Positions 1 to 64,000 of a DNA stretch of 64,000 nt are shown here, one piece after another. A program made the translations under genes and the position numbers. The notes beneath the pieces are model-generated. The model worked only from the letters and a program-made list of their open reading frames with translations, made no database searches and had not been told where the DNA came from. Position 1 is the first letter of the stretch, and every line of letters starts with the position of its first letter. Source of the stretch: Humitalea rosea (GTDB lineage Bacteria > Pseudomonadota > Alphaproteobacteria > Acetobacterales > Acetobacteraceae); the NCBI RefSeq assembly GCF_003253705.1, contig NZ_QKYU01000027.1:1-64000 (forward strand). The letters run 5' to 3'.

Positions 1-118
1 ACGGGCTGCGACGCCCCAGGGCCCTGCGGCCTTTCACCCGCCACCGCACCACCAACGCTAGCCGATGCCGGCGCGGATGAGCCAGACTTACAAGGCTCGG
101 CGCCTCATCCAGTACGCA
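1..118. other. Window edge, possible 3' end of an upstream gene
   Basis: No complete gene fits here. One forward frame is open from base 2 to a TAG at 59-61, with a Pro/His-rich tail, and could be the C-terminus of a gene starting before the window; the tandem terminators just downstream agree with that. The other forward frames are also partly open, so the choice of frame is a guess. Confidence 0.2.
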
Positions 119-150
119 ACGGCGGGCCTTGGCCCGCCGTTTTGCGTTTT
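119..150 (+). terminator. Rho-independent terminator, copy 1
   Basis: Bases 119-128 and 131-140 form a perfect GC-rich inverted repeat (ACGGCGGGCC / GGCCCGCCGT), followed at once by TTTTGCGTTTT. It would end transcription coming from left of the window, before glcD. Confidence 0.6.
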
Positions 151-206
151 GCTACCGGGCCTTGGCCCGCCGTTTTTGCGTTTGGGGTCGGGCCTTGGCG
201 CTCTGC
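124..206 (+). repeat. 33-nt tandem repeat containing the terminator
   Basis: The unit starting GGGCCTTGGCCCGCCG occurs at 124-156 and 157-189, and a truncated third copy (GGGCCTTGGC) starts at 190. Each full copy carries a hairpin and a T run, so the terminator itself has been duplicated in tandem. Confidence 0.7.
156..178 (+). terminator. Rho-independent terminator, copy 2
   Basis: CGGGCC (156-161) and GGCCCG (164-169) pair perfectly and a five-T run follows at 173-177. It is a near copy of the terminator just upstream and lies one repeat unit (33 nt) further on. Confidence 0.5.
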
Positions 207-263
207 ACCGTTGCAGCCCCGCCACGTCATGCGCATCTTCCCCGTCAGAGGGGAACCGCCACG

Positions 264-1733
264 ATGATCCGCCAGCCCGATCCCAAGCCCGAGGTTTTGG
301 CCCGCGCGCCCGAAATTGTCGCGGCCTTGCGCGCCATCGTCCCGGACGGCCCCCTCGGCCATGGCGTGATCAGCGACGCCAGGCGCCTCAAGCCCTATGA
401 AACCGACGGCCTCGCCGCCTATCGCCAGCCGCCGCTCGCCGTGGTGCTGCCCACCACCACCGAACAGGTCGCCGCCCTCCTCGCCTATTGCAACCGCATG
501 GGCGTGCGCGTGGTGCCGCGCGGGGCAGGGACCTCGCTCTCCGGCGGGGCGCTGCCGCTCGCCGATGCGGTGGTCATCGGCATGATGCGGATGAACCAGA
601 TCCTGGAGATCGACTACGCCGACCGGTTTGCCGTGGTGCAGGCCGGCGTCACCAATATCGGCATCACCAAGGCCGTCGAGGCCGCCGGATTCTTCTACGC
701 CCCCGATCCGTCGAGCCAGCTCGCCTGCATGATCGGCGGCAATGTGATGATGAATTCCGGGGGCGCGCATTGCCTGAAATACGGCGTCACCGCCAACAAC
801 CTGCTCGGCCTCACCTTCGTCTCCATCGAAGGCGAGGTGATCAAGATCGGCGGCGACCATCCCGATGCGGCGGGGCTGGACTGGCTCGGCCTCATCACCG
901 GCTCCGAGGGCCAGTTGGGCCTGGTCACCGAGGTCACCGTCCGCATCCTGCGCGGGCCCGAGGGCGCGCGCGCCATGCTCGCCGCCTTCGATGGCAATGA
1001 GGTCGCGGGCCAGGCCGTGGATGCCATCATCGGCAGCGGCATCATCCCCGTCGCCCTGGAATTCATGGACCGCCCCGCCATCCATGCCTGCGAGGCGTTT
1101 GCCCATGCCGGCTATCCGCTCGATGCCGAGGCGATGCTGATCATCGAGGTCGAGGGCAGCGTGGCCGAGCAGGACGACATGCTCGCCCGCATCCGCGACA
1201 TCTGCGCGCAATTCAACCCGATCAGCATGAAGGTCGCCGAGAGCGCGGAGCAATCCGCCGCCATCTGGAAGGGGCGCAAGGGTGCCTTCGGCGCGGTCGG
1301 GCGGATCAGCCCGGATTACCTCTGCATGGACGGCACCATCCCGACCAGCCAGCTCCCCTTCACCCTGCGCCGCATCGGCGAGATGTCGGCGGACTACGGC
1401 CTGCAGGTCGCCAACATCTTTCACGCGGGCGACGGCAATCTGCACCCGCTGATCATGTTCGACGCCAATGATGCGGATAGCTTCGTGCGGGCGGAAAAAT
1501 TCGGTGCCGATATCCTGCGCCTCTGCGTCGAGGTCGGCGGGTGCCTGACCGGCGAACACGGGGTGGGTGTGGAGAAACGCGACCTGATGGGGGTGCAGTT
1601 CACCGCCCGCGAGCTTGACCAGCAGCGCGCGCTGAAAACCGCCTTCGACCCGCAATGGCTGCTCAACCCCTCCAAGGTCTTCCCGCTGGACGGGCTGCCC
1701 GCCAGCGCCTCGATGCCCATGGCGGCCGAATGA
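264..1733 (+). CDS. glcD: Glycolate/D-lactate oxidase FAD subunit GlcD
   Basis: FAD-linked oxidase of the GlcD/D-lactate dehydrogenase family, which oxidises 2-hydroxy acids such as glycolate to 2-keto acids and passes electrons to the respiratory chain. The 489-residue product has the VAO-type FAD-binding motif RGAGTSLSGG at about residues 86-95, a second FAD-domain stretch with GGNVMMNSGG, and the C-terminal FHAGDGNLHP and GEHGVGVEKR motifs of the FAD-oxidase C domain. The start at 264 is chosen because AGAGGGGAA lies 10-18 nt upstream; the frame stays open further 5' but has no site there. It overlaps glcE by 4 nt (ATGA), so the two are translationally coupled. The family match is sure; the exact substrate (glycolate or D-lactate) is inferred from the pairing with glcE. 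Confidence 0.93.
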   Translation: MIRQPDPKPEVLARAPEIVAALRAIVPDGPLGHGVISDARRLKPYETDGLAAYRQPPLAVVLPTTTEQVAALLAYCNRMGVRVVPRGAGTSLSGGALPLADAVVIGMMRMNQILEIDYADRFAVVQAGVTNIGITKAVEAAGFFYAPDPSSQLACMIGGNVMMNSGGAHCLKYGVTANNLLGLTFVSIEGEVIKIGGDHPDAAGLDWLGLITGSEGQLGLVTEVTVRILRGPEGARAMLAAFDGNEVAGQAVDAIIGSGIIPVALEFMDRPAIHACEAFAHAGYPLDAEAMLIIEVEGSVAEQDDMLARIRDICAQFNPISMKVAESAEQSAAIWKGRKGAFGAVGRISPDYLCMDGTIPTSQLPFTLRRIGEMSADYGLQVANIFHAGDGNLHPLIMFDANDADSFVRAEKFGADILRLCVEVGGCLTGEHGVGVEKRDLMGVQFTARELDQQRALKTAFDPQWLLNPSKVFPLDGLPASASMPMAAE

Positions 1734-2899
1734 GCGGCAGCCTCGCGCCCGCGGATGAGGCCGGCATCGCCGCCGCCGTGCTGGCCGCCGCCGCCGCCGG
1801 CGAACCGCTGGCGATCGAGGGCAATGGCAGCAAGGCGGGGCTGCTGCGCCCGGTGCAGGCGGCGCGCGGCCTCTCCACCCGGGGGCTGACCGGGATCACC
1901 CTCTACAAGCCGGCCGAATTGGTGCTGTCGGCCCGCGCCGGCACGCCGATCCCTCAGATCGAGGCCGCGCTGGCCGAACACGGCCAGCATCTGATCGCCG
2001 AGCCGCCCGATACGCGCGCGGTCTTCGGCAGCGACCTGCCCGCGACCCTCGGCGGCATCGTCGCCACCAACCTCTCGGGGCCGCGCCGCATCGCCTGGGG
2101 CTCCATGCGCGACCATGTGCTCGGCGTCCGCTTCGTGAACGGGCAGGGGGAGGTGCTGCGCTCGGGGGGGCGGGTGCTGAAGAATGTGACCGGGCTCGAC
2201 CTCTGCAAGCTGCTCGCCGGCAGCCATGGCACGCTCGGGATCATGACCGAGATCACGCTGAAGGTGCTGCCCGCGCCCGAGGCCAGCGCCACCGTCGCGG
2301 TGCCGGTCGCCGATCTGGCCGAGGGCGTGCGGGTGCTGTCGGCGGGCCTGGGCAGCCCCTTCGGGGTGTCCGGTGCCGCGGTGCTGCCCGAGGGGTATGA
2401 GGCGCTGCGCGGCCCCGTCGCGCTGCTGCGGATCGAGGATTTCATCCCCTCCGTCGCCTATCGCTGCGGGCGGCTCGCGGCGGAGTTTCCGGGCGCCATC
2501 CTCATCGAGGAGGCCGCCTCCCGCGCCCTGTGGCGCGCGATCCGCGATCTTGGGCCGCTCGGCGCGGCACCCGGCGAGGCGATCTGGCGCCTCTCCGCCC
2601 GTCCCAGCGCGGGGGCGGGGCTGGCCGCCTGCCTCGGCGGCCGGGCGCTGCTGGATTGGGGTGGGGGGCTGGTCTGGCTCGCGGCCGAGGCCAGCGAGGC
2701 GAACCACCGCCGGGTGATGGCGGCGGCCGAGGCGGCCTCGGCCTCCTTCACCCTGTTCCGCGCCCCGGATGCGCTGCGCGCCGCGGTGCCGGTGATCAAT
2801 GCGGAGGCGGCGCCACTCGCGGCGATCGCGGCGCGGATCAAGGCGGCGCTGGATCCGGGGCTGCTGTTCAATCCGGGGCGGATGCGGGCGGGCGGCTGA
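1730..2899 (+). CDS. glcE: Glycolate oxidase FAD-binding subunit GlcE
   Basis: Second flavin subunit of glycolate oxidase, 389 residues. It has the FAD_binding_4 half only: GGIVATNLSGPRR and GGRVLKNVTGLDL, then TEITLKVLP, and ends with the typical family tail LLFNPGRM. It starts in the ATGA overlap with glcD. In most proteobacteria glcF (Fe-S subunit) follows, but here glcE is followed by about 100 nt without a gene and then doxX, so the third subunit must be elsewhere or absent. Confidence 0.92.
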   Translation: MSGSLAPADEAGIAAAVLAAAAAGEPLAIEGNGSKAGLLRPVQAARGLSTRGLTGITLYKPAELVLSARAGTPIPQIEAALAEHGQHLIAEPPDTRAVFGSDLPATLGGIVATNLSGPRRIAWGSMRDHVLGVRFVNGQGEVLRSGGRVLKNVTGLDLCKLLAGSHGTLGIMTEITLKVLPAPEASATVAVPVADLAEGVRVLSAGLGSPFGVSGAAVLPEGYEALRGPVALLRIEDFIPSVAYRCGRLAAEFPGAILIEEAASRALWRAIRDLGPLGAAPGEAIWRLSARPSAGAGLAACLGGRALLDWGGGLVWLAAEASEANHRRVMAAAEAASASFTLFRAPDALRAAVPVINAEAAPLAAIAARIKAALDPGLLFNPGRMRAGG

Positions 2900-3007
2900 T
2901 CGCTCCACCGACCCGCGGTTTGTTGAGGTGAATCAACGAAGGCTGCCTCGCCCTGAACCAGAGTGCCGTCAAATAAACGGCGCCTCTCTTCTTCAGGAGT
3001 TACTCAG

Positions 3008-3589
3008 ATGGTTGAACAACCCCTTTTCTCGAATCCCCGAGACCGTATGTTTCTGCCCTTCATGGGGGTGTTCTACGATCGCGTCGCGCAGCCGCTGGGA
3101 TGGATGTTGTTCCGGGTGCTGATCGGTGGGGCGCTTGTCTATGAAGGCTGGCCGAAGATCATCGACCCCCTGGGCCAGGTCGGATTTGTCGAGAACCTCG
3201 GTTTCTACCCCGGCTGGCTCTGGTCGCCGCTGCTGGCCGCCATGCAGTTCTTCGGTGGCTTCGCCATCGCCGCCGGCTTCCTGACCCGGCCGATCGCCCT
3301 GGCCAATGCGGTGATGCTGGCGATCACCCTCTGGTTCCACGTCTCCTTCCCCTATGGCGATCGCCTGGTCACCGATGCCGGCTTCCAGGTGCTGAGCGCC
3401 GGTGGCGCCGAGTTGCTGACCTCGGCCGGGGCACGGCGGCTGGCGGATGGCGGCCAGGCCTTCCTCGGCCAGGTGCAGGAGAAGGCCGAGATGGCCTCGC
3501 TGCTCTGGACCGGCGGGGCGGCCTTCTTCGCGGCCTTCGGCGGCGGCATCTGGTCGGTGGACCGCTGCCTGATGAAGAAGGAGTTCTGA
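3008..3589 (+). CDS. DoxX family membrane protein
   Basis: A 193-residue inner-membrane protein of the DoxX/TQO small subunit family. Hydrophobic segments lie at about residues 25-45, 60-80, 85-105 and 165-185, with the family-like stretches LFRVLIGGALVYEGWPKI and FGGFAIAAGFLTRPIA. The start at 3008 is preceded by CAGGAG at a good distance. DoxX proteins are linked to quinol or thiosulfate oxidation and redox stress, but the role of this one cannot be read from sequence. It follows glcE by about 110 nt, so it may have its own promoter. Confidence 0.8.
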   Translation: MVEQPLFSNPRDRMFLPFMGVFYDRVAQPLGWMLFRVLIGGALVYEGWPKIIDPLGQVGFVENLGFYPGWLWSPLLAAMQFFGGFAIAAGFLTRPIALANAVMLAITLWFHVSFPYGDRLVTDAGFQVLSAGGAELLTSAGARRLADGGQAFLGQVQEKAEMASLLWTGGAAFFAAFGGGIWSVDRCLMKKEF

Positions 3590-3594
3590 CGGCC

Positions 3595-3616
3595 CGCCGC
3601 GCGTAAAACCGCGGCG
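3595..3616 (+). terminator. Weak hairpin after doxX gene
   Basis: CGCCGCG (3595-3601) pairs perfectly with CGCGGCG (3610-3616) across an A-rich loop, 5 nt past the doxX stop. No T run follows, so termination is uncertain. Confidence 0.3.
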
Positions 3617-3659
3617 TCGTTCGCAGCTCACGCGTATTCGTGAATTAGCGATTTACAAT

Positions 3660-4149
3660 ATGAACGCGGCGGGGAAGCTTCCGGTGATTGCGGCGATGCC
3701 GCGCGCATATCCCGATCAACCTGGAGCGGGTCTTCGCCGCGCCTATCGCCATGTGGAGCTGCTCCGCTGGGGCCTGCCGGACCCCGACTGCCATGGTGCC
3801 GCGCGCGAACTTGCGCGGGGCTCGCGATCGCGGCGGTGGCGGCGGGGCGGGCCCCTTTCGCGCCGGCCGGTTGGATCATGCGGGCCTGCTGGCCGCATGG
3901 CCGCGATATCACCGACGCCGGCATGCTGGACGAGTCGCGCGGCCGCTTCGATGCGGCGCCCCTGATCAAGGCAGCCCGATCCCCCACGATCCCGGCCATC
4001 TGGCATGCCAATACCGAGCCGCGTGCGTCTTCGGCGCGCCCAGCTATGTCGTGGCCGGGCGTATGTTCCGGGGACAAGACCAGCTCGAATGGGTCGAGGA
4101 CGCGCTGCAACAGGTTTCAACCGGGAGAACAGACCGATGCCCATCCTGA
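3660..4149 (+). pseudogene. Decayed 2-hydroxychromene-2-carboxylate isomerase
   Basis: Pieces of a DsbA-fold HCCA isomerase (glutathione-dependent, naphthalene/aromatic degradation) lie in three successive forward frames. The frame at about 3741-3790 gives YRHVELLRWGLPDPD, like the family's Y-x-x-x-(D/E)-L-x-R-W-x-x-x-x-G-(L/I)-P stretch. The frame at about 3850-4018 gives GRDITDAGMLDE and later HANTE. The frame from about 4027 gives VFGAPSYVV, then GRMFRGQDQLEWVEDAL, the conserved C-terminus. At least two frameshifts separate them and the N-terminal third is not recognisable, so no active protein can be made. The last frame runs into the start of the ABC binding-protein gene, suggesting they once formed one operon. 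Confidence 0.72.
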
Positions 4150-5150
4150 CCAGACGCACCATGGCGGGCGCCGCCTTTCTCAGCCTCGCCGCGCCCCGGC
4201 TCGCCCGTGCCGAGGTCAGCGAGGTCCGTTTCGCCGAGGGCTTCGGCCTCAGCTATCTGCCGATCACGGTGATGGCGCATGAGCAGATGGTCGATCGCCG
4301 CGCCCGCGCCATGGGCCTCGGCCCGGTCAATACCCGGCTGCTGAAGCTGACCGGTGGCCCCGCGATGATCGACGCCATGCTGGCGGGGCAGGTCGATTTC
4401 ATCTCGGGCGGCGTGCCGCCGATGATCAACCTCTGGGACAAGACGGTCGCCTCGCTGCATGTGAAGGCCATCGCCTCCATGGGCAATTCGCCGCTGCATC
4501 TGAACACCATCGTGCCCGATGTGCATGACCTCGCGGGGTTGGTGGACAAGGGCCGCATCGCGCTGCCGGCGGTGCGCATCTCGGTGCAGGCGCTGACCTT
4601 GCAGATGGCCTGCGAGAAAGCCTTTGGCAGGGATGACTACCAGAAGCTCGACCGCCAGACCGTCTCCATGCCCCACCCCGAGGCGATGCAGGCGCTGCTC
4701 GGCGGCCGCACCGAGATCACCTCGCATTTCGCCAGCATGCCCTTCCTTTGGTACGAGGCGAAGGATACGCGCGTGGCCCGCGTGCTATCCTCCAGGGATG
4801 TGCTGGGCGGCAACCATACCGGGGCGGTGCTCTACAACAGCGGCCGCTGGCGCGATGCCAATCCCAAGGTCTTCGATGCCGTGGCGCTGGCGATCGACGA
4901 TGCCAACACGCTCATCAACGAACAGCCGCGCCGCGCCGCCGAGATCTATGCCGCCGCCAACCCCGGCCGCATCGACCTCGCCGAGATCGAGGCCATGATC
5001 GCCGACCGCGAGACCACCCAGTTCACCTCGACCCCGGAACGCGTGATGCCCTACGTCGAGTTCATGCATCGCCGCGGCCAGATCAAGACGATGCCGGCAA
5101 GCTGGAAGGATCTGTTCTGGGACAACATGCATGACCGCGCCGGGAGCTGA
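4137..5150 (+). CDS. ABC transporter substrate-binding protein (NMT1/SsuA type)
   Basis: Periplasmic binding protein, 337 residues, for a nitrate/sulfonate/taurine/pyrimidine-type ABC importer. It starts with an export signal, MPILTRRTMAGAAFLSLAAP, ending near ARA; the twin arginine suggests possible Tat export. The mature part has the NMT1 pattern: a start like VRFAEGFGLSYLPI, a GGPAMIDAMLAGQVDF stretch, and a C-terminal run of helices. The start at 4137 has GGGAGAAC upstream. The ATPase and permease genes follow directly. The ligand is unknown; the broken isomerase upstream makes an aromatic or related carboxylate/sulfonate possible. Confidence 0.85.
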   Translation: MPILTRRTMAGAAFLSLAAPRLARAEVSEVRFAEGFGLSYLPITVMAHEQMVDRRARAMGLGPVNTRLLKLTGGPAMIDAMLAGQVDFISGGVPPMINLWDKTVASLHVKAIASMGNSPLHLNTIVPDVHDLAGLVDKGRIALPAVRISVQALTLQMACEKAFGRDDYQKLDRQTVSMPHPEAMQALLGGRTEITSHFASMPFLWYEAKDTRVARVLSSRDVLGGNHTGAVLYNSGRWRDANPKVFDAVALAIDDANTLINEQPRRAAEIYAAANPGRIDLAEIEAMIADRETTQFTSTPERVMPYVEFMHRRGQIKTMPASWKDLFWDNMHDRAGS

Positions 5151-5154
5151 GGCG

Positions 5155-5973
5155 ATGACCGCCGTCCCGCTGCTCGATGTGCCCCTGTTGCTTGATGTGC
5201 CCCTGTTGCTTGATGTGCAGGACGTCACCCTGCGCTTCGCCACGCCGGAGCGGCAGGTCACCGCGACCTCCCGCGTCAGCTTCCAGGTGCGGGACGGGGA
5301 CCGTTTCGTGCTGCTCGGCCCCTCCGGCTGCGGCAAATCCAGCCTGTTGAAGGCGGTGGGCGGGTTCCTCAAGCCCGCGGAAGGGCAGATCCTGCTGAAC
5401 GGCCGCGCGGTGGACCGCCCGGGGCCGGACCGGATGATGGTCTTCCAGGAATTCGACCAGCTGCTGCCGTGGAAGACCGTGCTCGGCAACATCGCCTTCC
5501 CGCTCAAGGTCGCGGCCAGCCTGGGGCGGCGCGAGCGGCAGGAGCGGGCGGAATATTATCTGGAGAAGGTGGGCCTGGCCCGCTTCGCCCATGCCTATCC
5601 GCATACCCTCTCGGGCGGCATGAAGCAGCGCGTCGCCATCGCCCGCGCCATGGCGATGAAGCCGGACATCCTGCTGATGGACGAGCCCTATGCCGCGCTC
5701 GATGCGCTGACCCGGCGGCGGATGCAGGAGGAGTTTTTGGCACTCTGGGACGACATCGGCTTCACCGCGCTGTTCGTGACCCATTCGATCGAGGAGGCGA
5801 TCATCATCGGCTCGCGCATCCTCGTGCTCTCCCCGCATCCGGGGCGGGTGCGGGCGGAGCTGGATGCCTCCCGCTTCGACCAGCACCACCAGGGCGGCGC
5901 TGATTTCCAGGCTTTTCAACGGTGTATCCACGACATGCTCTTCGCCGAACCCATCGAGGAGGCGGTGGCGTGA
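5155..5973 (+). CDS. ABC transporter ATP-binding protein (SsuB/TauB type)
   Basis: Cytoplasmic ATPase of the importer, 272 residues. Walker A is GPSGCGKSS, the Q-loop is in VFQEFDQLLPWKTV, the signature is LSGGMKQR, Walker B is ILLMDEPYAALD, and the switch His is in VTHSIEEA. This is the nitrate/sulfonate/taurine subfamily (MDEP-x-x-ALD, Q-loop followed by LLPW). The start at 5155 is chosen over an in-frame ATG at 5131 inside the preceding gene because GGAGCTGAGG lies just upstream. The N-terminus carries a repeated VPLLLD stretch encoded by an 18-nt tandem repeat. Confidence 0.92.
   Translation: MTAVPLLDVPLLLDVPLLLDVQDVTLRFATPERQVTATSRVSFQVRDGDRFVLLGPSGCGKSSLLKAVGGFLKPAEGQILLNGRAVDRPGPDRMMVFQEFDQLLPWKTVLGNIAFPLKVAASLGRRERQERAEYYLEKVGLARFAHAYPHTLSGGMKQRVAIARAMAMKPDILLMDEPYAALDALTRRRMQEEFLALWDDIGFTALFVTHSIEEAIIIGSRILVLSPHPGRVRAELDASRFDQHHQGGADFQAFQRCIHDMLFAEPIEEAVA
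5176..5220 (+). repeat. 18-nt tandem repeat in ABC ATPase N-terminus
   Basis: GATGTGCCCCTGTTGCTT occurs at 5176-5193 and again identically at 5194-5211, followed by a partial third unit (GATGTGC). Being a multiple of three it keeps the frame and repeats DVPLLL in the protein before the conserved ABC domain begins. Confidence 0.85.
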
Positions 5974-6860
5974 ACATGCTGAGCCCCGCCCCCCGCCGCA
6001 GCACCGCGCCGCGCCCCGATTTCGAACCCGCCGGGATCGCCGCCGAGGCGCCCGAGGCGGTGGAGACCCCGCTGCCTGTCCTGCGCCGGCTGCTCAACCA
6101 GGGCTGGGTGCGGCGCGGCATCATCCTCGCCGCCATCGCCTGCCTGTGGGAGCTGAACGCGCGGCTGCTGGACAATCCGCTGCTGTTCCCGACCTTCCTC
6201 GTCACCTTCAAGGCGCTGTGGGGGCTGATGCTGGATGGCACGCTGCCGGACCGGATCGGGGTGTCGATGCAGGTGCTGCTCTTCGGCTATGGCGCCGGGA
6301 TCGTGCTCGCCGCGATCATGACCTCGCTGGCCGTCGGCACCCGTTGGGGGGCGGATGTGCTCTCGACCCTGACGGCGATGTTCAACCCGCTGCCGGCGAT
6401 CGCGCTGCTGCCGCTGGCGCTGATGTGGTTCGGGCTCGGCACCGGCAGCATCGTCTTCGTCATCATCCATTCGGTGCTCTGGGCGGTCGCGCTGAACACC
6501 CTGGCCGGCTTCCGCGCGGTGCCGGATGCGCAGCGTATGGCGGGGCAGAACTACGGGCTGCGGGGGCTGCGCTATGTCGCGCTGATCCTGGTGCCGGCGG
6601 CGCTGCCCTCGATCGTCTCGGGGCTGAAGATCGGCTGGGCCTTCGCCTGGCGCACGCTGATCGCGGCCGAGCTGATCTTCGGGGTCTCGGCGGGGTCGGG
6701 CGGGCTCGGCTGGTTCATCTTCGAGCGCCGCAATGCGCTGGAAACCGCGGATGTCTTCGCCGGGCTGATGACCGTGATCCTGATCGGCCTGCTGGTCGAG
6801 GGCGTGGTCTTCCGCACGCTGGAGGCGCGCACGGTGGTGCGTTGGGGCATGCAGCGATAG
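5970..6860 (+). CDS. ABC transporter permease (SsuC/TauC type)
   Basis: Membrane permease of the importer, 296 residues, with about six hydrophobic segments after a polar N-terminus of about 45 residues. It carries the BPD-transport inner-membrane signature around MAGQNYGLRGLRYVALILVPAALP (EAA loop) and the WRTLIAAEL stretch of the SsuC family. GTG at 5970 is preferred because GAGGAGG lies 7 nt upstream and the codon overlaps the ATPase stop (GTGA); ATG at 5976 is the alternative. Binding protein, ATPase and permease form one operon. Confidence 0.9.
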   Translation: MNMLSPAPRRSTAPRPDFEPAGIAAEAPEAVETPLPVLRRLLNQGWVRRGIILAAIACLWELNARLLDNPLLFPTFLVTFKALWGLMLDGTLPDRIGVSMQVLLFGYGAGIVLAAIMTSLAVGTRWGADVLSTLTAMFNPLPAIALLPLALMWFGLGTGSIVFVIIHSVLWAVALNTLAGFRAVPDAQRMAGQNYGLRGLRYVALILVPAALPSIVSGLKIGWAFAWRTLIAAELIFGVSAGSGGLGWFIFERRNALETADVFAGLMTVILIGLLVEGVVFRTLEARTVVRWGMQR

Positions 6861-7288
6861 GCTCGGGCCAAGCTGGGGCCGGCCGGCAGGAGAGGGAACC
6901 GCCCTGGACAGCATGCGCAGCGGCATTTCCGATCTGGCGCAGCGGGCCGATGCCGCCGCGACCCTGCGGGACGGTCAGCAGCGCCTCGCGCCGCGTGATG
7001 CGGTCGGCCCCCGCCTCGCACCATCGCGGGGTATGGCCTGGCTGTCATCCTGATCCAATGGATCTCTCCCCATTGGTTTGAGGGGGGGGATCGCAAGAGC
7101 CGCGCCGATGCTTTCGGCCGCCGGGGCCGCAATGCGCGCCCGTCGTTCGCGGAATGCATTGCAAATCGGTAACTCTCTGAAAACTCCCGATATTTTGCGG
7201 TGGTCACATCCTGGTCTTCGCTCGCCGGGGACAGAAAACTGGCGTAGAAGGGGCCCACCCCCCCGTTGCCACGAGACAAGTCCCCGCC
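6861..7288. other. 428-base gap between ABC operon and beta-propeller gene
   Basis: No recognisable gene. A short inverted repeat, CCAATGG (7055-7061) with CCATTGG (7070-7076), followed by TTTGAGG, could be a weak terminator for the ABC operon. From about 7155 the DNA becomes locally more AT-rich, which fits a promoter for the gene at 7289, but no clear -35/-10 pair stands out. Short open frames at 6913-7050 resemble nothing known to me. Confidence 0.4.
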
Positions 7289-8251
7289 ATGCGCGTCCTC
7301 ATCCTGTTGCTGACCCTCGCCTTCGTGGCCCCGGCGCACGCGGACCTGCTCTATGTGCTGAATTCCGGCGATGCCGACATCCAGGTGCTGGATGCCGGGA
7401 CGCGCGAGGAAGTCCGCCGCATCTCCGTGCTGCGCGAGGCGCATCATCTGGTCTGGGCGCCCGATCGCTCGGTGCTGCTGATCGGGGATTCTGGCGGCAA
7501 TGAGATGCTGTTCATCCAGCCCGCGACCGGCGAGGTCATCAGGCGCGAGCGGATCTCCAACCCCTACCACATGGAATTCAGCCCGGACGGCAAGCATCTG
7601 GTCGTCACCAGCCTGCGGCGGAACCAGGTGGACATCTACAACTGGGACGGCGCTGACCTGACCCTCGCCGCGCGGCTGCGGGTCTCGGACAAGCCGAGCC
7701 ATCTCGCCTACCGCCCGGATTCCAAGGTCGTCTATGTCACCTTGCAGGGCACCCGCAGCCTGATCGCGATCAGCCTGGAGACCAACCAGCCGCTCTGGAC
7801 CATGGAGGTCGGCCGCGATCCTGCCGGGGTGATCTGGCACCGTGACCGGCTGCTGATCGGCATCATGGGCAGCGACAATGTCGCGGTGGTGAACGCCGAG
7901 ACCCGCGTGGTGGAGCGCCGGGTCGTGGTCGGCCGGGGCGCGCATGCGCTGTTCGTGGGCCCCAATGACGGGCCGGTCTATGTCACCAGCCGGGTGGACA
8001 GCCGGATCACCGTGCTCGACCCCGGCAGCCTCGCGGTGCTGCATGCCTGGAACGTGCCGGGCGGGCCGGATTGCCTGACCTTCGACCCCGAGGGCCGGGT
8101 CTGGGCCACCTTGCGCTGGGCCGGGCGGGTCGGGCTGGTCGATGTGGAATCCGGCACCATGGAGGAGACCCGCGTCGGCCGCAGCCCGCATGGCGTGCTC
8201 TTCGTGCCCCGGCGGGATGTGGCGGCGGCGGTGCCGGCGCCCGCCCCGTGA
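7289..8251 (+). CDS. Secreted YVTN-type beta-propeller protein
   Basis: A 320-residue exported protein with a signal peptide of about 18 residues ending PAHA. The rest is made of about seven 40-residue repeats of the YVTN/NHL-like kind, seen in LLYVLNSGDADIQVLD, SPDGKHLVVTSLRRNQVDIYN, RPDSKVVYVTLQGTRSLIAI and GPVYVTSRVDSRITVLDPGS. Such propellers bind partners or ligands and have no catalytic residues that can be assigned. The stop overlaps the start of the deacetylase gene (TGATG), and the deacetylase in turn overlaps the desaturase gene, so the three are surely one operon. Confidence 0.75.
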   Translation: MRVLILLLTLAFVAPAHADLLYVLNSGDADIQVLDAGTREEVRRISVLREAHHLVWAPDRSVLLIGDSGGNEMLFIQPATGEVIRRERISNPYHMEFSPDGKHLVVTSLRRNQVDIYNWDGADLTLAARLRVSDKPSHLAYRPDSKVVYVTLQGTRSLIAISLETNQPLWTMEVGRDPAGVIWHRDRLLIGIMGSDNVAVVNAETRVVERRVVVGRGAHALFVGPNDGPVYVTSRVDSRITVLDPGSLAVLHAWNVPGGPDCLTFDPEGRVWATLRWAGRVGLVDVESGTMEETRVGRSPHGVLFVPRRDVAAAVPAPAP

Positions 8252-9000
8252 TGCTGCGGCGGGGGCTGCTGGGCGCGGCCGGGGCGCTGCTGGCGCGGCC
8301 GGTTTTCGCGCAGCCGCGCGGCGCCGGCACGCTGTACCTGACGATCGACACCGGCTGGGGGCGGGAGGCGGAGCAGATCGCGGCCCTGCTGCGCGAACGC
8401 CAGATCCCCGCGACCCTGTTCCTGGCCGATGAGCCGACCTTTCGCGGCGACCGCAGCCTCGGCCCCGGCTGGGCGCCGTTCTGGCAGGCCCGCGCCGCCG
8501 AGGGCCATGCCTTCGCCAGCCACACCTGGCGGCATTGGTATTTCTCCGGCGACACCGGGCGGGACCGCGTGCGCTTCGCCTCCCGCCGGAGCGGCGAGGG
8601 GTCTGAGGTGCTGACCCCCGCCACGCTTTGCGCGGAGCTGGAGCATCCGATCCAGGCCCTGCGCGCGATGGTGCCCCATGCCTCGGTGCTGCCGCTGTGG
8701 CGCGCGCCGGGCGGGCGGGTCACGCCCAATGCCATCCGCATGGCCCGCGCCTGCGGGCTGACGCATCAGGGCTGGACCAGCGGCGGCTTCCTCGGCGACG
8801 AGCTGGAGTCCGCCGCCCATCCGAACGCCGCCCTGCTCAGCCGCGCCCTCGGCGGCATCCGCGATGGCGAGGTGCTGGTGATGCATTGGGGCGTCCGCTC
8901 CCGCCGCGACCCGATGGCCAATGTCTTCGGCGCGATGCTGGATGGGCTGTTGCACCGCGGCTTCCGCTTCGCGCTGCTGCCGCCGCAGGGCATCGGCTGA
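8251..9000 (+). CDS. Exported polysaccharide deacetylase-like protein
   Basis: A 249-residue protein with an N-terminal signal (LLGAAGALLARPVFAQ). The NodB homology domain of carbohydrate esterase family 4 is seen as TIDTGWG (motif 1, usually TFDDG), SHTWRHW (motif 2), WRAPGGR (motif 3, R-x-P-G) and VLVMHWG (motif 5). The catalytic-base Asp of motif 1 is kept, but the next, normally metal-binding Asp is Thr. It may therefore bind metal differently or have lost activity. The start at 8251 shares one base with the stop of the beta-propeller gene. Substrate unknown; an envelope or secreted glycan is likely. Confidence 0.8.
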   Translation: MLRRGLLGAAGALLARPVFAQPRGAGTLYLTIDTGWGREAEQIAALLRERQIPATLFLADEPTFRGDRSLGPGWAPFWQARAAEGHAFASHTWRHWYFSGDTGRDRVRFASRRSGEGSEVLTPATLCAELEHPIQALRAMVPHASVLPLWRAPGGRVTPNAIRMARACGLTHQGWTSGGFLGDELESAAHPNAALLSRALGGIRDGEVLVMHWGVRSRRDPMANVFGAMLDGLLHRGFRFALLPPQGIG

Positions 9001-9944
9001 TGTTCGACTTCATCGGGGACCTCTGGATACGCTTCACCGGCACGCTGTTCGAGCAGGCGCTGCAACCCACGCTCTACGCGCTCGGGCTGATGGATTGGGC
9101 GGATGACGCCTTCCAATGGATGGATTTCTTCCTCTTCGGCCTGTTCAGCGTCGGCGTGGTCTATGCCGTGTGCCGGCCGCTGGAGGCCTGGCGCCCGGTC
9201 GAGCGCTGGGCCGACCGGCGCGATGTCGGCACCGACATCATCTACACGCTGCTGGCCCGCCTCGGCATCCTGCCGCTGCTGGCCTTCATCCTGCTGGCCT
9301 CGGTCGACGCCTGGGTCATCGGCACCATCGCCGACAGCGGCTGGGTGCCGCCGAGTTTGGAGAACCTGTGGCCCGCGCTGCGCGAAAGCCCGCTGCTGGC
9401 CTTCGCCGTCTATGTCGTGGTGCTGGATTTCGGCGAATACTGGCGCCACCGCTTCCAGCACCGCATCGGCTGGTGGTGGGCTCTGCATTCGCTGCACCAC
9501 GCCCAGACCCAGATGACCTTCTGGACCGATGACCGCAACCACATCCTGGACGACTGCCTGGGTGCGCTGTGGTTCGGCGGGCTGGCCTTGCTGATCGGCG
9601 TGCCGCCGGGGCAGTTCCCGCTGGTGGCGCTGGTGCTGCGGCTCGCGGAAAGCCTCTCCCACGCCAATGTCCGGCTCTCCTTCGGGTCGGTCGGCGAGCG
9701 GCTGGTGGTCTCCCCGCGCTTCCACCGGCTGCATCACGGCGTGCTGTCCGCGGGCGAGAGCGGGCGCAATTACGCCGTGCTGCTGCCGATCTGGGACTGG
9801 ATCTTCGGCACCGCCGATTTCCGTCGCGACCAGTTCCCGTTGACCGGGGACCCCGATGCCTCGCCGGTTCTGGTGCATGGCGGCTGGTTCGCGCAGCAGA
9901 TCGAGGGGGGGCGGCGGCTCTGGGGCGTGCTGCGCCGCGGCTGA
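9000..9944 (+). CDS. Sterol desaturase/fatty acid hydroxylase family protein
   Basis: Integral membrane di-iron enzyme, 314 residues. It has the three His clusters of the family: HRFQH (H-x3-H), HSLHH (H-x2-HH) and HRLHH (H-x2-HH), with hydrophobic segments at about 35-60, 80-105, 135-155 and 190-215. Members hydroxylate or desaturate sterols, hopanoid-like lipids, carotenoids or fatty acids; the substrate here is not known. The start overlaps the deacetylase stop by one base. The gene ends inside a 15-nt tandem repeat that supplies a second in-frame stop. Confidence 0.87.
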   Translation: MFDFIGDLWIRFTGTLFEQALQPTLYALGLMDWADDAFQWMDFFLFGLFSVGVVYAVCRPLEAWRPVERWADRRDVGTDIIYTLLARLGILPLLAFILLASVDAWVIGTIADSGWVPPSLENLWPALRESPLLAFAVYVVVLDFGEYWRHRFQHRIGWWWALHSLHHAQTQMTFWTDDRNHILDDCLGALWFGGLALLIGVPPGQFPLVALVLRLAESLSHANVRLSFGSVGERLVVSPRFHRLHHGVLSAGESGRNYAVLLPIWDWIFGTADFRRDQFPLTGDPDASPVLVHGGWFAQQIEGGRRLWGVLRRG

Positions 9945-9970
9945 AGCAGCCCGGTCTGAAGCAGCCCGGC
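9941..9970 (+). repeat. 15-nt tandem repeat spanning the desaturase stop codon
   Basis: CTGAAGCAGCCCGG followed by T (9941-9955) or C (9956-9970) occurs twice in tandem. The TGA stop is part of the unit, so a second in-frame TGA follows 15 nt later. Confidence 0.75.
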
Positions 9971-10066
9971 CTGGGGCCGGCCGCCCCGAGCGCGATCGCC
10001 GCGCGATGATGCGCCAGAGTCGTATTTATAGCGCAATTTCATGGCGTTACCAATCGCCTCGCGATT
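9971..10066. other. Inverted repeats between convergent genes
   Basis: GGGGC (9973-9977) pairs with GCCCC (9983-9987), and AATCGC (10052-10057) pairs with GCGATT (10061-10066). They lie between the ends of two convergent genes and may help end transcription, but neither has a T run. The stretch 10015-10080 is clearly less GC-rich than its surroundings. Confidence 0.3.
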
Positions 10067-10086
10067 CAGTCTGACGCGATGCCGCG

Positions 10087-10587
10087 CTAATGATCCTTCT
10101 TGTCCTCAAGCCGGTCGAGCAGGCCGAGCATCAGGATGCCGCCCAGGAACATCCCATGCAGCGCCATCGCCATCCAGAGGTCGCGGTCGCTGTAGTGGCC
10201 GACCTTGAGGAACATCGACAGCAGATGGATGCTGCTGATCGCCACGATCGAGGTCGCGAGCTTCACCTTCAGATTGCCCGGATCGACCGAACCGATCCAG
10301 GCGATGCCATCCGCATCCGCCTGTTTCGCCAGACGGCTGACCATGCCGTCATAGGAGGCGATGACGACGGTGATCACCAGCGAGGCCACCAGCGCCGAAT
10401 CGAGCAAATAGAGCAGGCCGAGCAGGACGTCCTCGTCGCTCGCGACGAAGAGGTCGGTCCCGAATTTCCAAACCTTCCAGGCAAAGCGCACCCCATAGAG
10501 CCCGAGCGCCAAGGCCAGGCCGAGCATGAACACCGTCAGCACATGCCGGCTGGCGAGGATGATGCGGTCGAGCGGTGTGGTCATCAC
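10087..10587 (-). CDS. YqhA family (UPF0114) membrane protein
   Basis: A 166-residue inner-membrane protein matching the YqhA/UPF0114 family in length and pattern: LDRIILASRHVLTVFMLGLALAL, a TM pair with LLDSALVASLVITV, the conserved polar loop with KLATSIVAISSIHLLS, and a last TM around LHGMFLGGILMLG. About four membrane segments. The function of the family is not known. GTG at 10587 is directly followed by ATG at 10584; either may be the start. It is transcribed away from ridA across a 50-nt gap. Confidence 0.85.
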   Translation of the reverse strand: MMTTPLDRIILASRHVLTVFMLGLALALGLYGVRFAWKVWKFGTDLFVASDEDVLLGLLYLLDSALVASLVITVVIASYDGMVSRLAKQADADGIAWIGSVDPGNLKVKLATSIVAISSIHLLSMFLKVGHYSDRDLWMAMALHGMFLGGILMLGLLDRLEDKKDH

Positions 10588-10637
10588 GATGCCTCCGGCC
10601 CCACACTTGCCCCGAATCCGGCGGACGGGGCAACATC

Positions 10638-11012
10638 ATGGCAGTGACATCGGGCATGGGCATCATGCGGCTGGCGCCCGAGGCGCGCCTGTCCGGTGCC
10701 ACCATCGGCGCCGGCTGCATCTGGCTCGCCGGGCAGGTCGCCGATGATTCGAGCCTGGATACCGAGGGCCAGACCGCCGACATCCTCGCCCAGATCGACG
10801 CGCTGCTGGCCGAGGCCGGGACCGACAAGCGCGCCCTGCTGTCCGTCACCATCGTGCTGACCGACATCAAGGAGGCCCCGGCCATGAACCGCGCCTGGGA
10901 CCGCTGGCTCGACCCCGCGCACAAGCCCGCGCGCATGACCATCCAGGCGCCGCTGGTCGATCGCGCCTGGCGGGTCGAGATCACCGGAGTGGCGCTGGCC
11001 CCCCCGCCGTGA
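10638..11012 (+). CDS. RidA/YjgF family protein
   Basis: A 124-residue member of the Rid family, whose typical enzymes hydrolyse reactive enamine/imine intermediates from PLP enzymes. The family pattern is visible in GCIWLAGQVADD, TADILAQIDALLAEAGTDKRALL and the MNRAWDRWLDP stretch. The archetypal RidA arginine before the C-terminal glutamate (R-x-C-V-E/ V-E-I) is represented by KPARMTIQ and WRVEITGVAL, so this looks like one of the Rid2-7 type groups rather than RidA itself. The stop overlaps the channel gene (GTGA). Confidence 0.83.
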   Translation: MAVTSGMGIMRLAPEARLSGATIGAGCIWLAGQVADDSSLDTEGQTADILAQIDALLAEAGTDKRALLSVTIVLTDIKEAPAMNRAWDRWLDPAHKPARMTIQAPLVDRAWRVEITGVALAPPP

Positions 11013-11956
11013 GCCTCCCCCACCTGCCCAGCCGCGCCTGGCTGCGTTCCTCCGCCATGACCTTCGGCCTGTCGCTGGTCGTGGCGGCGGGGGTGGCCGA
11101 CCATGGCTGGACCTTGCCGCTGACCGTGCTGGCGGTGGCGGCGATCGGGCTGGGGCTGCTGTACCATCTGTTTCCGCGCGGACTGCATTTCGCCATCGGC
11201 ACCGCCACCGGCCTGGCCCTTTATGCGAGCTTCTTCGCCGTGCTCGGCCGTGGCGCCTTTCCCGGCGCCAACCCCGGCGCCGTCGCCCTGGCCTTCACCT
11301 TGCCGGTCGCGGCCTTCCTCGGCAGCCTCTGGGTGCGGCGGGGCAGCCTCGCCGCGCTGGCCGAGCAGCAGGTTGCCTTCAACGCCGATCATGTGCCGGG
11401 CATCCTGCGCTGGCTGGTCGGGCTGGCGGGGGTGGCGACGCTCTCTTTCTCGATGCCGATCAACCGGCTGGACGGGCTCGGGCAGTCGCTCGCCTTGCTG
11501 GCGGCGATGGCGGTGATCGGCCTGCTGGTCGCGGTTGCGGCGCGCGACGTTGTCCGGCTGCTGACCTATGCCGCGCTGATCCTGGAGGAGATGGCCGACC
11601 GCGCCGCGCATCTGCTGGTGCCGGTCGTGGCCTTCATGATCCTTTACGCGCTGCTGACCATCGGCTTCGCCTCGGTCTATCGCGTCGCCGATGCGATGTC
11701 GCTGCATCCACTGTTCATTGGCCCGACCGGGGATGCGGCGCGGCTGAGCTTCAGCGATGCGCTGTATTTCTCGGTCGTGACCCTCTCCACCGTCGGCTAC
11801 GGCGATATCCGGCCGAGCGATGACGGCATCCGCCTCTTGGCGGCGGTGCAGATGGTCTCGGGGCAGTTGCTGCTGCTGTTCGGCTTCTCCGAGGTGATGC
11901 GCAGCCGCGGCGCGCAGATGCCCCGCCCCCCCTCCGAGACGGGTGGGGAGGGCTGA
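11009..11956 (+). CDS. Potassium-channel-like membrane protein
   Basis: A 315-residue membrane protein with about eight hydrophobic segments. The last part is a two-TM pore unit: TM, then YFSVVTLSTVGYGDIRPS with the K+ selectivity filter TVGYGD, then TM at about 280-300 (LLAAVQMVSGQLLLLFGFSEVM). The N-terminal half (four or more TMs) has no voltage-sensor-like Arg repeats that I can see. Ion_trans_2 family; opens probably on an unknown signal. Starts with GTG overlapping the ridA-like stop by 4 nt. Confidence 0.8.
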   Translation: MSLPHLPSRAWLRSSAMTFGLSLVVAAGVADHGWTLPLTVLAVAAIGLGLLYHLFPRGLHFAIGTATGLALYASFFAVLGRGAFPGANPGAVALAFTLPVAAFLGSLWVRRGSLAALAEQQVAFNADHVPGILRWLVGLAGVATLSFSMPINRLDGLGQSLALLAAMAVIGLLVAVAARDVVRLLTYAALILEEMADRAAHLLVPVVAFMILYALLTIGFASVYRVADAMSLHPLFIGPTGDAARLSFSDALYFSVVTLSTVGYGDIRPSDDGIRLLAAVQMVSGQLLLLFGFSEVMRSRGAQMPRPPSETGGEG

Positions 11957-12108
11957 TGCGTTGATCGCCGCGGCAATGCCGGGCATAGCGCATGGCTGCT
12001 GCCGCCGGGGTGCCGCCAAGGCGCCGCGCGGCCGCCGCAATCGGGCGGCAGTCTCGGTGGACTCCCTAGAGTTCTTCTCTGGGGCAGATTGGATTCGGAA
12101 AACAGCGC

Positions 12109-13161
12109 ATGCGTCTTCTCGTCACCGGCGGCTTGGGTTTCATCGGTTCGGCCGTGGTGCGGCGTCTGATCGGGCAGGGGCACCAGGTGCTGACGCTCGA
12201 CCTCGCGACCTATGCCGCGAGTCCGGAGGCGCTGGGGACCGCGCTGAAGCACCCGAGCCACATCTGGCTCCGCGGCGATATCACCGACTTCGAGGCGGTG
12301 GCCGAGGCCTTCCGCCAGGCCGATCCGGATGCGGTGATGCATCTGGCGGCCGAGAGCCATGTGGACCGTTCCATCGACGGCCCGACCGCCTTCGTCGAGA
12401 CCAATGTCACCGGCACGCTGGTGATGCTCCAGACGGCGCTCGCGCATTGGCGCGCGCTGCCGGAGGGGCGCAAGGACGCCTTCCGCTTCCACCACGTCTC
12501 CACCGACGAGGTGTTTGGCGCGCTCGAACCCGGTGACCCGGCCTTCAACGAAGCCACCCGCTACGATCCGCGCAGCCCCTATGCGGCGACCAAGGCGGCC
12601 TCGGACCACCTCGTCCGCGCCTGGCAGCACACCTATGGGCTGCCGACCTACATCACCAACACCACCAACAACTACGGCCCCTGGCAGTTCCCGGAGAAGC
12701 TGATCCCGCTGGTCGCGCTCAACGCGCTCGATGGCCGTCCGCTGCCGGTCTATGGCAAGGGCGACAACATCCGCGACTGGATCCATGTCGAGGACCACGC
12801 CGAGGCGCTGTGCCTCTGCCTGGAACGGGCGCAGCCGGGCGGCACCTACGGGCTCGGCGCGCGGCAGGAACGCACCAACCTTCAGGTCGTGTACGCCATC
12901 TGCGCCGTGCTGGACCGGCTGCGTCCCGACCCCGCCGGGCCGCGCGCGCGCCTCATCACCCATGTCGCCGACCGCCCGGGCCATGACTTCCGCTACGCCA
13001 TGGACCCGGCCGCGGCCGAGGCCGCGATCGGCTGGCGCGCCCGCTACAGTTTCGAGGAGGGTCTGGAGCAGACGCTCGGCTGGTATCTTGCCAACGAGGC
13101 CTGGTGGGGCCCGATCCGCGCCGGGCGCTATGCCGGCAAGCGCCTCGGCGCCGCGGCGTGA
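12109..13161 (+). CDS. rfbB: dTDP-glucose 4,6-dehydratase
   Basis: Converts dTDP-glucose to dTDP-4-keto-6-deoxyglucose, the branch point to rhamnose and dTDP-amino sugars. The 350-residue protein has the NAD Rossmann motif TGGLGFIGS at residues 6-14, the family's [12 protein letters not shown], the STDEVFG motif (catalytic Asp and Glu), and the SDR Y-x3-K pair in [10 protein letters not shown], then [14 protein letters not shown]. It is the first gene of a tightly overlapping operon with rfbA, an epimerase and a DegT aminotransferase. The preceding 150 nt hold no gene and probably the promoter. Confidence 0.95.
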
Positions 13162-14036
13162 AGGGCATCCTCCTCGCCGGCGGCAGCGGCTCGCGCCTGC
13201 ATCCGATGACGCTGGCGGCCAGCAAGCAGCTGCTGCCGGTCTATGACAAGCCGATGGTCTATTACCCGCTGGGCACGCTGATGTTCGCCGGCATCCGCGA
13301 CATCCTGCTGATCTCCACCCCGGCCGACCTGCCGCAGTTCCGCCGCCTGCTCGGCGACGGCTCGCGCTGGGGCATCCGCATCGACTATGCCGAGCAGCCG
13401 CGCCCGGATGGCATCGCCGAGGCCTTCCGCATCGGCGCCGACTGGATCGGCGGCGAGGCCTGCGCCTTGGCGCTCGGCGACAACATCATCTATGGCGACG
13501 GCCTCGCCGAGTTGGCCCAGGGGGCCGCCCGCCGCGCCGAGACCGAGGGGGGGGCCACCGTCTTCGCCTATCAGGTGCGCGACCCGGAACGCTATGGCGT
13601 GGTCGCCTTCGATGCCGAGGGCCGTGCCGTCTCGCTGGTGGAAAAGCCCGCGCAGCCCGCCTCAAACTGGGCCGTGATCGGGCTGTATTTCTACGGCCGC
13701 GATGTGGTGGCCGAGGCCGCCTCGCTCGCCCCCTCCGCCCGCGGCGAGCTTGAGATCACCGACCTCAACCTCGCCTACATGGTGCGGCAGAAGCTCTGGG
13801 TGGAGCGGCTGGGGCGCGGCTATGCCTGGCTCGACGCCGGCACCCCCAATTCGCTGCTGGCGGCCTCGATGTTCGTCCAGACGGTGCAGGAACGGCAGGG
13901 CCTGCAGATCGGCTGCCCCGAGGAGATCGCCTTCCGCATGGGATATTGCGACGCGCAGGCGCTGCGGGCCGAGGCCAGGCGCCTCGGCAAGACCGACTAC
14001 GGTCGCTACCTCGCCGAGATCGCCGATGCCGGTTGA
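13158..14036 (+). CDS. rfbA: Glucose-1-phosphate thymidylyltransferase
   Basis: Makes dTDP-glucose from glucose-1-phosphate and dTTP. The 292-residue product begins [18 protein letters not shown], the nucleotidyltransferase signature, and contains [25 protein letters not shown] and the VEKP motif, all typical of RmlA; the length is normal. GTG at 13158 overlaps the rfbB stop (GTGA). The dTDP-glucose made here feeds RfbB encoded just upstream. Confidence 0.95.
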
Positions 14037-15024
14037 TCCCGCCTATTGGGCCGGCCGCCGCGTGCTGGTCACCGGCGGCGCCGGCTTCCTCGGCTCCGGC
14101 CTCTGCCATGCGCTGGCGGCGATGGGTGCGGATGTGGTGGCGCTGGACGCGATGCTGACGGGCTCCGCGGCACTTGAGGCCAATCTCGCCGGGCTGCCGG
14201 TGCGGCTGCTGAAGCGCGATCTGCGCGACGCCGATCTGGAAGCGGCCTGCGGCGGCTTCTCCGTGCTGTTCAACCTCGCGGCCCAGACCAGCCATGCCGG
14301 CGGGCAACGCGACCCCGCGACGGATGTGGACATCAACACCACCGCGCAGATCCGCCTGATCCTGGCGATGCGCCTGGCGGCGCCGAAGGCGGTGGTGGTG
14401 CATGCCTCGACCCGGCAGTTCTACGGCAAGCCGCAATGGCTTCCGGTCACCGAGGACCACCCCATCGCCCCGCCCGACGCCAATGGCGTCTCCAAATTCG
14501 CCGGCGAGCAGTATTGGATGCTGGAGCACCGGGTGCATGGCCGCCCGGTCGTCTCGCTGCGCCTGACCAATTGCTACGGGCCGCGGATGCGGATCATCGA
14601 TGCCCGGCAGACCTTCGTCGGCATCTGGCTGCGCCGGGTGATGGAGAAGCAGCCCTTCGAGGTCTGGGGGGGCGCGCAAATGCGCGACCTCACCTACCTC
14701 GACGACGTCACCGCCGCCTTCCTGCTCGCGGCCGAGCGGGCCGATTGCCATGGCCGGGTGTTCAACCTCGGCGGCGGCCCGCCGGTCACCTTGCTGGAAC
14801 TGGCCGATGCGGTGATCGCGGCCAATGGCGGCGGGGCGTATGTGACCCGCGACTTCCCGGCCGAGGCCAAGGCCATCGACATCGGCTCCTACCACGCCGA
14901 TGACAGCGCCTTCCGCGCCGCCTCGGGCTGGGCGCCGAAGATCGGGCTGGCCGAGGGCCTGGCCCGCAGCCTCGCGTTTTTCCGGCCGCGCATGGCCGAT
15001 TACATCGACAAGGTGCCGACATGA
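14026..15024 (+). CDS. NAD-dependent epimerase/dehydratase, extended SDR
   Basis: A 332-residue extended SDR sugar-nucleotide enzyme. The Rossmann motif is [11 protein letters not shown], the substrate-side motif is [10 protein letters not shown], and YLDDV follows later. The position of the catalytic Y-x3-K reads NGVSK, so the usual tyrosine is asparagine, while HASTRQFYG occupies the Ser/Thr site. From memory, a subgroup of bacterial SDRs has this N-G-x-x-K form, so this is probably a feature of the subgroup rather than a mutation. It overlaps rfbA by 11 nt. The reaction cannot be named; a C-4 or C-3/C-5 change on a dTDP- or other NDP-sugar is the likely role. Confidence 0.8.
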
Positions 15025-16160
15025 ACGCATCGCTTCCGACCATGGTGCCCCAGGCCGATCCCGGGGCCGCCTACCGCGCCCAGAAGACCGAGATCGACGC
15101 CGCCGTCGCCCGCGTGCTGGCCTCGGGCTGGTACATCCTCGGCAAGGAAGGGGCGGCCTTCGAGGCCGAATACGCCGCCTGGACCGGGGCGGGGCACCAC
15201 GCCGTCGGCTGCGCCAATGGCACCGATGCCATCGCCCTGATCCTGCGCGGCATGGGGATCGGCGCGGGCTGCACCGTCGCCACCGTGAGCCACACCGCGG
15301 TCGCGACCGTCGCCGCGATCGAGATGGCCGGTGCCACGCCCCTGCTGCTGGACATCGACCCCGACCATTTCACCATGGACCCGGATGAGCTGGTCGCGGT
15401 GCTGGAGGACCCGCCGCCGGGCCTGCCGCCGATCCGCGCCGTCATCCCGGTGCATATCTACGGCCAGATGACCGAGCTCGACCCGATGCTGCGCGCCTGC
15501 CGCGCCGCCGAGGTCCAGCTGATCGAGGATTGCGCCCAGGCGCATGGTGCGAGCCTGAACGGCGACCGCGCCGGCACCATCGGCGATGCCGCCGCCTATT
15601 CGCTCTATCCCACCAAGAACCTCGCCGCCCTCGGCGATGGCGGGGTGGTGACGACCCGCGATGCCGAGCTGGCCCTGCGCATCGCGGCACTCCGGCAATA
15701 CGGCTGGCGGGAGCGCTACATCTCCGACCTGGTCGGCGTGAACTCGCGGCTGGACGAGTTGCAGGCCGCCATCCTGCGCGTCCGCCTGCCGCTGCTGGAG
15801 GCCGGCAATGCCCGCCGCAACGCCATCGCCGCGGCCTATGACGAGGCCCTGGCCGGCACCCCCTATGCCCCCCCGGCGCGCCGCCCGGGCTATGGCCATG
15901 TCTTCCACCAATACGTGCTGCGGGTGCCGGAACGCGCCGCCTTGCAGGCGCGGCTGCGGGCCGAGGGCGTGGCGACCGCCGTCCATTACCCGGTGCCGGT
16001 GCATCTGCAGGGCGCCTATCGCGACCGCATCGCCCTCGGCCCCGCCGCCTGCGCCGAGACCGAGGTCGCGGCGCATGAGGTGATGAGCCTGCCGATGTTC
16101 CCCGAACTCAGCGATGCCCAGGTCGAGACGGTGTGCGGGGCCTTGCGCCGGCTGGCGTAA
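15021..16160 (+). CDS. DegT/DnrJ/EryC1 PLP-dependent sugar aminotransferase
   Basis: A 379-residue aminotransferase that adds an amino group to a keto-sugar nucleotide. The family signature is clear: ASGWYILGKEGAAFE, GCANGTDAI, VTVSHT-like VATVSHTAVATV, IEDCAQAHGA, and the PLP lysine in SLYPTKNLAALGDGG. C-terminal GHVFHQYVLRV and AVHYPVPVHLQ are also typical (3-aminotransferases such as FdtB/QdtB look like this). It starts in an ATGA overlap with the epimerase gene. With RfbB and RfbA it suggests a dTDP-amino-deoxyhexose product. Confidence 0.9.
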   Translation: MNASLPTMVPQADPGAAYRAQKTEIDAAVARVLASGWYILGKEGAAFEAEYAAWTGAGHHAVGCANGTDAIALILRGMGIGAGCTVATVSHTAVATVAAIEMAGATPLLLDIDPDHFTMDPDELVAVLEDPPPGLPPIRAVIPVHIYGQMTELDPMLRACRAAEVQLIEDCAQAHGASLNGDRAGTIGDAAAYSLYPTKNLAALGDGGVVTTRDAELALRIAALRQYGWRERYISDLVGVNSRLDELQAAILRVRLPLLEAGNARRNAIAAAYDEALAGTPYAPPARRPGYGHVFHQYVLRVPERAALQARLRAEGVATAVHYPVPVHLQGAYRDRIALGPAACAETEVAAHEVMSLPMFPELSDAQVETVCGALRRLA

Positions 16161-16202
16161 TCCTCGCTTTCCCTCGGAAGCTTCGCTGGTGCAGCATGGG
16201 GC

Positions 16203-19010
16203 ATGCCCGATACCAACCTCGCCCCGTCCGCCTCGACGCTGACCACGCAGGAGATCGAGGCCGAGCTTCTGGCCGGCCTGCGCTCCGCCCGCGCCGCCGC
16301 CGCCGCCGACCCCTTCGGCGATCCGGTGCTGGCGACCGCGCTTTCGGTCAGCCGGCGCCTGGATGATGGCCGGCTGGACGAGGTTTCGGTCGCGGCGCTG
16401 ATCCAGCGCCTGGCCGATGCCGCCGCGGCGGATCGGGCGGCGCGGCTGGATGCCTATCTCGGCACCCGCGATCGCAATGGCGTCGCGGCACTGGCGGTGC
16501 GGCTGGTGCGGCCCGACCCGGATGACAGCCCGGTGCCCTTCGCGGCCTTCCGCCGCGCGATCGAGCGGCCGCGCTTCGCCGCCGTCTTCACCGCGCACCC
16601 GACCTTCGCGCACCCGCCCGCGACCTATGCCGCCATCGCCGATGCCGCCAGCGGCGGGGCGCCGCAGACCGGGCTGCGCCACCGCCCCGATGCGCCGACC
16701 CTGGCGCAGGAATTCGACGCGGTGGTGCTGGCGATCCAGAACGGCCGCGGCGCGCTGGACGAACTGGCCGGCGCGCTGCTGGACGCCGCCACCACCACCT
16801 GGCCCGACCGCTGGCACAGCCTGAACCCCGCCCCGGTGCTGCTGACCTCCTGGGTCGGCTATGACACCGATGGCCGCACCGATATCGGCTGGTACGACAC
16901 GCTGCGGTTCCGCCTGACCATGAAGCGGCTGCAACTCGCGCGGTTGCGGACCCAGATCGCCGAGGCCGGCGCCTGCGCCGCCCCGCTGCTCGCGCGCCTC
17001 GCGGAGGCCGAGGCCGCCGTCGCCGCCCAGATCGCCGCCTGCCCGCCGGATGGCGAGGCCAGGGCCACCGCCGACTTCGCCGCTTTGCTGGTCGGCGAGC
17101 GGGAGGTGGCGCTGGTCACCCCCGCCGCCCTGCTGCCGCTGTTCGAGGCGGCGATCGCCGCCGCCCCCGAGGCCGCGATCAAGCGCCGCCTCGTCGTCGC
17201 CCGCGCCGGGCTGCTCGCCCAGGGGCTGGCGCTGGCCCATACCCATGTCCGGCTGAACGCGCAGCAGATCCACAACGCCCTGCGCCAGCGGCTGGACGAG
17301 GCCGCCAATCCGGAGGACCCCGCGCAGCGCCGCGGGCTGCTCGCGCGGATCAACGCCGCCCTGGCCGAATGCGTGCCGCAGCCGGTGGATTTCGGCGCGC
17401 TGCTGACCGAGCAGGCCTCGGCCGCGCGGCTGATGATGACGGTCGCCCAGATCGCCAAGCACATCGACGGCGCGACCCCGGTGCGCTTCCTGATCGCGGA
17501 GACCGAGACCGGCTACACCCTGCTCGCCGCGCTCTGGCTGGCCCGGCAATGCGGGATCGAGCATCTGATCGAGATCTCGCCGCTGTTCGAGACCGCCGAG
17601 GCGCTGGAACGCGGCGAGCGGGTGCTGGAGGAGGCGCTGCGCAGCCCGCATTACCGCGCCTATGTGCAGGCGCAGGGGCGCATCTGCCTGCAATTCGGCT
17701 ATTCCGACAGCGGCCGCTACGTCGGCCAGATCCCGGCCTCCTACCTCGCCGAGCGGCTGAAGCTGCGGCTGGCGGAACAGCTCAAGCGGCATGGGCTCTC
17801 GGGCATCGAGGTGGTGCTGTTCGACACCCATGGCGAGAGCGTCGGGCGCGGCGCGCATCCAGGCTCGCTGGCCGACCGCTTCGAGTATCTGACCCCGCCG
17901 GCGGTGCGGCAGTCCCTCGCCAATGCCGGGGTGATGCTGCGGGAGGAGGCGGCCTTCCAGGGCGGCGATGGCTACATGCTGTTCGGCACGCCGGCGCTGG
18001 CGCGGCGGGTGATCGCCCGCATCGCCGGCCATGCCTTCGCCGAGGTGCCGAAAGCCCCCGATCCGATCTATGCCGAAAGCGACTGGGCGGCGGATTTCTT
18101 CGCCACCGCCCGGCGCGAGATGCAGGAGCTGGTCGAGGACCCGGGCTATGCGGCCCTGCTCGGCGCCTTCGGGCCGGGGCTGCTGGACAAGACCGGCTCG
18201 CGCCCCGCCGCCCGGCAATCGGATGGCGTCGGGGGGGCCGCGCGGATCACGCATCCCTCGCAGCTGCGGGCGATCCCGAACAACGCGATCCTGCAACAGC
18301 TCGGCTACATGGCCAATTCGCTGCATGGCCTTGGCCGTGCCGCCGAGGCCAATCCCGAGACCTTCACCGATCTCTGCGAGCGCTCGCCCCGTTTCGCCCG
18401 GGCGCTCGGCATCGCCACGCGAGCGGCGGCGTGCAGTGACCTCGGCGTGCTGCGCGCCGCGATCGGCAGCCTTGATCCGGGACCGTGGCTCGACCGCGCC
18501 GGCTTCACCCATCGCCCCGGGCGGCGGGAGGCGCTGATGGCGGTGGCCGAGGCGCTGGAGCGGCTGGACCTCTCCGCCCCGATCCGGCGCATGTTCCGCC
18601 GCTTGCAGGCCGATCATCTGGCGCTGGTCGCGGCCTGGCCGGAGGGGCTGCCGGCGATGCCGGACCGGCTGGTGCTGCTGCATGCGCTGCGCCTCGCGCT
18701 GATCCAGCGGATCTGGCTGCTGGCGGTGTCGCTGCCCGATTTCTCACCCCGGCATGGCGCGACGCGGGAGACGGTGCTGAACGCCATGCTGCGGCTGGAG
18801 GTCGAGCCGGCGCTGCGGGTGCTGGAACAGATCTTCCCGGTCGGGGCCGGCCCGGCCCAGGGGCTGGACTTCCACGAGGTGGCCGCCCCCCGCGGCGGGC
18901 ATGACTACAGTCGCGAGCATGCGACCATCTTCCAGCCGATCCGCCGGCTGTTCGGCCTTACCCGCGATTGCGCCGCGGCGATCGCGCATGAGGTCGGGGC
19001 GTTCGGGTGA
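16203..19010 (+). CDS. Divergent phosphoenolpyruvate carboxylase-like protein
   Basis: A 935-residue protein of normal PEPC length and overall pattern, but with changed active-site motifs. Seen: TAHPTF at 130-135 (canonical TAHPTE), SWVGYDTDGRTD at 216-227 (canonical SW-x-GGDRDGNP), PLFETAEAL at 460-468, FGYSDSGRYVGQ at 498-509 (matches the GYSDSGKD motif), and FDTHGESVGRG at 540-550 (canonical FHGRGG-x-x-GRGG). Thus one arginine of the glycine-rich loop is His while the second, VGRG, is kept, and the RDGNP stretch is lost. It may be a PEPC subgroup of this lineage or have another function. No fumarate/aspartate-type regulation can be judged. It follows the sugar operon by 42 nt but looks independent; a hairpin follows the stop. 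Confidence 0.75.
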   Translation: MPDTNLAPSASTLTTQEIEAELLAGLRSARAAAAADPFGDPVLATALSVSRRLDDGRLDEVSVAALIQRLADAAAADRAARLDAYLGTRDRNGVAALAVRLVRPDPDDSPVPFAAFRRAIERPRFAAVFTAHPTFAHPPATYAAIADAASGGAPQTGLRHRPDAPTLAQEFDAVVLAIQNGRGALDELAGALLDAATTTWPDRWHSLNPAPVLLTSWVGYDTDGRTDIGWYDTLRFRLTMKRLQLARLRTQIAEAGACAAPLLARLAEAEAAVAAQIAACPPDGEARATADFAALLVGEREVALVTPAALLPLFEAAIAAAPEAAIKRRLVVARAGLLAQGLALAHTHVRLNAQQIHNALRQRLDEAANPEDPAQRRGLLARINAALAECVPQPVDFGALLTEQASAARLMMTVAQIAKHIDGATPVRFLIAETETGYTLLAALWLARQCGIEHLIEISPLFETAEALERGERVLEEALRSPHYRAYVQAQGRICLQFGYSDSGRYVGQIPASYLAERLKLRLAEQLKRHGLSGIEVVLFDTHGESVGRGAHPGSLADRFEYLTPPAVRQSLANAGVMLREEAAFQGGDGYMLFGTPALARRVIARIAGHAFAEVPKAPDPIYAESDWAADFFATARREMQELVEDPGYAALLGAFGPGLLDKTGSRPAARQSDGVGGAARITHPSQLRAIPNNAILQQLGYMANSLHGLGRAAEANPETFTDLCERSPRFARALGIATRAAACSDLGVLRAAIGSLDPGPWLDRAGFTHRPGRREALMAVAEALERLDLSAPIRRMFRRLQADHLALVAAWPEGLPAMPDRLVLLHALRLALIQRIWLLAVSLPDFSPRHGATRETVLNAMLRLEVEPALRVLEQIFPVGAGPAQGLDFHEVAAPRGGHDYSREHATIFQPIRRLFGLTRDCAAAIAHEVGAFG

Positions 19011-19013
19011 CGG

Positions 19014-19034
19014 TCGAGGGGCGTCGCCCCTCGA
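19014..19034 (+). terminator. Hairpin after the PEPC-like gene
   Basis: TCGAGGGGCG (19014-19023) pairs perfectly with CGCCCCTCGA (19025-19034), 3 nt past the stop. A T-rich stretch (ATTTTATTG) comes only 17 nt later, so it is not a textbook intrinsic terminator. Confidence 0.45.
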
Positions 19035-19059
19035 TCACCCCAGCAGGCTGATTTTATTG

Positions 19060-19095
19060 ATAAAAAAGGAAGGTCCAGGAAACTCGGTTTCCTGG
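19060..19095 (-). terminator. Minus-strand terminator after aldo/keto reductase gene
   Basis: CCAGGAAAC (19075-19083) and GTTTCCTGG (19087-19095) form a perfect 9-bp stem with a 3-nt loop. Read on the minus strand it is followed by ACCTTCCTTTTTTATC, a good T run, 26 nt beyond the stop of the aldo/keto reductase gene. Confidence 0.6.
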
Positions 19096-19120
19096 TGGGG
19101 GGGTGCGGGGGGGCGACGCC

Positions 19121-20125
19121 CTACCGCGGAATCCGCCCCTCCACCGGATACGCCGGATCATTGTAGCCCGGCGTCGAGGGATGCCCGGGTGCCACCAGGC
19201 TGTCCATCATCGCCTCATCCTCATCGGTGAAGCGGTAGTCCAGTGCGGCGACATAGTCTTCCCACTGCGCCTCGGTCCGCGGCCCGGCGACGGCGCCGGT
19301 GACCAGCGTGTTGTTCAGCACCCAGGCCAGCGCGAATTGCCCGGGCGGGATGCCGCGGGCGGTGGCGTGGTCGGCAAGCTTGGTCGCGATCTCCAGGCTC
19401 TCGGGGCGCCATTCGCTTTCCAGCATCCGCCGGTCCCGCCGCGCGGCGCGGGTGCCCTCGGGCGGCGGCGTGTCGCTGCGGTACTTGCCGGTCAGCACCC
19501 CGCGCGCCAGCGGCGAATAGGGGAAGACGCCGAGGCCGAAATGCGCGCAGGCGGGCAGATGATCCACCTCGATCTGGCGGTTCAGCGCGTTGTAGAGCGG
19601 CTGGCTGACCACCGGGCGGTCGATGCCGAGGCTGTCGCAGATGCGGCAGATCTCGGCCAGGCGCCAGGCGCGGTAGTTGGAGACGCCGAACTGGCGGATG
19701 CGCCCGCTGCGCACGAGGTCGGCCAAGGCATGCACCGTCTCCTCCAGCGGCGTGCCGTGGTCTTCCTTGTGCAGGTACAGGATGTCGATGACATCGGTGT
19801 TGAGGCGCCGCAGGCTGGCATCGACCGCGGCGAAGCAATGCCGGCGGGACAGCCCGCCGCCATTGGGGCCGGGCATGGTCGGGTTGGCCATCTTGGTCGC
19901 CAGCACCCACCAGCCGCGATCGGCGGCGATGGCGCGGCCGACCTCCTCCTCCGACCTTCCCTCGTTGTAGGCATCGGCGGTGTCGATGAAGTTGACGCCC
20001 TGCTCGCGGGCGCGGGCGATGATGCGGCCGCTGGTCGCCGAATCCGTCGCCCCCCCGAACATCATGGCGCCGAGGCAGAGCGGCGAGACCTTCAGCCCGT
20101 TCCGGCCGAGCTTGCGGTAGTTCAT
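19121..20125 (-). CDS. Aldo/keto reductase
   Basis: A 334-residue NADP-dependent oxidoreductase of the AKR family (Tas/YajO-like group). The start MNYRKLGRNGLKVSPLCLG is typical, and the tetrad is visible: Asp and Tyr in NFIDTADAYNEGRSEE, Lys in VLATKM, His in LYLHKED. FGVSNYRAWRL and the SPLARGVLTGKY stretch also fit. The ATG at 20125 is preferred over the GTG at 20194 because the homology begins there and GGAGAGG lies just upstream. It is the last gene of the pca run, 99 nt after pcaB, but need not belong to that pathway. Confidence 0.9.
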   Translation of the reverse strand: MNYRKLGRNGLKVSPLCLGAMMFGGATDSATSGRIIARAREQGVNFIDTADAYNEGRSEEEVGRAIAADRGWWVLATKMANPTMPGPNGGGLSRRHCFAAVDASLRRLNTDVIDILYLHKEDHGTPLEETVHALADLVRSGRIRQFGVSNYRAWRLAEICRICDSLGIDRPVVSQPLYNALNRQIEVDHLPACAHFGLGVFPYSPLARGVLTGKYRSDTPPPEGTRAARRDRRMLESEWRPESLEIATKLADHATARGIPPGQFALAWVLNNTLVTGAVAGPRTEAQWEDYVAALDYRFTDEDEAMMDSLVAPGHPSTPGYNDPAYPVEGRIPR

Positions 20126-20224
20126 CCTGGCCTCTCCTATGGGACATCCGCCGGCGTCCGCGGTGGCGCCGGGCGTGTGTCCGCAGCCTCTCACGCAGGC
20201 GGAAGGGGCGAAAGCCCGGGGCCG

Positions 20225-21568
20225 TCAGACCCGCGCCAGCACCCGGTCCACGAAGTCCAGGCACGCGCCGAGGTAGTTCGCCGGATCGGTGAGCCGCGCG
20301 ATCTCCTCGGCGGAGAGGCGCTGCGCGACCTCCGCATCCCGCGCCAGCGCCTCGGCCAGGGGGATGCCTTCGGCCAGCGCGATGTCGCAGGCGTGGTGGA
20401 CCACATCATGCGCGGGGCCCCGGCCGAGCACCGGGGCGAGGCCCATCATCACCGCCTCGGCCACGATCAGCCCGCCGGTGCTGTCGAGGTTCTTCTGCAT
20501 CCGCGCGGCATCGACCGTCATGCCCTCGGCGATGGTCAGCGCCTGGGTCAGCGCGCCATGGGTCAGGGCGAAGGCCTGGGGCAGGGCCAGCAACTCGGCC
20601 TGCCAGGGGCCGGTGCCGCGCTCATGGTCCTGCGCCATGGCGGCCAGCATCTGCGGCACCAGCGCATGGACCCCGCGCGATTGCGCCAGCACGTATTCGC
20701 AGGCGATCGGGTTGCGTTTCTGCGGCATGGTGCTGCTGCCGCCACGGCCCGGGGCATGGGGCTCGAAGACCTCGGCGACCTCGGTCTGCATCAGCAGCAT
20801 GATGTCGGTGGCGAGCTTGGACAGCGCGCCGCAGAGCAGCCCGCACCAGGTCACCGCCTCGCAGAAGCCGTCGCGGGTGACGTGCCAGGGCAGGTCGGGC
20901 TCGACCAGATCCAACTCGCGCGCGAGTTCGGCCGTGACCTCCAGCCCGCGATCGCCGAGGCTCGCCAGGGTGCCGGCCGCACCACCGAACTGCACTCGCA
21001 GCACGCGGGGGCGAAGCTGGGCCAGGCGCTCGCGCATCGTCAGCAGCGGCGAGAGCCAGACCGCGCATTTGTAGCCGAAGGTCACGGGCAGGGCGTGTTG
21101 CAGATGCGTGCGCCCGGCCATCACCAGCCCGCGGTATTCCTCAGCGCGCGCCGCGAGGCCGGCGATGGTGCGGTCCAGATCCGCCTCCAGCAGCGCCAGC
21201 CCGTCGCGCAGCATCAGCACCAGGGCGCTGTCCATGATGTCCTGGGTGGTGGCACCCCAATGGGTCCAGCGCCCGGCCTCCGGCCCCGCCAGCGCCGAAA
21301 GCTGGCGCACCAGCCCGAGCACCGGGTAGCCGGTGTTGCGGGTCGCGGCGGCCAGCGCCGGCAGGTCCAGCGCGTCCACCTGGGCCGCGGCGGTGATGGC
21401 GGTCGCGGCCTCGGCCGGGATCAGCCCGAGGCGGGCCTGGGCGCGGGCCAGCGCGGCCTCCACCTCCAGCATGCCGGCGAGAAAGGCGCGTTCGCCCATC
21501 GCGGCGCGCATGGCGTCGGTTCCATACAGCGCGCCGAGAACGGCGCCATCGGCGGGGTTGAGGGTCAT
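20225..21568 (-). CDS. pcaB: 3-carboxy-cis,cis-muconate cycloisomerase
   Basis: Second enzyme of the protocatechuate branch of the beta-ketoadipate pathway. The 447-residue protein belongs to the fumarase/aspartase superfamily, with the signature GSSTMPQKRNP, the THWGATTQDIMDS region and RTHLQHALPVTFG. These match PcaB rather than adenylosuccinate or argininosuccinate lyase, and the neighbour pcaG confirms it. Its start overlaps the pcaG stop by one base. Confidence 0.93.
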   Translation of the reverse strand: MTLNPADGAVLGALYGTDAMRAAMGERAFLAGMLEVEAALARAQARLGLIPAEAATAITAAAQVDALDLPALAAATRNTGYPVLGLVRQLSALAGPEAGRWTHWGATTQDIMDSALVLMLRDGLALLEADLDRTIAGLAARAEEYRGLVMAGRTHLQHALPVTFGYKCAVWLSPLLTMRERLAQLRPRVLRVQFGGAAGTLASLGDRGLEVTAELARELDLVEPDLPWHVTRDGFCEAVTWCGLLCGALSKLATDIMLLMQTEVAEVFEPHAPGRGGSSTMPQKRNPIACEYVLAQSRGVHALVPQMLAAMAQDHERGTGPWQAELLALPQAFALTHGALTQALTIAEGMTVDAARMQKNLDSTGGLIVAEAVMMGLAPVLGRGPAHDVVHHACDIALAEGIPLAEALARDAEVAQRLSAEEIARLTDPANYLGACLDFVDRVLARV

Positions 21569-22104
21569 CAGACGTCCAGGAAAACGGTTTCGCCGTCCCC
21601 TTGCAGCACGATATCCAGCCGCCAGGAACCTGGAGCGGTCTCCTTCGCGATCAGCGTGCCCGCACGGGGGCCGGCGGCGGCGAGCAAGGGGTCCTCGGCA
21701 TTGCGGGGCTCGCCGGCGAAATAGGCGCGGGTGACGAGGTGTTTCATCAGCCCGCGGGCGAAGATCGCCAGCACGATATGCGGCGCCTGAGAGGCATTGC
21801 CGAGGCCCGGCACCGATCCGGGCCGCAGGGTGGTGAAGTGGAAGACGCCATCGGCATCCGCCGCGCAGCGGCCGAAGCCGTGGAAGGGGGGCTCGTAGGA
21901 GCCGGCGGCATCGGCCTGCCAGATCTCCACCATGGCATCGGGCGCGGCCGCCCCGGCGCCGTCGGTGATGCGGCCCGTGAGGGTGATGCGGGGGCCGGGA
22001 ATGCCCTCATTGGGGCCGCCGGCGCGGAGCAGATCGGCCCATTCGGGGAAGTCGATCAGGTGCCAATAGGGGCCGGCGGTCTGGTGCGCGGTCGCGGCGG
22101 TCAT
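21568..22104 (-). CDS. pcaG: Protocatechuate 3,4-dioxygenase alpha chain
   Basis: Alpha subunit (178 residues) of the intradiol ring-cleaving dioxygenase. It begins TAGPYWHL, has the domain stretch ITLTGRITDGAG, PDAMVEIWQADAAGSY and the C-terminal beta-sandwich with HIVLAIFARGLMKHLVTRAYFAGE. As expected for an alpha chain it lacks the iron-binding Tyr/His set carried by PcaH. It lies 15 nt after pcaH and overlaps pcaB. Confidence 0.94.
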   Translation of the reverse strand: MTAATAHQTAGPYWHLIDFPEWADLLRAGGPNEGIPGPRITLTGRITDGAGAAAPDAMVEIWQADAAGSYEPPFHGFGRCAADADGVFHFTTLRPGSVPGLGNASQAPHIVLAIFARGLMKHLVTRAYFAGEPRNAEDPLLAAAGPRAGTLIAKETAPGSWRLDIVLQGDGETVFLDV

Positions 22105-22119
22105 CTCAATGCGCCCATC

Positions 22120-22854
22120 TTAGTGACCCTCGTCGTCGTGGCCGGCATCCTCGAAGGGCGTGGCCGCGGCCCCCCGCAGCACGATGTCGAAGCGGTAGCC
22201 GAGGGCGTGCTCCGGCACCGTCAGCCCGAGGTCGAACTTCGCCACCAGCCGGTCCCGCGCCGCGGCATCCGGCGTCGCCTGGAACACCGGGTCCAGCGCC
22301 AGCAGCGGGTCGCCGGGGAAATACATCTGGGTGATGAGGCGCTGCGCGAAGCCCGCGCCGAACAGCGAGAAATGCACATGCACCGGCCGCCAGGCATTGT
22401 GGTGGTTGCGCCAGGGATAGGCGCCGGGGCGGATGGTGGTGAGGCTGTAGCGCCCCTCGGCATCGGCGAAGACGCGGGCGCGGCCGGTGAAATCGGGGTC
22501 CAGCGGCACGTCATGGGTGTCGCGCGGGTGGTTGTAGCGGCCGGCGGCATTGGCCTGCCAGACCTCCAGCATCGCGCCGGGGACGGGGCGGCCGTCCTCA
22601 TCCAGCACGCGGCCGCCGATGATGATGCGCTCGCCCATGACGACGCGGCCATTGGGCAGCCGGGTCATATCCGCCTCGGCCGGGTAGGCGCCCTGCGACA
22701 TGCGCGGGCCGGTCACTTCCGAGAGGGTGTGCGGCATCCGCAGCAGCGGCGCCTTGGGGTGGCGCAGATGCGTGGACCCATAGGCGGGGCTGTCGTAGGC
22801 GGGCTGGGTGGCCGGGGCGGGGCGGCGATACGCCGGGGGCTGGGTGTCGGGCAT
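22120..22854 (-). CDS. pcaH: Protocatechuate 3,4-dioxygenase beta chain
   Basis: Iron-bearing beta subunit, 244 residues; with PcaG it cleaves protocatechuate to 3-carboxy-cis,cis-muconate. The non-haem Fe(III) ligands can be placed: Tyr in GRYNHPRD, Tyr in YPWRNHHNAW, and the two His of RPVHVHFSL. LEVWQANAAGRYNHP and AQRLITQMYFPGDPL are typical. The start at 22854 is set by a perfect AGGAGG 10 nt upstream; the frame is open further but has no homology there. First gene of the pcaHGB run. Confidence 0.95.
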   Translation of the reverse strand: MPDTQPPAYRRPAPATQPAYDSPAYGSTHLRHPKAPLLRMPHTLSEVTGPRMSQGAYPAEADMTRLPNGRVVMGERIIIGGRVLDEDGRPVPGAMLEVWQANAAGRYNHPRDTHDVPLDPDFTGRARVFADAEGRYSLTTIRPGAYPWRNHHNAWRPVHVHFSLFGAGFAQRLITQMYFPGDPLLALDPVFQATPDAAARDRLVAKFDLGLTVPEHALGYRFDIVLRGAAATPFEDAGHDDEGH

Positions 22855-22927
22855 GGCGCGTTTCCCTCCTCTTGGCGCTGCTGTCATGCCGCAAATGGCA
22901 GCAGCGCGGCAAGAAGGAGAGAAGCGC

Positions 22928-23173
22928 TTAATGCAGCCGGGCGGGCGCCATCTCGTTCTGCACGATGGCGGCGGCGGCCAGATCCACATCCGGGGCGGCG
23001 CCGATCGGCGTGCCATCGGCGGCATGGATCGCGATCACCGATTCCCCGTTCACCAGGGTCGGGCGCATATAGGCGATCTCGGAGGCGCCAAGGGCGGCGA
23101 AATCGCGTGCATTCAGCCCGCGCAGCAGCGTGGTGACACTGTCATAGGGCTTCAACTGGGTCTTATTGGTCAT
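22928..23173 (-). CDS. DUF1150 family small protein
   Basis: An 81-residue protein of the alphaproteobacterial DUF1150 family, recognised from the pattern FAALGASEIAYMRP, then VNGESVIAIHAADGTPIG. These genes commonly lie next to a small heat-shock gene, as here (hsp20 directly upstream on the same strand). Function unknown. Confidence 0.85.
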   Translation of the reverse strand: MTNKTQLKPYDSVTTLLRGLNARDFAALGASEIAYMRPTLVNGESVIAIHAADGTPIGAAPDVDLAAAAIVQNEMAPARLH

Positions 23174-23240
23174 CTCTGCGGCACCTTTCGTGGCCCGGTG
23201 GGACCGCCGCCCGAATGGGCCGGCGGTTCAGAAGGGGGGC

Positions 23241-23279
23241 AGCTTTGCCGTTCAGCTTTGCCACTCAGCTTTGCCGTTC
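23241..23279 (-). repeat. 13-nt tandem repeat at the end of hsp20
   Basis: AGCTTTGCCGTTC (23241-23253), AGCTTTGCCACTC (23254-23266) and AGCTTTGCCGTTC (23267-23279) follow in tandem, with a partial fourth unit AGCTCTG. The last unit runs into the hsp20 stop codon, so the repeats are the 3' untranslated part of that gene. Confidence 0.8.
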
Positions 23280-23715
23280 AGCTCTGGACGACGGTTCGCC
23301 CATTGCCCTTCTGGTCAATCTTGATCGCGCGGACCTTGGTCTCAGGCAGCGGGCGACGCAGGTCGATGTGAAGCAGACCATTGTCGAGGTAAGCGCCTTC
23401 GACCTCGATGTGCTCGGCCAGGACGAAAGCCCGCTGGAACTGCCGCGCGGCAATGCCGCGATGCAGGAATACCCGGCCTTCGCCCTCTTCCTTTTGCCGG
23501 CCTCGGATCACCAGCTGGTTGTCCTCCTGAGTGATCTGGAGATCATCCATGCTGAAACCGGCCACGGCGAGGGAAATCCGCAGCATCTGGTCGCCGGTCT
23601 GCTCGATATTGTAGGGGGGGTAGCCGTCAGAGCTCTTCTGAACCCGATCGAGCATCTGTTCGAGATGATCGAAGCCAAGGAACAATGGGGACCCGAAAAG
23701 CGAGGAACGCGACAT
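23278..23715 (-). CDS. Hsp20 family small heat-shock protein
   Basis: A 145-residue alpha-crystallin-domain chaperone that binds unfolding proteins. N-terminal LFGFDHL-like FLGFDHLEQMLDRV and YPPYNIEQTGDQMLRISLAVAGF are typical of the IbpA/HspA class in alphaproteobacteria; the domain ends with LDNGLLHIDLRRPLPE, and the C-terminal I-x-I anchor is seen as AIKID. The start at 23715 has AGGAGG about 10 nt upstream. A candidate heat-shock promoter lies further upstream. Upstream of DUF1150 in the same direction, a common pairing. Confidence 0.93.
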   Translation of the reverse strand: MSRSSLFGSPLFLGFDHLEQMLDRVQKSSDGYPPYNIEQTGDQMLRISLAVAGFSMDDLQITQEDNQLVIRGRQKEEGEGRVFLHRGIAARQFQRAFVLAEHIEVEGAYLDNGLLHIDLRRPLPETKVRAIKIDQKGNGRTVVQS

Positions 23716-23784
23716 GGAGTGGCAGCCTCCTGATGGCGGAGCGAAGCGTGAGTGGAAGGCCCGAAGCACCTCCCACGCATACCG

Positions 23785-23813
23785 ATTTTGGCTGTCGGCC
23801 CCCATGTTGCAAG
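23785..23813 (-). promoter_or_regulatory. Candidate RpoH-type promoter of hsp20
   Basis: On the minus strand CTTGCA (23813-23808) is followed after 17 nt by CAAAAT (23790-23785), loosely like the alphaproteobacterial heat-shock consensus CTTG-N17/18-CYTAT. The -35-like box lies in one of two TTGCAA palindromes (23807-23812 and 23825-23830). The match is imperfect. Confidence 0.3.
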
Positions 23814-23862
23814 GCCCCCCGCCGTTGCAACCACACGGGAGGGCGCGTATCTGCGCCGCTTC

Positions 23863-24381
23863 ATGGACCTGATCCCTATTCTCGTGGTGCCCGACGCACG
23901 CCTGCGTGCCAAGGCCAAGCCCGTCTCCCCCGCCGATACCGGCCACGTCAACGCTTTGGCGGAGCGGATGCTCGCCGCCATGTATGCCGCCCCCGGCATA
24001 GGGCTGGCAGCACCCCAGGTCGGGGAGCTGCTCCGCATGGCGGTCATCGACCTCCAGCGCGACGACATCCGCGCGCCGCTGGTGCTGGTGAACCCGACCA
24101 TCGTCGCCCAGAGCACCGAGCGCGCCGTCCGCGAGGAAGGCTGCCTCTCGCTGCCGGGCATGTATGCCGATGTCGAGCGCCCGGCCCGGGTCAAGGTCCG
24201 CTACCAGGATCTGACCGGGGCGAAACGGGAAATAGAGGCGGATGACCTCCTCGCGACCTGCCTGCAGCATGAGATCGACCACCTGGATGGGGTTCTGTTC
24301 GTCGATTACCTCTCGGCGCTGAAGCGGAACATGATCCTGCGCAAACTCGCCAAGGAGCAGCGGCTGCGGAAGGAGCTGTGA
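23863..24381 (+). CDS. def: Peptide deformylase
   Basis: Removes the formyl group from the N-terminal Met of new proteins. The 172-residue protein carries all three motifs: [15 protein letters not shown] (metal Cys) and QHEIDHLDG (HExxH metal site). The ATG at 23863 gives the normal N-terminus [15 protein letters not shown]; the nearest purine-rich site (GGGAGGG) is about 20 nt away, so the ribosome site is weak. Stop and fmt start overlap (TGATG): def-fmt-truA form one operon. Confidence 0.96.
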
Positions 24382-25292
24382 TGCGCCTCGCCTTCATGGG
24401 CAGCCCGGGGTTCTCGGTGCCGGCCCTGAGGGCGCTGGTGGCGGCGGGGCATGAGGTCGTGATGGTCTATGCCCAGCCGCCGCGCCCCGCCGGGCGCGGC
24501 CAGAAAGAGACGCCATGCCCGGTGCATCGCGCGGCACTGGATCTGGGGCTGCCGGTGCGGACGCCGCAGCGGCTTCGCAACAACGCCGCAGAACTTGCTG
24601 ATTTTGCAGCATTGAACCTGGATGTCGCGGTGGTCGCGGCCTATGGGCTGATCCTGCCTCAGGCGATGCTGGACGCCCCCCGCCTCGGCTGCCTGAACAT
24701 CCATGCCAGCCTGCTGCCGCGCTGGCGCGGGGCGGCGCCGATCCAGGCGGCGATCCTGGCCGGCGACGCCGAAAGCGGCATCACCATCATGCAGATGGAG
24801 GCGGGGCTGGACACCGGCCCGATGCTGCTGGCCGAGGCCCTGCCGATCGGCCCCCGCATGACCATGCCCGAACTGCACGACGCCTTGTCGGAGATGGGCG
24901 CGCGGCTGATCCCGCGGGTGCTGGAGGCGATCCCCGCCCCGGTGCCGCAGCCCGAGGCGGGCGTGACCTATGCCCCCAAGCTGACCAAGGCGGATGCCAG
25001 GCTGGACTGGACCCTGCCGGCCGATGTGCTGGACCGCCGCATCCGCGCGCTGAACCCCTGGCCCGGCACCGTCACCGATTGGGGCGGCGAGACGCTGCGC
25101 ATCCTGGCCGCCGAACCCGGCGTGGGGGAGGGCGCGCCCGGCACCATCCTGGCCCTCGGCGCTGCGCCGCTGGTGGCCTGCGGGCAGGGCGCGCTGCGCC
25201 TCACCCGGCTGCAACGGGCGGGGCGGGCGGCGATGCCCTCGGGCGATTTCCTGCGGGGCTCGCCGATGACGCTGGGCATGATCCTCGGGTGA
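24381..25292 (+). CDS. fmt: Methionyl-tRNA formyltransferase
   Basis: Formylates initiator Met-tRNA. The 303-residue product begins [16 protein letters not shown], has the folate/catalytic region [21 protein letters not shown] (Asn-His) with [17 protein letters not shown], and the C-terminal OB-like domain with [15 protein letters not shown] and IRALNPWPG. Normal length. It overlaps def at the start and truA at the stop. Confidence 0.96.
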
Positions 25293-26050
25293 CGCGCTAC
25301 GCGCTGCTGATCGAATATGATGGCGGCCCTTTCGTCGGCTGGCAGCGCCAGGGCAGCGGGCTTGCGGTGCAGCAGGTGCTGGAGGAAGCGGCCGCGAAGC
25401 TGAACGGGGGCGTGCCGCCGCTGGTCCAGGCCTCGGGCCGCACCGATGCCGGGGTGCATGCCGAGGGCCAGGTTGGGCTGGTGGAGCTGCCCGGCGACCT
25501 CTCCCCGGTGCGGGTGCGGGAGGCGCTGAGCTTCCACACCAAGCCCCATCCGGTGGTGGTGACGCGGGCCGCGATCGCGCCGGAGGGCTGGAACCCGCGC
25601 TTCTCGGCGGTGTCGCGCGCCTATCGCTACCGCATCCTCAACCGCCGCGCCCGGCCGGCGCTGGAGGCGGGCAGGGTCTGGCATGTGCCGGTGCCGCTGG
25701 ATGCGGGGGCGATGCATCGCGCGGCGCAGAGGCTGCTCGGGCGGCACGACTTCTCCGCCTTCCGCGCCGCCGCCTGCCAGGCGAAGGAGCCGGTGCGGAC
25801 GCTGGACCGGCTCGACGTGTCGCGCTTCGGCGAGGAGGTGGTGATGGTCGCCGAGGCGCGCTCCTTCCTGCACCACCAGATCCGCAACCTGATCGGCACG
25901 CTGGCGCTGGTCGGCCACGGGCGCCGGCCCGAGACCTGGCCCCGGCAGGTGCTGGAGGGGAGGGACCGGACCCGCGCCGGGCCGACGGCGCCGCCGGAGG
26001 GGCTGTGCTTCACCGGGGTCAGCTTTGCGGCGGCGTTGGACTGGGTTTAG
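25289..26050 (+). CDS. truA: tRNA pseudouridine(38-40) synthase
   Basis: Makes pseudouridine at positions 38-40 in the tRNA anticodon arm. The 253-residue protein begins [20 protein letters not shown] and has the catalytic Asp in [14 protein letters not shown], then [18 protein letters not shown] and [17 protein letters not shown] at 25289 overlaps the fmt stop (GTGA). Its last 32 nt overlap, head to tail, the end of the MFS gene on the other strand. Confidence 0.95.
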
Positions 26051-27221
26051 CCCCCCGTCGTGCCCGCAGCGCCACCCGCAACGCCACCTGCCCCACCACC
26101 CCCGCGCCCACCAGCACCGCCGCCGCCGCCAGCGCCGGATTGCCGCCGAGGCTCGCCAAGGTGGTGCAGATCGCCCCCACCGCCATCTGGATGAAGCCAT
26201 AGACGCCGGAGGCCGAGCCCACCGCATGCGGGTTCACCCCGATCGCCTCGGTCAGCGCCGCCGGGGCCGCGATCCCGGCGCCGAAGGTGAAGACCAGCAT
26301 GGAGCCCATGACCACCGGCAACGACAGATACCCCGCCAGCACCGAGGCGAGGAACACCACGGCGCCGCAGACGCAGATCCGGCTCGCGCCCACCAGCAGC
26401 CGGTCCATCGGCACCCGCCCGGCGAGGCGGCTGGCCGCGAGGCTGCCGAGCCAGACCCCGCCGACGGTGACGGCGATATAGACGCCGACCTCGGCCGGCG
26501 GCCGGCCAAGCTGGTTCACGAAGATGAAGGGCGCGGCGCTGACGAAGGCGAACATGGCCGTGGTCGCGCAGCCGCCGATGACGGAGTAGCCGAGGAAGGC
26601 GGGCGAGGCGAAGAGCCCGCGATAGGCCCGGAACACGCTGGCCGCGGTCTGACCCGCGCCGCCGCTGGTCTCCGGCAGCATCCGCCAGGCGAAGAGCAGG
26701 TTGGTCACGCCAAGGCCGCAGAGGATGTAGAAGATCGAGCGCCAGCCGGTGAGGTTCGCCAGCGCCCCGCCGACCAGCGGCGCCAGGCCCGGCCCCAGGG
26801 TGACCATCAGGTTCATCAGCGCGAGCCGCCGCGCCGCATCCGCCGGCGCCGCCCCGTCGCGCACCATGGCGCGCCCCAGCACCAGCCCGGCGCAGCCGCC
26901 CAGCGCCTGGAACAGCCGGGCCACGATCAGGAAATCCACGCTCGGCGCCAGCGCCGAGGCCAGGCCTGACACCGTGTAGAGGCACAGCCCCACCACCAGC
27001 ACCGGCCGCCGCCCGAACCGGTCGGAGAAGGGGCCATAGACCAACTGCCCGACCGCGAGGCCGAAGATATAGATGCTGATCGTCAGCTGCATCGCGCCCG
27101 GGCTGGCATCCAGCTCCACCGCCGCCAGCGGCAAGGCGGGGACGAACATATGCATGGCCAGCGTGCCGCTGAAGGTGATCAGCGCCAGCAGCCACAGCGG
27201 CGCGCGGCGGACGGCGCTCAT
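26019..27221 (-). CDS. Bcr/CflA-type multidrug MFS exporter
   Basis: A 400-residue 12-TM major facilitator of the drug:H+ antiporter-1 Bcr/CflA type. The loop 2-3 motif A reads GPFSDRFGRRPVL, motif C-like GPGLAPLVGGALA lies in TM5, and the N-terminus (MHMFVPALPLAAVELDAS) has the typical D-x-x-x-PALP-like element. The start overlaps the stop of the MarR-type regulator gene upstream (ATGA), so the exporter is co-transcribed with, and probably repressed by, it. The 3' end overlaps truA by 32 nt on the opposite strand. Substrate unknown. Confidence 0.92.
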   Translation of the reverse strand: MSAVRRAPLWLLALITFSGTLAMHMFVPALPLAAVELDASPGAMQLTISIYIFGLAVGQLVYGPFSDRFGRRPVLVVGLCLYTVSGLASALAPSVDFLIVARLFQALGGCAGLVLGRAMVRDGAAPADAARRLALMNLMVTLGPGLAPLVGGALANLTGWRSIFYILCGLGVTNLLFAWRMLPETSGGAGQTAASVFRAYRGLFASPAFLGYSVIGGCATTAMFAFVSAAPFIFVNQLGRPPAEVGVYIAVTVGGVWLGSLAASRLAGRVPMDRLLVGASRICVCGAVVFLASVLAGYLSLPVVMGSMLVFTFGAGIAAPAALTEAIGVNPHAVGSASGVYGFIQMAVGAICTTLASLGGNPALAAAAVLVGAGVVGQVALRVALRARRGAKPSPTPPQS

Positions 27222-27676
27222 GCCGCATCCTGCCGCAGCGATTCCGAGACTTGGCGCAGCACCCGCGCGGCACTCTCCAGCGCCGCGTCGTCCAGCCCGG
27301 CCAGCGCCTCCTGCCGCACCTGGCGGGAGACGGCCTCGACCTGCGCCACGGTGGCGCGGCCCTGCTCGGTCAGCAGGATGGTCTTGGCGCGGCGGTCGCC
27401 CGCTTCCTCGCGGCGTTCGACCAGCCCTGCGCCTTGCAGCCCGTCCAGCAGCCGCACCACCGAGGAACTGTCCAGCGCCAGGGATGCGGCAAGGTCCTTC
27501 TGCCGCATCGGGGCGGGGGCGCGGGCGAGGTGCAGCAGCGGCAGCCAGGTCGCCTCGGTCAGGCCGAAGGGCTGCAGGCGCAGATCGACGGCGCGGCGCC
27601 ATTGCCGTCCGACGGTGGCGATGAGGCTGCCGAAGCCATCGCGCAGGCGGTCGGGATCGGGTAGGGCGGGCGACAT
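27218..27676 (-). CDS. MarR family transcriptional regulator
   Basis: A 152-residue winged-helix regulator. The MarR pattern is clear: WLPLLHLARAPAPMRQKDLAASLALDSSSVVRLLDGLQGAGLVERREEAGDRRAKTILLTEQG, with the wing around DRRAK. Such proteins usually repress their own operon and release DNA on binding small phenolics or drugs. The MFS exporter gene follows with a 4-nt overlap, and an inverted-repeat pair lies directly upstream of the start. Confidence 0.92.
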   Translation of the reverse strand: MSPALPDPDRLRDGFGSLIATVGRQWRRAVDLRLQPFGLTEATWLPLLHLARAPAPMRQKDLAASLALDSSSVVRLLDGLQGAGLVERREEAGDRRAKTILLTEQGRATVAQVEAVSRQVRQEALAGLDDAALESAARVLRQVSESLRQDAA

Positions 27677-27678
27677 TT

Positions 27679-27701
27679 AGATGCATTACCATCTATTGGT
27701 A
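27679..27701 (-). promoter_or_regulatory. Candidate MarR operator
   Basis: Two overlapping inverted repeats lie just upstream of the marR-type start: AGATG (27679-27683) with CATCT (27690-27694), and TACCA (27687-27691) with TGGTA (27697-27701). The stretch is strikingly AT-rich for this genome. Position and symmetry suit autorepression. Confidence 0.5.
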
Positions 27702-27740
27702 TGGCACCTATATGGCGACGATCACCTTGCGCCAAGGGAC

Positions 27741-28301
27741 TCAGCCCGGCGCGATCCGCGCCGGATTGCCCCGCACGATCGCCCCCGCCGGCACGCTGCG
27801 GGTGACGACGCTGCCCGCGCCGACCACCGCCTCATCGCCGATGCTGACCCCCGGCAGGATGATCGCCCCGCCGCCGATCCAGACGTGGCGGCCGATATGC
27901 ACGGGGCGCCCGAACTCCGCCCCGGTCCGCCGGATCGCCGCATCGCGCGGATGGTCGGCGGTGTAGATCTGCACGGCGGGGCCGATCTGCGTGCCCGCGC
28001 CGATCGTCACCGCGACCACATCCAGCACCACGCAGTTGAAGTTCAGGAAGGCGCCGGCGCCGATGCGGATGTTGTAGCCGTAGTCGCAATGGAAGGGCGG
28101 GCGGATCACCACATCCTCGCCGACCTCGGCCAGCAGTTCGCGCAGCAGCGCGCGCCGGGCCGCTGCCGGGGTGCCGAGGGAGGCGTTGTAGCGCACCATC
28201 CAGGCCTTGGCGGCGGCCGCCTCGGCGGCAAGCTCGGGGTCGCCGGCGTGGTAGAGTTCGCCGGCCAGCATCTTCTGCTTTTCCGTACGGGTCTGCGTCA
28301 C
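27741..28301 (-). CDS. Maltose/galactoside O-acetyltransferase family protein
   Basis: A 186-residue acetyl-CoA-dependent sugar acetyltransferase (Maa/LacA/NodL type). N-terminal KMLAGELYHAGDPEL is the Mac domain; then left-handed beta-helix hexapeptide repeats, VRPPF-like VIRPPFHCDYGYNIRIG, FLNFNCVVLD, the catalytic His region YTADHPRDA, and WIGGGAIILPGVSIGDEAVVGAGSVV. Complete and normal length. It stands alone between the MarR gene and the cupredoxin gene, with its own upstream gap. Confidence 0.92.
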   Translation of the reverse strand: MTQTRTEKQKMLAGELYHAGDPELAAEAAAAKAWMVRYNASLGTPAAARRALLRELLAEVGEDVVIRPPFHCDYGYNIRIGAGAFLNFNCVVLDVVAVTIGAGTQIGPAVQIYTADHPRDAAIRRTGAEFGRPVHIGRHVWIGGGAIILPGVSIGDEAVVGAGSVVTRSVPAGAIVRGNPARIAPG

Positions 28302-28402
28302 GCGGCCTGGCTCCCGGTTGTGGGGCCGAGGTTAGAGCCTTCGGCGTTCCGGGTCGTCAGGCGAGTCCGCCGGAATTGGCGATGATCGCGGCACGCGGGG
28401 CG

Positions 28403-28954
28403 CTACGGCGTCACGGTCAGCGACGTCACCATGCCGGCGGCATAATGGCCCTGCACGTTGCACAGCAGCAGGTAGGTGCCCGGGGCCAGGGTCAGGACCA
28501 GGGTCTTGCTGGAGTTCGCGGGCATGGCCTCTGCCTCGCCGAGCACCCGCATCCGGCTCTCGTCCAGCTTGCCCGTCGCGGGATCATAGGGAAGCTCCGC
28601 ATCCGCGCTCTCGACCGCAACGACCAGCATTTCATGCACCATGCCCCGCGATGCGTTGGTGACATCGAAGCGCACCTCGCCCGCCGGCACGGTCGCATGA
28701 TCGGCGCGAATGGCCATGGCGCCGCGGCCCATCATGCCGCCCCCCGTCATGCCCCCGCCACCCATCATGCCCCCACCCATCATGCCCCAGCCGCGGCCGC
28801 GCCTGTCGTAGGCATGGGGCCCGGCCCCGGCGGAGGCGGACATGTCGATGAGCTCGACCTTCACGCTACTCGTCCCGGAGGCCGCGAGAGCCGGCGCCGC
28901 CAGGGCCTGAAGCGCCACCAGGACCGTAGCGATGGGGCGGAGGAAACGAGGCAT
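28403..28954 (-). CDS. Exported cupredoxin-like protein with Met/Gly-rich insert
   Basis: A 183-residue secreted protein. The signal peptide (about 1-25) ends APALAA. The C-terminal half has the type-1 copper pattern: His in GMVHEMLV, then CNVQGHYAAGM at the end (Cys, His, Met), close to the plastocyanin/sulfocyanin fold. Between signal and domain, residues about 57-80, lies a stretch built of MMGGG-like units that is rich in Met, a known way of holding Cu(I). It likely carries or buffers copper in the periplasm. No copper gene is adjacent. Confidence 0.75.
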   Translation of the reverse strand: MPRFLRPIATVLVALQALAAPALAASGTSSVKVELIDMSASAGAGPHAYDRRGRGWGMMGGGMMGGGGMTGGGMMGRGAMAIRADHATVPAGEVRFDVTNASRGMVHEMLVVAVESADAELPYDPATGKLDESRMRVLGEAEAMPANSSKTLVLTLAPGTYLLLCNVQGHYAAGMVTSLTVTP

Positions 28955-29058
28955 GTTGGCTGCTCCTGTATCTCCCGCCAGCCATAGGCCGATGCCCCGA
29001 CCCCGGTCTTGATCGACCGCAAAATACGACGATCGGCAGGGGCCTCGGGCGGGGCGCG

Positions 29059-29583
29059 CTAGCCTGTCAGCTTCTCGGTGATCCCGCCGACGACCAGCCC
29101 GATCATCACATCCGCCGCCACGATCGCCAGCGCCACGCCGGGCCCCGCGCCCAGCGCGGTCTTGGCGACCCACCACTCCAGCCACAGCGCCCAGCCGAAG
29201 GCGGCAAGCGTCGCCGCCTGCCCGAACCACTCGGGCAGGCCCAGCAGCCCCGGCAGCACGATCGCGACCAGCAGCACCGCGTATTGCGGCACGTTCGCCC
29301 AGTTCCAGGCGGCGACGAAGCGCGCCCAGCGCGGCCCCGCGCCCGCGGCCTCGGCGATCGGCAGCGTGCCCAGCAGCAGCGCCGACCAGGCCAGCACATA
29401 GGCCGCCGTCTCCGCGACCAGCCCGGTCAGCAGCCCGCCCGGCGGCGCGCCACCCTCCCAGCCGATCAGCCGCAGCGCCAGGAAGGCCGGCAGGCAGATC
29501 GCCATCGCCCGGAAGGACCGCCAGGCCCCGGCGCCATCCGAGGGCAGCAGCGCCAGCCCCTCCGGCCGCCCGCGCGCCATCAT
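29059..29583 (-). CDS. Conserved membrane protein of unknown function
   Basis: A 174-residue hydrophobic protein with about four membrane segments (about 27-45, 52-75, 95-115, 125-145 and a last at 150-168). I do not recognise a family beyond an inner-membrane protein often near dapE. The start is uncertain: the frame is open upstream without a strong start codon, and CTG at 29651, overlapping the dapE stop as CTGA, would add 23 residues in the same reading frame. ATG at 29583 is the conservative choice. Confidence 0.55.
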   Translation of the reverse strand: MMARGRPEGLALLPSDGAGAWRSFRAMAICLPAFLALRLIGWEGGAPPGGLLTGLVAETAAYVLAWSALLLGTLPIAEAAGAGPRWARFVAAWNWANVPQYAVLLVAIVLPGLLGLPEWFGQAATLAAFGWALWLEWWVAKTALGAGPGVALAIVAADVMIGLVVGGITEKLTG

Positions 29584-29648
29584 CAGCGAGGCGACGAGCC
29601 CGGTCGCGACCTCGACCTGGGACTGGCTCGGCGGGGGTGTCGGCGGGC

Positions 29649-30782
29649 TCAGAGGCCCGACCCCGGCAGGACCAGCGTCTCGGCGATCACCGCGGCATAG
29701 AGCGCGGTCAGCGCGCGAAGCTCCGCGACCGGAGTCTGTTCATCCGCCTTGTGCATCGTGGCCCCCACCGCGCCGAGTTCGGCGACCGGACAATAGCGGG
29801 AAATGAAGCGCGCGTCCGAGGTCCCGCCGCCGGTATCGAGCGTGGGCTCCCGCCCGCAGGCGGCGCGGACGGCGCGCTTCAGCGCCTCCACGAAGGGGCC
29901 GGGCCGGGTCAGGAAGGATTCGCCGGAGCAGGACAGCTCCAACTCGTGCCGCGGCGCGTGCTCGGCCAGCACGCCGCGCAGATGCTCGCCCAGCGAGGCC
30001 GAGGAATGCAGGTCGTTGAAGCGGATGTTCAGCCGCGCCGTGGCGCTGCCCGGGATCACATTGGTCGCGGGATTGCCGACATCGACGCTCGTGACCTGCA
30101 AGGACGTCGCCTCGAAGAATGCGCTGCCGGTGTCCAGCGGCGTGGCGGTCAGCGTGGCCAGCACCCGCACCAGCCGGTGGATCGGGTTGTCGGCGCGCTG
30201 CGGATAGGCCGAATGGCCCTGGGTGCCATGCACGGTGATGGTCGCGTTCAGGCTGCCGCGCCGGCCGACCTTGATCGTGTCGCCCAACGCCACCTTGCTG
30301 GTCGGTTCGCCGACCAGGCACATGTCGGGGATGTGGCCTTGGGCCTGCATCCACTCCAGCACGCGCACGGTGCCGCCGGTCGCGGGGCCTTCCTCGTCGC
30401 CGGTGATCAGCAGCGAGATCGTGCCTGGGCTGGCCTCGGGGATCGCGGCGATGAAGGCGGCGACGCCGCCCTTCATATCCGTGGCCCCGCGCCCATAGAG
30501 GATGCCGTCGCGGACCTCCCCGCCGAAGGGCTCGACCGTCCACGGCCCCGCCCCGGGCGGCACCACATCGGTGTGCCCGGCGAAGCAGAGATGCGGCCCG
30601 TTGGTGCCCGGGGTGGTGCGGATCGCAAACAGGTTCGGCGTGCCGTCGAAGTCCAGATGCGTGACGGCAAACCCGAGCGGCCGCAGCGCCGCCTCCACCA
30701 CCGCCAGCGCGCCGTCGTCCGCCGGCGTCACGCTGGCGCAGCGGATCAGCGCCTGGGCGAGGGGGAGAGGGTCGCGCGCCAT
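29649..30782 (-). CDS. dapE: Succinyl-diaminopimelate desuccinylase
   Basis: Lysine/peptidoglycan precursor pathway: releases succinate to give LL-diaminopimelate. The 377-residue M20 metallohydrolase has the metal ligands in FAGHTDVVPPG (His), GRGATDMKGG (Asp) and LLITGDEEGPATGG (Glu-Glu), then LVGEPTS and the dimer domain with RGSLNATITVHG. It lies 5 nt after dapD, its normal partner. Confidence 0.96.
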   Translation of the reverse strand: MARDPLPLAQALIRCASVTPADDGALAVVEAALRPLGFAVTHLDFDGTPNLFAIRTTPGTNGPHLCFAGHTDVVPPGAGPWTVEPFGGEVRDGILYGRGATDMKGGVAAFIAAIPEASPGTISLLITGDEEGPATGGTVRVLEWMQAQGHIPDMCLVGEPTSKVALGDTIKVGRRGSLNATITVHGTQGHSAYPQRADNPIHRLVRVLATLTATPLDTGSAFFEATSLQVTSVDVGNPATNVIPGSATARLNIRFNDLHSSASLGEHLRGVLAEHAPRHELELSCSGESFLTRPGPFVEALKRAVRAACGREPTLDTGGGTSDARFISRYCPVAELGAVGATMHKADEQTPVAELRALTALYAAVIAETLVLPGSGL

Positions 30783-30787
30783 CGGGC

Positions 30788-31624
<837 letters not shown>

Positions 31625-31681
31625 GCGGGGCTTCCTCTGTCGCGGCGGCGGCGACCTATCCGGCGGGGGGGCAGGGCTGTC

Positions 31682-31699
31682 AACGCCGCGCGCGGCGTT
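31682..31699. promoter_or_regulatory. 18-nt perfect palindrome between divergent genes
   Basis: AACGCCGCGCGCGGCGTT is fully palindromic and lies between dapD (minus) and the GGDEF gene (plus). It could be an operator or a hairpin; there is no T run. Confidence 0.35.
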
Positions 31700-31736
31700 C
31701 ACGGCTCCTTCATGCCCGCTGCGGTCAGATGCCGGA

Positions 31737-33230
31737 ATGCACCTCCTGCCGCGCTCCCTGGACGACCCGCACCTTCCCCAGCGTGACCGGCCGCCGCCGG
31801 ATGCGGCCGCGGCCCTGCGCCTGGCCCTGCTCGACAGCCGCAACCGCTGGCGCGATGTGGCCTTGCTCGCGGCCGATCTGGTGCTGGAGACGGATGCCGC
31901 CGGCCGCATCGCCTTCCTGGCGCCGGAGACGGTGCTCGGCCATGTCGCGGACCGGCTGCTGGGCGAGCCCGCGGCGCTGCTGCTGGACCTGCCCGATCCG
32001 GCGCTGCTGGCGTCGGGCGGTGCGGCGCGCGACCTGCGGCTCTGGGCGCATCGCGCCGATGGCGGCGCGGCCTGCCTGCTGGCCTCGGCCGCGGCGTTGC
32101 AGGATGCCTCCGGCCGCGCGATCGGGCTGCGGCTCGCGGCACGGGACATCACCGCCGAGGACGCCTCCGCCAGCGAGGCGGCGCTGTCGCTGCGCCGGAT
32201 GCAGGCGCGCGACCAGGTCGCCGATGCCTGCCTGCACGCGGCCGATCCGCGGCGCCGCATCGCCGCCTTGCTGGAGGGGGTGAGTGCCGCGCTGGGCCTC
32301 GCCGCCGCCGCGGTGCTGGACCTCGGCGAGGGCCCCGGCCCCGCCATCGCGAGCCATCTGCAGGGCGATCTGCCCGATGCGCTGCTGCCGCTGGCCGCGG
32401 GGCTCGTGCCGGGCAGCAGCCGGTTCCTGTCGCCGCAGGGGGCACCCCTGGCCCTGCTGGCGCTGGACCTGCCGGAGGACCGCCGCCCCGTCCTCGCCGC
32501 CCTGCGCCGCCCCGGCGGGCGCGACTGGGATGCGGATGACCACTACATGCTGGCCGCGATGCGCGACCTGCTGCGGCCGTTGCTCGCCGTGGAATGGCAT
32601 GCGCGGCGGCTGGAGCGCGAGGCGGGGACCGACCCGCTGACCGGGCTGCTGAACCGCCGCGCCTTCGTCGATGGGCTGGAGCGGCGGCTGCACCGCCTTG
32701 CGCGCGGCGGTCGGCTGGCGGGCGCCCTGCTGTTCCTCGACCTCGACAATTTCAAGCCGGTGAACGACGAGCGCGGCCATGCCGCGGGCGATGCCGCGCT
32801 GCGCCGCGTCGCGGGGCTGGTGCGCGACGGGGTGCGGCCCGCGGATCTGGTCGGCCGGCTCGGCGGCGATGAATTCGCCGCCTGGCTGGATGGCGCGGAT
32901 GGCGCGGTCGGCGGGATGCGGGCCGATGTGCTGCTGCGCCTCGCCGCCATCGAACTGCGGGACGTGGGGCTGCCGGGGCGCCCGCTGATGATGTCGATCG
33001 GGGTCGCGGCCCTGGGCCAGACGCCGGGGCTCGCCTCCGACGGGGCCGAGGATGCCGCGGCGCTGATGGCCCGCGCCGATGCCGCGATGTATGCGGCCAA
33101 GCGCGCGGGCGGCGCCCGCTGGCAGCTCGCGATCCCCCCCGGCCAGCCGCAGCCGTTGCCCATGCCGGTATCCGGCAGCCGCCGGGGTCGCCGGCCGCTC
33201 CACCCCGCCCATCCGGGATCGCCGCGATGA
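31737..33230 (+). CDS. GGDEF-domain diguanylate cyclase
   Basis: A 497-residue protein. The C-terminal GGDEF domain (about residues 295-475) is intact: [36 protein letters not shown] and [11 protein letters not shown], so it should make cyclic-di-GMP; the I-site R-x-x-D five residues before is not clear. Residues about 1-285 carry a PAS-like segment ([32 protein letters not shown]) and a GAF-like part after it, with a coiled linker. It overlaps the DUF2336 gene by 4 nt (ATGA). The signal sensed is unknown. Confidence 0.88.
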
Positions 33231-34453
33231 CCGCGACCTTCGACTATGAAACCGCCCGGCACGTGGTCCGCGACGGCGCCGTCACGGCCCGCGCCGCTTT
33301 GGCCAGCGCCGCCGATGCGCGGCCGGAGATGCTGTATTTCCTGGCCTCCGACCCCGATGCCCATGTCCGCGCCGCGGTCGCCGCCAATGCCGCCACCCCG
33401 TCCCAGGCCGACCGCATGCTGGCGGCGGATGAGAATGAGGCGGTGCGGCTGGTGCTGGCCCGGCGCCTCGGCTCGCTCGCGCCCGGGCTGTCGCCGGCGC
33501 GGCAGGACCGGCTGGCGCGCATGGCCTGGGACACGCTCTGCCTGCTGGCGGAGGATGCCGCCATCGCCGTCCGCGCCGTGGTGGCCGAAGCCGCCGTGGG
33601 CATGACCGACCCCGCCCAGCGCAGCCTGGTGCTGCTGCTGGCGCAGGATTCGGCCATGGCGGTCTGCGGCCCGGTGCTGCGTGCCTGCCCGTTGCTGACC
33701 GATGCCGATCTGCTGGCGCTGATCGCCGCCCCGCCGACACCGGAGACCCTGACCGCCGTCGCCCGCCGCCAGGGCCTGGGCGAGGTCGTCGCCGATGCCA
33801 TCGCCGCCACCGCCGATACCCCGGCGGTCGCGGCCCTGCTGGCCAACCCCTCGGCCGCGATCCGGGAGGCGACGCTGGACACGCTGGCCGCCCAGGCCGC
33901 GAGCGATCCCGTGGCGCGCGCCGCCTGGCATGCGCCGCTGGTCGGGCGGCCCAGGCTGCCGCCGCATGCCGCGCGGTTGCTGGCCGATTGCGTGGCGCGG
34001 GACCTGATGGCGCGGCTGGCGGAGCGGGGGGATCTGGACCCCGGGCTGCGCGACCAGTTGCAACGCCGGCTGACCCAGCCCGCGGCGCTCACGCCGCGGC
34101 CGGCGGCCCGGCCCGGCCCCGCGATCCTGGCCAGCGAGCAGAATGAGGCCGAGGCCGCCTTCCTCGCCGCGAGTGCCGCAGGCGATGTGGCGGCCTGCCG
34201 CGCCCTGCTGATCCGCCGGGCGGATGTGCCGGAGGCCATCGTGGAGCGCGCCATCGCGCTGCGCAGCGGCAAGGCGCTGCTCTCGCTGTCCTGGCGCGCC
34301 GGGCTGTCGCCGCGGGCCGCGGCGGCGGCGCAGTCGCTGCTGGGGCGGGTGCCGCGCGAGCAACTGCTGGAGGCGGCACCCGATGGCGGCTGGCCGCTGT
34401 CCCTGGCCGAAATGCGCTGGCATGTGGACATGCTGGGGCGCCGGAGCGGTTGA
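33227..34453 (+). CDS. DUF2336 HEAT-like repeat protein
   Basis: A 408-residue protein with the DUF2336 pattern of alphaproteobacteria: repeated helical pairs such as PEMLYFLASDPDAHVRAAVAANAATP, NEAVRLVLARRLG and LLAQDSAMAVCGPVLRACP, similar to HEAT repeats, and a C-terminal part with PEAIVERAIALRSGKALLSLSWRAGLS. No catalytic motif. Some DUF2336 proteins relate to stress and cell-cycle signalling in Caulobacter. It overlaps the diguanylate cyclase gene, so they may act together. Confidence 0.75.
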   Translation: MTATFDYETARHVVRDGAVTARAALASAADARPEMLYFLASDPDAHVRAAVAANAATPSQADRMLAADENEAVRLVLARRLGSLAPGLSPARQDRLARMAWDTLCLLAEDAAIAVRAVVAEAAVGMTDPAQRSLVLLLAQDSAMAVCGPVLRACPLLTDADLLALIAAPPTPETLTAVARRQGLGEVVADAIAATADTPAVAALLANPSAAIREATLDTLAAQAASDPVARAAWHAPLVGRPRLPPHAARLLADCVARDLMARLAERGDLDPGLRDQLQRRLTQPAALTPRPAARPGPAILASEQNEAEAAFLAASAAGDVAACRALLIRRADVPEAIVERAIALRSGKALLSLSWRAGLSPRAAAAAQSLLGRVPREQLLEAAPDGGWPLSLAEMRWHVDMLGRRSG

Positions 34454-34499
34454 CGCGCGGCCCGCCCGGCGCGGCATGATCCGGGCGGAGGCAGTTCCG

Positions 34500-34952
34500 A
34501 TGTGGCCGTTCCGCTCTCGTCCCGCGCCGCTTCAGGCGTTGTCGCTGATCCCGCCCGAGGTGGTGCGGCGCTGGGGGCGATTGCCCGGCGCCAGCATAGC
34601 CGGCAGCCTGCCCGCCGGCCAGTCCGATCCCGCGCTGTTCCAGCCCAACCCCGCCTTCGCGGCGCTGCTGCGGCAGGTGATCCGCGACACCGGCCCGGAC
34701 GATCCGGGGCTACGCGCCGCCGCCGCCGCGCAAGGCACCGGCTGGGTCTATGTCATCGACCTGCGCACGCCGCAGGGCCCACAAGGTCAGGTGCCCTTCA
34801 CCGACATCATCGCCGGCTTCGAGGTCGCCGAGGGCCGCATCCTGCCCGAAGGCTTCTGGGCCAATCCCAACCACAGCGCCTATTCGGCGCAGGGGCTGAC
34901 CCGGCTGGACCCCTACTTCCAGGCCGCGCTGATCGCGGCGCTGGAGGTCTGA
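34500..34952 (+). CDS. Conserved hypothetical protein
   Basis: A 150-residue protein with no recognised domain. It contains LLRQVIRDTGPDDP, GWVYVIDLRTP, VPFTDIIAGFEVAEGRILPEGFWANPNHSAYSAQGL. The length and the regular codon use say it is real. A start at 34500 is preferred over 34476 because GGCGGAGGC lies just upstream. It sits 46 nt after the DUF2336 gene and may be part of that operon; it faces the end of argB. Confidence 0.6.
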   Translation: MWPFRSRPAPLQALSLIPPEVVRRWGRLPGASIAGSLPAGQSDPALFQPNPAFAALLRQVIRDTGPDDPGLRAAAAAQGTGWVYVIDLRTPQGPQGQVPFTDIIAGFEVAEGRILPEGFWANPNHSAYSAQGLTRLDPYFQAALIAALEV

Positions 34953-34961
34953 ACGGGCCGT

Positions 34962-35846
34962 TCAGGGGCGGATCAGCGTGCCCGACCCCTCATCCGTGAA
35001 CAGTTCCGCCAGCACCGCATGCGGCACCCGGCCGTCGAGGATGACGGCGCCCTTCACCCCTTGCTCGATGGCATAGATGCAGGTCTCGACCTTGGGGATC
35101 ATGCCGCCCGAGATCATGCCATTGGCGATGCCGGCCTTCACCTCGGCGACGGTCATCTCCGGGATCAGGTTGCGGTCGGCATCCAGCACGCCGGCGACAT
35201 CGGTCAGCATCAGCATCCGGTCGGCGTTCAGCGCGCCGGCGACGGCGCCGGCCACGGTATCGGCGTTGATGTTCCAGGTCTGGCCGTCCTCGGAGACCCC
35301 GACCGGGGCGATCACCGGGACGATATGCGCGCCGATCAGCAGGTCCAGCACCCTGGTGTCGATCCGTTCCGGCTCGCCGACGAAGCCCAGGTCCAGCAGT
35401 TGCTCGATGTTGCTGCCGGGGTCGCGGATGGTGCGGTTGAGCTTGCGCGCGCGGATCAGCCCGCCATCCTTGCCCGAGATGCCGACGGCGATCGCCCCGG
35501 CCCGGGTGATGGCCTGGGCGACCTGTTTGTTGACCGGCCCGGCCAGCACCATCTCGACCACATCCAGCATGGCGGCGTCGGTGACGCGCAGGCCGTGGAC
35601 GAAGGTGGATTTCACATCCAGCCGCTTCAGCATGGCGTTGATCTGCGGCCCGCCGCCATGGACCACGACGGGCTTGATGCCGACCTGCTCCAGCAGCGCG
35701 ATGTCGCGGCCGAAGCGCAGCGCCGTCTCCTCCTCGCCCATCGCATGCCCGCCGTATTTCACGACGATGATCTTCTCGTCATAGCGCTGGAGAAAGGGCA
35801 GGGCGCCCGAGAGGAGGGCCATGCGGTTGCGCGCGTCGTCGGTCAT
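34962..35846 (-). CDS. argB: Acetylglutamate kinase
   Basis: Second step of arginine synthesis. The 294-residue protein has the amino-acid kinase fold with [24 protein letters not shown], and the nucleotide region [11 protein letters not shown], plus [11 protein letters not shown]. The N-terminal extension is short and normal. ATG at 35846 ([12 protein letters not shown]) is chosen over 35930, where the frame has no homology. In related genomes argB lies right after engB; here 2.1 kb of other genes separate them. Confidence 0.95.
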
Positions 35847-35926
35847 GGCGGCCCTCGGTTCCGCCACCTTGGCGCGGCGTGGTGCGTGTGACGGTTGGGG
35901 GTTTTGCGGCGCCATGGGTGGAAGGG

Positions 35927-36943
35927 TCAAGCCGGGCCGTCCGTGAAGATTTCGGCAAGCCTCCCGCCGGTCCGCGCATCCAGCCGCGCGACGAGATGCT
36001 CGGCCAGCGAGGGCTTGCGATAGACCAGCAGGGCCGCCAGCGCCTGCGCGGCCAGCATGCGGTCATCGGCGTCCTCGCGGAAGAACAGCGCATCGGCCCA
36101 GATCAGCCGGTCCATCGAGGCCCGCCTCGACTCCGGCTGGTAGCTGTAGCGGGCCTGCTCCAGCAGATCGATCAGGATGAAGCCGCGCGCGGCCAGATAC
36201 GCCGCGACCTCGTGGAACAGCGGCTGACCCGCGTAGATCGGCGCGAACTCCACCTCGCAGTGCACGAGGGCGGTGCGGGTGAGGCAGGCCTCGGCGCCCT
36301 TGAGCGCCATCAGCTCCGCACCCTGGATGTCGAGCTTGAGGAAGTCGATCGGCCCCGGCGGCAGCACCTCATCCAGCCGGTGCGTCTCCACCCGCTCGGT
36401 CCGCAGCGTGTGCAGCGTGTGCAGGTGGTTGAACGCGCGGTTCAGCGCCGGGTTGAGCGGGAACAGCGAGGAGGTGGCGTCGTCATTGTTGATGTGCAGC
36501 ACATGCGGCCCGCCATCGCCGATCGCGTAGGGCAGCATCTCCAGCGCGCCACCGGCCTCCGTCGTCACCCGCTCGGCGCGGCGCTCGGACAGCGGCTCAA
36601 AGCCGATGACATGGTGCGGGAGGTCGCGCCGGCGCAGCGGTTCGTACACATGCGCCTCGGCGGCCAGGATCTGGGCGCCGACATCGATGATGGTCAGCGG
36701 GGCCGCGCCGAAGGCCACGGCCAGCCCCGCGATCAGCGCAGGCGAGGCGCGGGGTGCCTCGGGCGGATGGCGGCGGCGGTATTCGTCGCTGGCCTGGATG
36801 GCGGCCAGCACCGCGGTCGGATCGCCGCCGGCCGCGAGCATGCCGGTCCAATGGGCGAGCCCGCCGCCATCCGGCTCCCGCCCCAGCGCCAGGCGGAACA
36901 GGGCGGTGACATAGGCCGCGGCATCCAGGTCCGGCCGGGTCAT
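35927..36943 (-). CDS. DUF4214-FkbM methyltransferase
   Basis: A 338-residue protein of two parts. The N-terminus (about 6-55) fits DUF4214, with [25 protein letters not shown] and ASDEYRRR, an element common in surface and glycosylation proteins. The rest is an FkbM-type SAM methyltransferase, recognised by IDVGAQ, FEPLSER, the DDATSSLF stretch, RLDEVLPP and [19 protein letters not shown]. FkbM enzymes O-methylate sugars or polyketides. It overlaps the upstream deacetylase-like gene (ATGA). Confidence 0.85.
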
Positions 36944-37848
36944 GCGGCCGGGTGGGTTTGGGCCCAATGGCGCGCGATGGCGCTGCGCGGCGCGATCCAG
37001 ACCTCGGAGCGGCGCTTGGCGATGTGATCCAACAGCCGCACCAGCCCCATGGCCCGCGCCGGCTGGCCGATCATCCGCATATGCAGCCCGATGTTCATCA
37101 TCTTCGGCTGCCCGGCCCGGCCTTCCGCCAGCAGCAGGTCGAAGGCGTCGCGCATATAGGCGAACCAGAGGTCGCTGGTGCCGGCGGTGCTCATCATCTT
37201 GGTGTCGTTGGTGGTCAGCGAATAGGGCACCACCAGATGCGGCGTCTCCCCGACCCGGGTCCAGAACGGCAGGTCGTCGGCATAGGAATCGCTGTCATAG
37301 GCAAACCCGCCATGCTCGACGAGCAGCCGTCGGGTGTTCTCCGAGGGCGAATAGCGGCAGTACCAGCCCACGGGCGGGGCGCCGGTGGTGGCGATCAGGC
37401 TGGTCACCGCCATGGCGATACGGTCGCGTTCCTGCGCCTCGGTCAGCGCAAAATGATTCTCCCAGCGCCAGCCGTGGCAGCAGATGTCGAGCCCGCCGGT
37501 GCGGATCGCCTCGGCCGCGGCCGGGTTGCGTTCCAGCGCCAGGGCGCAGGCGAAGATGGTCGGCGCCATGCCATGGTCGGCGAAGATCCGCAGCAGGCGC
37601 CAGAAGCCGGCGCGGGCGCCGTATTCGAACATGCTCTCCGCCGCCAGGTCCCGCCCCTGCACGCCGCGCCCGCCGGCGGCATCGGAGACGCCGGTCTCGG
37701 TCGCGGCATCGCCATCACCGATGGAGGGCTCGGAGCCTTCCTCGTAGTTGATGACGAAGTTCACGGCGAGCTTGGCCCCACCCGGCCAGTGCGGATCGGG
37801 TGGGTTGGCGCCGTAGCCGATGAAGTCGCGCTGCACGCTATAGGTCAT
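36940..37848 (-). CDS. PuuE-type allantoinase/polysaccharide deacetylase family protein
   Basis: A 302-residue NodB-fold protein of the PuuE group. Its start RDFIGYGANPPDPHWPGGAKLAVNFVINYEEGSE fits, with the NYEEG stretch in place of the canonical TFDDG, as expected for PuuE (cofactor-free). HGWRWENHFALT, WYCRYSPSENTRRLL, and YDSDSYADDLPFW also match. PuuE hydrolyses allantoin; with no other purine gene close by, a glycan role, together with FkbM, is as likely. The start overlaps the stop of the SDR remnant by one base. Confidence 0.8.
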   Translation of the reverse strand: MTYSVQRDFIGYGANPPDPHWPGGAKLAVNFVINYEEGSEPSIGDGDAATETGVSDAAGGRGVQGRDLAAESMFEYGARAGFWRLLRIFADHGMAPTIFACALALERNPAAAEAIRTGGLDICCHGWRWENHFALTEAQERDRIAMAVTSLIATTGAPPVGWYCRYSPSENTRRLLVEHGGFAYDSDSYADDLPFWTRVGETPHLVVPYSLTTNDTKMMSTAGTSDLWFAYMRDAFDLLLAEGRAGQPKMMNIGLHMRMIGQPARAMGLVRLLDHIAKRRSEVWIAPRSAIARHWAQTHPAA

Positions 37849-38029
37849 CAGAACGCCATCCATCCGCCATCGACCATCAGATTATGGCCCGTGACATGGG
37901 CCGCGTCATCCGAGGCGAGGAACAGCACCCAAGCAGCCCCTTGCCGAGGCCGATGGCGGCATCCTTCACCGGGATATCGAGCCTTCCGTGGCGGGCGATG
38001 GTGGCGGCGACCCTGTCCCGCAGCCGCAT
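37848..38029 (-). pseudogene. Remnant of a short-chain dehydrogenase gene
   Basis: Minus-strand pieces of an SDR remain. One frame starts with ATG at 38029 and reads RVAATIARHGRLDI, the middle of the family (GRLDILVNNA). Then VKDAAIGLGKG follows, where large internal parts are missing. A second frame ends VLFLASDDAAHVTGHNLMVDGGWMAF just before the stop, the standard SDR C-terminus. The two parts are out of frame (182 nt), and most of the coding sequence has gone. It sits between engB and the PuuE-like gene. Confidence 0.75.
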
Positions 38030-38030
38030 G

Positions 38031-38969
38031 CTATTCGGCGAGGCTGGCCAGCTCCGCCCGCAGCTCCGGGATGCCGAGGCCGGTCTGGCTGCTGGTGGTG
38101 ATGATCGAGGGCAGGGCCGCGGCGCGCAGCTTCACGAGGCCGGCGATCTCGCGCTGCTTCTTCTCAAGCTTCGCGGCGGTCACGTCATCGGCCTTGGTCA
38201 GCACGATCTGGTAGGCGACGGCGGCCTGGGACAGCAGATCCATGACCGCGAAATCGACGGCCTTGGTCTCGATGCGGGCATCGATCAGCAGGATCAGCCG
38301 CTTCAAGGTCGGCCGTCCGCGCAAAAAATCGAACATGAGCCCCTGCCAGTCTTCCTTCACCGATTTGGCGGCCTCGGCATAGCCATAGCCCGGCATGTCC
38401 ACGAGGGTGAGCCGCCCGTCCGACAGGTCGAAGAAGTTGAGCTGCTTGGTGCGGCCGGGGGTGTTGGAGACGCGGGCCAGCGCATTCTGCCCGGCCAGCG
38501 CATTGATCAGCGAGGATTTGCCGACATTGGAGCGGCCGCAGAAGGCGACCTCCGGCCCCTTGGGCTCGGGCAGCTGGTCGATCCGCTGGGCGGCGAAGAA
38601 GAAGGTGCAGGGCCGCGCGAACAGCAGCCGCCCTTCCTCCAGCCAGGCGTCGCGGTCCTCGGTCGGGCCGGCGGCGACGGGATCGGCGGGCGGGACCGGC
38701 GCGGGCAGCTTCGGCTTCTCGGGCTTGGGCTCCGGCCGTGGGGTCATCCAGGCCGGGCGGGTGCCGAAGGCGCCCTTGGTGTGGCGGAACTCGCGCGGCT
38801 CGGGCGGCTCCTGCGGCACCGCGAGCTTGGTCGCCCGCGTCCGCAGCACATTGGCGGGCTTGGGGGCCTTGGGGCCGGCGGGTGCGCCGCTCTTGGCCGC
38901 GGAGGACGGGCGGGTGGAGGCACGCCCCCCCCCGGCCCGATAGCCGCCAACGACCGGGCGCTTGCCCAT
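38031..38969 (-). CDS. engB: Ribosome biogenesis GTPase EngB/YihA
   Basis: Essential GTPase of 50S subunit assembly. G1 is GRSNVGKSS, G2 SNTPGRTKQ, G3 DMPGYG, G4 TKADD and G5 TSSQTGLG. The first 100 or so residues are an extra Pro/Ala/Lys-rich, probably disordered N-terminal extension absent from most members; total 312 residues compared with about 200. Starts one base inside the yidC stop (TGATG). Confidence 0.94.
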   Translation of the reverse strand: MGKRPVVGGYRAGGGRASTRPSSAAKSGAPAGPKAPKPANVLRTRATKLAVPQEPPEPREFRHTKGAFGTRPAWMTPRPEPKPEKPKLPAPVPPADPVAAGPTEDRDAWLEEGRLLFARPCTFFFAAQRIDQLPEPKGPEVAFCGRSNVGKSSLINALAGQNALARVSNTPGRTKQLNFFDLSDGRLTLVDMPGYGYAEAAKSVKEDWQGLMFDFLRGRPTLKRLILLIDARIETKAVDFAVMDLLSQAAVAYQIVLTKADDVTAAKLEKKQREIAGLVKLRAAALPSIITTSSQTGLGIPELRAELASLAE

Positions 38970-40753
38970 CAGCGCTTGCCCCGGATCAGCGCGCGTTCCT
39001 CGCGCTTCTTCGCGCGCTCACCCCGCATGATGTAATACTGCTGGCTGATGGAAAGCAGATTGTTCCAGGACCAGTAGATCACGAGCCCGGCCGGGAAGCT
39101 GGCCAGCATGAAGGTGAAGATCAGCGGCATGAAGGCAAAGACCTTCGCCTGGACCGGATCGGGCGGCGCCGGGTTCAGCTTGAACTGCAGGAACATGGTG
39201 ATGCCCATCACGATGGCCCAGGCCGGCAGGTGCAGGAAGCTCGGCGCATCCCAGGGGATCAGCCCGAACGCCGTGAACAGATTGGTCGGGTCGGGCGAGG
39301 ACAGATCGTGGATCCAGCCGAAGAACGGCTGATGCCGCATCTCGATGGTCACGAACAGCACCTTGTAGAGCGAGAAGAACACCGGGATCTGGATCAGGAT
39401 CGGCAGGCAGCCCGAGGCCGGGTTGATCTTCTCGGTCTTGTAGAGCTGCATCATCGCCTTTTGCATGGCGCCCGGATCGTCCTTGTGACGCTCCTTCAGC
39501 TCCGTCATCTTCGGCCCGAGCAGCTTCATCTTGCTCATGGACTTGTAGGACTTGTTGGCCAGCGGGAAGAACGCCAGCTTGAACAGGAAGGTCATGATCA
39601 GGATCGACACGCCGAAGTTGCCGACGACGCCGAATATCCAGTCGAGCAGATAGAAGAACGGCTTAGTCATGAAGTAGAACCAGCCGAAGTCGATCGCCTT
39701 GTCGAAATCGATGACGTTCAGCGTCTCGCGGTAGCTGTCCAGCAGCCGCACTTCCTTGGCGCCCGCGAACAGCCGGGTCGCCTGCCTCCCGGTCTCGCCC
39801 GCTGCCACGGTGATCGGGGCGGGGGTCGCGATATCGACCTGCCAGCGGTCGTTGGCGGGGGTGTTGCCGCCCTCGGCGACGTGGCGATAGGCGAAGTGGG
39901 TGGAGGCGGTCTGGTCGGCCGGCATCAGGGCGGCCAGCCAGTACTTGTCGGTGAAGCCGGCCCAGCCGCCCGGGCTGTCCTGCTCCATCGCGGTGCCGCT
40001 GCGCTTCTCGGCCTCGGATTTCGCGTTGGAATAGCTGGTCTCGGTCAGGCGCTCGCCGATCACGCCGACGAAGCCCTCATGCAGGATGTAGAAGCCTGCG
40101 AGATGCGGCGTCCGCTCGCGCCGCACCCGGGCCCAGGGCAGCACGGAAATCGGCGCGTCGGTGCGGTTCACGATGCGCTGGTCGGCGGTGAACATGTAGT
40201 TGGCGTCGAGCGAGAGGCCGATCTCATAGGTCACGCCGGCGCCATTGTCCCAGGACAGCGTCACCGGGTTGCTGGGCGAAAGCGTGCCTGCCGTGGCGGC
40301 CCAGTCGGTATCCGGCGCCGGGACGGCGGTATGGCCATCGGCCGCGGTCCAGCCCCATTGGGCGAAATACGGGTTGGCATCGTCGCGGTCGGCGAACATG
40401 CGGACCAGCGGGCTGTTGGGCTCGGTCGTCTCGCGGTAGCCGCGCAGGACCAGATCGTCCAGCCGCGCGCCGCGCAGGTTCACGCTGCCGAACAGGCGCG
40501 GGCTGTCCACCACCACGCGGGCGGCGGCGGGCGCCGCGGGGGCGGCACTGGCCATGGCCGGCGCCCGGGTGGCGGCGCCCCCCGGCAGCGGCACGGCCGA
40601 AAGCGGTGCCGGGGTCGCGGGCACGGCCTGCTGGGCGGTCTCCTGCGGCAGGCGCGGCAGCGGCGTCTCGCGGGTCGCGCGATTGTAGACGTCGAAGAGC
40701 AGCAGGATCCCGATCGAGAGCGCGATCGCGGCAAGCAGGCGCTTATTGTCCAT
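38969..40753 (-). CDS. yidC: Membrane protein insertase YidC
   Basis: Inserts proteins into the inner membrane, alone or with SecYEG. The 594-residue protein has TM1 at about 5-22, a Pro/Ala linker, a large periplasmic beta domain (about 85-340) and the conserved insertase core (about 355-575) with LLDWIFGVVGNFGVSILIMTFLFKLAFFPLANKSYKSMSKMK and GCLPILIQIPVFFSLYKVLF. Full length. Fits the rpmH-rnpA-yidD-yidC-engB block. Confidence 0.96.
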   Translation of the reverse strand: MDNKRLLAAIALSIGILLLFDVYNRATRETPLPRLPQETAQQAVPATPAPLSAVPLPGGAATRAPAMASAAPAAPAAARVVVDSPRLFGSVNLRGARLDDLVLRGYRETTEPNSPLVRMFADRDDANPYFAQWGWTAADGHTAVPAPDTDWAATAGTLSPSNPVTLSWDNGAGVTYEIGLSLDANYMFTADQRIVNRTDAPISVLPWARVRRERTPHLAGFYILHEGFVGVIGERLTETSYSNAKSEAEKRSGTAMEQDSPGGWAGFTDKYWLAALMPADQTASTHFAYRHVAEGGNTPANDRWQVDIATPAPITVAAGETGRQATRLFAGAKEVRLLDSYRETLNVIDFDKAIDFGWFYFMTKPFFYLLDWIFGVVGNFGVSILIMTFLFKLAFFPLANKSYKSMSKMKLLGPKMTELKERHKDDPGAMQKAMMQLYKTEKINPASGCLPILIQIPVFFSLYKVLFVTIEMRHQPFFGWIHDLSSPDPTNLFTAFGLIPWDAPSFLHLPAWAIVMGITMFLQFKLNPAPPDPVQAKVFAFMPLIFTFMLASFPAGLVIYWSWNNLLSISQQYYIMRGERAKKREERALIRGKR

Positions 40754-40783
40754 CGTGATCTCGGCTGGCGGGGCGGTCTGCGC

Positions 40784-41050
40784 TCAGAGGGCGCGCGGAT
40801 CGTCGCAGGTGAAGGCAGGGGTGAAGCGGGCGGGCGGCACGGGGTCGTGGCCGCCCATGTGCCAGGGGTTGCAGCGGCAGATGCGCCCGGCTGCAAGCCA
40901 GCCGCCGCGGATCGCGCCATGGCGGGCGATGGCCTGCATCGCATAGTCGCTGCAATGGGGCTCGAAACGGCAATGCGGCCCGAGGAAGGGGCGGAGGGTC
41001 CAGCGGTACAGGACAACCGCGGCGCGCAGCAGATGCGCCGCGGGGCTCAT
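40784..41050 (-). CDS. yidD: Membrane protein insertion efficiency factor YidD
   Basis: An 88-residue amphipathic protein with the family motif: RWTLRPFLGPHCRFEPHCSDYAMQAIARHG, containing conserved Cys and a YidD pattern, then GGWLAAGRICRCNPW. It supports YidC insertion at the inner face of the membrane. It overlaps rnpA by 4 nt. Confidence 0.94.
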   Translation of the reverse strand: MSPAAHLLRAAVVLYRWTLRPFLGPHCRFEPHCSDYAMQAIARHGAIRGGWLAAGRICRCNPWHMGGHDPVPPARFTPAFTCDDPRAL

Positions 41051-41421
41051 CCGGCCGGGCTTTCGGCAGCACGGGTCCCGGCAATCGGAACACCGAGCTT
41101 GCCGAGCGCCGAACGCAGATCACCGAGCAGAGCCGCGAAGTTGCGGCGCGGGGTCGCGTCGCGGCCGATCACGACAAGATCCCAGCCCTGTGGGGCCGGG
41201 CCGTCGAAGACGATCCGCGCCGCTTCCCGCAGCCGGCGCTTGGCGCGGTTGCGGACGACCGAATTGCCGACCTTCTTGGTCACGGTAAAACCAACGCGCA
41301 AAGGCTGGCCCGGGGCGGGCAGGGCCTGGAGCACCAACCCGTCCCGGCCAGCGCGTTTGCCACGGCTGGCGACGCGCAAAAACTCGCGCCGTCGCTTGAG
41401 GCGCGGGGGATGGGCCGGCAT
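41047..41421 (-). CDS. rnpA: Ribonuclease P protein component
   Basis: Protein subunit of RNase P, which trims tRNA 5' ends. The 124-residue product carries the family signature RVGFTVTKKVGNSVVRNRAKRRLRE and a normal N-terminus (LKRRREFLRVASRGKRAGRDGLV). The ATG at 41421 is preferred to a long open stretch upstream that crosses rpmH. It starts 26 nt after rpmH, the usual order. Confidence 0.95.
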   Translation of the reverse strand: MPAHPPRLKRRREFLRVASRGKRAGRDGLVLQALPAPGQPLRVGFTVTKKVGNSVVRNRAKRRLREAARIVFDGPAPQGWDLVVIGRDATPRRNFAALLGDLRSALGKLGVPIAGTRAAESPAG

Positions 41422-41447
41422 GGCACTATCGCCCGCGGCCGATGGCC

Positions 41448-41582
41448 CTAGGCCGTGAGCTTCTTGCGGCCCTTGGAGCGGCGGTTCGCAACGATGTTGC
41501 GCCCACCGACGGTCTCCATGCGGCTGCGAAACCCGTGGCGGCGCTTCCGCACGAGCTTGGAGGGCTGGTAGGTCCGCTTCAC
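41448..41582 (-). CDS. rpmH: 50S ribosomal protein L34
   Basis: A 44-residue ribosomal protein, found by reading the gap upstream of rnpA. It begins [18 protein letters not shown] and ends [10 protein letters not shown], the well-known L34 sequence. The start codon is GTG at 41582 with AGGAG 8-12 nt upstream; the stop is TAG at 41450-41448. Confidence 0.96.
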
Positions 41583-41772
41583 GACGCAACTCCTGAAAAA
41601 AGCGCCGGACCCTGCCGGCGCGCGATAGAAGGCCCTGATGTCGCCATCGGAGCGTGAGGTCGCCCGTATAGGTAAGGGTGGGGCGTGGCGTCAACCGCCG
41701 TTACCGTGCGGCCCGCCGTGCCGAAGCCCTCATGGACTGCTATGCCACGGCCGACCACCCGGCGGAGACCCC

Positions 41773-43200
41773 ATGGACAGATACGATATTGCCATCATCG
41801 GCGCCGGTGCGGCCGGGTTGTCGGTGGCCGCGATCGGGGCGGCGTTCGGGCTCAAGGTGGTGCTGATCGAGCGGGGCGCCATGGGGGGCGACTGCCTGAA
41901 TTACGGCTGCGTGCCGTCCAAGGCCATGCTGGCGGCGGGCCATGCGGCGGCGGCGGCGCGCGATGCCGGGCGCTTCGGCGTGCGAACCGGGCCGGTCACG
42001 GTGGATTGGGCGGCGATGCGCGCGCATGTCCGTGGCGCCATCGCCGCCATCGCGCCGAATGATTCCATCGCCCGGTTCCAGGGCATGGGCGTGGAGGTCA
42101 TCCAGGCCGCCGCGCATTTCACCGCCCCCGATGAGATCGAGGCCGGCACCCGCCGCCTCCGATTCCGCCGCTGCGTCATCGCCGCCGGCAGTGCCGCGGT
42201 GGTGCCGGACCTCCCCGGCCTCTCGGGCCTGCCCTTCCTGACCAATGAGACGCTGTTCGAGCTGGAGTCGCCACCCGAGCATCTGCTGATCCTCGGCGGC
42301 GGGCCGATCGGGATCGAGATGGCCCAGGCCCATGCCCGCCTCGGCTGCGCCGTCACCGTGATCGAGGCGGCCGAAAGCATCATGGGCCGCGAGGACCCCG
42401 AGGCGGTGGCCGCCCTGCGCACCGCGTTGGCACGGGACGGCGTCGCCTTCATCGAGGGCGTGGCCGCGACGGGGGCCGAGCCGGATGGGGAAGGGGTGGC
42501 GCTGCTGCTGGCCGATGGCAGCCGCATCGCGGGCAGCCATCTGCTGCTGGCCCTCGGCCGCGCGCCGCGCCTCGCGGGGCTGGACCTGCCGGCCGCCGGG
42601 GTGGAGGCCAGCAAGCGCGGCGTCGCCGTGGGCCGGGACCTGCGCAGCCGCTCCAACCGCCGCATCTGGGCAAGTGGCGACATCGCCGACCCGGCCGGGA
42701 TCGGCCCGCGCGCCTTCACCCATGTCGCGAGCCAGCATGCCGGGATCATCGTGCAGTCGATGTTCTTCCGCCTGCCGGCAAGGCTCTCCTATGCCGCTTT
42801 GCCGCGCGTCACCTACTGCGACCCGGAGCTGGCCCAGATCGGCCTCACCGAGGCCGAGGCCCGCGCGGAGGGGCGTTGCGCCGAGGTGCTGCGCTGGCCG
42901 CTCGGCGAGAACGACCGCGCGGTGGCCGAGGGCATCGAGGCGGGGATCGTGAAGCTGGTGGTCGATGCCCGCGCCAGGCTGGTCGGCGCCACCGTGCTCG
43001 CCCCCCGCGCCGGCGATTGGGCCGGAATCTTCGGGCTGATGATCGCGCGTGGCCATAAACTCTCGGCGCTGGCCCAGCTTGTGCTGCCCTATCCGAGCCT
43101 GCCCGAGGCCGCCAAGCGCGCGGCGGGCGAGTATTACGGCCCCCGCCTGCTGCGCCCGGCGATCAAGCGCCTCGTGGCGTGGTTGATGCGCCTGCCGTGA
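41773..43200 (+). CDS. Pyridine nucleotide-disulfide oxidoreductase-like flavoprotein
   Basis: A 475-residue class I flavoprotein disulfide reductase homologue. The FAD motif is IIGAGAAGLSVAA, the redox motif is GGDCLNYGCVPSKA, and the NAD motif is LILGGGPIGIEMA; the second FAD site is IWASGDIAD. The C-terminal active-site HPT-x-x-E motif (catalytic His in lipoamide dehydrogenase and mercuric reductase) reads YPSLPE, so the His is Tyr. No C-terminal CC is present, so it is not a mercuric reductase. Substrate unknown. ATG at 41773 has GGCGGAGA upstream. Confidence 0.85.
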   Translation: MDRYDIAIIGAGAAGLSVAAIGAAFGLKVVLIERGAMGGDCLNYGCVPSKAMLAAGHAAAAARDAGRFGVRTGPVTVDWAAMRAHVRGAIAAIAPNDSIARFQGMGVEVIQAAAHFTAPDEIEAGTRRLRFRRCVIAAGSAAVVPDLPGLSGLPFLTNETLFELESPPEHLLILGGGPIGIEMAQAHARLGCAVTVIEAAESIMGREDPEAVAALRTALARDGVAFIEGVAATGAEPDGEGVALLLADGSRIAGSHLLLALGRAPRLAGLDLPAAGVEASKRGVAVGRDLRSRSNRRIWASGDIADPAGIGPRAFTHVASQHAGIIVQSMFFRLPARLSYAALPRVTYCDPELAQIGLTEAEARAEGRCAEVLRWPLGENDRAVAEGIEAGIVKLVVDARARLVGATVLAPRAGDWAGIFGLMIARGHKLSALAQLVLPYPSLPEAAKRAAGEYYGPRLLRPAIKRLVAWLMRLP

Positions 43201-43240
43201 CGGGACTACCAACACGCTATCCCTCCCGGAGAACACCCCC

Positions 43241-44035
43241 ATGTCCCTGGTCCTCGCCAATCGCACCGCCCTGGTCACCGGCTCCACCAGCGGGATCGGC
43301 CACGGCATCGCCCTGATGTTCGCCGAGGCCGGGGCCCGCGTGATGCTCAACGGCTTCGGCAAGCCCGAGGAGATCGCCGCCGCCCGCGCCGAGGTCGGCC
43401 GCGCGATGGGGGTGGCCGAGGCGCCCTATTCCAGTGCGGACCTCTCGACCGGGGAGGGGGTGCGCCAGATGTGCGCCGAGGCGACCGCCGCCCTCGGGCA
43501 TGTGGACATCCTGGTGAACAACGCCGGCATCCAGTTCGTCAGCCCGGTGCAGGACTTCCCGGATGCGAAATGGGACGCGATCATCGCCATCAACATGTCG
43601 TCCAATTTTCACGCGATCAAGGCGCTGCTGCCGGGGATGCTGGAACGCGGCTGGGGGCGGATCGTCAATATCGCCTCGGCGCATGGCCTCGTCGCCTCGC
43701 CGTTCAAATCCGCCTATGTCACCGCCAAGCATGGCGTGCTGGGGCTGACCAAGACCGTGGCGCTGGAAACCGCGCGCCAGGGCGTGACCTGCAACGCGAT
43801 CTGCCCGGGCTTCGTCCGCACGCCGCTGGCCGAGGTGCAGGTGACCGCGCTGGCCAAGCAGCATGGCGTGTCGGAGGAGGTCGCGCTGACCGATATCCTG
43901 ATGGAGAAGCAGGCCTCCAAGAAATGGGTGGAGGTGCCGGAGGTGGCGCGGATGGCGCTCTACCTCTGCGGGCCGGACAGCGGTTCGGTGACGGGCTCGG
44001 CCTTTTCGATCGATGGGGGGTGGGTGGCGGCCTGA
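43241..44035 (+). CDS. bdhA: D-3-hydroxybutyrate dehydrogenase
   Basis: A 264-residue classical SDR with the NAD motif TGSTSGIGHGIA, the NNAGIQFVSPVQDFP stretch specific to 3-hydroxybutyrate dehydrogenase, Ser in NIASAHGLVASPFKSAY, and YVTAKHG as the Y-x3-K pair, followed by NAICPGFVRTPL. Oxidises 3-hydroxybutyrate (from PHB) to acetoacetate. GGAGAA lies upstream. Independent of its neighbours as far as can be seen. Confidence 0.93.
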   Translation: MSLVLANRTALVTGSTSGIGHGIALMFAEAGARVMLNGFGKPEEIAAARAEVGRAMGVAEAPYSSADLSTGEGVRQMCAEATAALGHVDILVNNAGIQFVSPVQDFPDAKWDAIIAINMSSNFHAIKALLPGMLERGWGRIVNIASAHGLVASPFKSAYVTAKHGVLGLTKTVALETARQGVTCNAICPGFVRTPLAEVQVTALAKQHGVSEEVALTDILMEKQASKKWVEVPEVARMALYLCGPDSGSVTGSAFSIDGGWVAA

Positions 44036-44175
44036 ACCCAGGGGCCATCTTCCGATCGTTTCAGGATGTGGCTGGTTGCAGTCTGTTGCACAGGCGCCGC
44101 TTTGCCTGTTCTCTGCATCGACCCCGGCCGCCCGTCCTCTGACGCGGCGGGCCGGGCGGTCGGGGAGCGGGACGC

Positions 44176-45855
44176 ATGGCCACGATCTATGGCACCAATG
44201 GTGCGGACACTCTCGTCGGCACCGAGGGCGATGACACGATCTTTGGCAACGGCCCGGGCGCGGCTCCCGACTGGGAGCACCGGGATGTCGGCGACCTGAT
44301 CCATGGCGGTGACGGCAACGACTCCATCAACGGCTGGTTCGGCCGCGACACAGTTTACGGCGGCGAGGGCAATGACACCATCCAGCAGATCGCCGGCGGA
44401 AGTTTCATCGATGGCGGCCCCGGCAACGACTACATCTATGCACCAGGCTACCAGACCGCCGTCACCCCCGATTGGTCGGGCGACAACACCGTGTACGGCG
44501 GCGACGGCAACGACACCATCGCCGGCTACAGCCTGGTCGACGGAGGTGCGGGCGATGACGTACTCCGGGGCGACCTGAGGGGGGGCACCGTCATCGGTGG
44601 AGCCGGCAATGATACGTTGGGCTCTGCGAGTGACTACAACTCGTATTACCCGTCGGCCACCTTCGACTATTCTGGCGCTTCGACCGACTATGCCTATACG
44701 GCGGGCCATTGGGGCGCGACGAGTTTCAATTGGATCGACAGCGTCACTGACACGCGTCCCGGTTCCCCCGATGGACATGACACTATCCTTCAACCGGCGG
44801 GTTTTCACTTCAGCGACGGTTCCTTCAGCAGCGAAGCCCTGCTGGCCCTGCCTTGCTACCTCCGCGGCACCCGCATCCTGACCTCCTCCGGCGAAGTACC
44901 GGTGGAGGCGCTGCGCGCGGGTGATCTGGTGGTCACCTGCCTCGGCCGCGGCGCGAGGCTCAAGCCCGTGCTCTGGCTCGGCCATCGCCATTTGGATCTG
45001 CGCCGGCATCCGCAGCCGCGCCTCTGCCATCCCATCCGCATCCGCGCCGGCGCCCTGGCCGATGGCGTGCCGGGGCGCGACCTGCTGGTCAGCCCGAGCC
45101 ACGCGCTCTGCCTGGAGGGCCATCTGGTCCGTGCCGAGGATCTCGTGAACGGCGCCACCATCACCCAGGAGCGGCGGGAGGAGGTGGCGTATTTCCACAT
45201 CGAACTCGCCGCCCACGACATCCTGCTGGCCGAGGGCACGCCGGCGGAAAGCTGGCTGGACCAGGGCAACCGGGCGCATTTCTCCAATGCGCCGGTCGCG
45301 GCACTGCGGCCCGATCTGGCGGCGGGCGGGGCGGATGGGTTCTGCCTGCCCTTCCTGGACGCGGCGGCATGCGCGGCCCTGGCACAGCGCCTGGCCGCCC
45401 GCGCCGAGGCGCTGGGCTGGCGCCGCGCCCTGCCCGACATCCATCTGCTGGCCGATGGCCGGCGCCTGGCGCCCGAGCACACCGCCCCCGGGCACCGCCG
45501 CTTCCGCCTGCCCCCGGCGGTGCGGGCGCTGCATCTGCGCTGCCCGGTCGAGGCCTCGCGCGGCCGGGACCCCGGCTGCGCCGATGGCCGCCTGCTCGGC
45601 CTCGCGCTCAGCCGGATCGAGCTGTCCGGCCCGGAGGGGGCATGCAGCATCGCGGCCGATGACGTCCGGCTCGCCCGCGGCTTCCATGCGGCCGAGCGCC
45701 GGGGCCAAAGATGCTGGCGCTGGACCGATGGCTGCGGCGAGCTTTCCGCCATCGTCCCGGCCGGCGGCGGGTTGCTGGATCTGCATTTTTTCGGCATCTG
45801 CGATGGCTGGCTGCCGCCGGCCGAGGCCACCGCCGGCGCGCGCGCCGTGGCCTGA
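44176..45855 (+). CDS. RTX-repeat protein with Hint (intein-like) domain
   Basis: A 559-residue protein. Residues about 5-165 carry many GGxGNDT-type calcium-binding RTX repeats (TNGADTLVGTEGDDTIFG, GGDGNDSI, GGEGNDTI, GGPGNDYI, GGDGNDTI, GGAGNDTL). A linker follows, then at about residue 225 a Hint_2 domain begins with CYLRGTRILTSSGEVPVEALRAGDLVVT and continues through LLVSPSHALCLEGHLVRAEDLVNGATI and IELAAHDILLAEGTPAESWLD. The final 170 residues are a further conserved part with WRWTDGCGELSAIVP. Probably secreted, with no N-terminal signal, by a type I system. The Hint module suggests self-processing. No secretion genes are nearby. Confidence 0.82.
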   Translation: MATIYGTNGADTLVGTEGDDTIFGNGPGAAPDWEHRDVGDLIHGGDGNDSINGWFGRDTVYGGEGNDTIQQIAGGSFIDGGPGNDYIYAPGYQTAVTPDWSGDNTVYGGDGNDTIAGYSLVDGGAGDDVLRGDLRGGTVIGGAGNDTLGSASDYNSYYPSATFDYSGASTDYAYTAGHWGATSFNWIDSVTDTRPGSPDGHDTILQPAGFHFSDGSFSSEALLALPCYLRGTRILTSSGEVPVEALRAGDLVVTCLGRGARLKPVLWLGHRHLDLRRHPQPRLCHPIRIRAGALADGVPGRDLLVSPSHALCLEGHLVRAEDLVNGATITQERREEVAYFHIELAAHDILLAEGTPAESWLDQGNRAHFSNAPVAALRPDLAAGGADGFCLPFLDAAACAALAQRLAARAEALGWRRALPDIHLLADGRRLAPEHTAPGHRRFRLPPAVRALHLRCPVEASRGRDPGCADGRLLGLALSRIELSGPEGACSIAADDVRLARGFHAAERRGQRCWRWTDGCGELSAIVPAGGGLLDLHFFGICDGWLPPAEATAGARAVA

Positions 45856-45886
45856 TACGCCGTAGCCTTGGGGGCAGTGAGGACGC

Positions 45887-47137
45887 ATGGCAGGGACCAG
45901 ATCCGGGGCGGCCCTGCCGCGCACCATCGCCATGCGCGGCCGCGACCCGCATGAGGCCGGCCGCGCGGCGACCCCGCTGGAGCTGCTGTTCGACCTGACC
46001 TTCGTGATCGCCTTCGGCCAGGCGGCGTCCGAACTCGCCCATGCCCTGGCCGAGGGCCATGTCGCGACCGGGTTGATCGGCTTCGCCTTCGCGATGTTCG
46101 CGGTCTGCTGGGCCTGGGTGAATTTCTCCTGGTTCACCTCGGCCTTCGATACCGACGACTGGCTGTTCCGTGTCGTCACCATGGTGCAGATGGTCGGCGT
46201 GCTGATCCTGGCGCTCGGGCTGCCGCGGATGTTCGCCTCGCTGGAGCATGGCGCGCATCTCGACAATGGCATCATGGTGCTGGGCTATGTGGTGATGCGG
46301 CTGGCCATGGTGTTCCAATGGCTGCGCGCCGCGCGGCAATGCCCGGAGCAGCGGCGGACCTGCCTCGCCTATGCCGCGGCGATCACCCTGGCGCAGGTCG
46401 GCTGGGTCTTCCAGATGGTGCTGCATCTGCCGGTCGGGACCGCTTTCGCCCTGGCCGTGCCCTTGATCCTGATCGAGATGGCCGGGCCGGTGCTGGCCGA
46501 ACGCTTCGGCGAGGGCACGCCCTGGCACGCGCACCACATCGCCGAACGCTACGGGCTGCTCGCGCTCATCGCGCTCGGCGAGGGCGTCATCGGCACCGTC
46601 GCCACCGTCTCGGCGATCGTCGAGCACCAGGGCTGGAGCCTCGATGCGCTGCTGGTCTGCGTCGCGGGGATGGGGCTCACCTTCGGCATGTGGTGGGTCT
46701 ATTTCATGCTGCCCTCGGCCGTGATCCTGCATGCGCACCGGCAGCGCGCCTTCGTCTGGGGCTATGGCCACATGTTGATCTTCGCCGCGATCGCCGCGAC
46801 CGGGGCCGGGCTGCATGTCGCGGCCCTGTTCATCGAGGCAAAGGCGCATGTCGGCGGGCTGGCGACCATGCTGACCGTCGCCGTTCCGGTCGGGCTGTTC
46901 CTGCTGCTGGTCTACGCGCTCTACACCTATCTGATGCGGGTCTACGATCCGCTGCATGGCTGGCTGCTGGCCGGCACCGCGGCGGTGGTGCTGCTGTCCG
47001 TGGCGCTGGCGGCGGCCGGGGTGGACATGGCCAAATGCCTGATCGTGCTCATGCTGGCCCCGGTGGTGACGGTGGTCGGTTACGAAGGCATCGGACATCG
47101 CCACAAGGCGGAGGCGCTGGGCGAGGGGCATGCGTGA
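45887..47137 (+). CDS. Low temperature requirement A (LtrA) family protein
   Basis: A 416-residue membrane protein of the LtrA family. The N-terminal mark is ATPLELLFDLTFVIAFGQ (E-L-F-F-D-L), followed by about eleven hydrophobic segments, with WVNFSWFTSAFDTDDWLFR and ERYGLLALIALGEGVIG as other family stretches. The function of LtrA is not established. It comes 31 nt after the RTX-Hint gene and may be in its operon by chance. Confidence 0.88.
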   Translation: MAGTRSGAALPRTIAMRGRDPHEAGRAATPLELLFDLTFVIAFGQAASELAHALAEGHVATGLIGFAFAMFAVCWAWVNFSWFTSAFDTDDWLFRVVTMVQMVGVLILALGLPRMFASLEHGAHLDNGIMVLGYVVMRLAMVFQWLRAARQCPEQRRTCLAYAAAITLAQVGWVFQMVLHLPVGTAFALAVPLILIEMAGPVLAERFGEGTPWHAHHIAERYGLLALIALGEGVIGTVATVSAIVEHQGWSLDALLVCVAGMGLTFGMWWVYFMLPSAVILHAHRQRAFVWGYGHMLIFAAIAATGAGLHVAALFIEAKAHVGGLATMLTVAVPVGLFLLLVYALYTYLMRVYDPLHGWLLAGTAAVVLLSVALAAAGVDMAKCLIVLMLAPVVTVVGYEGIGHRHKAEALGEGHA

Positions 47138-47227
47138 GCCGCCCATCGCTGCCGCTATCGTTGCGGCGGCACGGCGACGCTCTCCTCCTGACCGCCCCGC
47201 GCCCCGGGGCGCCATCCCCATCCCGGC

Positions 47228-47629
47228 TCAGAACCCCGCGCAGCCCTCCGACAGCACCCGCAGCACCGACTCCTGCCCCTGCCGCCGGCGCCATTCCGCC
47301 TCGACCGGCGCGAGGCGCGCGATGGCCTCGGCCTGGGTCGCGCCGGGCAGCACCACGAACAGCACCCGGCTCTCCTCCCGCAGGATCGCAGCGCCCGAGC
47401 GCCATTGCCCGGCGGCGGGCCAGGCGGTCAGCCCGTCGGGGAAGGCGGGGGTGACGGTATCGGCGAGGAAGGCCTGCCACGCCGCCTCGGGCACCGGGGC
47501 CGCATCGCGCCGCCCCAGGCCGAAATAGGCGGTCGCCAGCACTGCCCGCGAAAGCCCGGGCGGGCAGGCGGCGGGTGCCGCGCAGCCGGCCAGCAGCAAG
47601 AGGCAGGGGAGCAGAAACCCCGCCCGCAT
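47228..47629 (-). CDS. DUF3574 lipoprotein
   Basis: A 133-residue lipoprotein: signal with lipobox LLAGC at residues 12-16. The rest fits DUF3574, with TAYFGLGRRDAAPVPEAAWQAFLADTVTPAFPDGLT and LREESRVLFVVLPG. Role unknown. It ends the run of four minus-strand genes after the SMR-like gene. Confidence 0.8.
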   Translation of the reverse strand: MRAGFLLPCLLLLAGCAAPAACPPGLSRAVLATAYFGLGRRDAAPVPEAAWQAFLADTVTPAFPDGLTAWPAAGQWRSGAAILREESRVLFVVLPGATQAEAIARLAPVEAEWRRRQGQESVLRVLSEGCAGF

Positions 47630-47632
47630 GGC

Positions 47633-47977
47633 TCAGGCGCTGGCCAGCAGCAGCACGCCCGCCGAGATCAGCACGATCGCCGCGAGCCGCTGCGGCCCCA
47701 GCGCCTCGCCGAAGACGAAATGCCCGATGAAGGCGACCACGATATAGGAGGCTGCGGTGCAGGGCAGCGCCACGCTCATCGGGATCTTCCGCAGCGCGAT
47801 GATGTAGAGCAGCGCCGAGACGCCGTAGCAGCCAAGCCCGATGATCGTCTGCCAGCGCATCACCTGCGCGACCAGCCCAGGCTCGGCCAGGGCGCCGGTC
47901 GCCCCCGCCTTCAGCAGCACCTGGCCGCCGAGCGAGACGCAGATGGCCGCCCCCAGCGCGATCCAATACGGCATCAT
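47633..47977 (-). CDS. Small EamA/SMR-type membrane carrier
   Basis: A 114-residue, four-TM protein like EmrE/ArnE-type small carriers: start MPYWIALGAAICVSLGGQVLLKAGA, then LLYIIALRKIPMSVALPCTAASYIVVAFIGHFVFGEALGPQRLAAIVLISAGVLLLASA. In loci with a GT2 polyprenol-phosphate glycosyltransferase, as here, such carriers often flip the lipid-linked sugar. It overlaps the GT2 gene by 4 nt, and that supports the flippase idea over drug export. Confidence 0.82.
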   Translation of the reverse strand: MMPYWIALGAAICVSLGGQVLLKAGATGALAEPGLVAQVMRWQTIIGLGCYGVSALLYIIALRKIPMSVALPCTAASYIVVAFIGHFVFGEALGPQRLAAIVLISAGVLLLASA

Positions 47978-48924
47978 GCGCGGGGATCGATCTGTTCGCG
48001 GATCACACCCTGCGGCTTGCCGTTCGCCGCGAGGTAGGCGCGGCCGACATATTCGCCGAGCACGCCGAGGATCACGAACTGCGCCCCGGCCGTCAGCAGG
48101 ATCACCATCATGGTGCTGGCCCAGCCGGAGGGCGGCTGGCCGGTCGCGGCCTCCAGCATCACGAAGGCTGCCGCCATCAGCCCGAGGAAGCCCATGCCCA
48201 CGCCCGCATAGGCCGCGAAGCGCAGGGGGGCCACGGAGAAGGAGGTGGCGAGGTTCAGCCAGAGCCGGATCAGCCGCACCAGCGTGTAGTTGCTGCGCCC
48301 CTCGAAGCGGGCGAGGTGCAGCACCTCGATGCTGGCGATGCGCTGCGTCACCTGCATGATCAGCCCGTCGATATAGGGGTAGGGGCCGGTGTAGCGGGCG
48401 ACCTCGCGCACCACGAGCGCGCTCATGCAGCGGAAGGAGGAGAGGTACAGCCCGCGCGGCTTGTCGATCAGCCGGTCCGCGACCGCATTGGCGAAGCGCG
48501 AGCCGAGGTTGCGCCAGCCCTCGTGCATCTTCTCGGCATAGCGCGTGTAGACCACGTCCCAATGGCCCAGCCGCGCGTGGTCGTAGAGCTTGATGACCTC
48601 CTCGGGCGGGTTCTGCAGATCGTCGTCCATGGTGATGACATAGGCGCCGCGGGCGTGGCGCAGCCCGGTCATGACCGCGTTGTGCTCGCCGAAGTTCCGC
48701 GCGTGCTCGATGTAGGTCAGCGGCACGGTCGCGGTTTCGGCCAGCGCGCGGCAGACATCGCCGGAATTGTCCGGGCTGCCGTCATTGACCAGGATGATCT
48801 CGATGCCGCCCTCGGGCCGCAGGGCGGACAGCGCCTCGACCAGCGTGCCGATGGTGGCAGCACCCCGGTACACGGGGACGACGATGGACAGGCCCACAAC
48901 GGGCGCGGTGGGCTCGGGGATCAT
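47974..48924 (-). CDS. Polyprenyl-phosphate glycosyltransferase, GT2
   Basis: A 316-residue GT2 enzyme. GT-A fold: LSIVVPVYRGAATI at the N-terminus, ILVNDGSPDNS, and the metal-binding ITMDDDLQNPPEEVI. The two C-terminal TM segments (about 230-255 and 265-290) and IASIEVLHLARFEGRSNYTLVRLI are typical of DPM1/ArnC/GtrB-like enzymes that load a sugar onto undecaprenyl phosphate at the inner face. A methyltransferase gene lies upstream (4 nt), and the SMR gene downstream. Confidence 0.92.
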   Translation of the reverse strand: MIPEPTAPVVGLSIVVPVYRGAATIGTLVEALSALRPEGGIEIILVNDGSPDNSGDVCRALAETATVPLTYIEHARNFGEHNAVMTGLRHARGAYVITMDDDLQNPPEEVIKLYDHARLGHWDVVYTRYAEKMHEGWRNLGSRFANAVADRLIDKPRGLYLSSFRCMSALVVREVARYTGPYPYIDGLIMQVTQRIASIEVLHLARFEGRSNYTLVRLIRLWLNLATSFSVAPLRFAAYAGVGMGFLGLMAAAFVMLEAATGQPPSGWASTMMVILLTAGAQFVILGVLGEYVGRAYLAANGKPQGVIREQIDPRA

Positions 48925-48928
48925 GCGG

Positions 48929-49669
48929 TCAGGCTTCCAGGGGGCGAGAGGCGATGGCGAGCACGGAGCCGCCGGCTGGGTAGCGCAGCCCGGCGCGCGC
49001 CAGCAGGCGCTCCGCGCGGGTCGCGGCGAAAAGGCTGGCATCGAGCCAGGGCGGGAATTCGCCGACATCGCTGGTGTGGTCGGGCTCGCGCGCCAGCACC
49101 TTGCGCTGCAACACCATCAGCGGCAGCAGCAGGCTGTTCCAGTAATCGGCCCGCACATCGGTGAAGCCGGCCTGCCGCAGCATCGCCTCGGCGCCGGGGC
49201 GGGTGGAGCGGCGGGCATTGTGGACGCGGATGTCATGCGCCGAGGCCAGCCAGTCGAAGGCCGGCAGGTTCAGCACCAGCGTGCCGCCCGGGGCCAGCAC
49301 GCGGCGCAGCTCGGCCAGCGCCCGGGTGGGATCGACCCCGCGGTGGCAGAGCACGTCGATCGAGGCGCAGGCGGCGAAATGCCCATCGGGAAAGGGCAGC
49401 GCATTCACATCGCCCGAGACCACCGGGGCGCCGGATTTCTCCGCCGCCCGGGCCGCGGCGCGCGGGTTCCATTCGAGCCCGGCGAGGTCCCGCCCCAGCC
49501 CCATCAGCCGCACCAGCAGCCCCCCGGTGCCGCAGCCGGCATCCAGCCACGGCCGGCCGGGCGGGCCGGGCCGGGCCGCCAGCGCGTCGAGCACGCGGGC
49601 ATGGACGGCGCGGTACCACCACATCCGGTCCTCGACCGCGTCCATCAGATCATATTCGGGTGCGTCCAT
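48929..49669 (-). CDS. Class I SAM-dependent methyltransferase
   Basis: A 246-residue methyltransferase. The SAM motif is WLDAGCGTGGLLVRL, then GLEWNP, SGDVNALPFPDGHFAACASIDVLCH (motif IV region) and LRRVLAPGGTLVLNLPAFDWL. The start at 49669 (MDAPEYDLMDAVEDRMWWYRA) fits a family often near ArnC-like transferases. A further upstream in-frame start at 49768 is less likely. The substrate may be the lipid-linked sugar made by the next gene, though this is inference. Confidence 0.82.
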   Translation of the reverse strand: MDAPEYDLMDAVEDRMWWYRAVHARVLDALAARPGPPGRPWLDAGCGTGGLLVRLMGLGRDLAGLEWNPRAAARAAEKSGAPVVSGDVNALPFPDGHFAACASIDVLCHRGVDPTRALAELRRVLAPGGTLVLNLPAFDWLASAHDIRVHNARRSTRPGAEAMLRQAGFTDVRADYWNSLLLPLMVLQRKVLAREPDHTSDVGEFPPWLDASLFAATRAERLLARAGLRYPAGGSVLAIASRPLEA

Positions 49670-49854
49670 CTGGCCATCCGTGTGGCAGCCGCGCGTGGCG
49701 GCGGCAAGGCGGGGATGCGGCCGGGGCGGGGCAGCCGCCGCCGCAATCATGCCGCATCCAGGGCGCAAGGCTTGTGCCAGCGGGCGGTGCGGCCGATGAC
49801 AGCGCCGATCCCACGATCCTCCGATCCCGTCGCCACAGCCAAGCTCAAGATCGC

Positions 49855-51462
49855 ATGACCCATCGCCCCGATCCCGAACCCCGCACCGTGGCCCTGCCCA
49901 GACCCCTAAGCGGCAGCGCGCGGCTATCGGTGGCTGCGGTGCTGTCCTTCCTGCCGGCGGCGCTGTGGCTGCTGGTGATCCTGGCGCCGCCGCTCAACCA
50001 TGACGTCGCCGCCATCCTGAACTTCTCCGAGCGCTGGCTGACCGGGGACCGGCTCTATCGCGACCTGATCGACGTCAACCCGCCGCTGATCTTCGTCCTG
50101 ACCCTGATCCCCGCCGCGATCGCGTCCTGGACGCCGCTGGACGGGCCGCAGGCGTTGCAGCTTTGCATGCTGGTGATCTGCGGCGGGGCCTGGCGGCTGT
50201 CGCTGCTCGCCCGGCGCGGGCGGGAGGAGGGGGTGGTGGAAGCCGCCTTGCTCGACTGCGGCATTCCGCTGGCCATGGTCATCGTCGGCTACGACTTCGC
50301 CCAGCGCGAGCATCTGATGGCCGTGGTCGCCATCCCCTATGCGCTGCTGGCGGCACGCCGGGCGGAGGGGCGGCCGACGGGGCGGCTGCTCGCCTTCGGC
50401 ATCGCCTGCTTCGCCGCCTTCGGCTTCGCGCTGAAGCCGCATTTCCTGGCGGCGCCGGCGTTGATCGAGGCCGTGGTGCTGCTGCACCGGATGCAGCAGC
50501 AGGGCTGGCGCCGGGGGCTTCGCACCAGCCTGCGCGATCCGGTGCCCTGGCTGATGGCCGGCATCTGGACCGCCTATCTCGCCGCCATCCCGCTCTTCTT
50601 CGCGGATTACTTCGATTACGTGGTGCCGCTGGTCTGGTCCTACTACGTCGATCTCGGCGTCTTCACCTTCTGGAACGTGCTGCTGGCGAGCCAGCTCGGC
50701 ACCTCCGCCCTGGCGCTGGCGATCCTGCTGCCGCTCGCCTTCCGCCGCCGCTCCCGGCTGGTGGTCAAGGTGATGGCGGCGGCGACCGCGGGGGCCTTCC
50801 TCTCCGCCTGGGTGCAGCACAAGGGCTGGTCCTACCATGTCGCCCCGGTGCTGGCGCTGGGCACGCTGACGGCGATGCTGATGGCGGCCTGCTGGGCCGA
50901 TACGGCGCTGACGCCCGCGCGCGCCGCGGCCTCGGCGCGCGGCTTCGCCGCGGCCCTGGTCGGCGCCGTCTCCGTCGCCGTCGCCTATGGGGGCGAGGCG
51001 CCGTGGCGGGAGTTCGACTTCCGTTGGGACGCGGCCGGGGTCATCACCTCGGAGATGCGGCACTACGCCTATGGCGAGCGGCTGCTGGTGCTCTCGCCCG
51101 ATATCTTCCCGGTCTATCCGGCGCTGAACTATGCCCGCGCGCAATCGACGCTGCGGACCATGACCCTGTGGCTGTTGCAGGGCGTCTATCGCCACTGCAC
51201 CGCGCCGGACGCGCCGCGCTACCACGAGACCTGGGAAATGAGCCGCGCCGAATTCTTCGTCTACCGCACCGTGGCCGAGGATTTCGCCGCAGCACCCCCC
51301 TCGGTGGTGCTGGTCGCGCGCAATCCCGGCATCCCCGACTGCAACGGCGTGTTCGATTTCATCGAATACTTCCGCCGCCACCCGCTGTTCGACGCCGCCT
51401 TCGCGTCCTACGAGCCGACGGCCGAGACCGTCGGCTACCGCATTTTTACGCGCAAGGACTGA
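49855..51462 (+). CDS. GT-C-fold-like membrane glycosyltransferase
   Basis: A 535-residue membrane protein with about ten hydrophobic segments. The first outer loop reads PPLNHDVAAILNFSERWLTGDRLYRDLIDVNPPLIFVLTLIP: Asp in the loop and a P-P motif are typical of GT-C/GT39 (ArnT-like) enzymes that use polyprenol-linked sugars. A periplasmic C-terminal part of about 130 residues follows. Divergent from the GT2 operon, 185 nt apart, so it could be the transferase that uses its product. The assignment is by pattern only. Confidence 0.68.
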   Translation: MTHRPDPEPRTVALPRPLSGSARLSVAAVLSFLPAALWLLVILAPPLNHDVAAILNFSERWLTGDRLYRDLIDVNPPLIFVLTLIPAAIASWTPLDGPQALQLCMLVICGGAWRLSLLARRGREEGVVEAALLDCGIPLAMVIVGYDFAQREHLMAVVAIPYALLAARRAEGRPTGRLLAFGIACFAAFGFALKPHFLAAPALIEAVVLLHRMQQQGWRRGLRTSLRDPVPWLMAGIWTAYLAAIPLFFADYFDYVVPLVWSYYVDLGVFTFWNVLLASQLGTSALALAILLPLAFRRRSRLVVKVMAAATAGAFLSAWVQHKGWSYHVAPVLALGTLTAMLMAACWADTALTPARAAASARGFAAALVGAVSVAVAYGGEAPWREFDFRWDAAGVITSEMRHYAYGERLLVLSPDIFPVYPALNYARAQSTLRTMTLWLLQGVYRHCTAPDAPRYHETWEMSRAEFFVYRTVAEDFAAAPPSVVLVARNPGIPDCNGVFDFIEYFRRHPLFDAAFASYEPTAETVGYRIFTRKD

Positions 51463-51469
51463 CCGCTCC

Positions 51470-52291
51470 ATGACCCATGCTGACTTCATCGGCCGGACCG
51501 AGACGCGGGATGATGTGCTCGACGCGCGCCTGGTGCAGGGCCTGGCCGCGACCCTTGGCGTGCCGCTGCCGGCGGGCGAGGTGCCGCCGCTCTGGCATTG
51601 GATGCTGTTCCAGGACTGGAAGCGGCCCGAGGGCCTCGGCCCCGACGGGCATCCGCGCCGGGGCGGCTTCCTGCCGCCGGTGCATGACCTGCCGCGCCGG
51701 ATGTGGGCGGGCGGGCGGCTCGTCTTCCACGGCGGGCTGCGCGCGGGGGATGCGGTGACGCGGCACTCGACCATCGCCTCGGTGGAGGAGAAATCCGGCG
51801 GCACCGGCCGCCTCGTCTTCGTCACCGTGCGGCACGAGATCGAGGGCCCGCGCGGCCCGGTGCTGACCGAGGAGCAGGACATCGTCTATCGCGGCGCCGA
51901 GGGGGCCGCGATCCGCCCCGCGCCGCCCGCGCCGGACTGGCCGGATGCAATGACCGCCGAACGCCCGACCGATGCGGTGCTGCTGTTCCGCTACTCGGCG
52001 CTGACCGGCAATGGCCACCGCATCCATTACGACCACCCCTATGTGACGCAGGTCGAGGGCTATCCCGGCCTCGTCGTGCACGGGCCGTTGCAGGCGACCT
52101 GGCTCGCCGCCCATGCGCTGGCGATGGCTCCGGGCGCCGCGCTCGCCCGCTTCGCCTTCCGCGGCAAGCGGCCGGCGATCGGGGATGGCACGGTGGCCCT
52201 GCTCGGCCGGCGGGAGGGCGCCGTGCTGCGCCTTGAGACCCGCGACGCCGCCGGCTGCACCTGCCAGTCGGCCGAGGCCGAACTCGCGTGA
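51470..52291 (+). CDS. MaoC-like/HTD2 family 3-hydroxyacyl dehydratase
   Basis: A 273-residue hot-dog-fold protein with an N-terminal FAS1-like dehydratase half and the C-terminal MaoC part, where the catalytic stretch reads FRYSALTGNGHRIHYDHPYVTQVEGYPGLVVHGPL (Asn/His pair). This is the mesaconyl-C4-CoA hydratase/HTD2 group, so it likely acts on a CoA-linked 3-hydroxyacyl substrate. It lies 8 nt after the GT-C gene, and 6 nt before the EamA gene. Confidence 0.85.
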   Translation: MTHADFIGRTETRDDVLDARLVQGLAATLGVPLPAGEVPPLWHWMLFQDWKRPEGLGPDGHPRRGGFLPPVHDLPRRMWAGGRLVFHGGLRAGDAVTRHSTIASVEEKSGGTGRLVFVTVRHEIEGPRGPVLTEEQDIVYRGAEGAAIRPAPPAPDWPDAMTAERPTDAVLLFRYSALTGNGHRIHYDHPYVTQVEGYPGLVVHGPLQATWLAAHALAMAPGAALARFAFRGKRPAIGDGTVALLGRREGAVLRLETRDAAGCTCQSAEAELA

Positions 52292-52297
52292 CCCTCC

Positions 52298-53230
52298 ATG
52301 CCTGAGGGCCGACAACGCCTGCCCTATGTCCCGCTCGGCGAGAACGGGGTCCGGGCCATCGGCTTCGTCTGCGCCGGCTTCTTCATCGTCTCCTGCGCCG
52401 ATGCGGCGGTGAAATGGGCGCTGCCGGAGGTGGGCATCGCCGCGGCGATGATCTGGCGCGGCGTCTTCGGGGCGCTGGCGGTGGCGGTCATCGCCGGCTT
52501 CCGTGACCTCAGGCCGCGCAACACCAGGCTGATCGCGGCGCGCAGCGGGCTGCATACGCTGGTCTCGGCCGCCTATTACGGTGCCTGGATGCTCGGGATG
52601 CCGCTCGCGGAATCCTACGCGGTCTCCTCCGCCGCACCCTTGATGATGACGCTGCTCGCGGTGCCGCTGCTCGGCGAGAGCTTCGGCTGGCGGCGGACGA
52701 TCTCGACCACGGTCGGCTTCCTCGGCGTGCTGATCATGCTCCGCCCGGGTGGCGATCTGTGGCGGCCGGAGACGGTGATGCTGCTCTTCGCCGTCGCGGC
52801 GCTGGCGCTGACCCGCATCTGGACCCGGCTGCTGGCCCGGACCGACCGGCCGGAGACCATCGCCTTCTGGCTGATGCTCGCCCATATCCCGGCCGGGCTC
52901 GTGCTGCTGCCGATATTCCCGGGGCCGGTCATCATCCCGGCCTTGCCGGTGGTGGCGGCGCTGGTGTTCCTGGGCCTGGCCAATGGCATCGCGCATGCGC
53001 TGTTCGCGCGCGGCTTCGCCATGGCGCCGATCTATTCGCTGGCGCCTTACGAATACACGCCGCTGATCTGGGGCGGGGCGCTCGGCTACCTGATCTGGGG
53101 CAATGTGCCGGGCTGGGGCACGATCGCCGGGGCCGGGGTCGTGATCGCGGCCGGGCTCTACAACCTGCATCGCGAACAGCTGCGTGCCAGGGAGCGCCGG
53201 CTGGAGGCCCGCACGGTCCCCGCGATCTGA
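52298..53230 (+). CDS. EamA/DMT family transporter 1
   Basis: A 310-residue, ten-TM drug/metabolite transporter. Two EamA domains are visible, with YYGAWMLGMPLAESYAVSSAAPLMMTLLAVPLLGESFGWRR as the first domain's key stretch and AHALFARGFAMAPIYSLAPYEYTPLIWGGALGYLIWGNVPGW in the second. Substrate unknown. It shares one base with the next EamA gene (TGATG), giving a pair of related transporters. Confidence 0.88.
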   Translation: MPEGRQRLPYVPLGENGVRAIGFVCAGFFIVSCADAAVKWALPEVGIAAAMIWRGVFGALAVAVIAGFRDLRPRNTRLIAARSGLHTLVSAAYYGAWMLGMPLAESYAVSSAAPLMMTLLAVPLLGESFGWRRTISTTVGFLGVLIMLRPGGDLWRPETVMLLFAVAALALTRIWTRLLARTDRPETIAFWLMLAHIPAGLVLLPIFPGPVIIPALPVVAALVFLGLANGIAHALFARGFAMAPIYSLAPYEYTPLIWGGALGYLIWGNVPGWGTIAGAGVVIAAGLYNLHREQLRARERRLEARTVPAI

Positions 53231-54144
53231 TGGCCGCAACCCTTGCCCCACGGCGCCACGACCCGCGGCGCGGCGCGCTGCTCATGCTCTGCGCCTGCGC
53301 GCTGTTCATCCTGATGGGCGCCACCATCAAGGGGCTGGCCGGGCGGGTGCATTGGGCGGAGATCATGTTCTTCCGCTGCGCCGTCTCGGTGCCGCTGGTG
53401 GTGCTGCTCGCCGCCTCGCGCGGGCAGGTCAATTTCGCCACGCGCCGGATCGGCGGCCATATCGGGCGCGCCTTCAGCGGCACCCTGGCGATGACCTGCT
53501 CCTTCTTCTCGCTGACGGTGCTGCCGCTGGCGGAGCAGACCGCGCTGACCTACAGCACGCCCCTCTTCGTGACCCTGCTCGCCATCCCCTTCCTCGGTGA
53601 GCGGCCGGGGGCGGCGCGCTGGACGGCGGTGCTGGTCGGCTTCTGCGGCATCCTGGTGATCGCGCTGGGGCAGGGGGCCTTCCTGGTCTCGGGGCCGCGG
53701 GACGTGCTGTACCTGTTGGGATTCGGCGCCGCGGTGACGCATGGGCTGTTCTCCGCGATCACCACCATGCTGGTCCGCAGCCTTTCGGCGACCGAAAAGA
53801 GCACCACCATCGTGCTCTGGCAGAGCCTGTTGATGAGCCTGCTGATCGCCTTGGCGCTGCCCTTCGTCTGGGTCACGCCGGGGCTTGGCGACCTTGCGCT
53901 GCTGGTCTGCATCGGGCTGCTCGGCGGTGTCGCGCAGTTGCTGCTGACCGAGGCCTGGGCCTCGGCGCAGGTCTCGGCGGTCGCGCCCTTCTCCTATACC
54001 GCGCTGCTCTGGGCCGCGCTGTTCGGCTGGATCGCCTGGGGCGAGATGCCGGGGGTCTGGACCTGGGCCGGGGCAGGGCTGATCGTGCTGGCCGGGCTCG
54101 CGATGCTGCGCTCGGAACTGGCCGGGAGACGAAACGCCACATGA
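53230..54144 (+). CDS. EamA/DMT family transporter 2
   Basis: A 304-residue, ten-TM paralogue of the preceding gene. MLCACALFILMGATIKGLAGRVHWAEIMFFRCAVSVPL begins the first EamA domain; SLTVLPLAEQTALTYSTPLFVTLLAIPFLGER and ASAQVSAVAPFSYTALLWAALFGWIAWGEMP are the typical repeats. It overlaps the MBL gene by 4 nt. Whether the two EamA proteins work as a pair is not clear. Confidence 0.88.
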   Translation: MAATLAPRRHDPRRGALLMLCACALFILMGATIKGLAGRVHWAEIMFFRCAVSVPLVVLLAASRGQVNFATRRIGGHIGRAFSGTLAMTCSFFSLTVLPLAEQTALTYSTPLFVTLLAIPFLGERPGAARWTAVLVGFCGILVIALGQGAFLVSGPRDVLYLLGFGAAVTHGLFSAITTMLVRSLSATEKSTTIVLWQSLLMSLLIALALPFVWVTPGLGDLALLVCIGLLGGVAQLLLTEAWASAQVSAVAPFSYTALLWAALFGWIAWGEMPGVWTWAGAGLIVLAGLAMLRSELAGRRNAT

Positions 54145-55028
54145 CACCGCTGCACCACCGCCGCGACGACGACCTGGCCCCCGGCGAGATCCGCGAGATC
54201 GCGCCGGGCATCCGCCGGCTGCTGTGCCCCAACCCCTCGCCCTTCACCTTCCGTGGCACCAATACCTGGATCATCGGGCGCGGCTCCGTCGCCGTGGTCG
54301 ATCCCGGGCCGGCGAACCCCGCGCATCTGGCGGCGATCCTGCGGGCGGTGGCCGGCGAGACCGTCTCCCATGTCGTGATCACCCATACCCACCGCGACCA
54401 TTCGCCGGGGGCGGCGGCGCTGGTCGCCGCGACCGGGGCCGCGACCGCGGGCTTCGGCCCGCATCTGACGCCGCGGACCGAGGAGCTGGGCGAGGGCGGG
54501 GACCATGGCTTCAGCCCGGACATCACCATGCCCGATGGCGCCATGCTGGAGGGCGCGGACTGGCGCCTGACCGCCGTGCACACGCCTGGGCATTGCGCCA
54601 ACCACATCAGCCTCGGCATCGAGGGCGAGGGGCCGGAGGGCACGCTGATCTCCGGCGACCACGTGATGGCCTGGAGCACCACCGTCGTCAGCCCGCCGGA
54701 TGGCGCCATGGCGGCCTATATGGAGAGCCTGGAACGGCTGCTCGCACGCGATGGCGACCGGCTCTATCTGCCCGGCCACGGGCCGGTGCTGCCCGATCCG
54801 CTGAGCTACGTCGCGGGGCTGCTGCGCCACCGGCGGGAGCGCGAGGCCAAGGTGCTCGCCGCCCTCTCCCCAACCGTGCCGATGACGCTGGAGGCGCTGG
54901 TGCCCGCCGTCTATGGCCCGATCGACGAGCGGCTGGTGCGCGGGGCGGCGCGCAGCCTCTACGCGCATCTGCTCAAGCTCGGCGACGAGGGCCAGGTGGT
55001 CGAGGCGGGGGGCTGGCGGCGGCGGTAG
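54141..55028 (+). CDS. MBL-fold metallohydrolase, LACTB2-like
   Basis: A 295-residue metallo-beta-lactamase-fold hydrolase. The metal motif is ITHTHRDHSPGA (H-x-H-x-D-H), then HTPGHCANHISL (His), SGDHVMAW (Asp) and PGHGPVL (His). The N-terminal NPSPFTFRGTNTWIIG and the C-terminal winged helix-like end (LKLGDEGQVVEAGG) match the LACTB2/ribonuclease-like or glyoxalase II-like group. Translationally coupled to the EamA pair. Confidence 0.88.
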   Translation: MTPLHHRRDDDLAPGEIREIAPGIRRLLCPNPSPFTFRGTNTWIIGRGSVAVVDPGPANPAHLAAILRAVAGETVSHVVITHTHRDHSPGAAALVAATGAATAGFGPHLTPRTEELGEGGDHGFSPDITMPDGAMLEGADWRLTAVHTPGHCANHISLGIEGEGPEGTLISGDHVMAWSTTVVSPPDGAMAAYMESLERLLARDGDRLYLPGHGPVLPDPLSYVAGLLRHRREREAKVLAALSPTVPMTLEALVPAVYGPIDERLVRGAARSLYAHLLKLGDEGQVVEAGGWRRR

Positions 55029-55032
55029 AGGC

Positions 55033-57171
55033 TCACCCCCGCGCCGGATCGAACCGCAGCAGCCGCAGCGCATTGGCGGTGACCAGCACCGTCGCCCCGG
55101 TATCGGCCAGGATCGCCATCCACAGCGGCGTCGCGCCGAACAGGGTCGTCACCAGGAACACCGCCTTCAGCCCGAGCGCGAGGCCGATGTTCTGGCGGAT
55201 ATTCGCAAGCGTCGCGCGCGACAGCACCACCAGCTCCGCGACCCCGCTGACGCGGTCCTTCAGCAGCGCCGCATCGGCCGTCTCCAGCGCCACATCCGTG
55301 CCACCCCCCATGGCGATGCCGACGGAGGCCGCGGCCAACGCCGGGGCGTCGTTGATGCCATCGCCCACCATGGCGATGGGCCCCGCCTCCCGATAGGCGG
55401 CGATCGCCGCGAGCTTCTGGTCCGGCAGCAGCCCCGCCCGCGCCTCCAGCCCCAGCGGGCCGGCGATGGCCGCGGCGGTGCGGGCATTGTCGCCGGTCAG
55501 CATCACGGTGGTGAGCCCGAGCGCCCGCAGCCGGGCGAGGCCCGCCGCCGCATCCGGGCGCGCCTCATCGCGCAGCGCGATCAGCCCGAGCACGCGCTTG
55601 CCCTCGCTGACCACGACAACCGTCTTGCCCTCCGCCTCCAGCGCGCCGATCCGGGCCGCGAAATCCTCCGGCAGCACGCCCTGTTCGGCGGCATGGCGCG
55701 GCGAGCCGACCGCGACGAAGCCCCAGCGCAGCCGCGCGGTGACCGCCTTGCCCGGCGTCGCCGCGCCGGCGCCGAAGACCTGGGGCAGGGCCAGGCCCCG
55801 CTGCGCCGCCTCGGCCACGATGGCCTTGCCCAAGGGGTGGCTGGCGCCGCGCTCGACCGCGGCGGCCTTGGCCAGCAGATCGGCCTCCTTGCCCTCCAGC
55901 GCCTCGATATCCGTCACGCGGGGATGGCCGAGGGTCAGCGTGCCGGTCTTGTCGAAGGCGATGGCGCGCAGCTTGCCCAGGGTTTCCAGCGCGGCGCCGC
56001 CCTTGATCAGCAGCCCGTGCCTGGCCCCGGTCGCGAGGCCGGAGGCGATGGCCGCGGGGGTCGAGATGACCAGCGCGCAGGGGCAGGCGATCAGCAGCAC
56101 GGCGAGGCCGCGATAGATCCAGGTGAACCACTCCGCCCCGAACAGCAGCGGCGGCACCACCACCACCAGGGCTGCCACCACCATGGCCGCCGGCGTGTAC
56201 CAGCGGCTGAAGCGGTCGATCAGCCGGGCCATGGGCGCCTTGGCCCCTTGGGCCTCCTCCACCAACCGGATGATGCGGGCGATGGTGTTGTCGGCGGCGG
56301 TGCGGGTGATCTCGATCCGCAGCTCGCCATTGGCATTGATGCTGCCGGCGAAGACCGCATCGCCGGGGGATTTCGCGACCGGCACGGATTCCCCCGTCAC
56401 CGGCGCCTCGTTCAGCGCCGAGACGCCCTCGGTCACCGTGCCGTCCGAGGGCACCCGGTCGCCGGGGCGGACCAGGATGATGTCGCCGATCCGCAACGCC
56501 TCGACCGGTATGGTGCGGATCTCGGCCCCCTCGATGCGGCGGGCGCTGCGCGGGACCAGCGCGACCAGCGCCTTGATGCCGGCCCGGGCGCGCTGGGCGG
56601 CGACCCCCTCCAGCATCTCGCCCACGGCGAAGAGGAAGACGACCACGGCGGCCTCGGCGGCCTGGCCGATGGCGATGGCGCCGAGGGCGGCGACGGTCAT
56701 CAGCGTCTCGATGCTGAAGGGCGTGCCGGAGAGCGCCCCCGCGACCGCGTGCCGCCCGATCGGCAGCAGCCCCACCAAAGCGGCCAGCGCGAAGGCCCAT
56801 TGCGACCAGCCCGGTGCCAGCAGCGAGACCAGGGCGGCAAGCCCCAGCAGCAGGCCGGTCGTGCCCGCCAGCCGGGCTTTCGCGGTCGCCCACCAGGGGC
56901 CGCCGCTGGCCGGCCCATGGTCGTGCCCATGAGGCCCGGCCGCCGGGTCCCTGGGCGCGATGGGCGTGTAGCCGAGCGCGCGGATCCTGGCCGAAATGGT
57001 GTCGGTGGAGGTGCGGTCCTCATCCACCACGAGCGACAGCGATTGCGCGCCGTAATTGACCTCGACCGCGCCGACGCCGGGCAGGCGCTTCATGGCGGTT
57101 TCGATCTTGGCGGCGCAGGAGGCGCAATCCATGCCCTCGATACGCAGCGTCAGCGGGCTGGCGGCCGTCAT
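55033..57171 (-). CDS. P1B-type heavy-metal ATPase (ZntA/CadA-like)
   Basis: A 712-residue metal exporter. One N-terminal metal-binding domain has GMDCASCAAK (13-22) and a His-rich HGHDHG (81-86). Then TM segments, TGES actuator motif (259-262), CPC at 363-365 in TM6, the phosphorylation site DKTGTLT (407-413), GASHPLGKAI (HP locus) and GDGINDAPAL. The last TM bears DTGATVLVTANALRLLR with the Asp typical of Zn/Cd/Pb pumps. Start at 57171 (MTAASPL) rather than 57222. The MerR-type gene next to it is divergent. Confidence 0.93.
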   Translation of the reverse strand: MTAASPLTLRIEGMDCASCAAKIETAMKRLPGVGAVEVNYGAQSLSLVVDEDRTSTDTISARIRALGYTPIAPRDPAAGPHGHDHGPASGGPWWATAKARLAGTTGLLLGLAALVSLLAPGWSQWAFALAALVGLLPIGRHAVAGALSGTPFSIETLMTVAALGAIAIGQAAEAAVVVFLFAVGEMLEGVAAQRARAGIKALVALVPRSARRIEGAEIRTIPVEALRIGDIILVRPGDRVPSDGTVTEGVSALNEAPVTGESVPVAKSPGDAVFAGSINANGELRIEITRTAADNTIARIIRLVEEAQGAKAPMARLIDRFSRWYTPAAMVVAALVVVVPPLLFGAEWFTWIYRGLAVLLIACPCALVISTPAAIASGLATGARHGLLIKGGAALETLGKLRAIAFDKTGTLTLGHPRVTDIEALEGKEADLLAKAAAVERGASHPLGKAIVAEAAQRGLALPQVFGAGAATPGKAVTARLRWGFVAVGSPRHAAEQGVLPEDFAARIGALEAEGKTVVVVSEGKRVLGLIALRDEARPDAAAGLARLRALGLTTVMLTGDNARTAAAIAGPLGLEARAGLLPDQKLAAIAAYREAGPIAMVGDGINDAPALAAASVGIAMGGGTDVALETADAALLKDRVSGVAELVVLSRATLANIRQNIGLALGLKAVFLVTTLFGATPLWMAILADTGATVLVTANALRLLRFDPARG

Positions 57172-57202
57172 GGTGTCACCTCGAAATCGACGATGTGACA
57201 AC

Positions 57203-57234
57203 CTATGTGGAGCCTGCAGCAACTATAGGGTCAA
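57203..57234 (-). promoter_or_regulatory. MerR-type metal-responsive promoter and operator
   Basis: In the divergent gap, reading toward the ATPase gene, TTGACC (57234-57229) is followed by a dyad CTATAG-TTGC-TGCAGG and then, about 20 nt away, ACATAG (57208-57203). The long spacer and the CTATAG...TGCAGG dyad are typical of promoters that MerR-type CadR/PbrR/ZntR proteins twist open. Confidence 0.7.
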
Positions 57235-57238
57235 GACC

Positions 57239-57640
57239 ATGTCGGCGCAGCATCTGGCGATTGGCGATCTGGCGCGCGGCACCGCGACCCAGGTCGGCAC
57301 CATCCGCTACTATGAGCGGATTGGCCTGTTGCCCGCCCCCGGCCGCACCGCGGGGAATTACCGCGCCTATGGGCCGGGGCACCTCAGCCGGCTCAGCTTC
57401 ATCCGGCGGTCGCGGGACCTCGGCTTCTCGATCGAGCAGATCCGGGCGCTGCTGGATTTGGCCGATCAGCGCGACCGCCCCTGCGAAGCGGTGGATGCCA
57501 TCGCGCGGGCACATCGGGACGAGGTGGACCGCAAGATCGCCGATCTGCGCGCCCTGCGCGGGGAATTGGATGGGATGATCGCGGGCTGCCACAGCGGCAG
57601 CATCGCCGAATGCCGGATCATCGAGACGCTGTCGCCTTAG
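57239..57640 (+). CDS. MerR family metal-responsive regulator (CadR/PbrR-like)
   Basis: A 133-residue MerR regulator. The HTH reads LAIGDLARGTATQVGTIRYYERIGLLPAPGRTAGNYRAYG; the metal-binding Cys are in RPCEAVDAIARAH (near residue 82) and in GCHSGSIAECRIIETL (Cys-x7-Cys at the C-terminus). The first Cys suggests Zn/Cd/Pb rather than Cu. ATG at 57239. Divergent from the ATPase gene with the MerR-type promoter between. Confidence 0.92.
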   Translation: MSAQHLAIGDLARGTATQVGTIRYYERIGLLPAPGRTAGNYRAYGPGHLSRLSFIRRSRDLGFSIEQIRALLDLADQRDRPCEAVDAIARAHRDEVDRKIADLRALRGELDGMIAGCHSGSIAECRIIETLSP

Positions 57641-57647
57641 GCGGGCG

Positions 57648-58322
57648 TCAGCGCTCCGCCTTGCGATTATCCCGCCCCTGGAACCAGATCAGGATCCGCG
57701 TCTCGCGCTCCGCTTCCTCCATCGCCATCAGCGCGGCGAATTCCAGCAGCACCTGGCCGGTGATGGGGGCCAGCTTCAGCCGATGCGCTTCCTCGATCCC
57801 GAAATAGCCGATGTTCTCCAGCTCGCCCGAGCCCTGGATGCTGCCGGTCGCGGCCTCGGCCGGGGCCATGAGAAAGCGGGCGTTGAAGCGCACCGGGGAC
57901 ATCGGCGGCGTCACCGCGCGGCAGAGGTAGGACAGGCCCGACAGATCCGGCCGCGCGGCGCCCTCGCCGATGCGCAGCGCGGTCTCCTCCTCCAACTCCC
58001 GCACCGCCGCGACGGCGATGGCCTGGGCGATCTTCGGCCCAGCCCGGCGTTCCAGGCAGGCGCGGGTGAAGGCGGGCATGGGTGCCGCGATCGGCACATG
58101 GCGATCGGCGAAATCCACCCGCCCGCCCGGGAACACCAACCGCCCGGGCATGAAGCGCAGGGTCGCCGCGCGATGCCCCATCAGCACCTCATAGCCCTTG
58201 GACGAATGGCGCCAGAGGATCAGCGTCGCCGCATCCTTGGGCTTCACCGCCGCCTTGGGCTTGGCCTCGCCGGCGGTGGTGAAGTCGGTGGGCAGCAGCG
58301 GCGGGGGGGCGACGTCAGCCAA
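57648..58322 (-). CDS. NUDIX hydrolase, NUDT7/19-like
   Basis: A 224-residue NUDIX protein. The NUDIX box has GGRVDFADR and AVRELEEETALRIGEG separated by about 35 residues, the long-spacing kind seen in NUDT7/NUDT19-like CoA or nucleotide diphosphatases. The start is a TTG at 58322: it follows AAAGGGGA by 7 nt and gives MADVAPPPLLP; the frame open further upstream only shadows the nitroreductase gene. It overlaps that gene by 8 nt. Confidence 0.83.
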   Translation of the reverse strand: MADVAPPPLLPTDFTTAGEAKPKAAVKPKDAATLILWRHSSKGYEVLMGHRAATLRFMPGRLVFPGGRVDFADRHVPIAAPMPAFTRACLERRAGPKIAQAIAVAAVRELEEETALRIGEGAARPDLSGLSYLCRAVTPPMSPVRFNARFLMAPAEAATGSIQGSGELENIGYFGIEEAHRLKLAPITGQVLLEFAALMAMEEAERETRILIWFQGRDNRKAER

Positions 58323-59127
58323 GGTTGATCCCCTTTGAGGCAAGCCAGGCGCGGAAGCCGGCGCGCTCCGGCACCGACAACTGGCGCGCGGCGTTCTCGC
58401 TCCAGGTGCAGCCCTCGGGGGCCGGGCCGTGGACATTCGGATAGCGCGGTTTTTGGCGCGGGCGCAGGGCGTCGTAGCTGGTGAAGGCCTCGGGCAGCGC
58501 GCTGTCGTCATAGGTCTCGCGATGCACGACGACGGCGGGCGGCAGCCGCGGCGTCACCTCGTTGCGCGCCTGCGGCCAGCCGAGCACCAGCCCAGCCACC
58601 GGGAACACCCCCTCGGGCAGCGCCGCCAGGCCGGCGACGAGGTCGAGATGGTTGCGGACGTAGGAGATCGGGCAGGTCCCGAGCCCCAGCGCATCCGCCG
58701 CCATGACGGAAAAACCCATGGCTAGGGCCGCATCGGCGCTGGCATTGAGGAAGGTGTCGATGCTGTCATTGGCATGGGAGCGCCCATGCGTCAGGCAGGC
58801 CCGCCGCCCGCGCAGCATGTCGCCGCAGAACAGCAGCAGCACCGGGGCGTCCTTGATCCAGGGCATGGTGCCGATGGCATCCGCGACCGCCGCGATCTTC
58901 CGCGGGTCCTGCCAGACGATGATCGAATACTGCTGGAGGTCGGATTTGGAGGGCGCGGATTGCGCCGCCGCCAGCACCGTCGCGAGGAGGGTCTCCGGCA
59001 CCGCCTCGGCCCGGAACCGGCGCGTGACGCGCCGGTCCAGGATCGCGGCCAGCGCCTCGGGCACCGCCTCCGGCGGGTCGAAGGCCGGCGCGCCGAAGCG
59101 CGCCGCGATCAACCCGGCGGGGGTCAC
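58315..59127 (-). CDS. Nitroreductase family FMN oxidoreductase
   Basis: A 270-residue nitroreductase-fold protein. RRVTRRFRAEAVPETLLATVLAAAQSAPSKSDLQQYSIIVW is the FMN phosphate site; DAALAMGFSVMAADALGLGTCPIS and VFPVAGLVLGWP continue the family pattern. GTG at 59127 overlaps the SDR stop (GTGA). SDR, nitroreductase and NUDIX genes form one operon; the substrate is unknown. Confidence 0.88.
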   Translation of the reverse strand: MTPAGLIAARFGAPAFDPPEAVPEALAAILDRRVTRRFRAEAVPETLLATVLAAAQSAPSKSDLQQYSIIVWQDPRKIAAVADAIGTMPWIKDAPVLLLFCGDMLRGRRACLTHGRSHANDSIDTFLNASADAALAMGFSVMAADALGLGTCPISYVRNHLDLVAGLAALPEGVFPVAGLVLGWPQARNEVTPRLPPAVVVHRETYDDSALPEAFTSYDALRPRQKPRYPNVHGPAPEGCTWSENAARQLSVPERAGFRAWLASKGINLG

Positions 59128-60035
59128 ACCGGGTCCCAGGAAAACACGTCGCCCGAACGGTCGAGCGGCTGGAACTGCGCGCGGAAGGCCGGCAGCGCGA
59201 TCTCGGCGACACTCTCCGGCGTCCAGCCGCCCTCCTTGTGGACGGAGCGGATCGGGCGCGGCTGGCTGAACAGGAACAGCTCATTGTGCCGGGCGGCGAA
59301 GATCTGCCCGGTCACATCCTTGGCCGCGTCGGAGGCGAGGAACACCGCCAGCGGCGCGTTCTTGTCCGGCGTCATCTGCTGCAACCGCGCGACGCGGGCC
59401 TTCTGCTCCGGCGTCTCGGCCGGGATGGAGCTGGTCATGCGGCTCCAGGCGAAGGGCGCGATGCAGTTGGAGCGCACGCCGAAGCGCTGCATGTCCAGCG
59501 CGATCGACTTGGACAGCGCCGCGACGCCGAGCTTGGCGGCCGAGTAGTTCGCCTGCCCGAAATTGCCGATCAGCCCCGAGGTGCTGGTCATGTGCACGTA
59601 AGCGCCCGAGCCCTGGCGGCGGTAGTGCTCCGCCGCCGCGCGGGAGACGAAGAAGGCGCCGTTGAGGTGGACGTTGACGACGGCCAGCCATTCCTCCGGC
59701 GACATCTTGTGAAAAATCTGGTCGCGCAGGATGCCGGCGTTGTTCACGACGATGTCCACGCGGCCAAAGCTGTCCATCGCGGTCTGCACGATGCGTTGGG
59801 CCGCGGGCCATTCGGCGACGCTGTCGGTATTGGCGACGGCGGTGCCACCACGCTGCTCGATGATGGCGACGGTCTGCTGGCCGGGGGTCGCGGAGGTCGC
59901 GCCCTCGCCGGTCAGCGAGGCGCCGATATCGTTGACGACGACCTTGGCGCCGGCCAGCGCCATGGCGAGCGCGATTTCCCGCCCGATGCCGCCGCCCGCT
60001 CCGGTGACGATCGCAACCTTGCCTTCGAGCATCAT
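59124..60035 (-). CDS. Short-chain dehydrogenase/reductase
   Basis: A 303-residue classical SDR: VAIVTGAGGGIGREIA (NAD site), VVNDIG, NNAGILRDQIFHKMSPEEW (as in the multifunctional (R)-3-hydroxyacyl-CoA dehydrogenase MFE-2 type), TSTSGLIGNFGQANYSAAKLG (Ser, Y-x3-K). The C-terminus extends about 50 residues past the usual end. It likely acts on hydroxyacyl-CoA. Two adjacent ATGs (60035, 60032) are possible starts. Confidence 0.88.
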   Translation of the reverse strand: MMLEGKVAIVTGAGGGIGREIALAMALAGAKVVVNDIGASLTGEGATSATPGQQTVAIIEQRGGTAVANTDSVAEWPAAQRIVQTAMDSFGRVDIVVNNAGILRDQIFHKMSPEEWLAVVNVHLNGAFFVSRAAAEHYRRQGSGAYVHMTSTSGLIGNFGQANYSAAKLGVAALSKSIALDMQRFGVRSNCIAPFAWSRMTSSIPAETPEQKARVARLQQMTPDKNAPLAVFLASDAAKDVTGQIFAARHNELFLFSQPRPIRSVHKEGGWTPESVAEIALPAFRAQFQPLDRSGDVFSWDPV

Positions 60036-60121
60036 GGCGTCTGGCCCTTCCCAGTATTGTCCCAGGTTTCTTACCGGCAGCCCCGGCGCGCGTGAAGCCG
60101 AGGCGGGGCGAAAACCCGCCC

Positions 60122-61087
60122 TCAGCGGTCGGGGCGGAAGGCGTGCAGCATCATCCATTGCTCGGGATGGGCGCGGATGACGGGCTCGATCGCCGCATCC
60201 AGCGCCTGGATATCCTCCAGAATGCCGCGCCGCCCGCGCCCCTGCGGGCCGATCGGGACCTCGGGCAGGAAGGTCAGGCGGAAGCGGGCGTCCTCGCCGA
60301 TCCGCAGCGCGTAGGCGGGGATGACGGCCGCCCCGGTGGCGCTGGCCAGGCGCACGGCGCGGGCGATATTGCCCTCGATGACCAAGGGGCGGCCGAGGGC
60401 CGGGGCATGGACCCGGCCCCGCCAATATTCGTCCACGTAATACAGCAGCGCCGCCTCCCGGCTTTCCAGCAGGCGATGGGCGGTGAACACCGCGCCGAGG
60501 GTGGGCGCCAGCGCCACCCCCGGCCCGCCGGCGCGGCGGATGCGGTTGCGCGCGGCATCGGCGATCCGCATCCGGAACCGGTTCGGCAGCCGCTGGTAGA
60601 TGCCGAAGAAGCGCACCCCGAGGCCGGACAGCCCCGCATGCAGCGCCTCCCAACTGCCGACATGCAGCCCCGCGATCACCAGCGGCCGGCCGGCGGCCCG
60701 CACCGCCTCCAGGTGTTCCAGCCCCGCGACCTCGATCCGCCCCTCGGCCCAGAAGCGGTGCAGCACCGAGAATTCCGCGAAGGTGCGGCCGAGGTGGCGC
60801 CAATGCGCCCGCAGCAGCGTCTCGATCTCCGCCTCGCTCGCGCCCGGGCGAAGCTGGCGCAGCAGCGCCCGCGCCCGGGCCGAGGCCTCGACGCGCCGCT
60901 GCTCCTGCCCCTGGCTGAGCCGGGCGCCGATGCGGGTGACGAGGGGCGTCGGCAGCGGCCGCAGCAGCCAATGCGGCACCAGGTCCCGCACCCCCTGGAA
61001 CGGGTCCCGCACCCACCAGCGCCAAAGCGCCAGACGGCCGGACCTGTCCTGCCAGTGCCAGGGTGGGGCGCGATACAGCTCATCCAT
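60122..61087 (-). CDS. Lysophospholipid/lipid A acyltransferase family protein
   Basis: A 321-residue HtrB/LpxL-type acyltransferase. The catalytic stretch is AGLHVGSWEAL (H-x4-(D/E): GLHVGSWE) near residue 140; PNRFRMRIADAARNRIRRAGG and ALLYYVDEYWRGRVHAPALGRPLVIEGNIARAVRLASATGAAVIPAYALR also match. It probably acylates lipid A or a lipid precursor at the inner face. No signal peptide. ATG at 61087 is chosen over a long shadow. Divergent from the SPFH gene. Confidence 0.88.
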   Translation of the reverse strand: MDELYRAPPWHWQDRSGRLALWRWWVRDPFQGVRDLVPHWLLRPLPTPLVTRIGARLSQGQEQRRVEASARARALLRQLRPGASEAEIETLLRAHWRHLGRTFAEFSVLHRFWAEGRIEVAGLEHLEAVRAAGRPLVIAGLHVGSWEALHAGLSGLGVRFFGIYQRLPNRFRMRIADAARNRIRRAGGPGVALAPTLGAVFTAHRLLESREAALLYYVDEYWRGRVHAPALGRPLVIEGNIARAVRLASATGAAVIPAYALRIGEDARFRLTFLPEVPIGPQGRGRRGILEDIQALDAAIEPVIRAHPEQWMMLHAFRPDR

Positions 61088-61264
61088 GGCGGCGGGCGGT
61101 CCCCAGGCAGTTTTCACGCGCGTACGGCATCTGCGATCCGGCGCAAGGAGGCGCGGTCCCGCGGATGGGTCAATGAAATTGCCGATGTAAATTCGGCCGC
61201 TCCGGCGCGACGTTGACCGAGCCGTGACTTGGACGCAACGGCCGCGCCGGCCTAGGCTCGGCGC

Positions 61265-62311
61265 ATGGACCAACTCCCGATTTCCGGCGGCACGATCGTG
61301 CTGCTCGCCCTGCTGCTGCTGGCCGTCTACACGGTCAGCCGCGGCATCCGCACCATCCCGCAGGGCGAGGTCTGGACGGTCGAGCGCTTCGGCGCCTTCA
61401 CCCGCCTGCTGCAGCCGGGGCTGAACTTCATCATCCCCTTCATCGACCGCATCGGCCGCAAGCTGAACGTGCAGGAGCAGGTGCTGGACATCCCCGAGCA
61501 ATCGGTGATCACCCGCGACAACGCGACGGTGAATGTCGATGGCGTGGTCTATTACCGCGTCATGGACCCGGCGCGGGCCGGCTATGCGGTGCAGGAACTG
61601 ACCGGGGCGCTGACCTCGCTCTCGATGACCAATATCCGCGCGGTGATCGGCGAGATGGACCTGGACCAGACGCTCTCCTCCCGCGACCGGATCAATTCCT
61701 CGCTGCTGCTGATCCTGGATGGCGCGACCGAGCCCTGGGGGGTGAAGGTCAGCCGCGTCGAACTGCGCAAGATCGAGCCGCCGGAAAACCTGATCCGGGC
61801 GATGAACCTGCAGATGAGCAGCGAGCGCGAGCGCCGCGCCACCGTCGCCAAATCCATGGGCGACCGCGAGGCCGAGGTGAACCGCGCCGAGGGCATCAAG
61901 GCCGCGCTGGTGCTGGCCGCCGAGGGCCGGCGCGAGGCCGCCTATCGCGACGCCGAGGCGCGCGAGCGCCTGGCCCAGGCCGAGGCCGCCGCGACCAAGA
62001 TGGTCGCCGATGCGGTCGGGCAGGGCGGCGAGGCGGCGCTGCGCTACTTCATCGCCGATAAATACGTGGCCGCCTTCCAGTCCATCGTGTCGAGCCACCA
62101 GTCCCGCCTCGTGCTGGTGCCTATGGAGAGCAGCGCGCTCGCCGGCGGCGTGGTGCAGGCGATGGAATTGCTGAAGGGCGGCCCGCCCTCGGGCGGTGGC
62201 GGGCCGTCCAGCGCGCCGCGCCCGCCGCCGGTGCAGCAGCCGATGCCGGTCATGAGCGCGGTGCCGCCGGCCTCCGAGATTCCCGGGGGGTCCCCGTGGC
62301 GGACTGGCTGA
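61265..62311 (+). CDS. qmcA: SPFH/stomatin-like protein (QmcA family)
   Basis: A 348-residue membrane-anchored SPFH protein: a TM at about 10-27, then RTIPQGEVWTVERFGAFTRLLQPGLNFIIPFIDRIGRKLNVQEQVLDIPEQSVITRDNATVNVDGVVYYRV, and a long helical part (SERERRATVAKSMGDREAEVNRAEGIK). The C-terminus is Pro/Gly-rich. Such proteins form oligomeric membrane scaffolds. Overlaps the NfeD gene by 16 nt, its usual partner. Confidence 0.93.
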   Translation: MDQLPISGGTIVLLALLLLAVYTVSRGIRTIPQGEVWTVERFGAFTRLLQPGLNFIIPFIDRIGRKLNVQEQVLDIPEQSVITRDNATVNVDGVVYYRVMDPARAGYAVQELTGALTSLSMTNIRAVIGEMDLDQTLSSRDRINSSLLLILDGATEPWGVKVSRVELRKIEPPENLIRAMNLQMSSERERRATVAKSMGDREAEVNRAEGIKAALVLAAEGRREAAYRDAEARERLAQAEAAATKMVADAVGQGGEAALRYFIADKYVAAFQSIVSSHQSRLVLVPMESSALAGGVVQAMELLKGGPPSGGGGPSSAPRPPPVQQPMPVMSAVPPASEIPGGSPWRTG

Positions 62312-62721
62312 TCTGGGTCCTCGCCGGGATCGGCTTCCTGGCGGGGGAATTGGCGCTGCCCGGGGTGTTCCTGCTCTGGATCGGCATTGCCGCGATCGGC
62401 GCGGGCTTGGCGATCGCGGCCCTCGATCCGCCGTTCTGGGGCGTCTCCCTGGTGTTCCTGGCGCTGCTGGCGGCCGGGATCGCGGCGGCGCTGCGGCTGC
62501 GCCGGACGCTGGGGGCGGCGCGGGTCAATACCGCGGGCTCCGGGCTGACGGGCCGCTTCGGCACGGTGATCGGCCCCGATCCGGGCGGCTTGCGGGTCCG
62601 GCTTGGCGACAGCGACTGGGCGGCGCGCCTGCCGGGTGACGTGAGGGCGATGCCCGAGGCCGGGCACCGGGTGCGGGTCGAGGCGGTGGATGGCACCGTG
62701 CTGATCGTGCGCCCAAGCTGA
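62296..62721 (+). CDS. NfeD-like membrane protein
   Basis: A 141-residue NfeD short form (1b type): two or three TM helices in the first 70 residues and an OB-fold-like end, TGRFGTVIGPDPGGLRVRLGDSDWAARLPGDV, with HRVRVEAVDGTVLIVRP. GTG at 62296 lies inside the end of the SPFH gene. NfeD partners the SPFH protein in the membrane. Confidence 0.9.
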   Translation: MADWLIWVLAGIGFLAGELALPGVFLLWIGIAAIGAGLAIAALDPPFWGVSLVFLALLAAGIAAALRLRRTLGAARVNTAGSGLTGRFGTVIGPDPGGLRVRLGDSDWAARLPGDVRAMPEAGHRVRVEAVDGTVLIVRPS

Positions 62722-62766
62722 CCGACGCTTCTTGAAGCCGGGGGGGCGCGGGGCGACATAGGGCGC

Positions 62767-63093
62767 ATGAGCGATTTCCGCAGCACCGGCCCCCGTAGCC
62801 CCCAGCCCGGCAGGCCCGACCCCGTCATCCTGGACATGGCGCCCGATGGCAGCTTCCGCGAGGCACCCCGCGCGGCCCCGATGGACCGCGCCCTGGGTGG
62901 CATCGGCGGTGTGGCCATGGGTGTCGCCGGCGTGGCGCTGGCGCTCAGCCTCGGCGCGCTGGCCTTCCTCGCGCTGACCGTGCTCGTGCCGGTCGTGCTG
63001 GTCGCGGGCAGCATCGCCGCCGTGACGATCTGGTGGCGCCTGCGCCGGCTGCGGCAGCAGGGCGGCAGCATCCAGTTCGTGATGCGCCGCTGA
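62767..63093 (+). CDS. Small membrane protein, unknown
   Basis: A 108-residue protein: an N-terminal polar part (FRSTGPRSPQPGRPDPVILDMAPDGSFREAPR) followed by one long or two short hydrophobic segments (about 47-85) and a basic end. No family is recognised. It follows the NfeD gene by 45 nt and its stop overlaps the next gene's possible CTG start. Confidence 0.6.
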   Translation: MSDFRSTGPRSPQPGRPDPVILDMAPDGSFREAPRAAPMDRALGGIGGVAMGVAGVALALSLGALAFLALTVLVPVVLVAGSIAAVTIWWRLRRLRQQGGSIQFVMRR

Positions 63094-63443
63094 ACGAGCC
63101 TGGCGGCCCGACGCGGGGATTCCGCGTCGATCCAAGCCGGCTCTACGAGGTCCGCGCCGATGGCGCGGTCGAGGTCGAAGACCCTGTTCCCCCCGCGGTT
63201 CTTGCCCGCCACCATCGCCGCCTGCGGTGCTGGTGGGTCGGCGCGGTGCTGACCAATGCCGTGACCATGGGCGGCTGCTTCGTCGCGACCGTCTTTGGCG
63301 GGCGGGGCGCTGCGGCGGCCTCGGGGCTGCTGGCGCTATTGGCGCTGCCGCTGCTGGGCGTGGCGCCGCTGCTCGATCGCTTCGCCGCGCCGGGCGGGCG
63401 CAGGCGGGTCCGGGCGCGGCCGGGGGCGTTTCCGCGCGGCTGA
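63090..63443 (+). CDS. Small membrane protein, unknown
   Basis: About 117 residues if started at CTG 63090, overlapping the previous stop as CTGA; the frame is also open from GTG 63033, 57 nt inside the preceding gene. Product: a polar N-terminus (TRGFRVDPSRLYEVRADGAVEVEDPVPPAVLARHH), then two TM helices and a basic tail. The absence of an ATG/GTG/TTG in between makes the start uncertain. Perhaps an operon with the gene before. Confidence 0.5.
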   Translation: MNEPGGPTRGFRVDPSRLYEVRADGAVEVEDPVPPAVLARHHRRLRCWWVGAVLTNAVTMGGCFVATVFGGRGAAAASGLLALLALPLLGVAPLLDRFAAPGGRRRVRARPGAFPRG

Positions 63444-63447
63444 GGTG

Positions 63448-64000
63448 CTACACCGCCATCCCGTAATACATCACCGTCCCACCATTCACCTGCGCGCCGG
63501 AGACGCCGTTGGCCGCGATCACCGTGGTCGAATCATAGGGCCCGCCGACCGGATAGACCGCGATGCCCATGGCGGTGCCGCCGATGTCGCACTGCACGAC
63601 GAAGCCGCCCGCCCGCGCCGCGACCGATCCCGCCATGATCTGCATGGAATCCGAGACCACGATCTGGATGTCGATGGTCTTGCCCGCGGTCGCGTTCCAC
63701 TGCCGCAGCTTGCCGCCGAGGCCGCCCTGGTTGTTGTGGTCGCCGCAAACCTCCAGCCCGAAGCCGACCCCGCCGGTCTTGAAATAGGGATCGCTGGCCT
63801 TGGTGTCGTAGTCAAAGGTCGCGCTGTTCTTGCCGCTCGCGCCGTCGTCGAAGTCCTTGTAGGCCTTGAGCAGGAACTTGCCGTTCTGCAGCACCGGGCA
63901 GACGTTGTAGGTGGTCGAGCGGCCGCCGCCCGGTTTCTCGTAGAAGATGGAACCGGCGACCAGCACCAGCGAGCCGGCCTTGGACGAGATCTTCTTCAGC
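63448..64000 (-). CDS. Partial gene, possible nitrilase-superfamily protein
   Basis: The 3' end of a minus-strand gene whose start lies beyond the window (about 183 residues visible, frame open to the edge). Residues such as LVAGSIFYEK, YNVCPVLQNGKFLLKAYKDFDDG and GVGFGLEVCGDHNNQGG recall the Lys and Cys regions of the nitrilase/C-N hydrolase fold (the Cys in VCGDH). The Glu region is not within view, so this is a suggestion only. The C-terminus is rich in Gly/Ala/Val. Confidence 0.5.
   Translation of the reverse strand, partial: LKKISSKAGSLVLVAGSIFYEKPGGGRSTTYNVCPVLQNGKFLLKAYKDFDDGASGKNSATFDYDTKASDPYFKTGGVGFGLEVCGDHNNQGGLGGKLRQWNATAGKTIDIQIVVSDSMQIMAGSVAARAGGFVVQCDIGGTAMGIAVYPVGGPYDSTTVIAANGVSGAQVNGGTVMYYGMAV

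Follow-up and report, generated by a model that had tools for sequence, protein, structure and literature searches.

The window, a 64,000-nucleotide stretch of the Humitalea rosea genome (assembly of 4.97 Mb, 99% complete), contains three consecutive genes on one strand (Table 1). They encode a beta-propeller, a NodB/CE4-fold protein and a membrane di-iron enzyme. The one-base TGATG overlaps described at both junctions in an initial annotation of this DNA were borne out by reading and translating the sequence. An alternative GTG start of gene 2 at 8248 would give a four-base overlap with gene 1. The junctions of relatives were frequently four-base overlaps or small gaps, not TGATG. Genes 1 and 2 overlapped in 37 of 70 loci and were at most 40 bp apart in 62; for genes 2 and 3, the numbers were 40 and 69 of 76 loci. 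Signal-peptide-like N-termini, judged by eye, were found in proteins 1 and 2 and in their homologues, consistent with the export that had been proposed for both. A scan of the operon with the sigma-70 consensus, which is uninformative for a GC-rich alphaproteobacterium, detected no promoter-like site, and no RNA elements were matched in Rfam.

Table 1. Genes and conserved residues of the operon in the window
Feature	Position	Strand	Description	Basis or conservation
Gene 1	7289-8251	+	Exported seven-bladed YVTN/YncE-like beta-propeller, 320 aa	Translation, PF21783
Ring H52-H53 codons	7442-7447	+		H53 in 136/136, H52 in 135/136 homologues
Ring Y93 codon	7565-7567	+	Blade 2	136/136
Ring H138 codon	7700-7702	+	Blade 3	136/136
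Ring H219 codon	7943-7945	+	Blade 5	136/136
Ring D261 codon	8069-8071	+	Blade 6	136/136
Ring H301 codon	8189-8191	+	Blade 7	136/136
Gene 2	8251-9000	+	Exported NodB/CE4-fold protein, 249 aa, optional member	Translation, PF01522
Motif 1, TIDTG	8341-8355	+	D33 kept, T34 for usual second Asp	118 homologues
Motif 2, HTWRH	8521-8535	+	Two metal-binding His, H91 and H95	118/118 each
Gene 3	9000-9944	+	Membrane di-iron enzyme, FA_hydroxylase/sterol desaturase superfamily, 314 aa	Translation, PF04116
His box 1, H150-x3-H154	9447-9461	+		Both invariant, 146/146
His box 2, H163-x2-H166-H167	9486-9500	+		All invariant, 146/146
His box 3, H242-x2-H245-H246	9723-9737	+		All invariant, 146/146

Conservation and gene neighbourhood

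A search with the NodB protein returned 157 related stretches from named genomes; of these, the 80 best were analyzed. The hosts of these 80 Acetobacteraceae-clade loci were Roseomonas, Pseudoroseomonas, Roseococcus, Belnapia, Falsiroseomonas, Neoroseomonas, Rubritepida, Caldovatus, and others. The PF04116 gene was downstream of NodB in 77 of the 80, the propeller was upstream in 71, and the complete trio with order and strand kept was present in 68. Eight of the nine propeller-less loci ended at a contig edge just upstream. Across the family, a NodB homologue was found in 51 of 200 genomes and 24 of 102 genera, with 2 of the 51 matches weak and partial.

A profile search of 398 Pseudomonadota genomes yielded 16 more genomes with a match outside Acetobacteraceae. 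Within the order to which one of these belongs, matches were present in 42 of 200 genomes, representing 24 of 108 genera. All 16 were assigned to one other class because the same families recurred within that member's order; we infer that they are Burkholderiales members, and those with genomes of 1.7–2.1 Mb are probably Polynucleobacter. All three genes were in order on one strand in 40 of the 41 loci read from this class. Since order and strand were kept in 68/80 and 40/41 loci, chance or strain-specific grouping was ruled out. The neighbourhood search suggested in the initial annotation thus placed the trio in many genomes, and gene order, spacing and conservation supported its prediction of a real operon. 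Flanking genes changed between loci while the unit stayed. The distance matrices of the three proteins correlated pairwise at 0.69–0.81, uncorrected for species divergence. The unit is ancient and occurs in dozens of genera of two bacterial classes. The module was kept in genomes of only about 2 Mb and is therefore probably important to the cell.

The PF04116 protein was more widespread than NodB, occurring in 112 of 150 Acetobacteraceae genomes and 77 of 102 genera. In the NodB-less genomes of this family, the propeller gene lay directly upstream of the PF04116 gene in 24 of 30 loci; the PF04116 gene stood alone in 6, which counts against the lipid module proposed below. The propeller-PF04116 pair also stood without NodB in five loci of the other class. 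Because the pair persisted in NodB-less genomes, propeller and hydroxylase form the core and NodB is optional. The trio is a real unit, as first described, but not one of equal partners, as the pair occurs without NodB in many genera. The trio may be the older arrangement, since NodB lies between the other two genes in both classes. Three loci (L085, L091 and L101) had about 1.5 kb inserted between the NodB and PF04116 genes, and the insert of L101 encodes a 361-aa protein resembling an outer-membrane beta-barrel.

Upstream sequence was available for 69 Acetobacteraceae loci, and in 56 of them the preceding gene on the same strand was msrB or msrA; most of these had the two genes as an msrA-msrB pair. 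This arrangement favours a role in oxidative-stress defence, with msrA/msrB belonging to the operon and either the propeller or the hydroxylase handling oxidized lipid or protein. Such a role was considered very improbable, as the window, divergent family members and the other class lacked upstream msr genes, and the msr-to-propeller gaps (56–560 bp) were wider than those within the trio. Upstream of gene 1 in the window, an ABC-transporter operon ends at 6860; the msrA-msrB pair of the host is on another contig.

Frequent neighbours in the other class, named by eye, were an EI24-like membrane protein, a MoaB/CinA-like protein and GlnA, which look like inherited synteny. A UPF0114 membrane protein gene (Pfam-tested) was found downstream of the operon in the window (10087-10587, minus strand), and a similar-looking one upstream in Acetobacteraceae bacterium H6797 (L097 4036-4566, minus strand). 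Plasmid records were searched for functional clues, and the module was carried by one Pseudoroseomonas plasmid only, the 194 kb pL11-C of Pseudoroseomonas cervicalis (L162 3917-8632). On it, the place of msrAB ahead of the trio was taken by an SDR gene and another polysaccharide deacetylase gene (PF01522/DUF2334). SDR-like or deacetylase-like genes preceded the trio in several Pseudoroseomonas-type loci (six). Four other-class loci had an exosortase-like gene and a partner-like gene divergently upstream (L180: 3438-4663); L180 had no PF04116 gene within reach. The exosortase-like, SDR and second NodB neighbours were rejected as functional clues, each being limited to single lineages.

Predicted folds and conserved residues

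Gene 3 was assigned to FA_hydroxylase (PF04116) with 2e-29 and 103 bits against the Pfam cut-off of 31. About four transmembrane stretches are predicted in the protein. All ten checked histidines were invariant in 146 sequences, in agreement with the earlier description of a membrane di-iron enzyme whose His clusters are intact. The mean charges were 0.5 KR and 6.5 DE at the N-terminus and 10.8 KR and 7.3 DE at the C-terminus. By this positive-inside pattern, the His boxes are predicted to face the cytoplasm. The family name and PF04116 membership would suit a modification of hopanoids or sterols. This was scarcely conceivable, as squalene-hopene cyclase was absent in 15 of 26 module genomes: the host, despite its nearly complete assembly, and 14 of the 25 others. 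Hopanoids were therefore excluded as a general substrate. Another PF04116 protein encoded in the host genome is from a different subfamily; it is also OlsE-like, at 72 bits (G000:C16; L158 5805-6593), and no propeller homologue was found near it.

Gene 1 matched PF21783 (YncE-like/YVTN propeller) with 1e-50 in Pfam. Its AF2 model showed seven blades with a mean pLDDT of 94.2, and the best PDB match was 1l0q (Z 37.0, rmsd 2.5, 292 aligned). In an alignment of 136 homologues with a mean identity of roughly 50–60%, the innermost strand of each blade started with an invariant or near-invariant residue: H52/H53, Y93, H138, A179, H219, D261, and H301. R235 and R276 were likewise invariant. Many of the propellers were extended at the C-terminus by a proline/alanine-rich segment of up to about 80 residues (noted in five loci), which the propeller of the window lacks.

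Propellers with His at the start of the inner strand bind copper clusters in N2O reductase and thiocyanate dehydrogenase. Both enzymes were high among the structural matches: 1fwx, an N2O reductase, gave Z 32.1 (rmsd 3.3, 305 aligned), its CuZ-ligand mutants gave Z about 31, and thiocyanate dehydrogenase gave Z 29.8 (rmsd 2.9, 291 aligned). The ring of gene 1 sits at the blade phase that the CuZ ligands occupy in N2O reductase. The propeller may thus itself be a metalloenzyme or metal carrier whose ring holds a mono- or multinuclear centre, while the di-iron enzyme makes or repairs its lipid or quinone cofactor. The invariance of the ring at this level of identity argues for a metal centre, as do the absence of His from the ring positions of 1l0q, the closest solved relative by sequence, and a local alignment of SPHG in blade 7 with SPHG of a NosZ. 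However, seven-bladed propellers score well generally, so the Z values are no proof of function. The NosZ histidines are on other blades, the NosZ CuA domain is missing in gene 1, and the global NosZ alignment (probability 42%) was unreliable over the full length for mapping CuZ ligands. A metal-carrying propeller of this kind was judged unlikely. Quite improbable was a funnel with a new metal centre (five His with Tyr and Asp) that forms, together with the di-iron enzyme, an inner-membrane-spanning two-metal system oxidizing a new bacterial lipid class.

Gene 2 matched Polysacc_deac_1 (PF01522) with 3e-14 and 53.6 bits against the Pfam cut-off of 23.1. The AF2 model had a mean pLDDT of 88.6. 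Its PDB matches were CE4 enzymes (best Z 19.8), which placed the protein in the NodB fold, closest to peptidoglycan and xylan deacetylases. In CE4 enzymes, the second Asp of motif 1 is a metal ligand. D33 was present in 117 of 118 homologues; position 34 was T in 115 and S in 2, and one row was gapped. The canonical CE4 active site with two Asp in motif 1 was therefore absent, the second being Thr or Ser in 117/118. The other canonical CE4 positions were conserved, the active-site residues D33, H91, H95, R151, D183, and H212 being present in at least 117 of 118 homologues. The TIDTG motif reported at first is present, but not as a local defect: by the alignment it is a fixed family trait and does not indicate a damaged enzyme.

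The structure 2j13, classed as MurNAc-deacetylase-type (PMC10967932), reads TFDNG at motif 1, without the second Asp; the T34 substitution therefore has precedent. Gene 2 may bind its metal through H91 and H95 alone. The first Asp of CE4 motif 1 is the catalytic base, D73 of PdaA (PMC12444981). Since this base is conserved and R151, D183 and H212 are invariant, an active enzyme was favoured, and gene 2 is regarded as a candidate deacetylase. Among related CE4 proteins, cyclases and pseudoenzymes have evolved (PMC12444981), and BA3943, cited as a relative of this type, was among the structural matches of gene 2. In the window, the NodB protein (8251-8340) is missing the Cys found ahead of LYLTIDTG in the majority of homologues and keeps C127 and C168; it may have lost a disulfide.

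With NodB as the main enzyme, the unit would modify peptidoglycan or an envelope glycan. The fold relationship to peptidoglycan and xylan deacetylases is consistent with this, and the NodB homologue of the other class scored with the PdaA and PdaB models. It was nevertheless held to be decidedly unlikely, as the many genera with the propeller-hydroxylase pair and no NodB show that NodB is not core.

Proposed function and comparison with known systems

The operon is proposed to be an envelope module with a lipid oxidation core, a periplasmic propeller partner and, where present, a NodB hydrolase. This proposal is tentative and falls a little short of probable. The superfamily and topology of gene 3 made lipid oxidation the likeliest reading. 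As the core pair, the gene 3 enzyme would oxidize a membrane-embedded lipid, acting on it from the cytoplasmic side of the inner membrane, and the propeller would be its dedicated periplasmic partner. The central funnel of the propeller, lined by the invariant His/Tyr/Asp ring, would be the binding site for a metal ion or polar head group. NodB, where present, would be a working periplasmic hydrolase that deacylates the same envelope lipid or a glycan attached to it. The trio may modify a surface lipid or glycan. Propeller and hydroxylase presumably form a complex or serve one pathway, and the ring presumably binds a ligand. The hydroxylase and the other two proteins would act on opposite membrane faces, which counts against the module if the predicted topology is right.

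We infer a lipid substrate for the module, with an ornithine-lipid-type amino-acid lipid as the leading candidate. An OlsB-type acyltransferase (PF13444) was strong in 25 of 26 module genomes and also present in 23 of 24 genomes without the module. It was rejected as an uninformative marker: since PF13444 is equally common without the module, an ornithine lipid is possible but not supported by it.

Each protein comes from a known superfamily; the combined unit is so far undescribed. No paper combining propeller, NodB and PF04116 was found in a literature search made largely outside subscription journals, and a description elsewhere is possible. We likewise know of no name for the conserved propeller-NodB-hydroxylase unit, in line with the earlier remark that no named system has this trio. 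The unit suggests that Acetobacteraceae and members of the other class share an envelope lipid or cofactor that has so far gone unrecognised. The defined pair of propeller and hydroxylase and the exact residues (the ring and T34) are targets for testing.

Compared with known systems, gene 1 has the seven-bladed YVTN fold of the YVTN/YncE propellers (1l0q, E. coli YncE), whereas 1l0q lacks its invariant His/Tyr/Asp ring. The likeness to TIGR03866 (PQQ_ABC_repeats) was weak, 77.7 bits against a cut-off of 287. Gene 1 resembles the N-terminal CuZ propeller of N2O reductase in its seven-bladed fold and in the HH pair and single His at the inner-strand start. However, it falls outside N2O reductase by sequence: its 320 aa hold a propeller only, with five invariant His instead of a CuA domain and seven CuZ His, and Tyr and Asp occupy two ring positions.

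The fold of gene 2 is like that of the PdaA/PdaB-type proteins (TIGR02884, TIGR02764), with Z 18.5 for 1w17 (rmsd 2.9, 190 aligned) and Z 17.8 for 2j13 (rmsd 2.5, 172 aligned). The catalytic Asp, His pair, Arg and motif-5 His are common to both. Gene 2 differs in having Thr for Asn/Asp in motif 1, GDEL for the usual motif 4, and an operon with propeller and hydroxylase.

OlsE (NF052566), which hydroxylates the ornithine head group (PMC3972451), was the nearest NCBIfam model of gene 3, which speaks for a lipid hydroxylase. OlsE is likewise a PF04116 membrane di-iron enzyme and aligned over residues 18–271. Gene 3 scored 76.2 bits and its other-class homologues 53–60 bits, far below the cut-off of 475, and gene 3 differs from OlsE in being paired with a periplasmic propeller in all but a minority of genomes.
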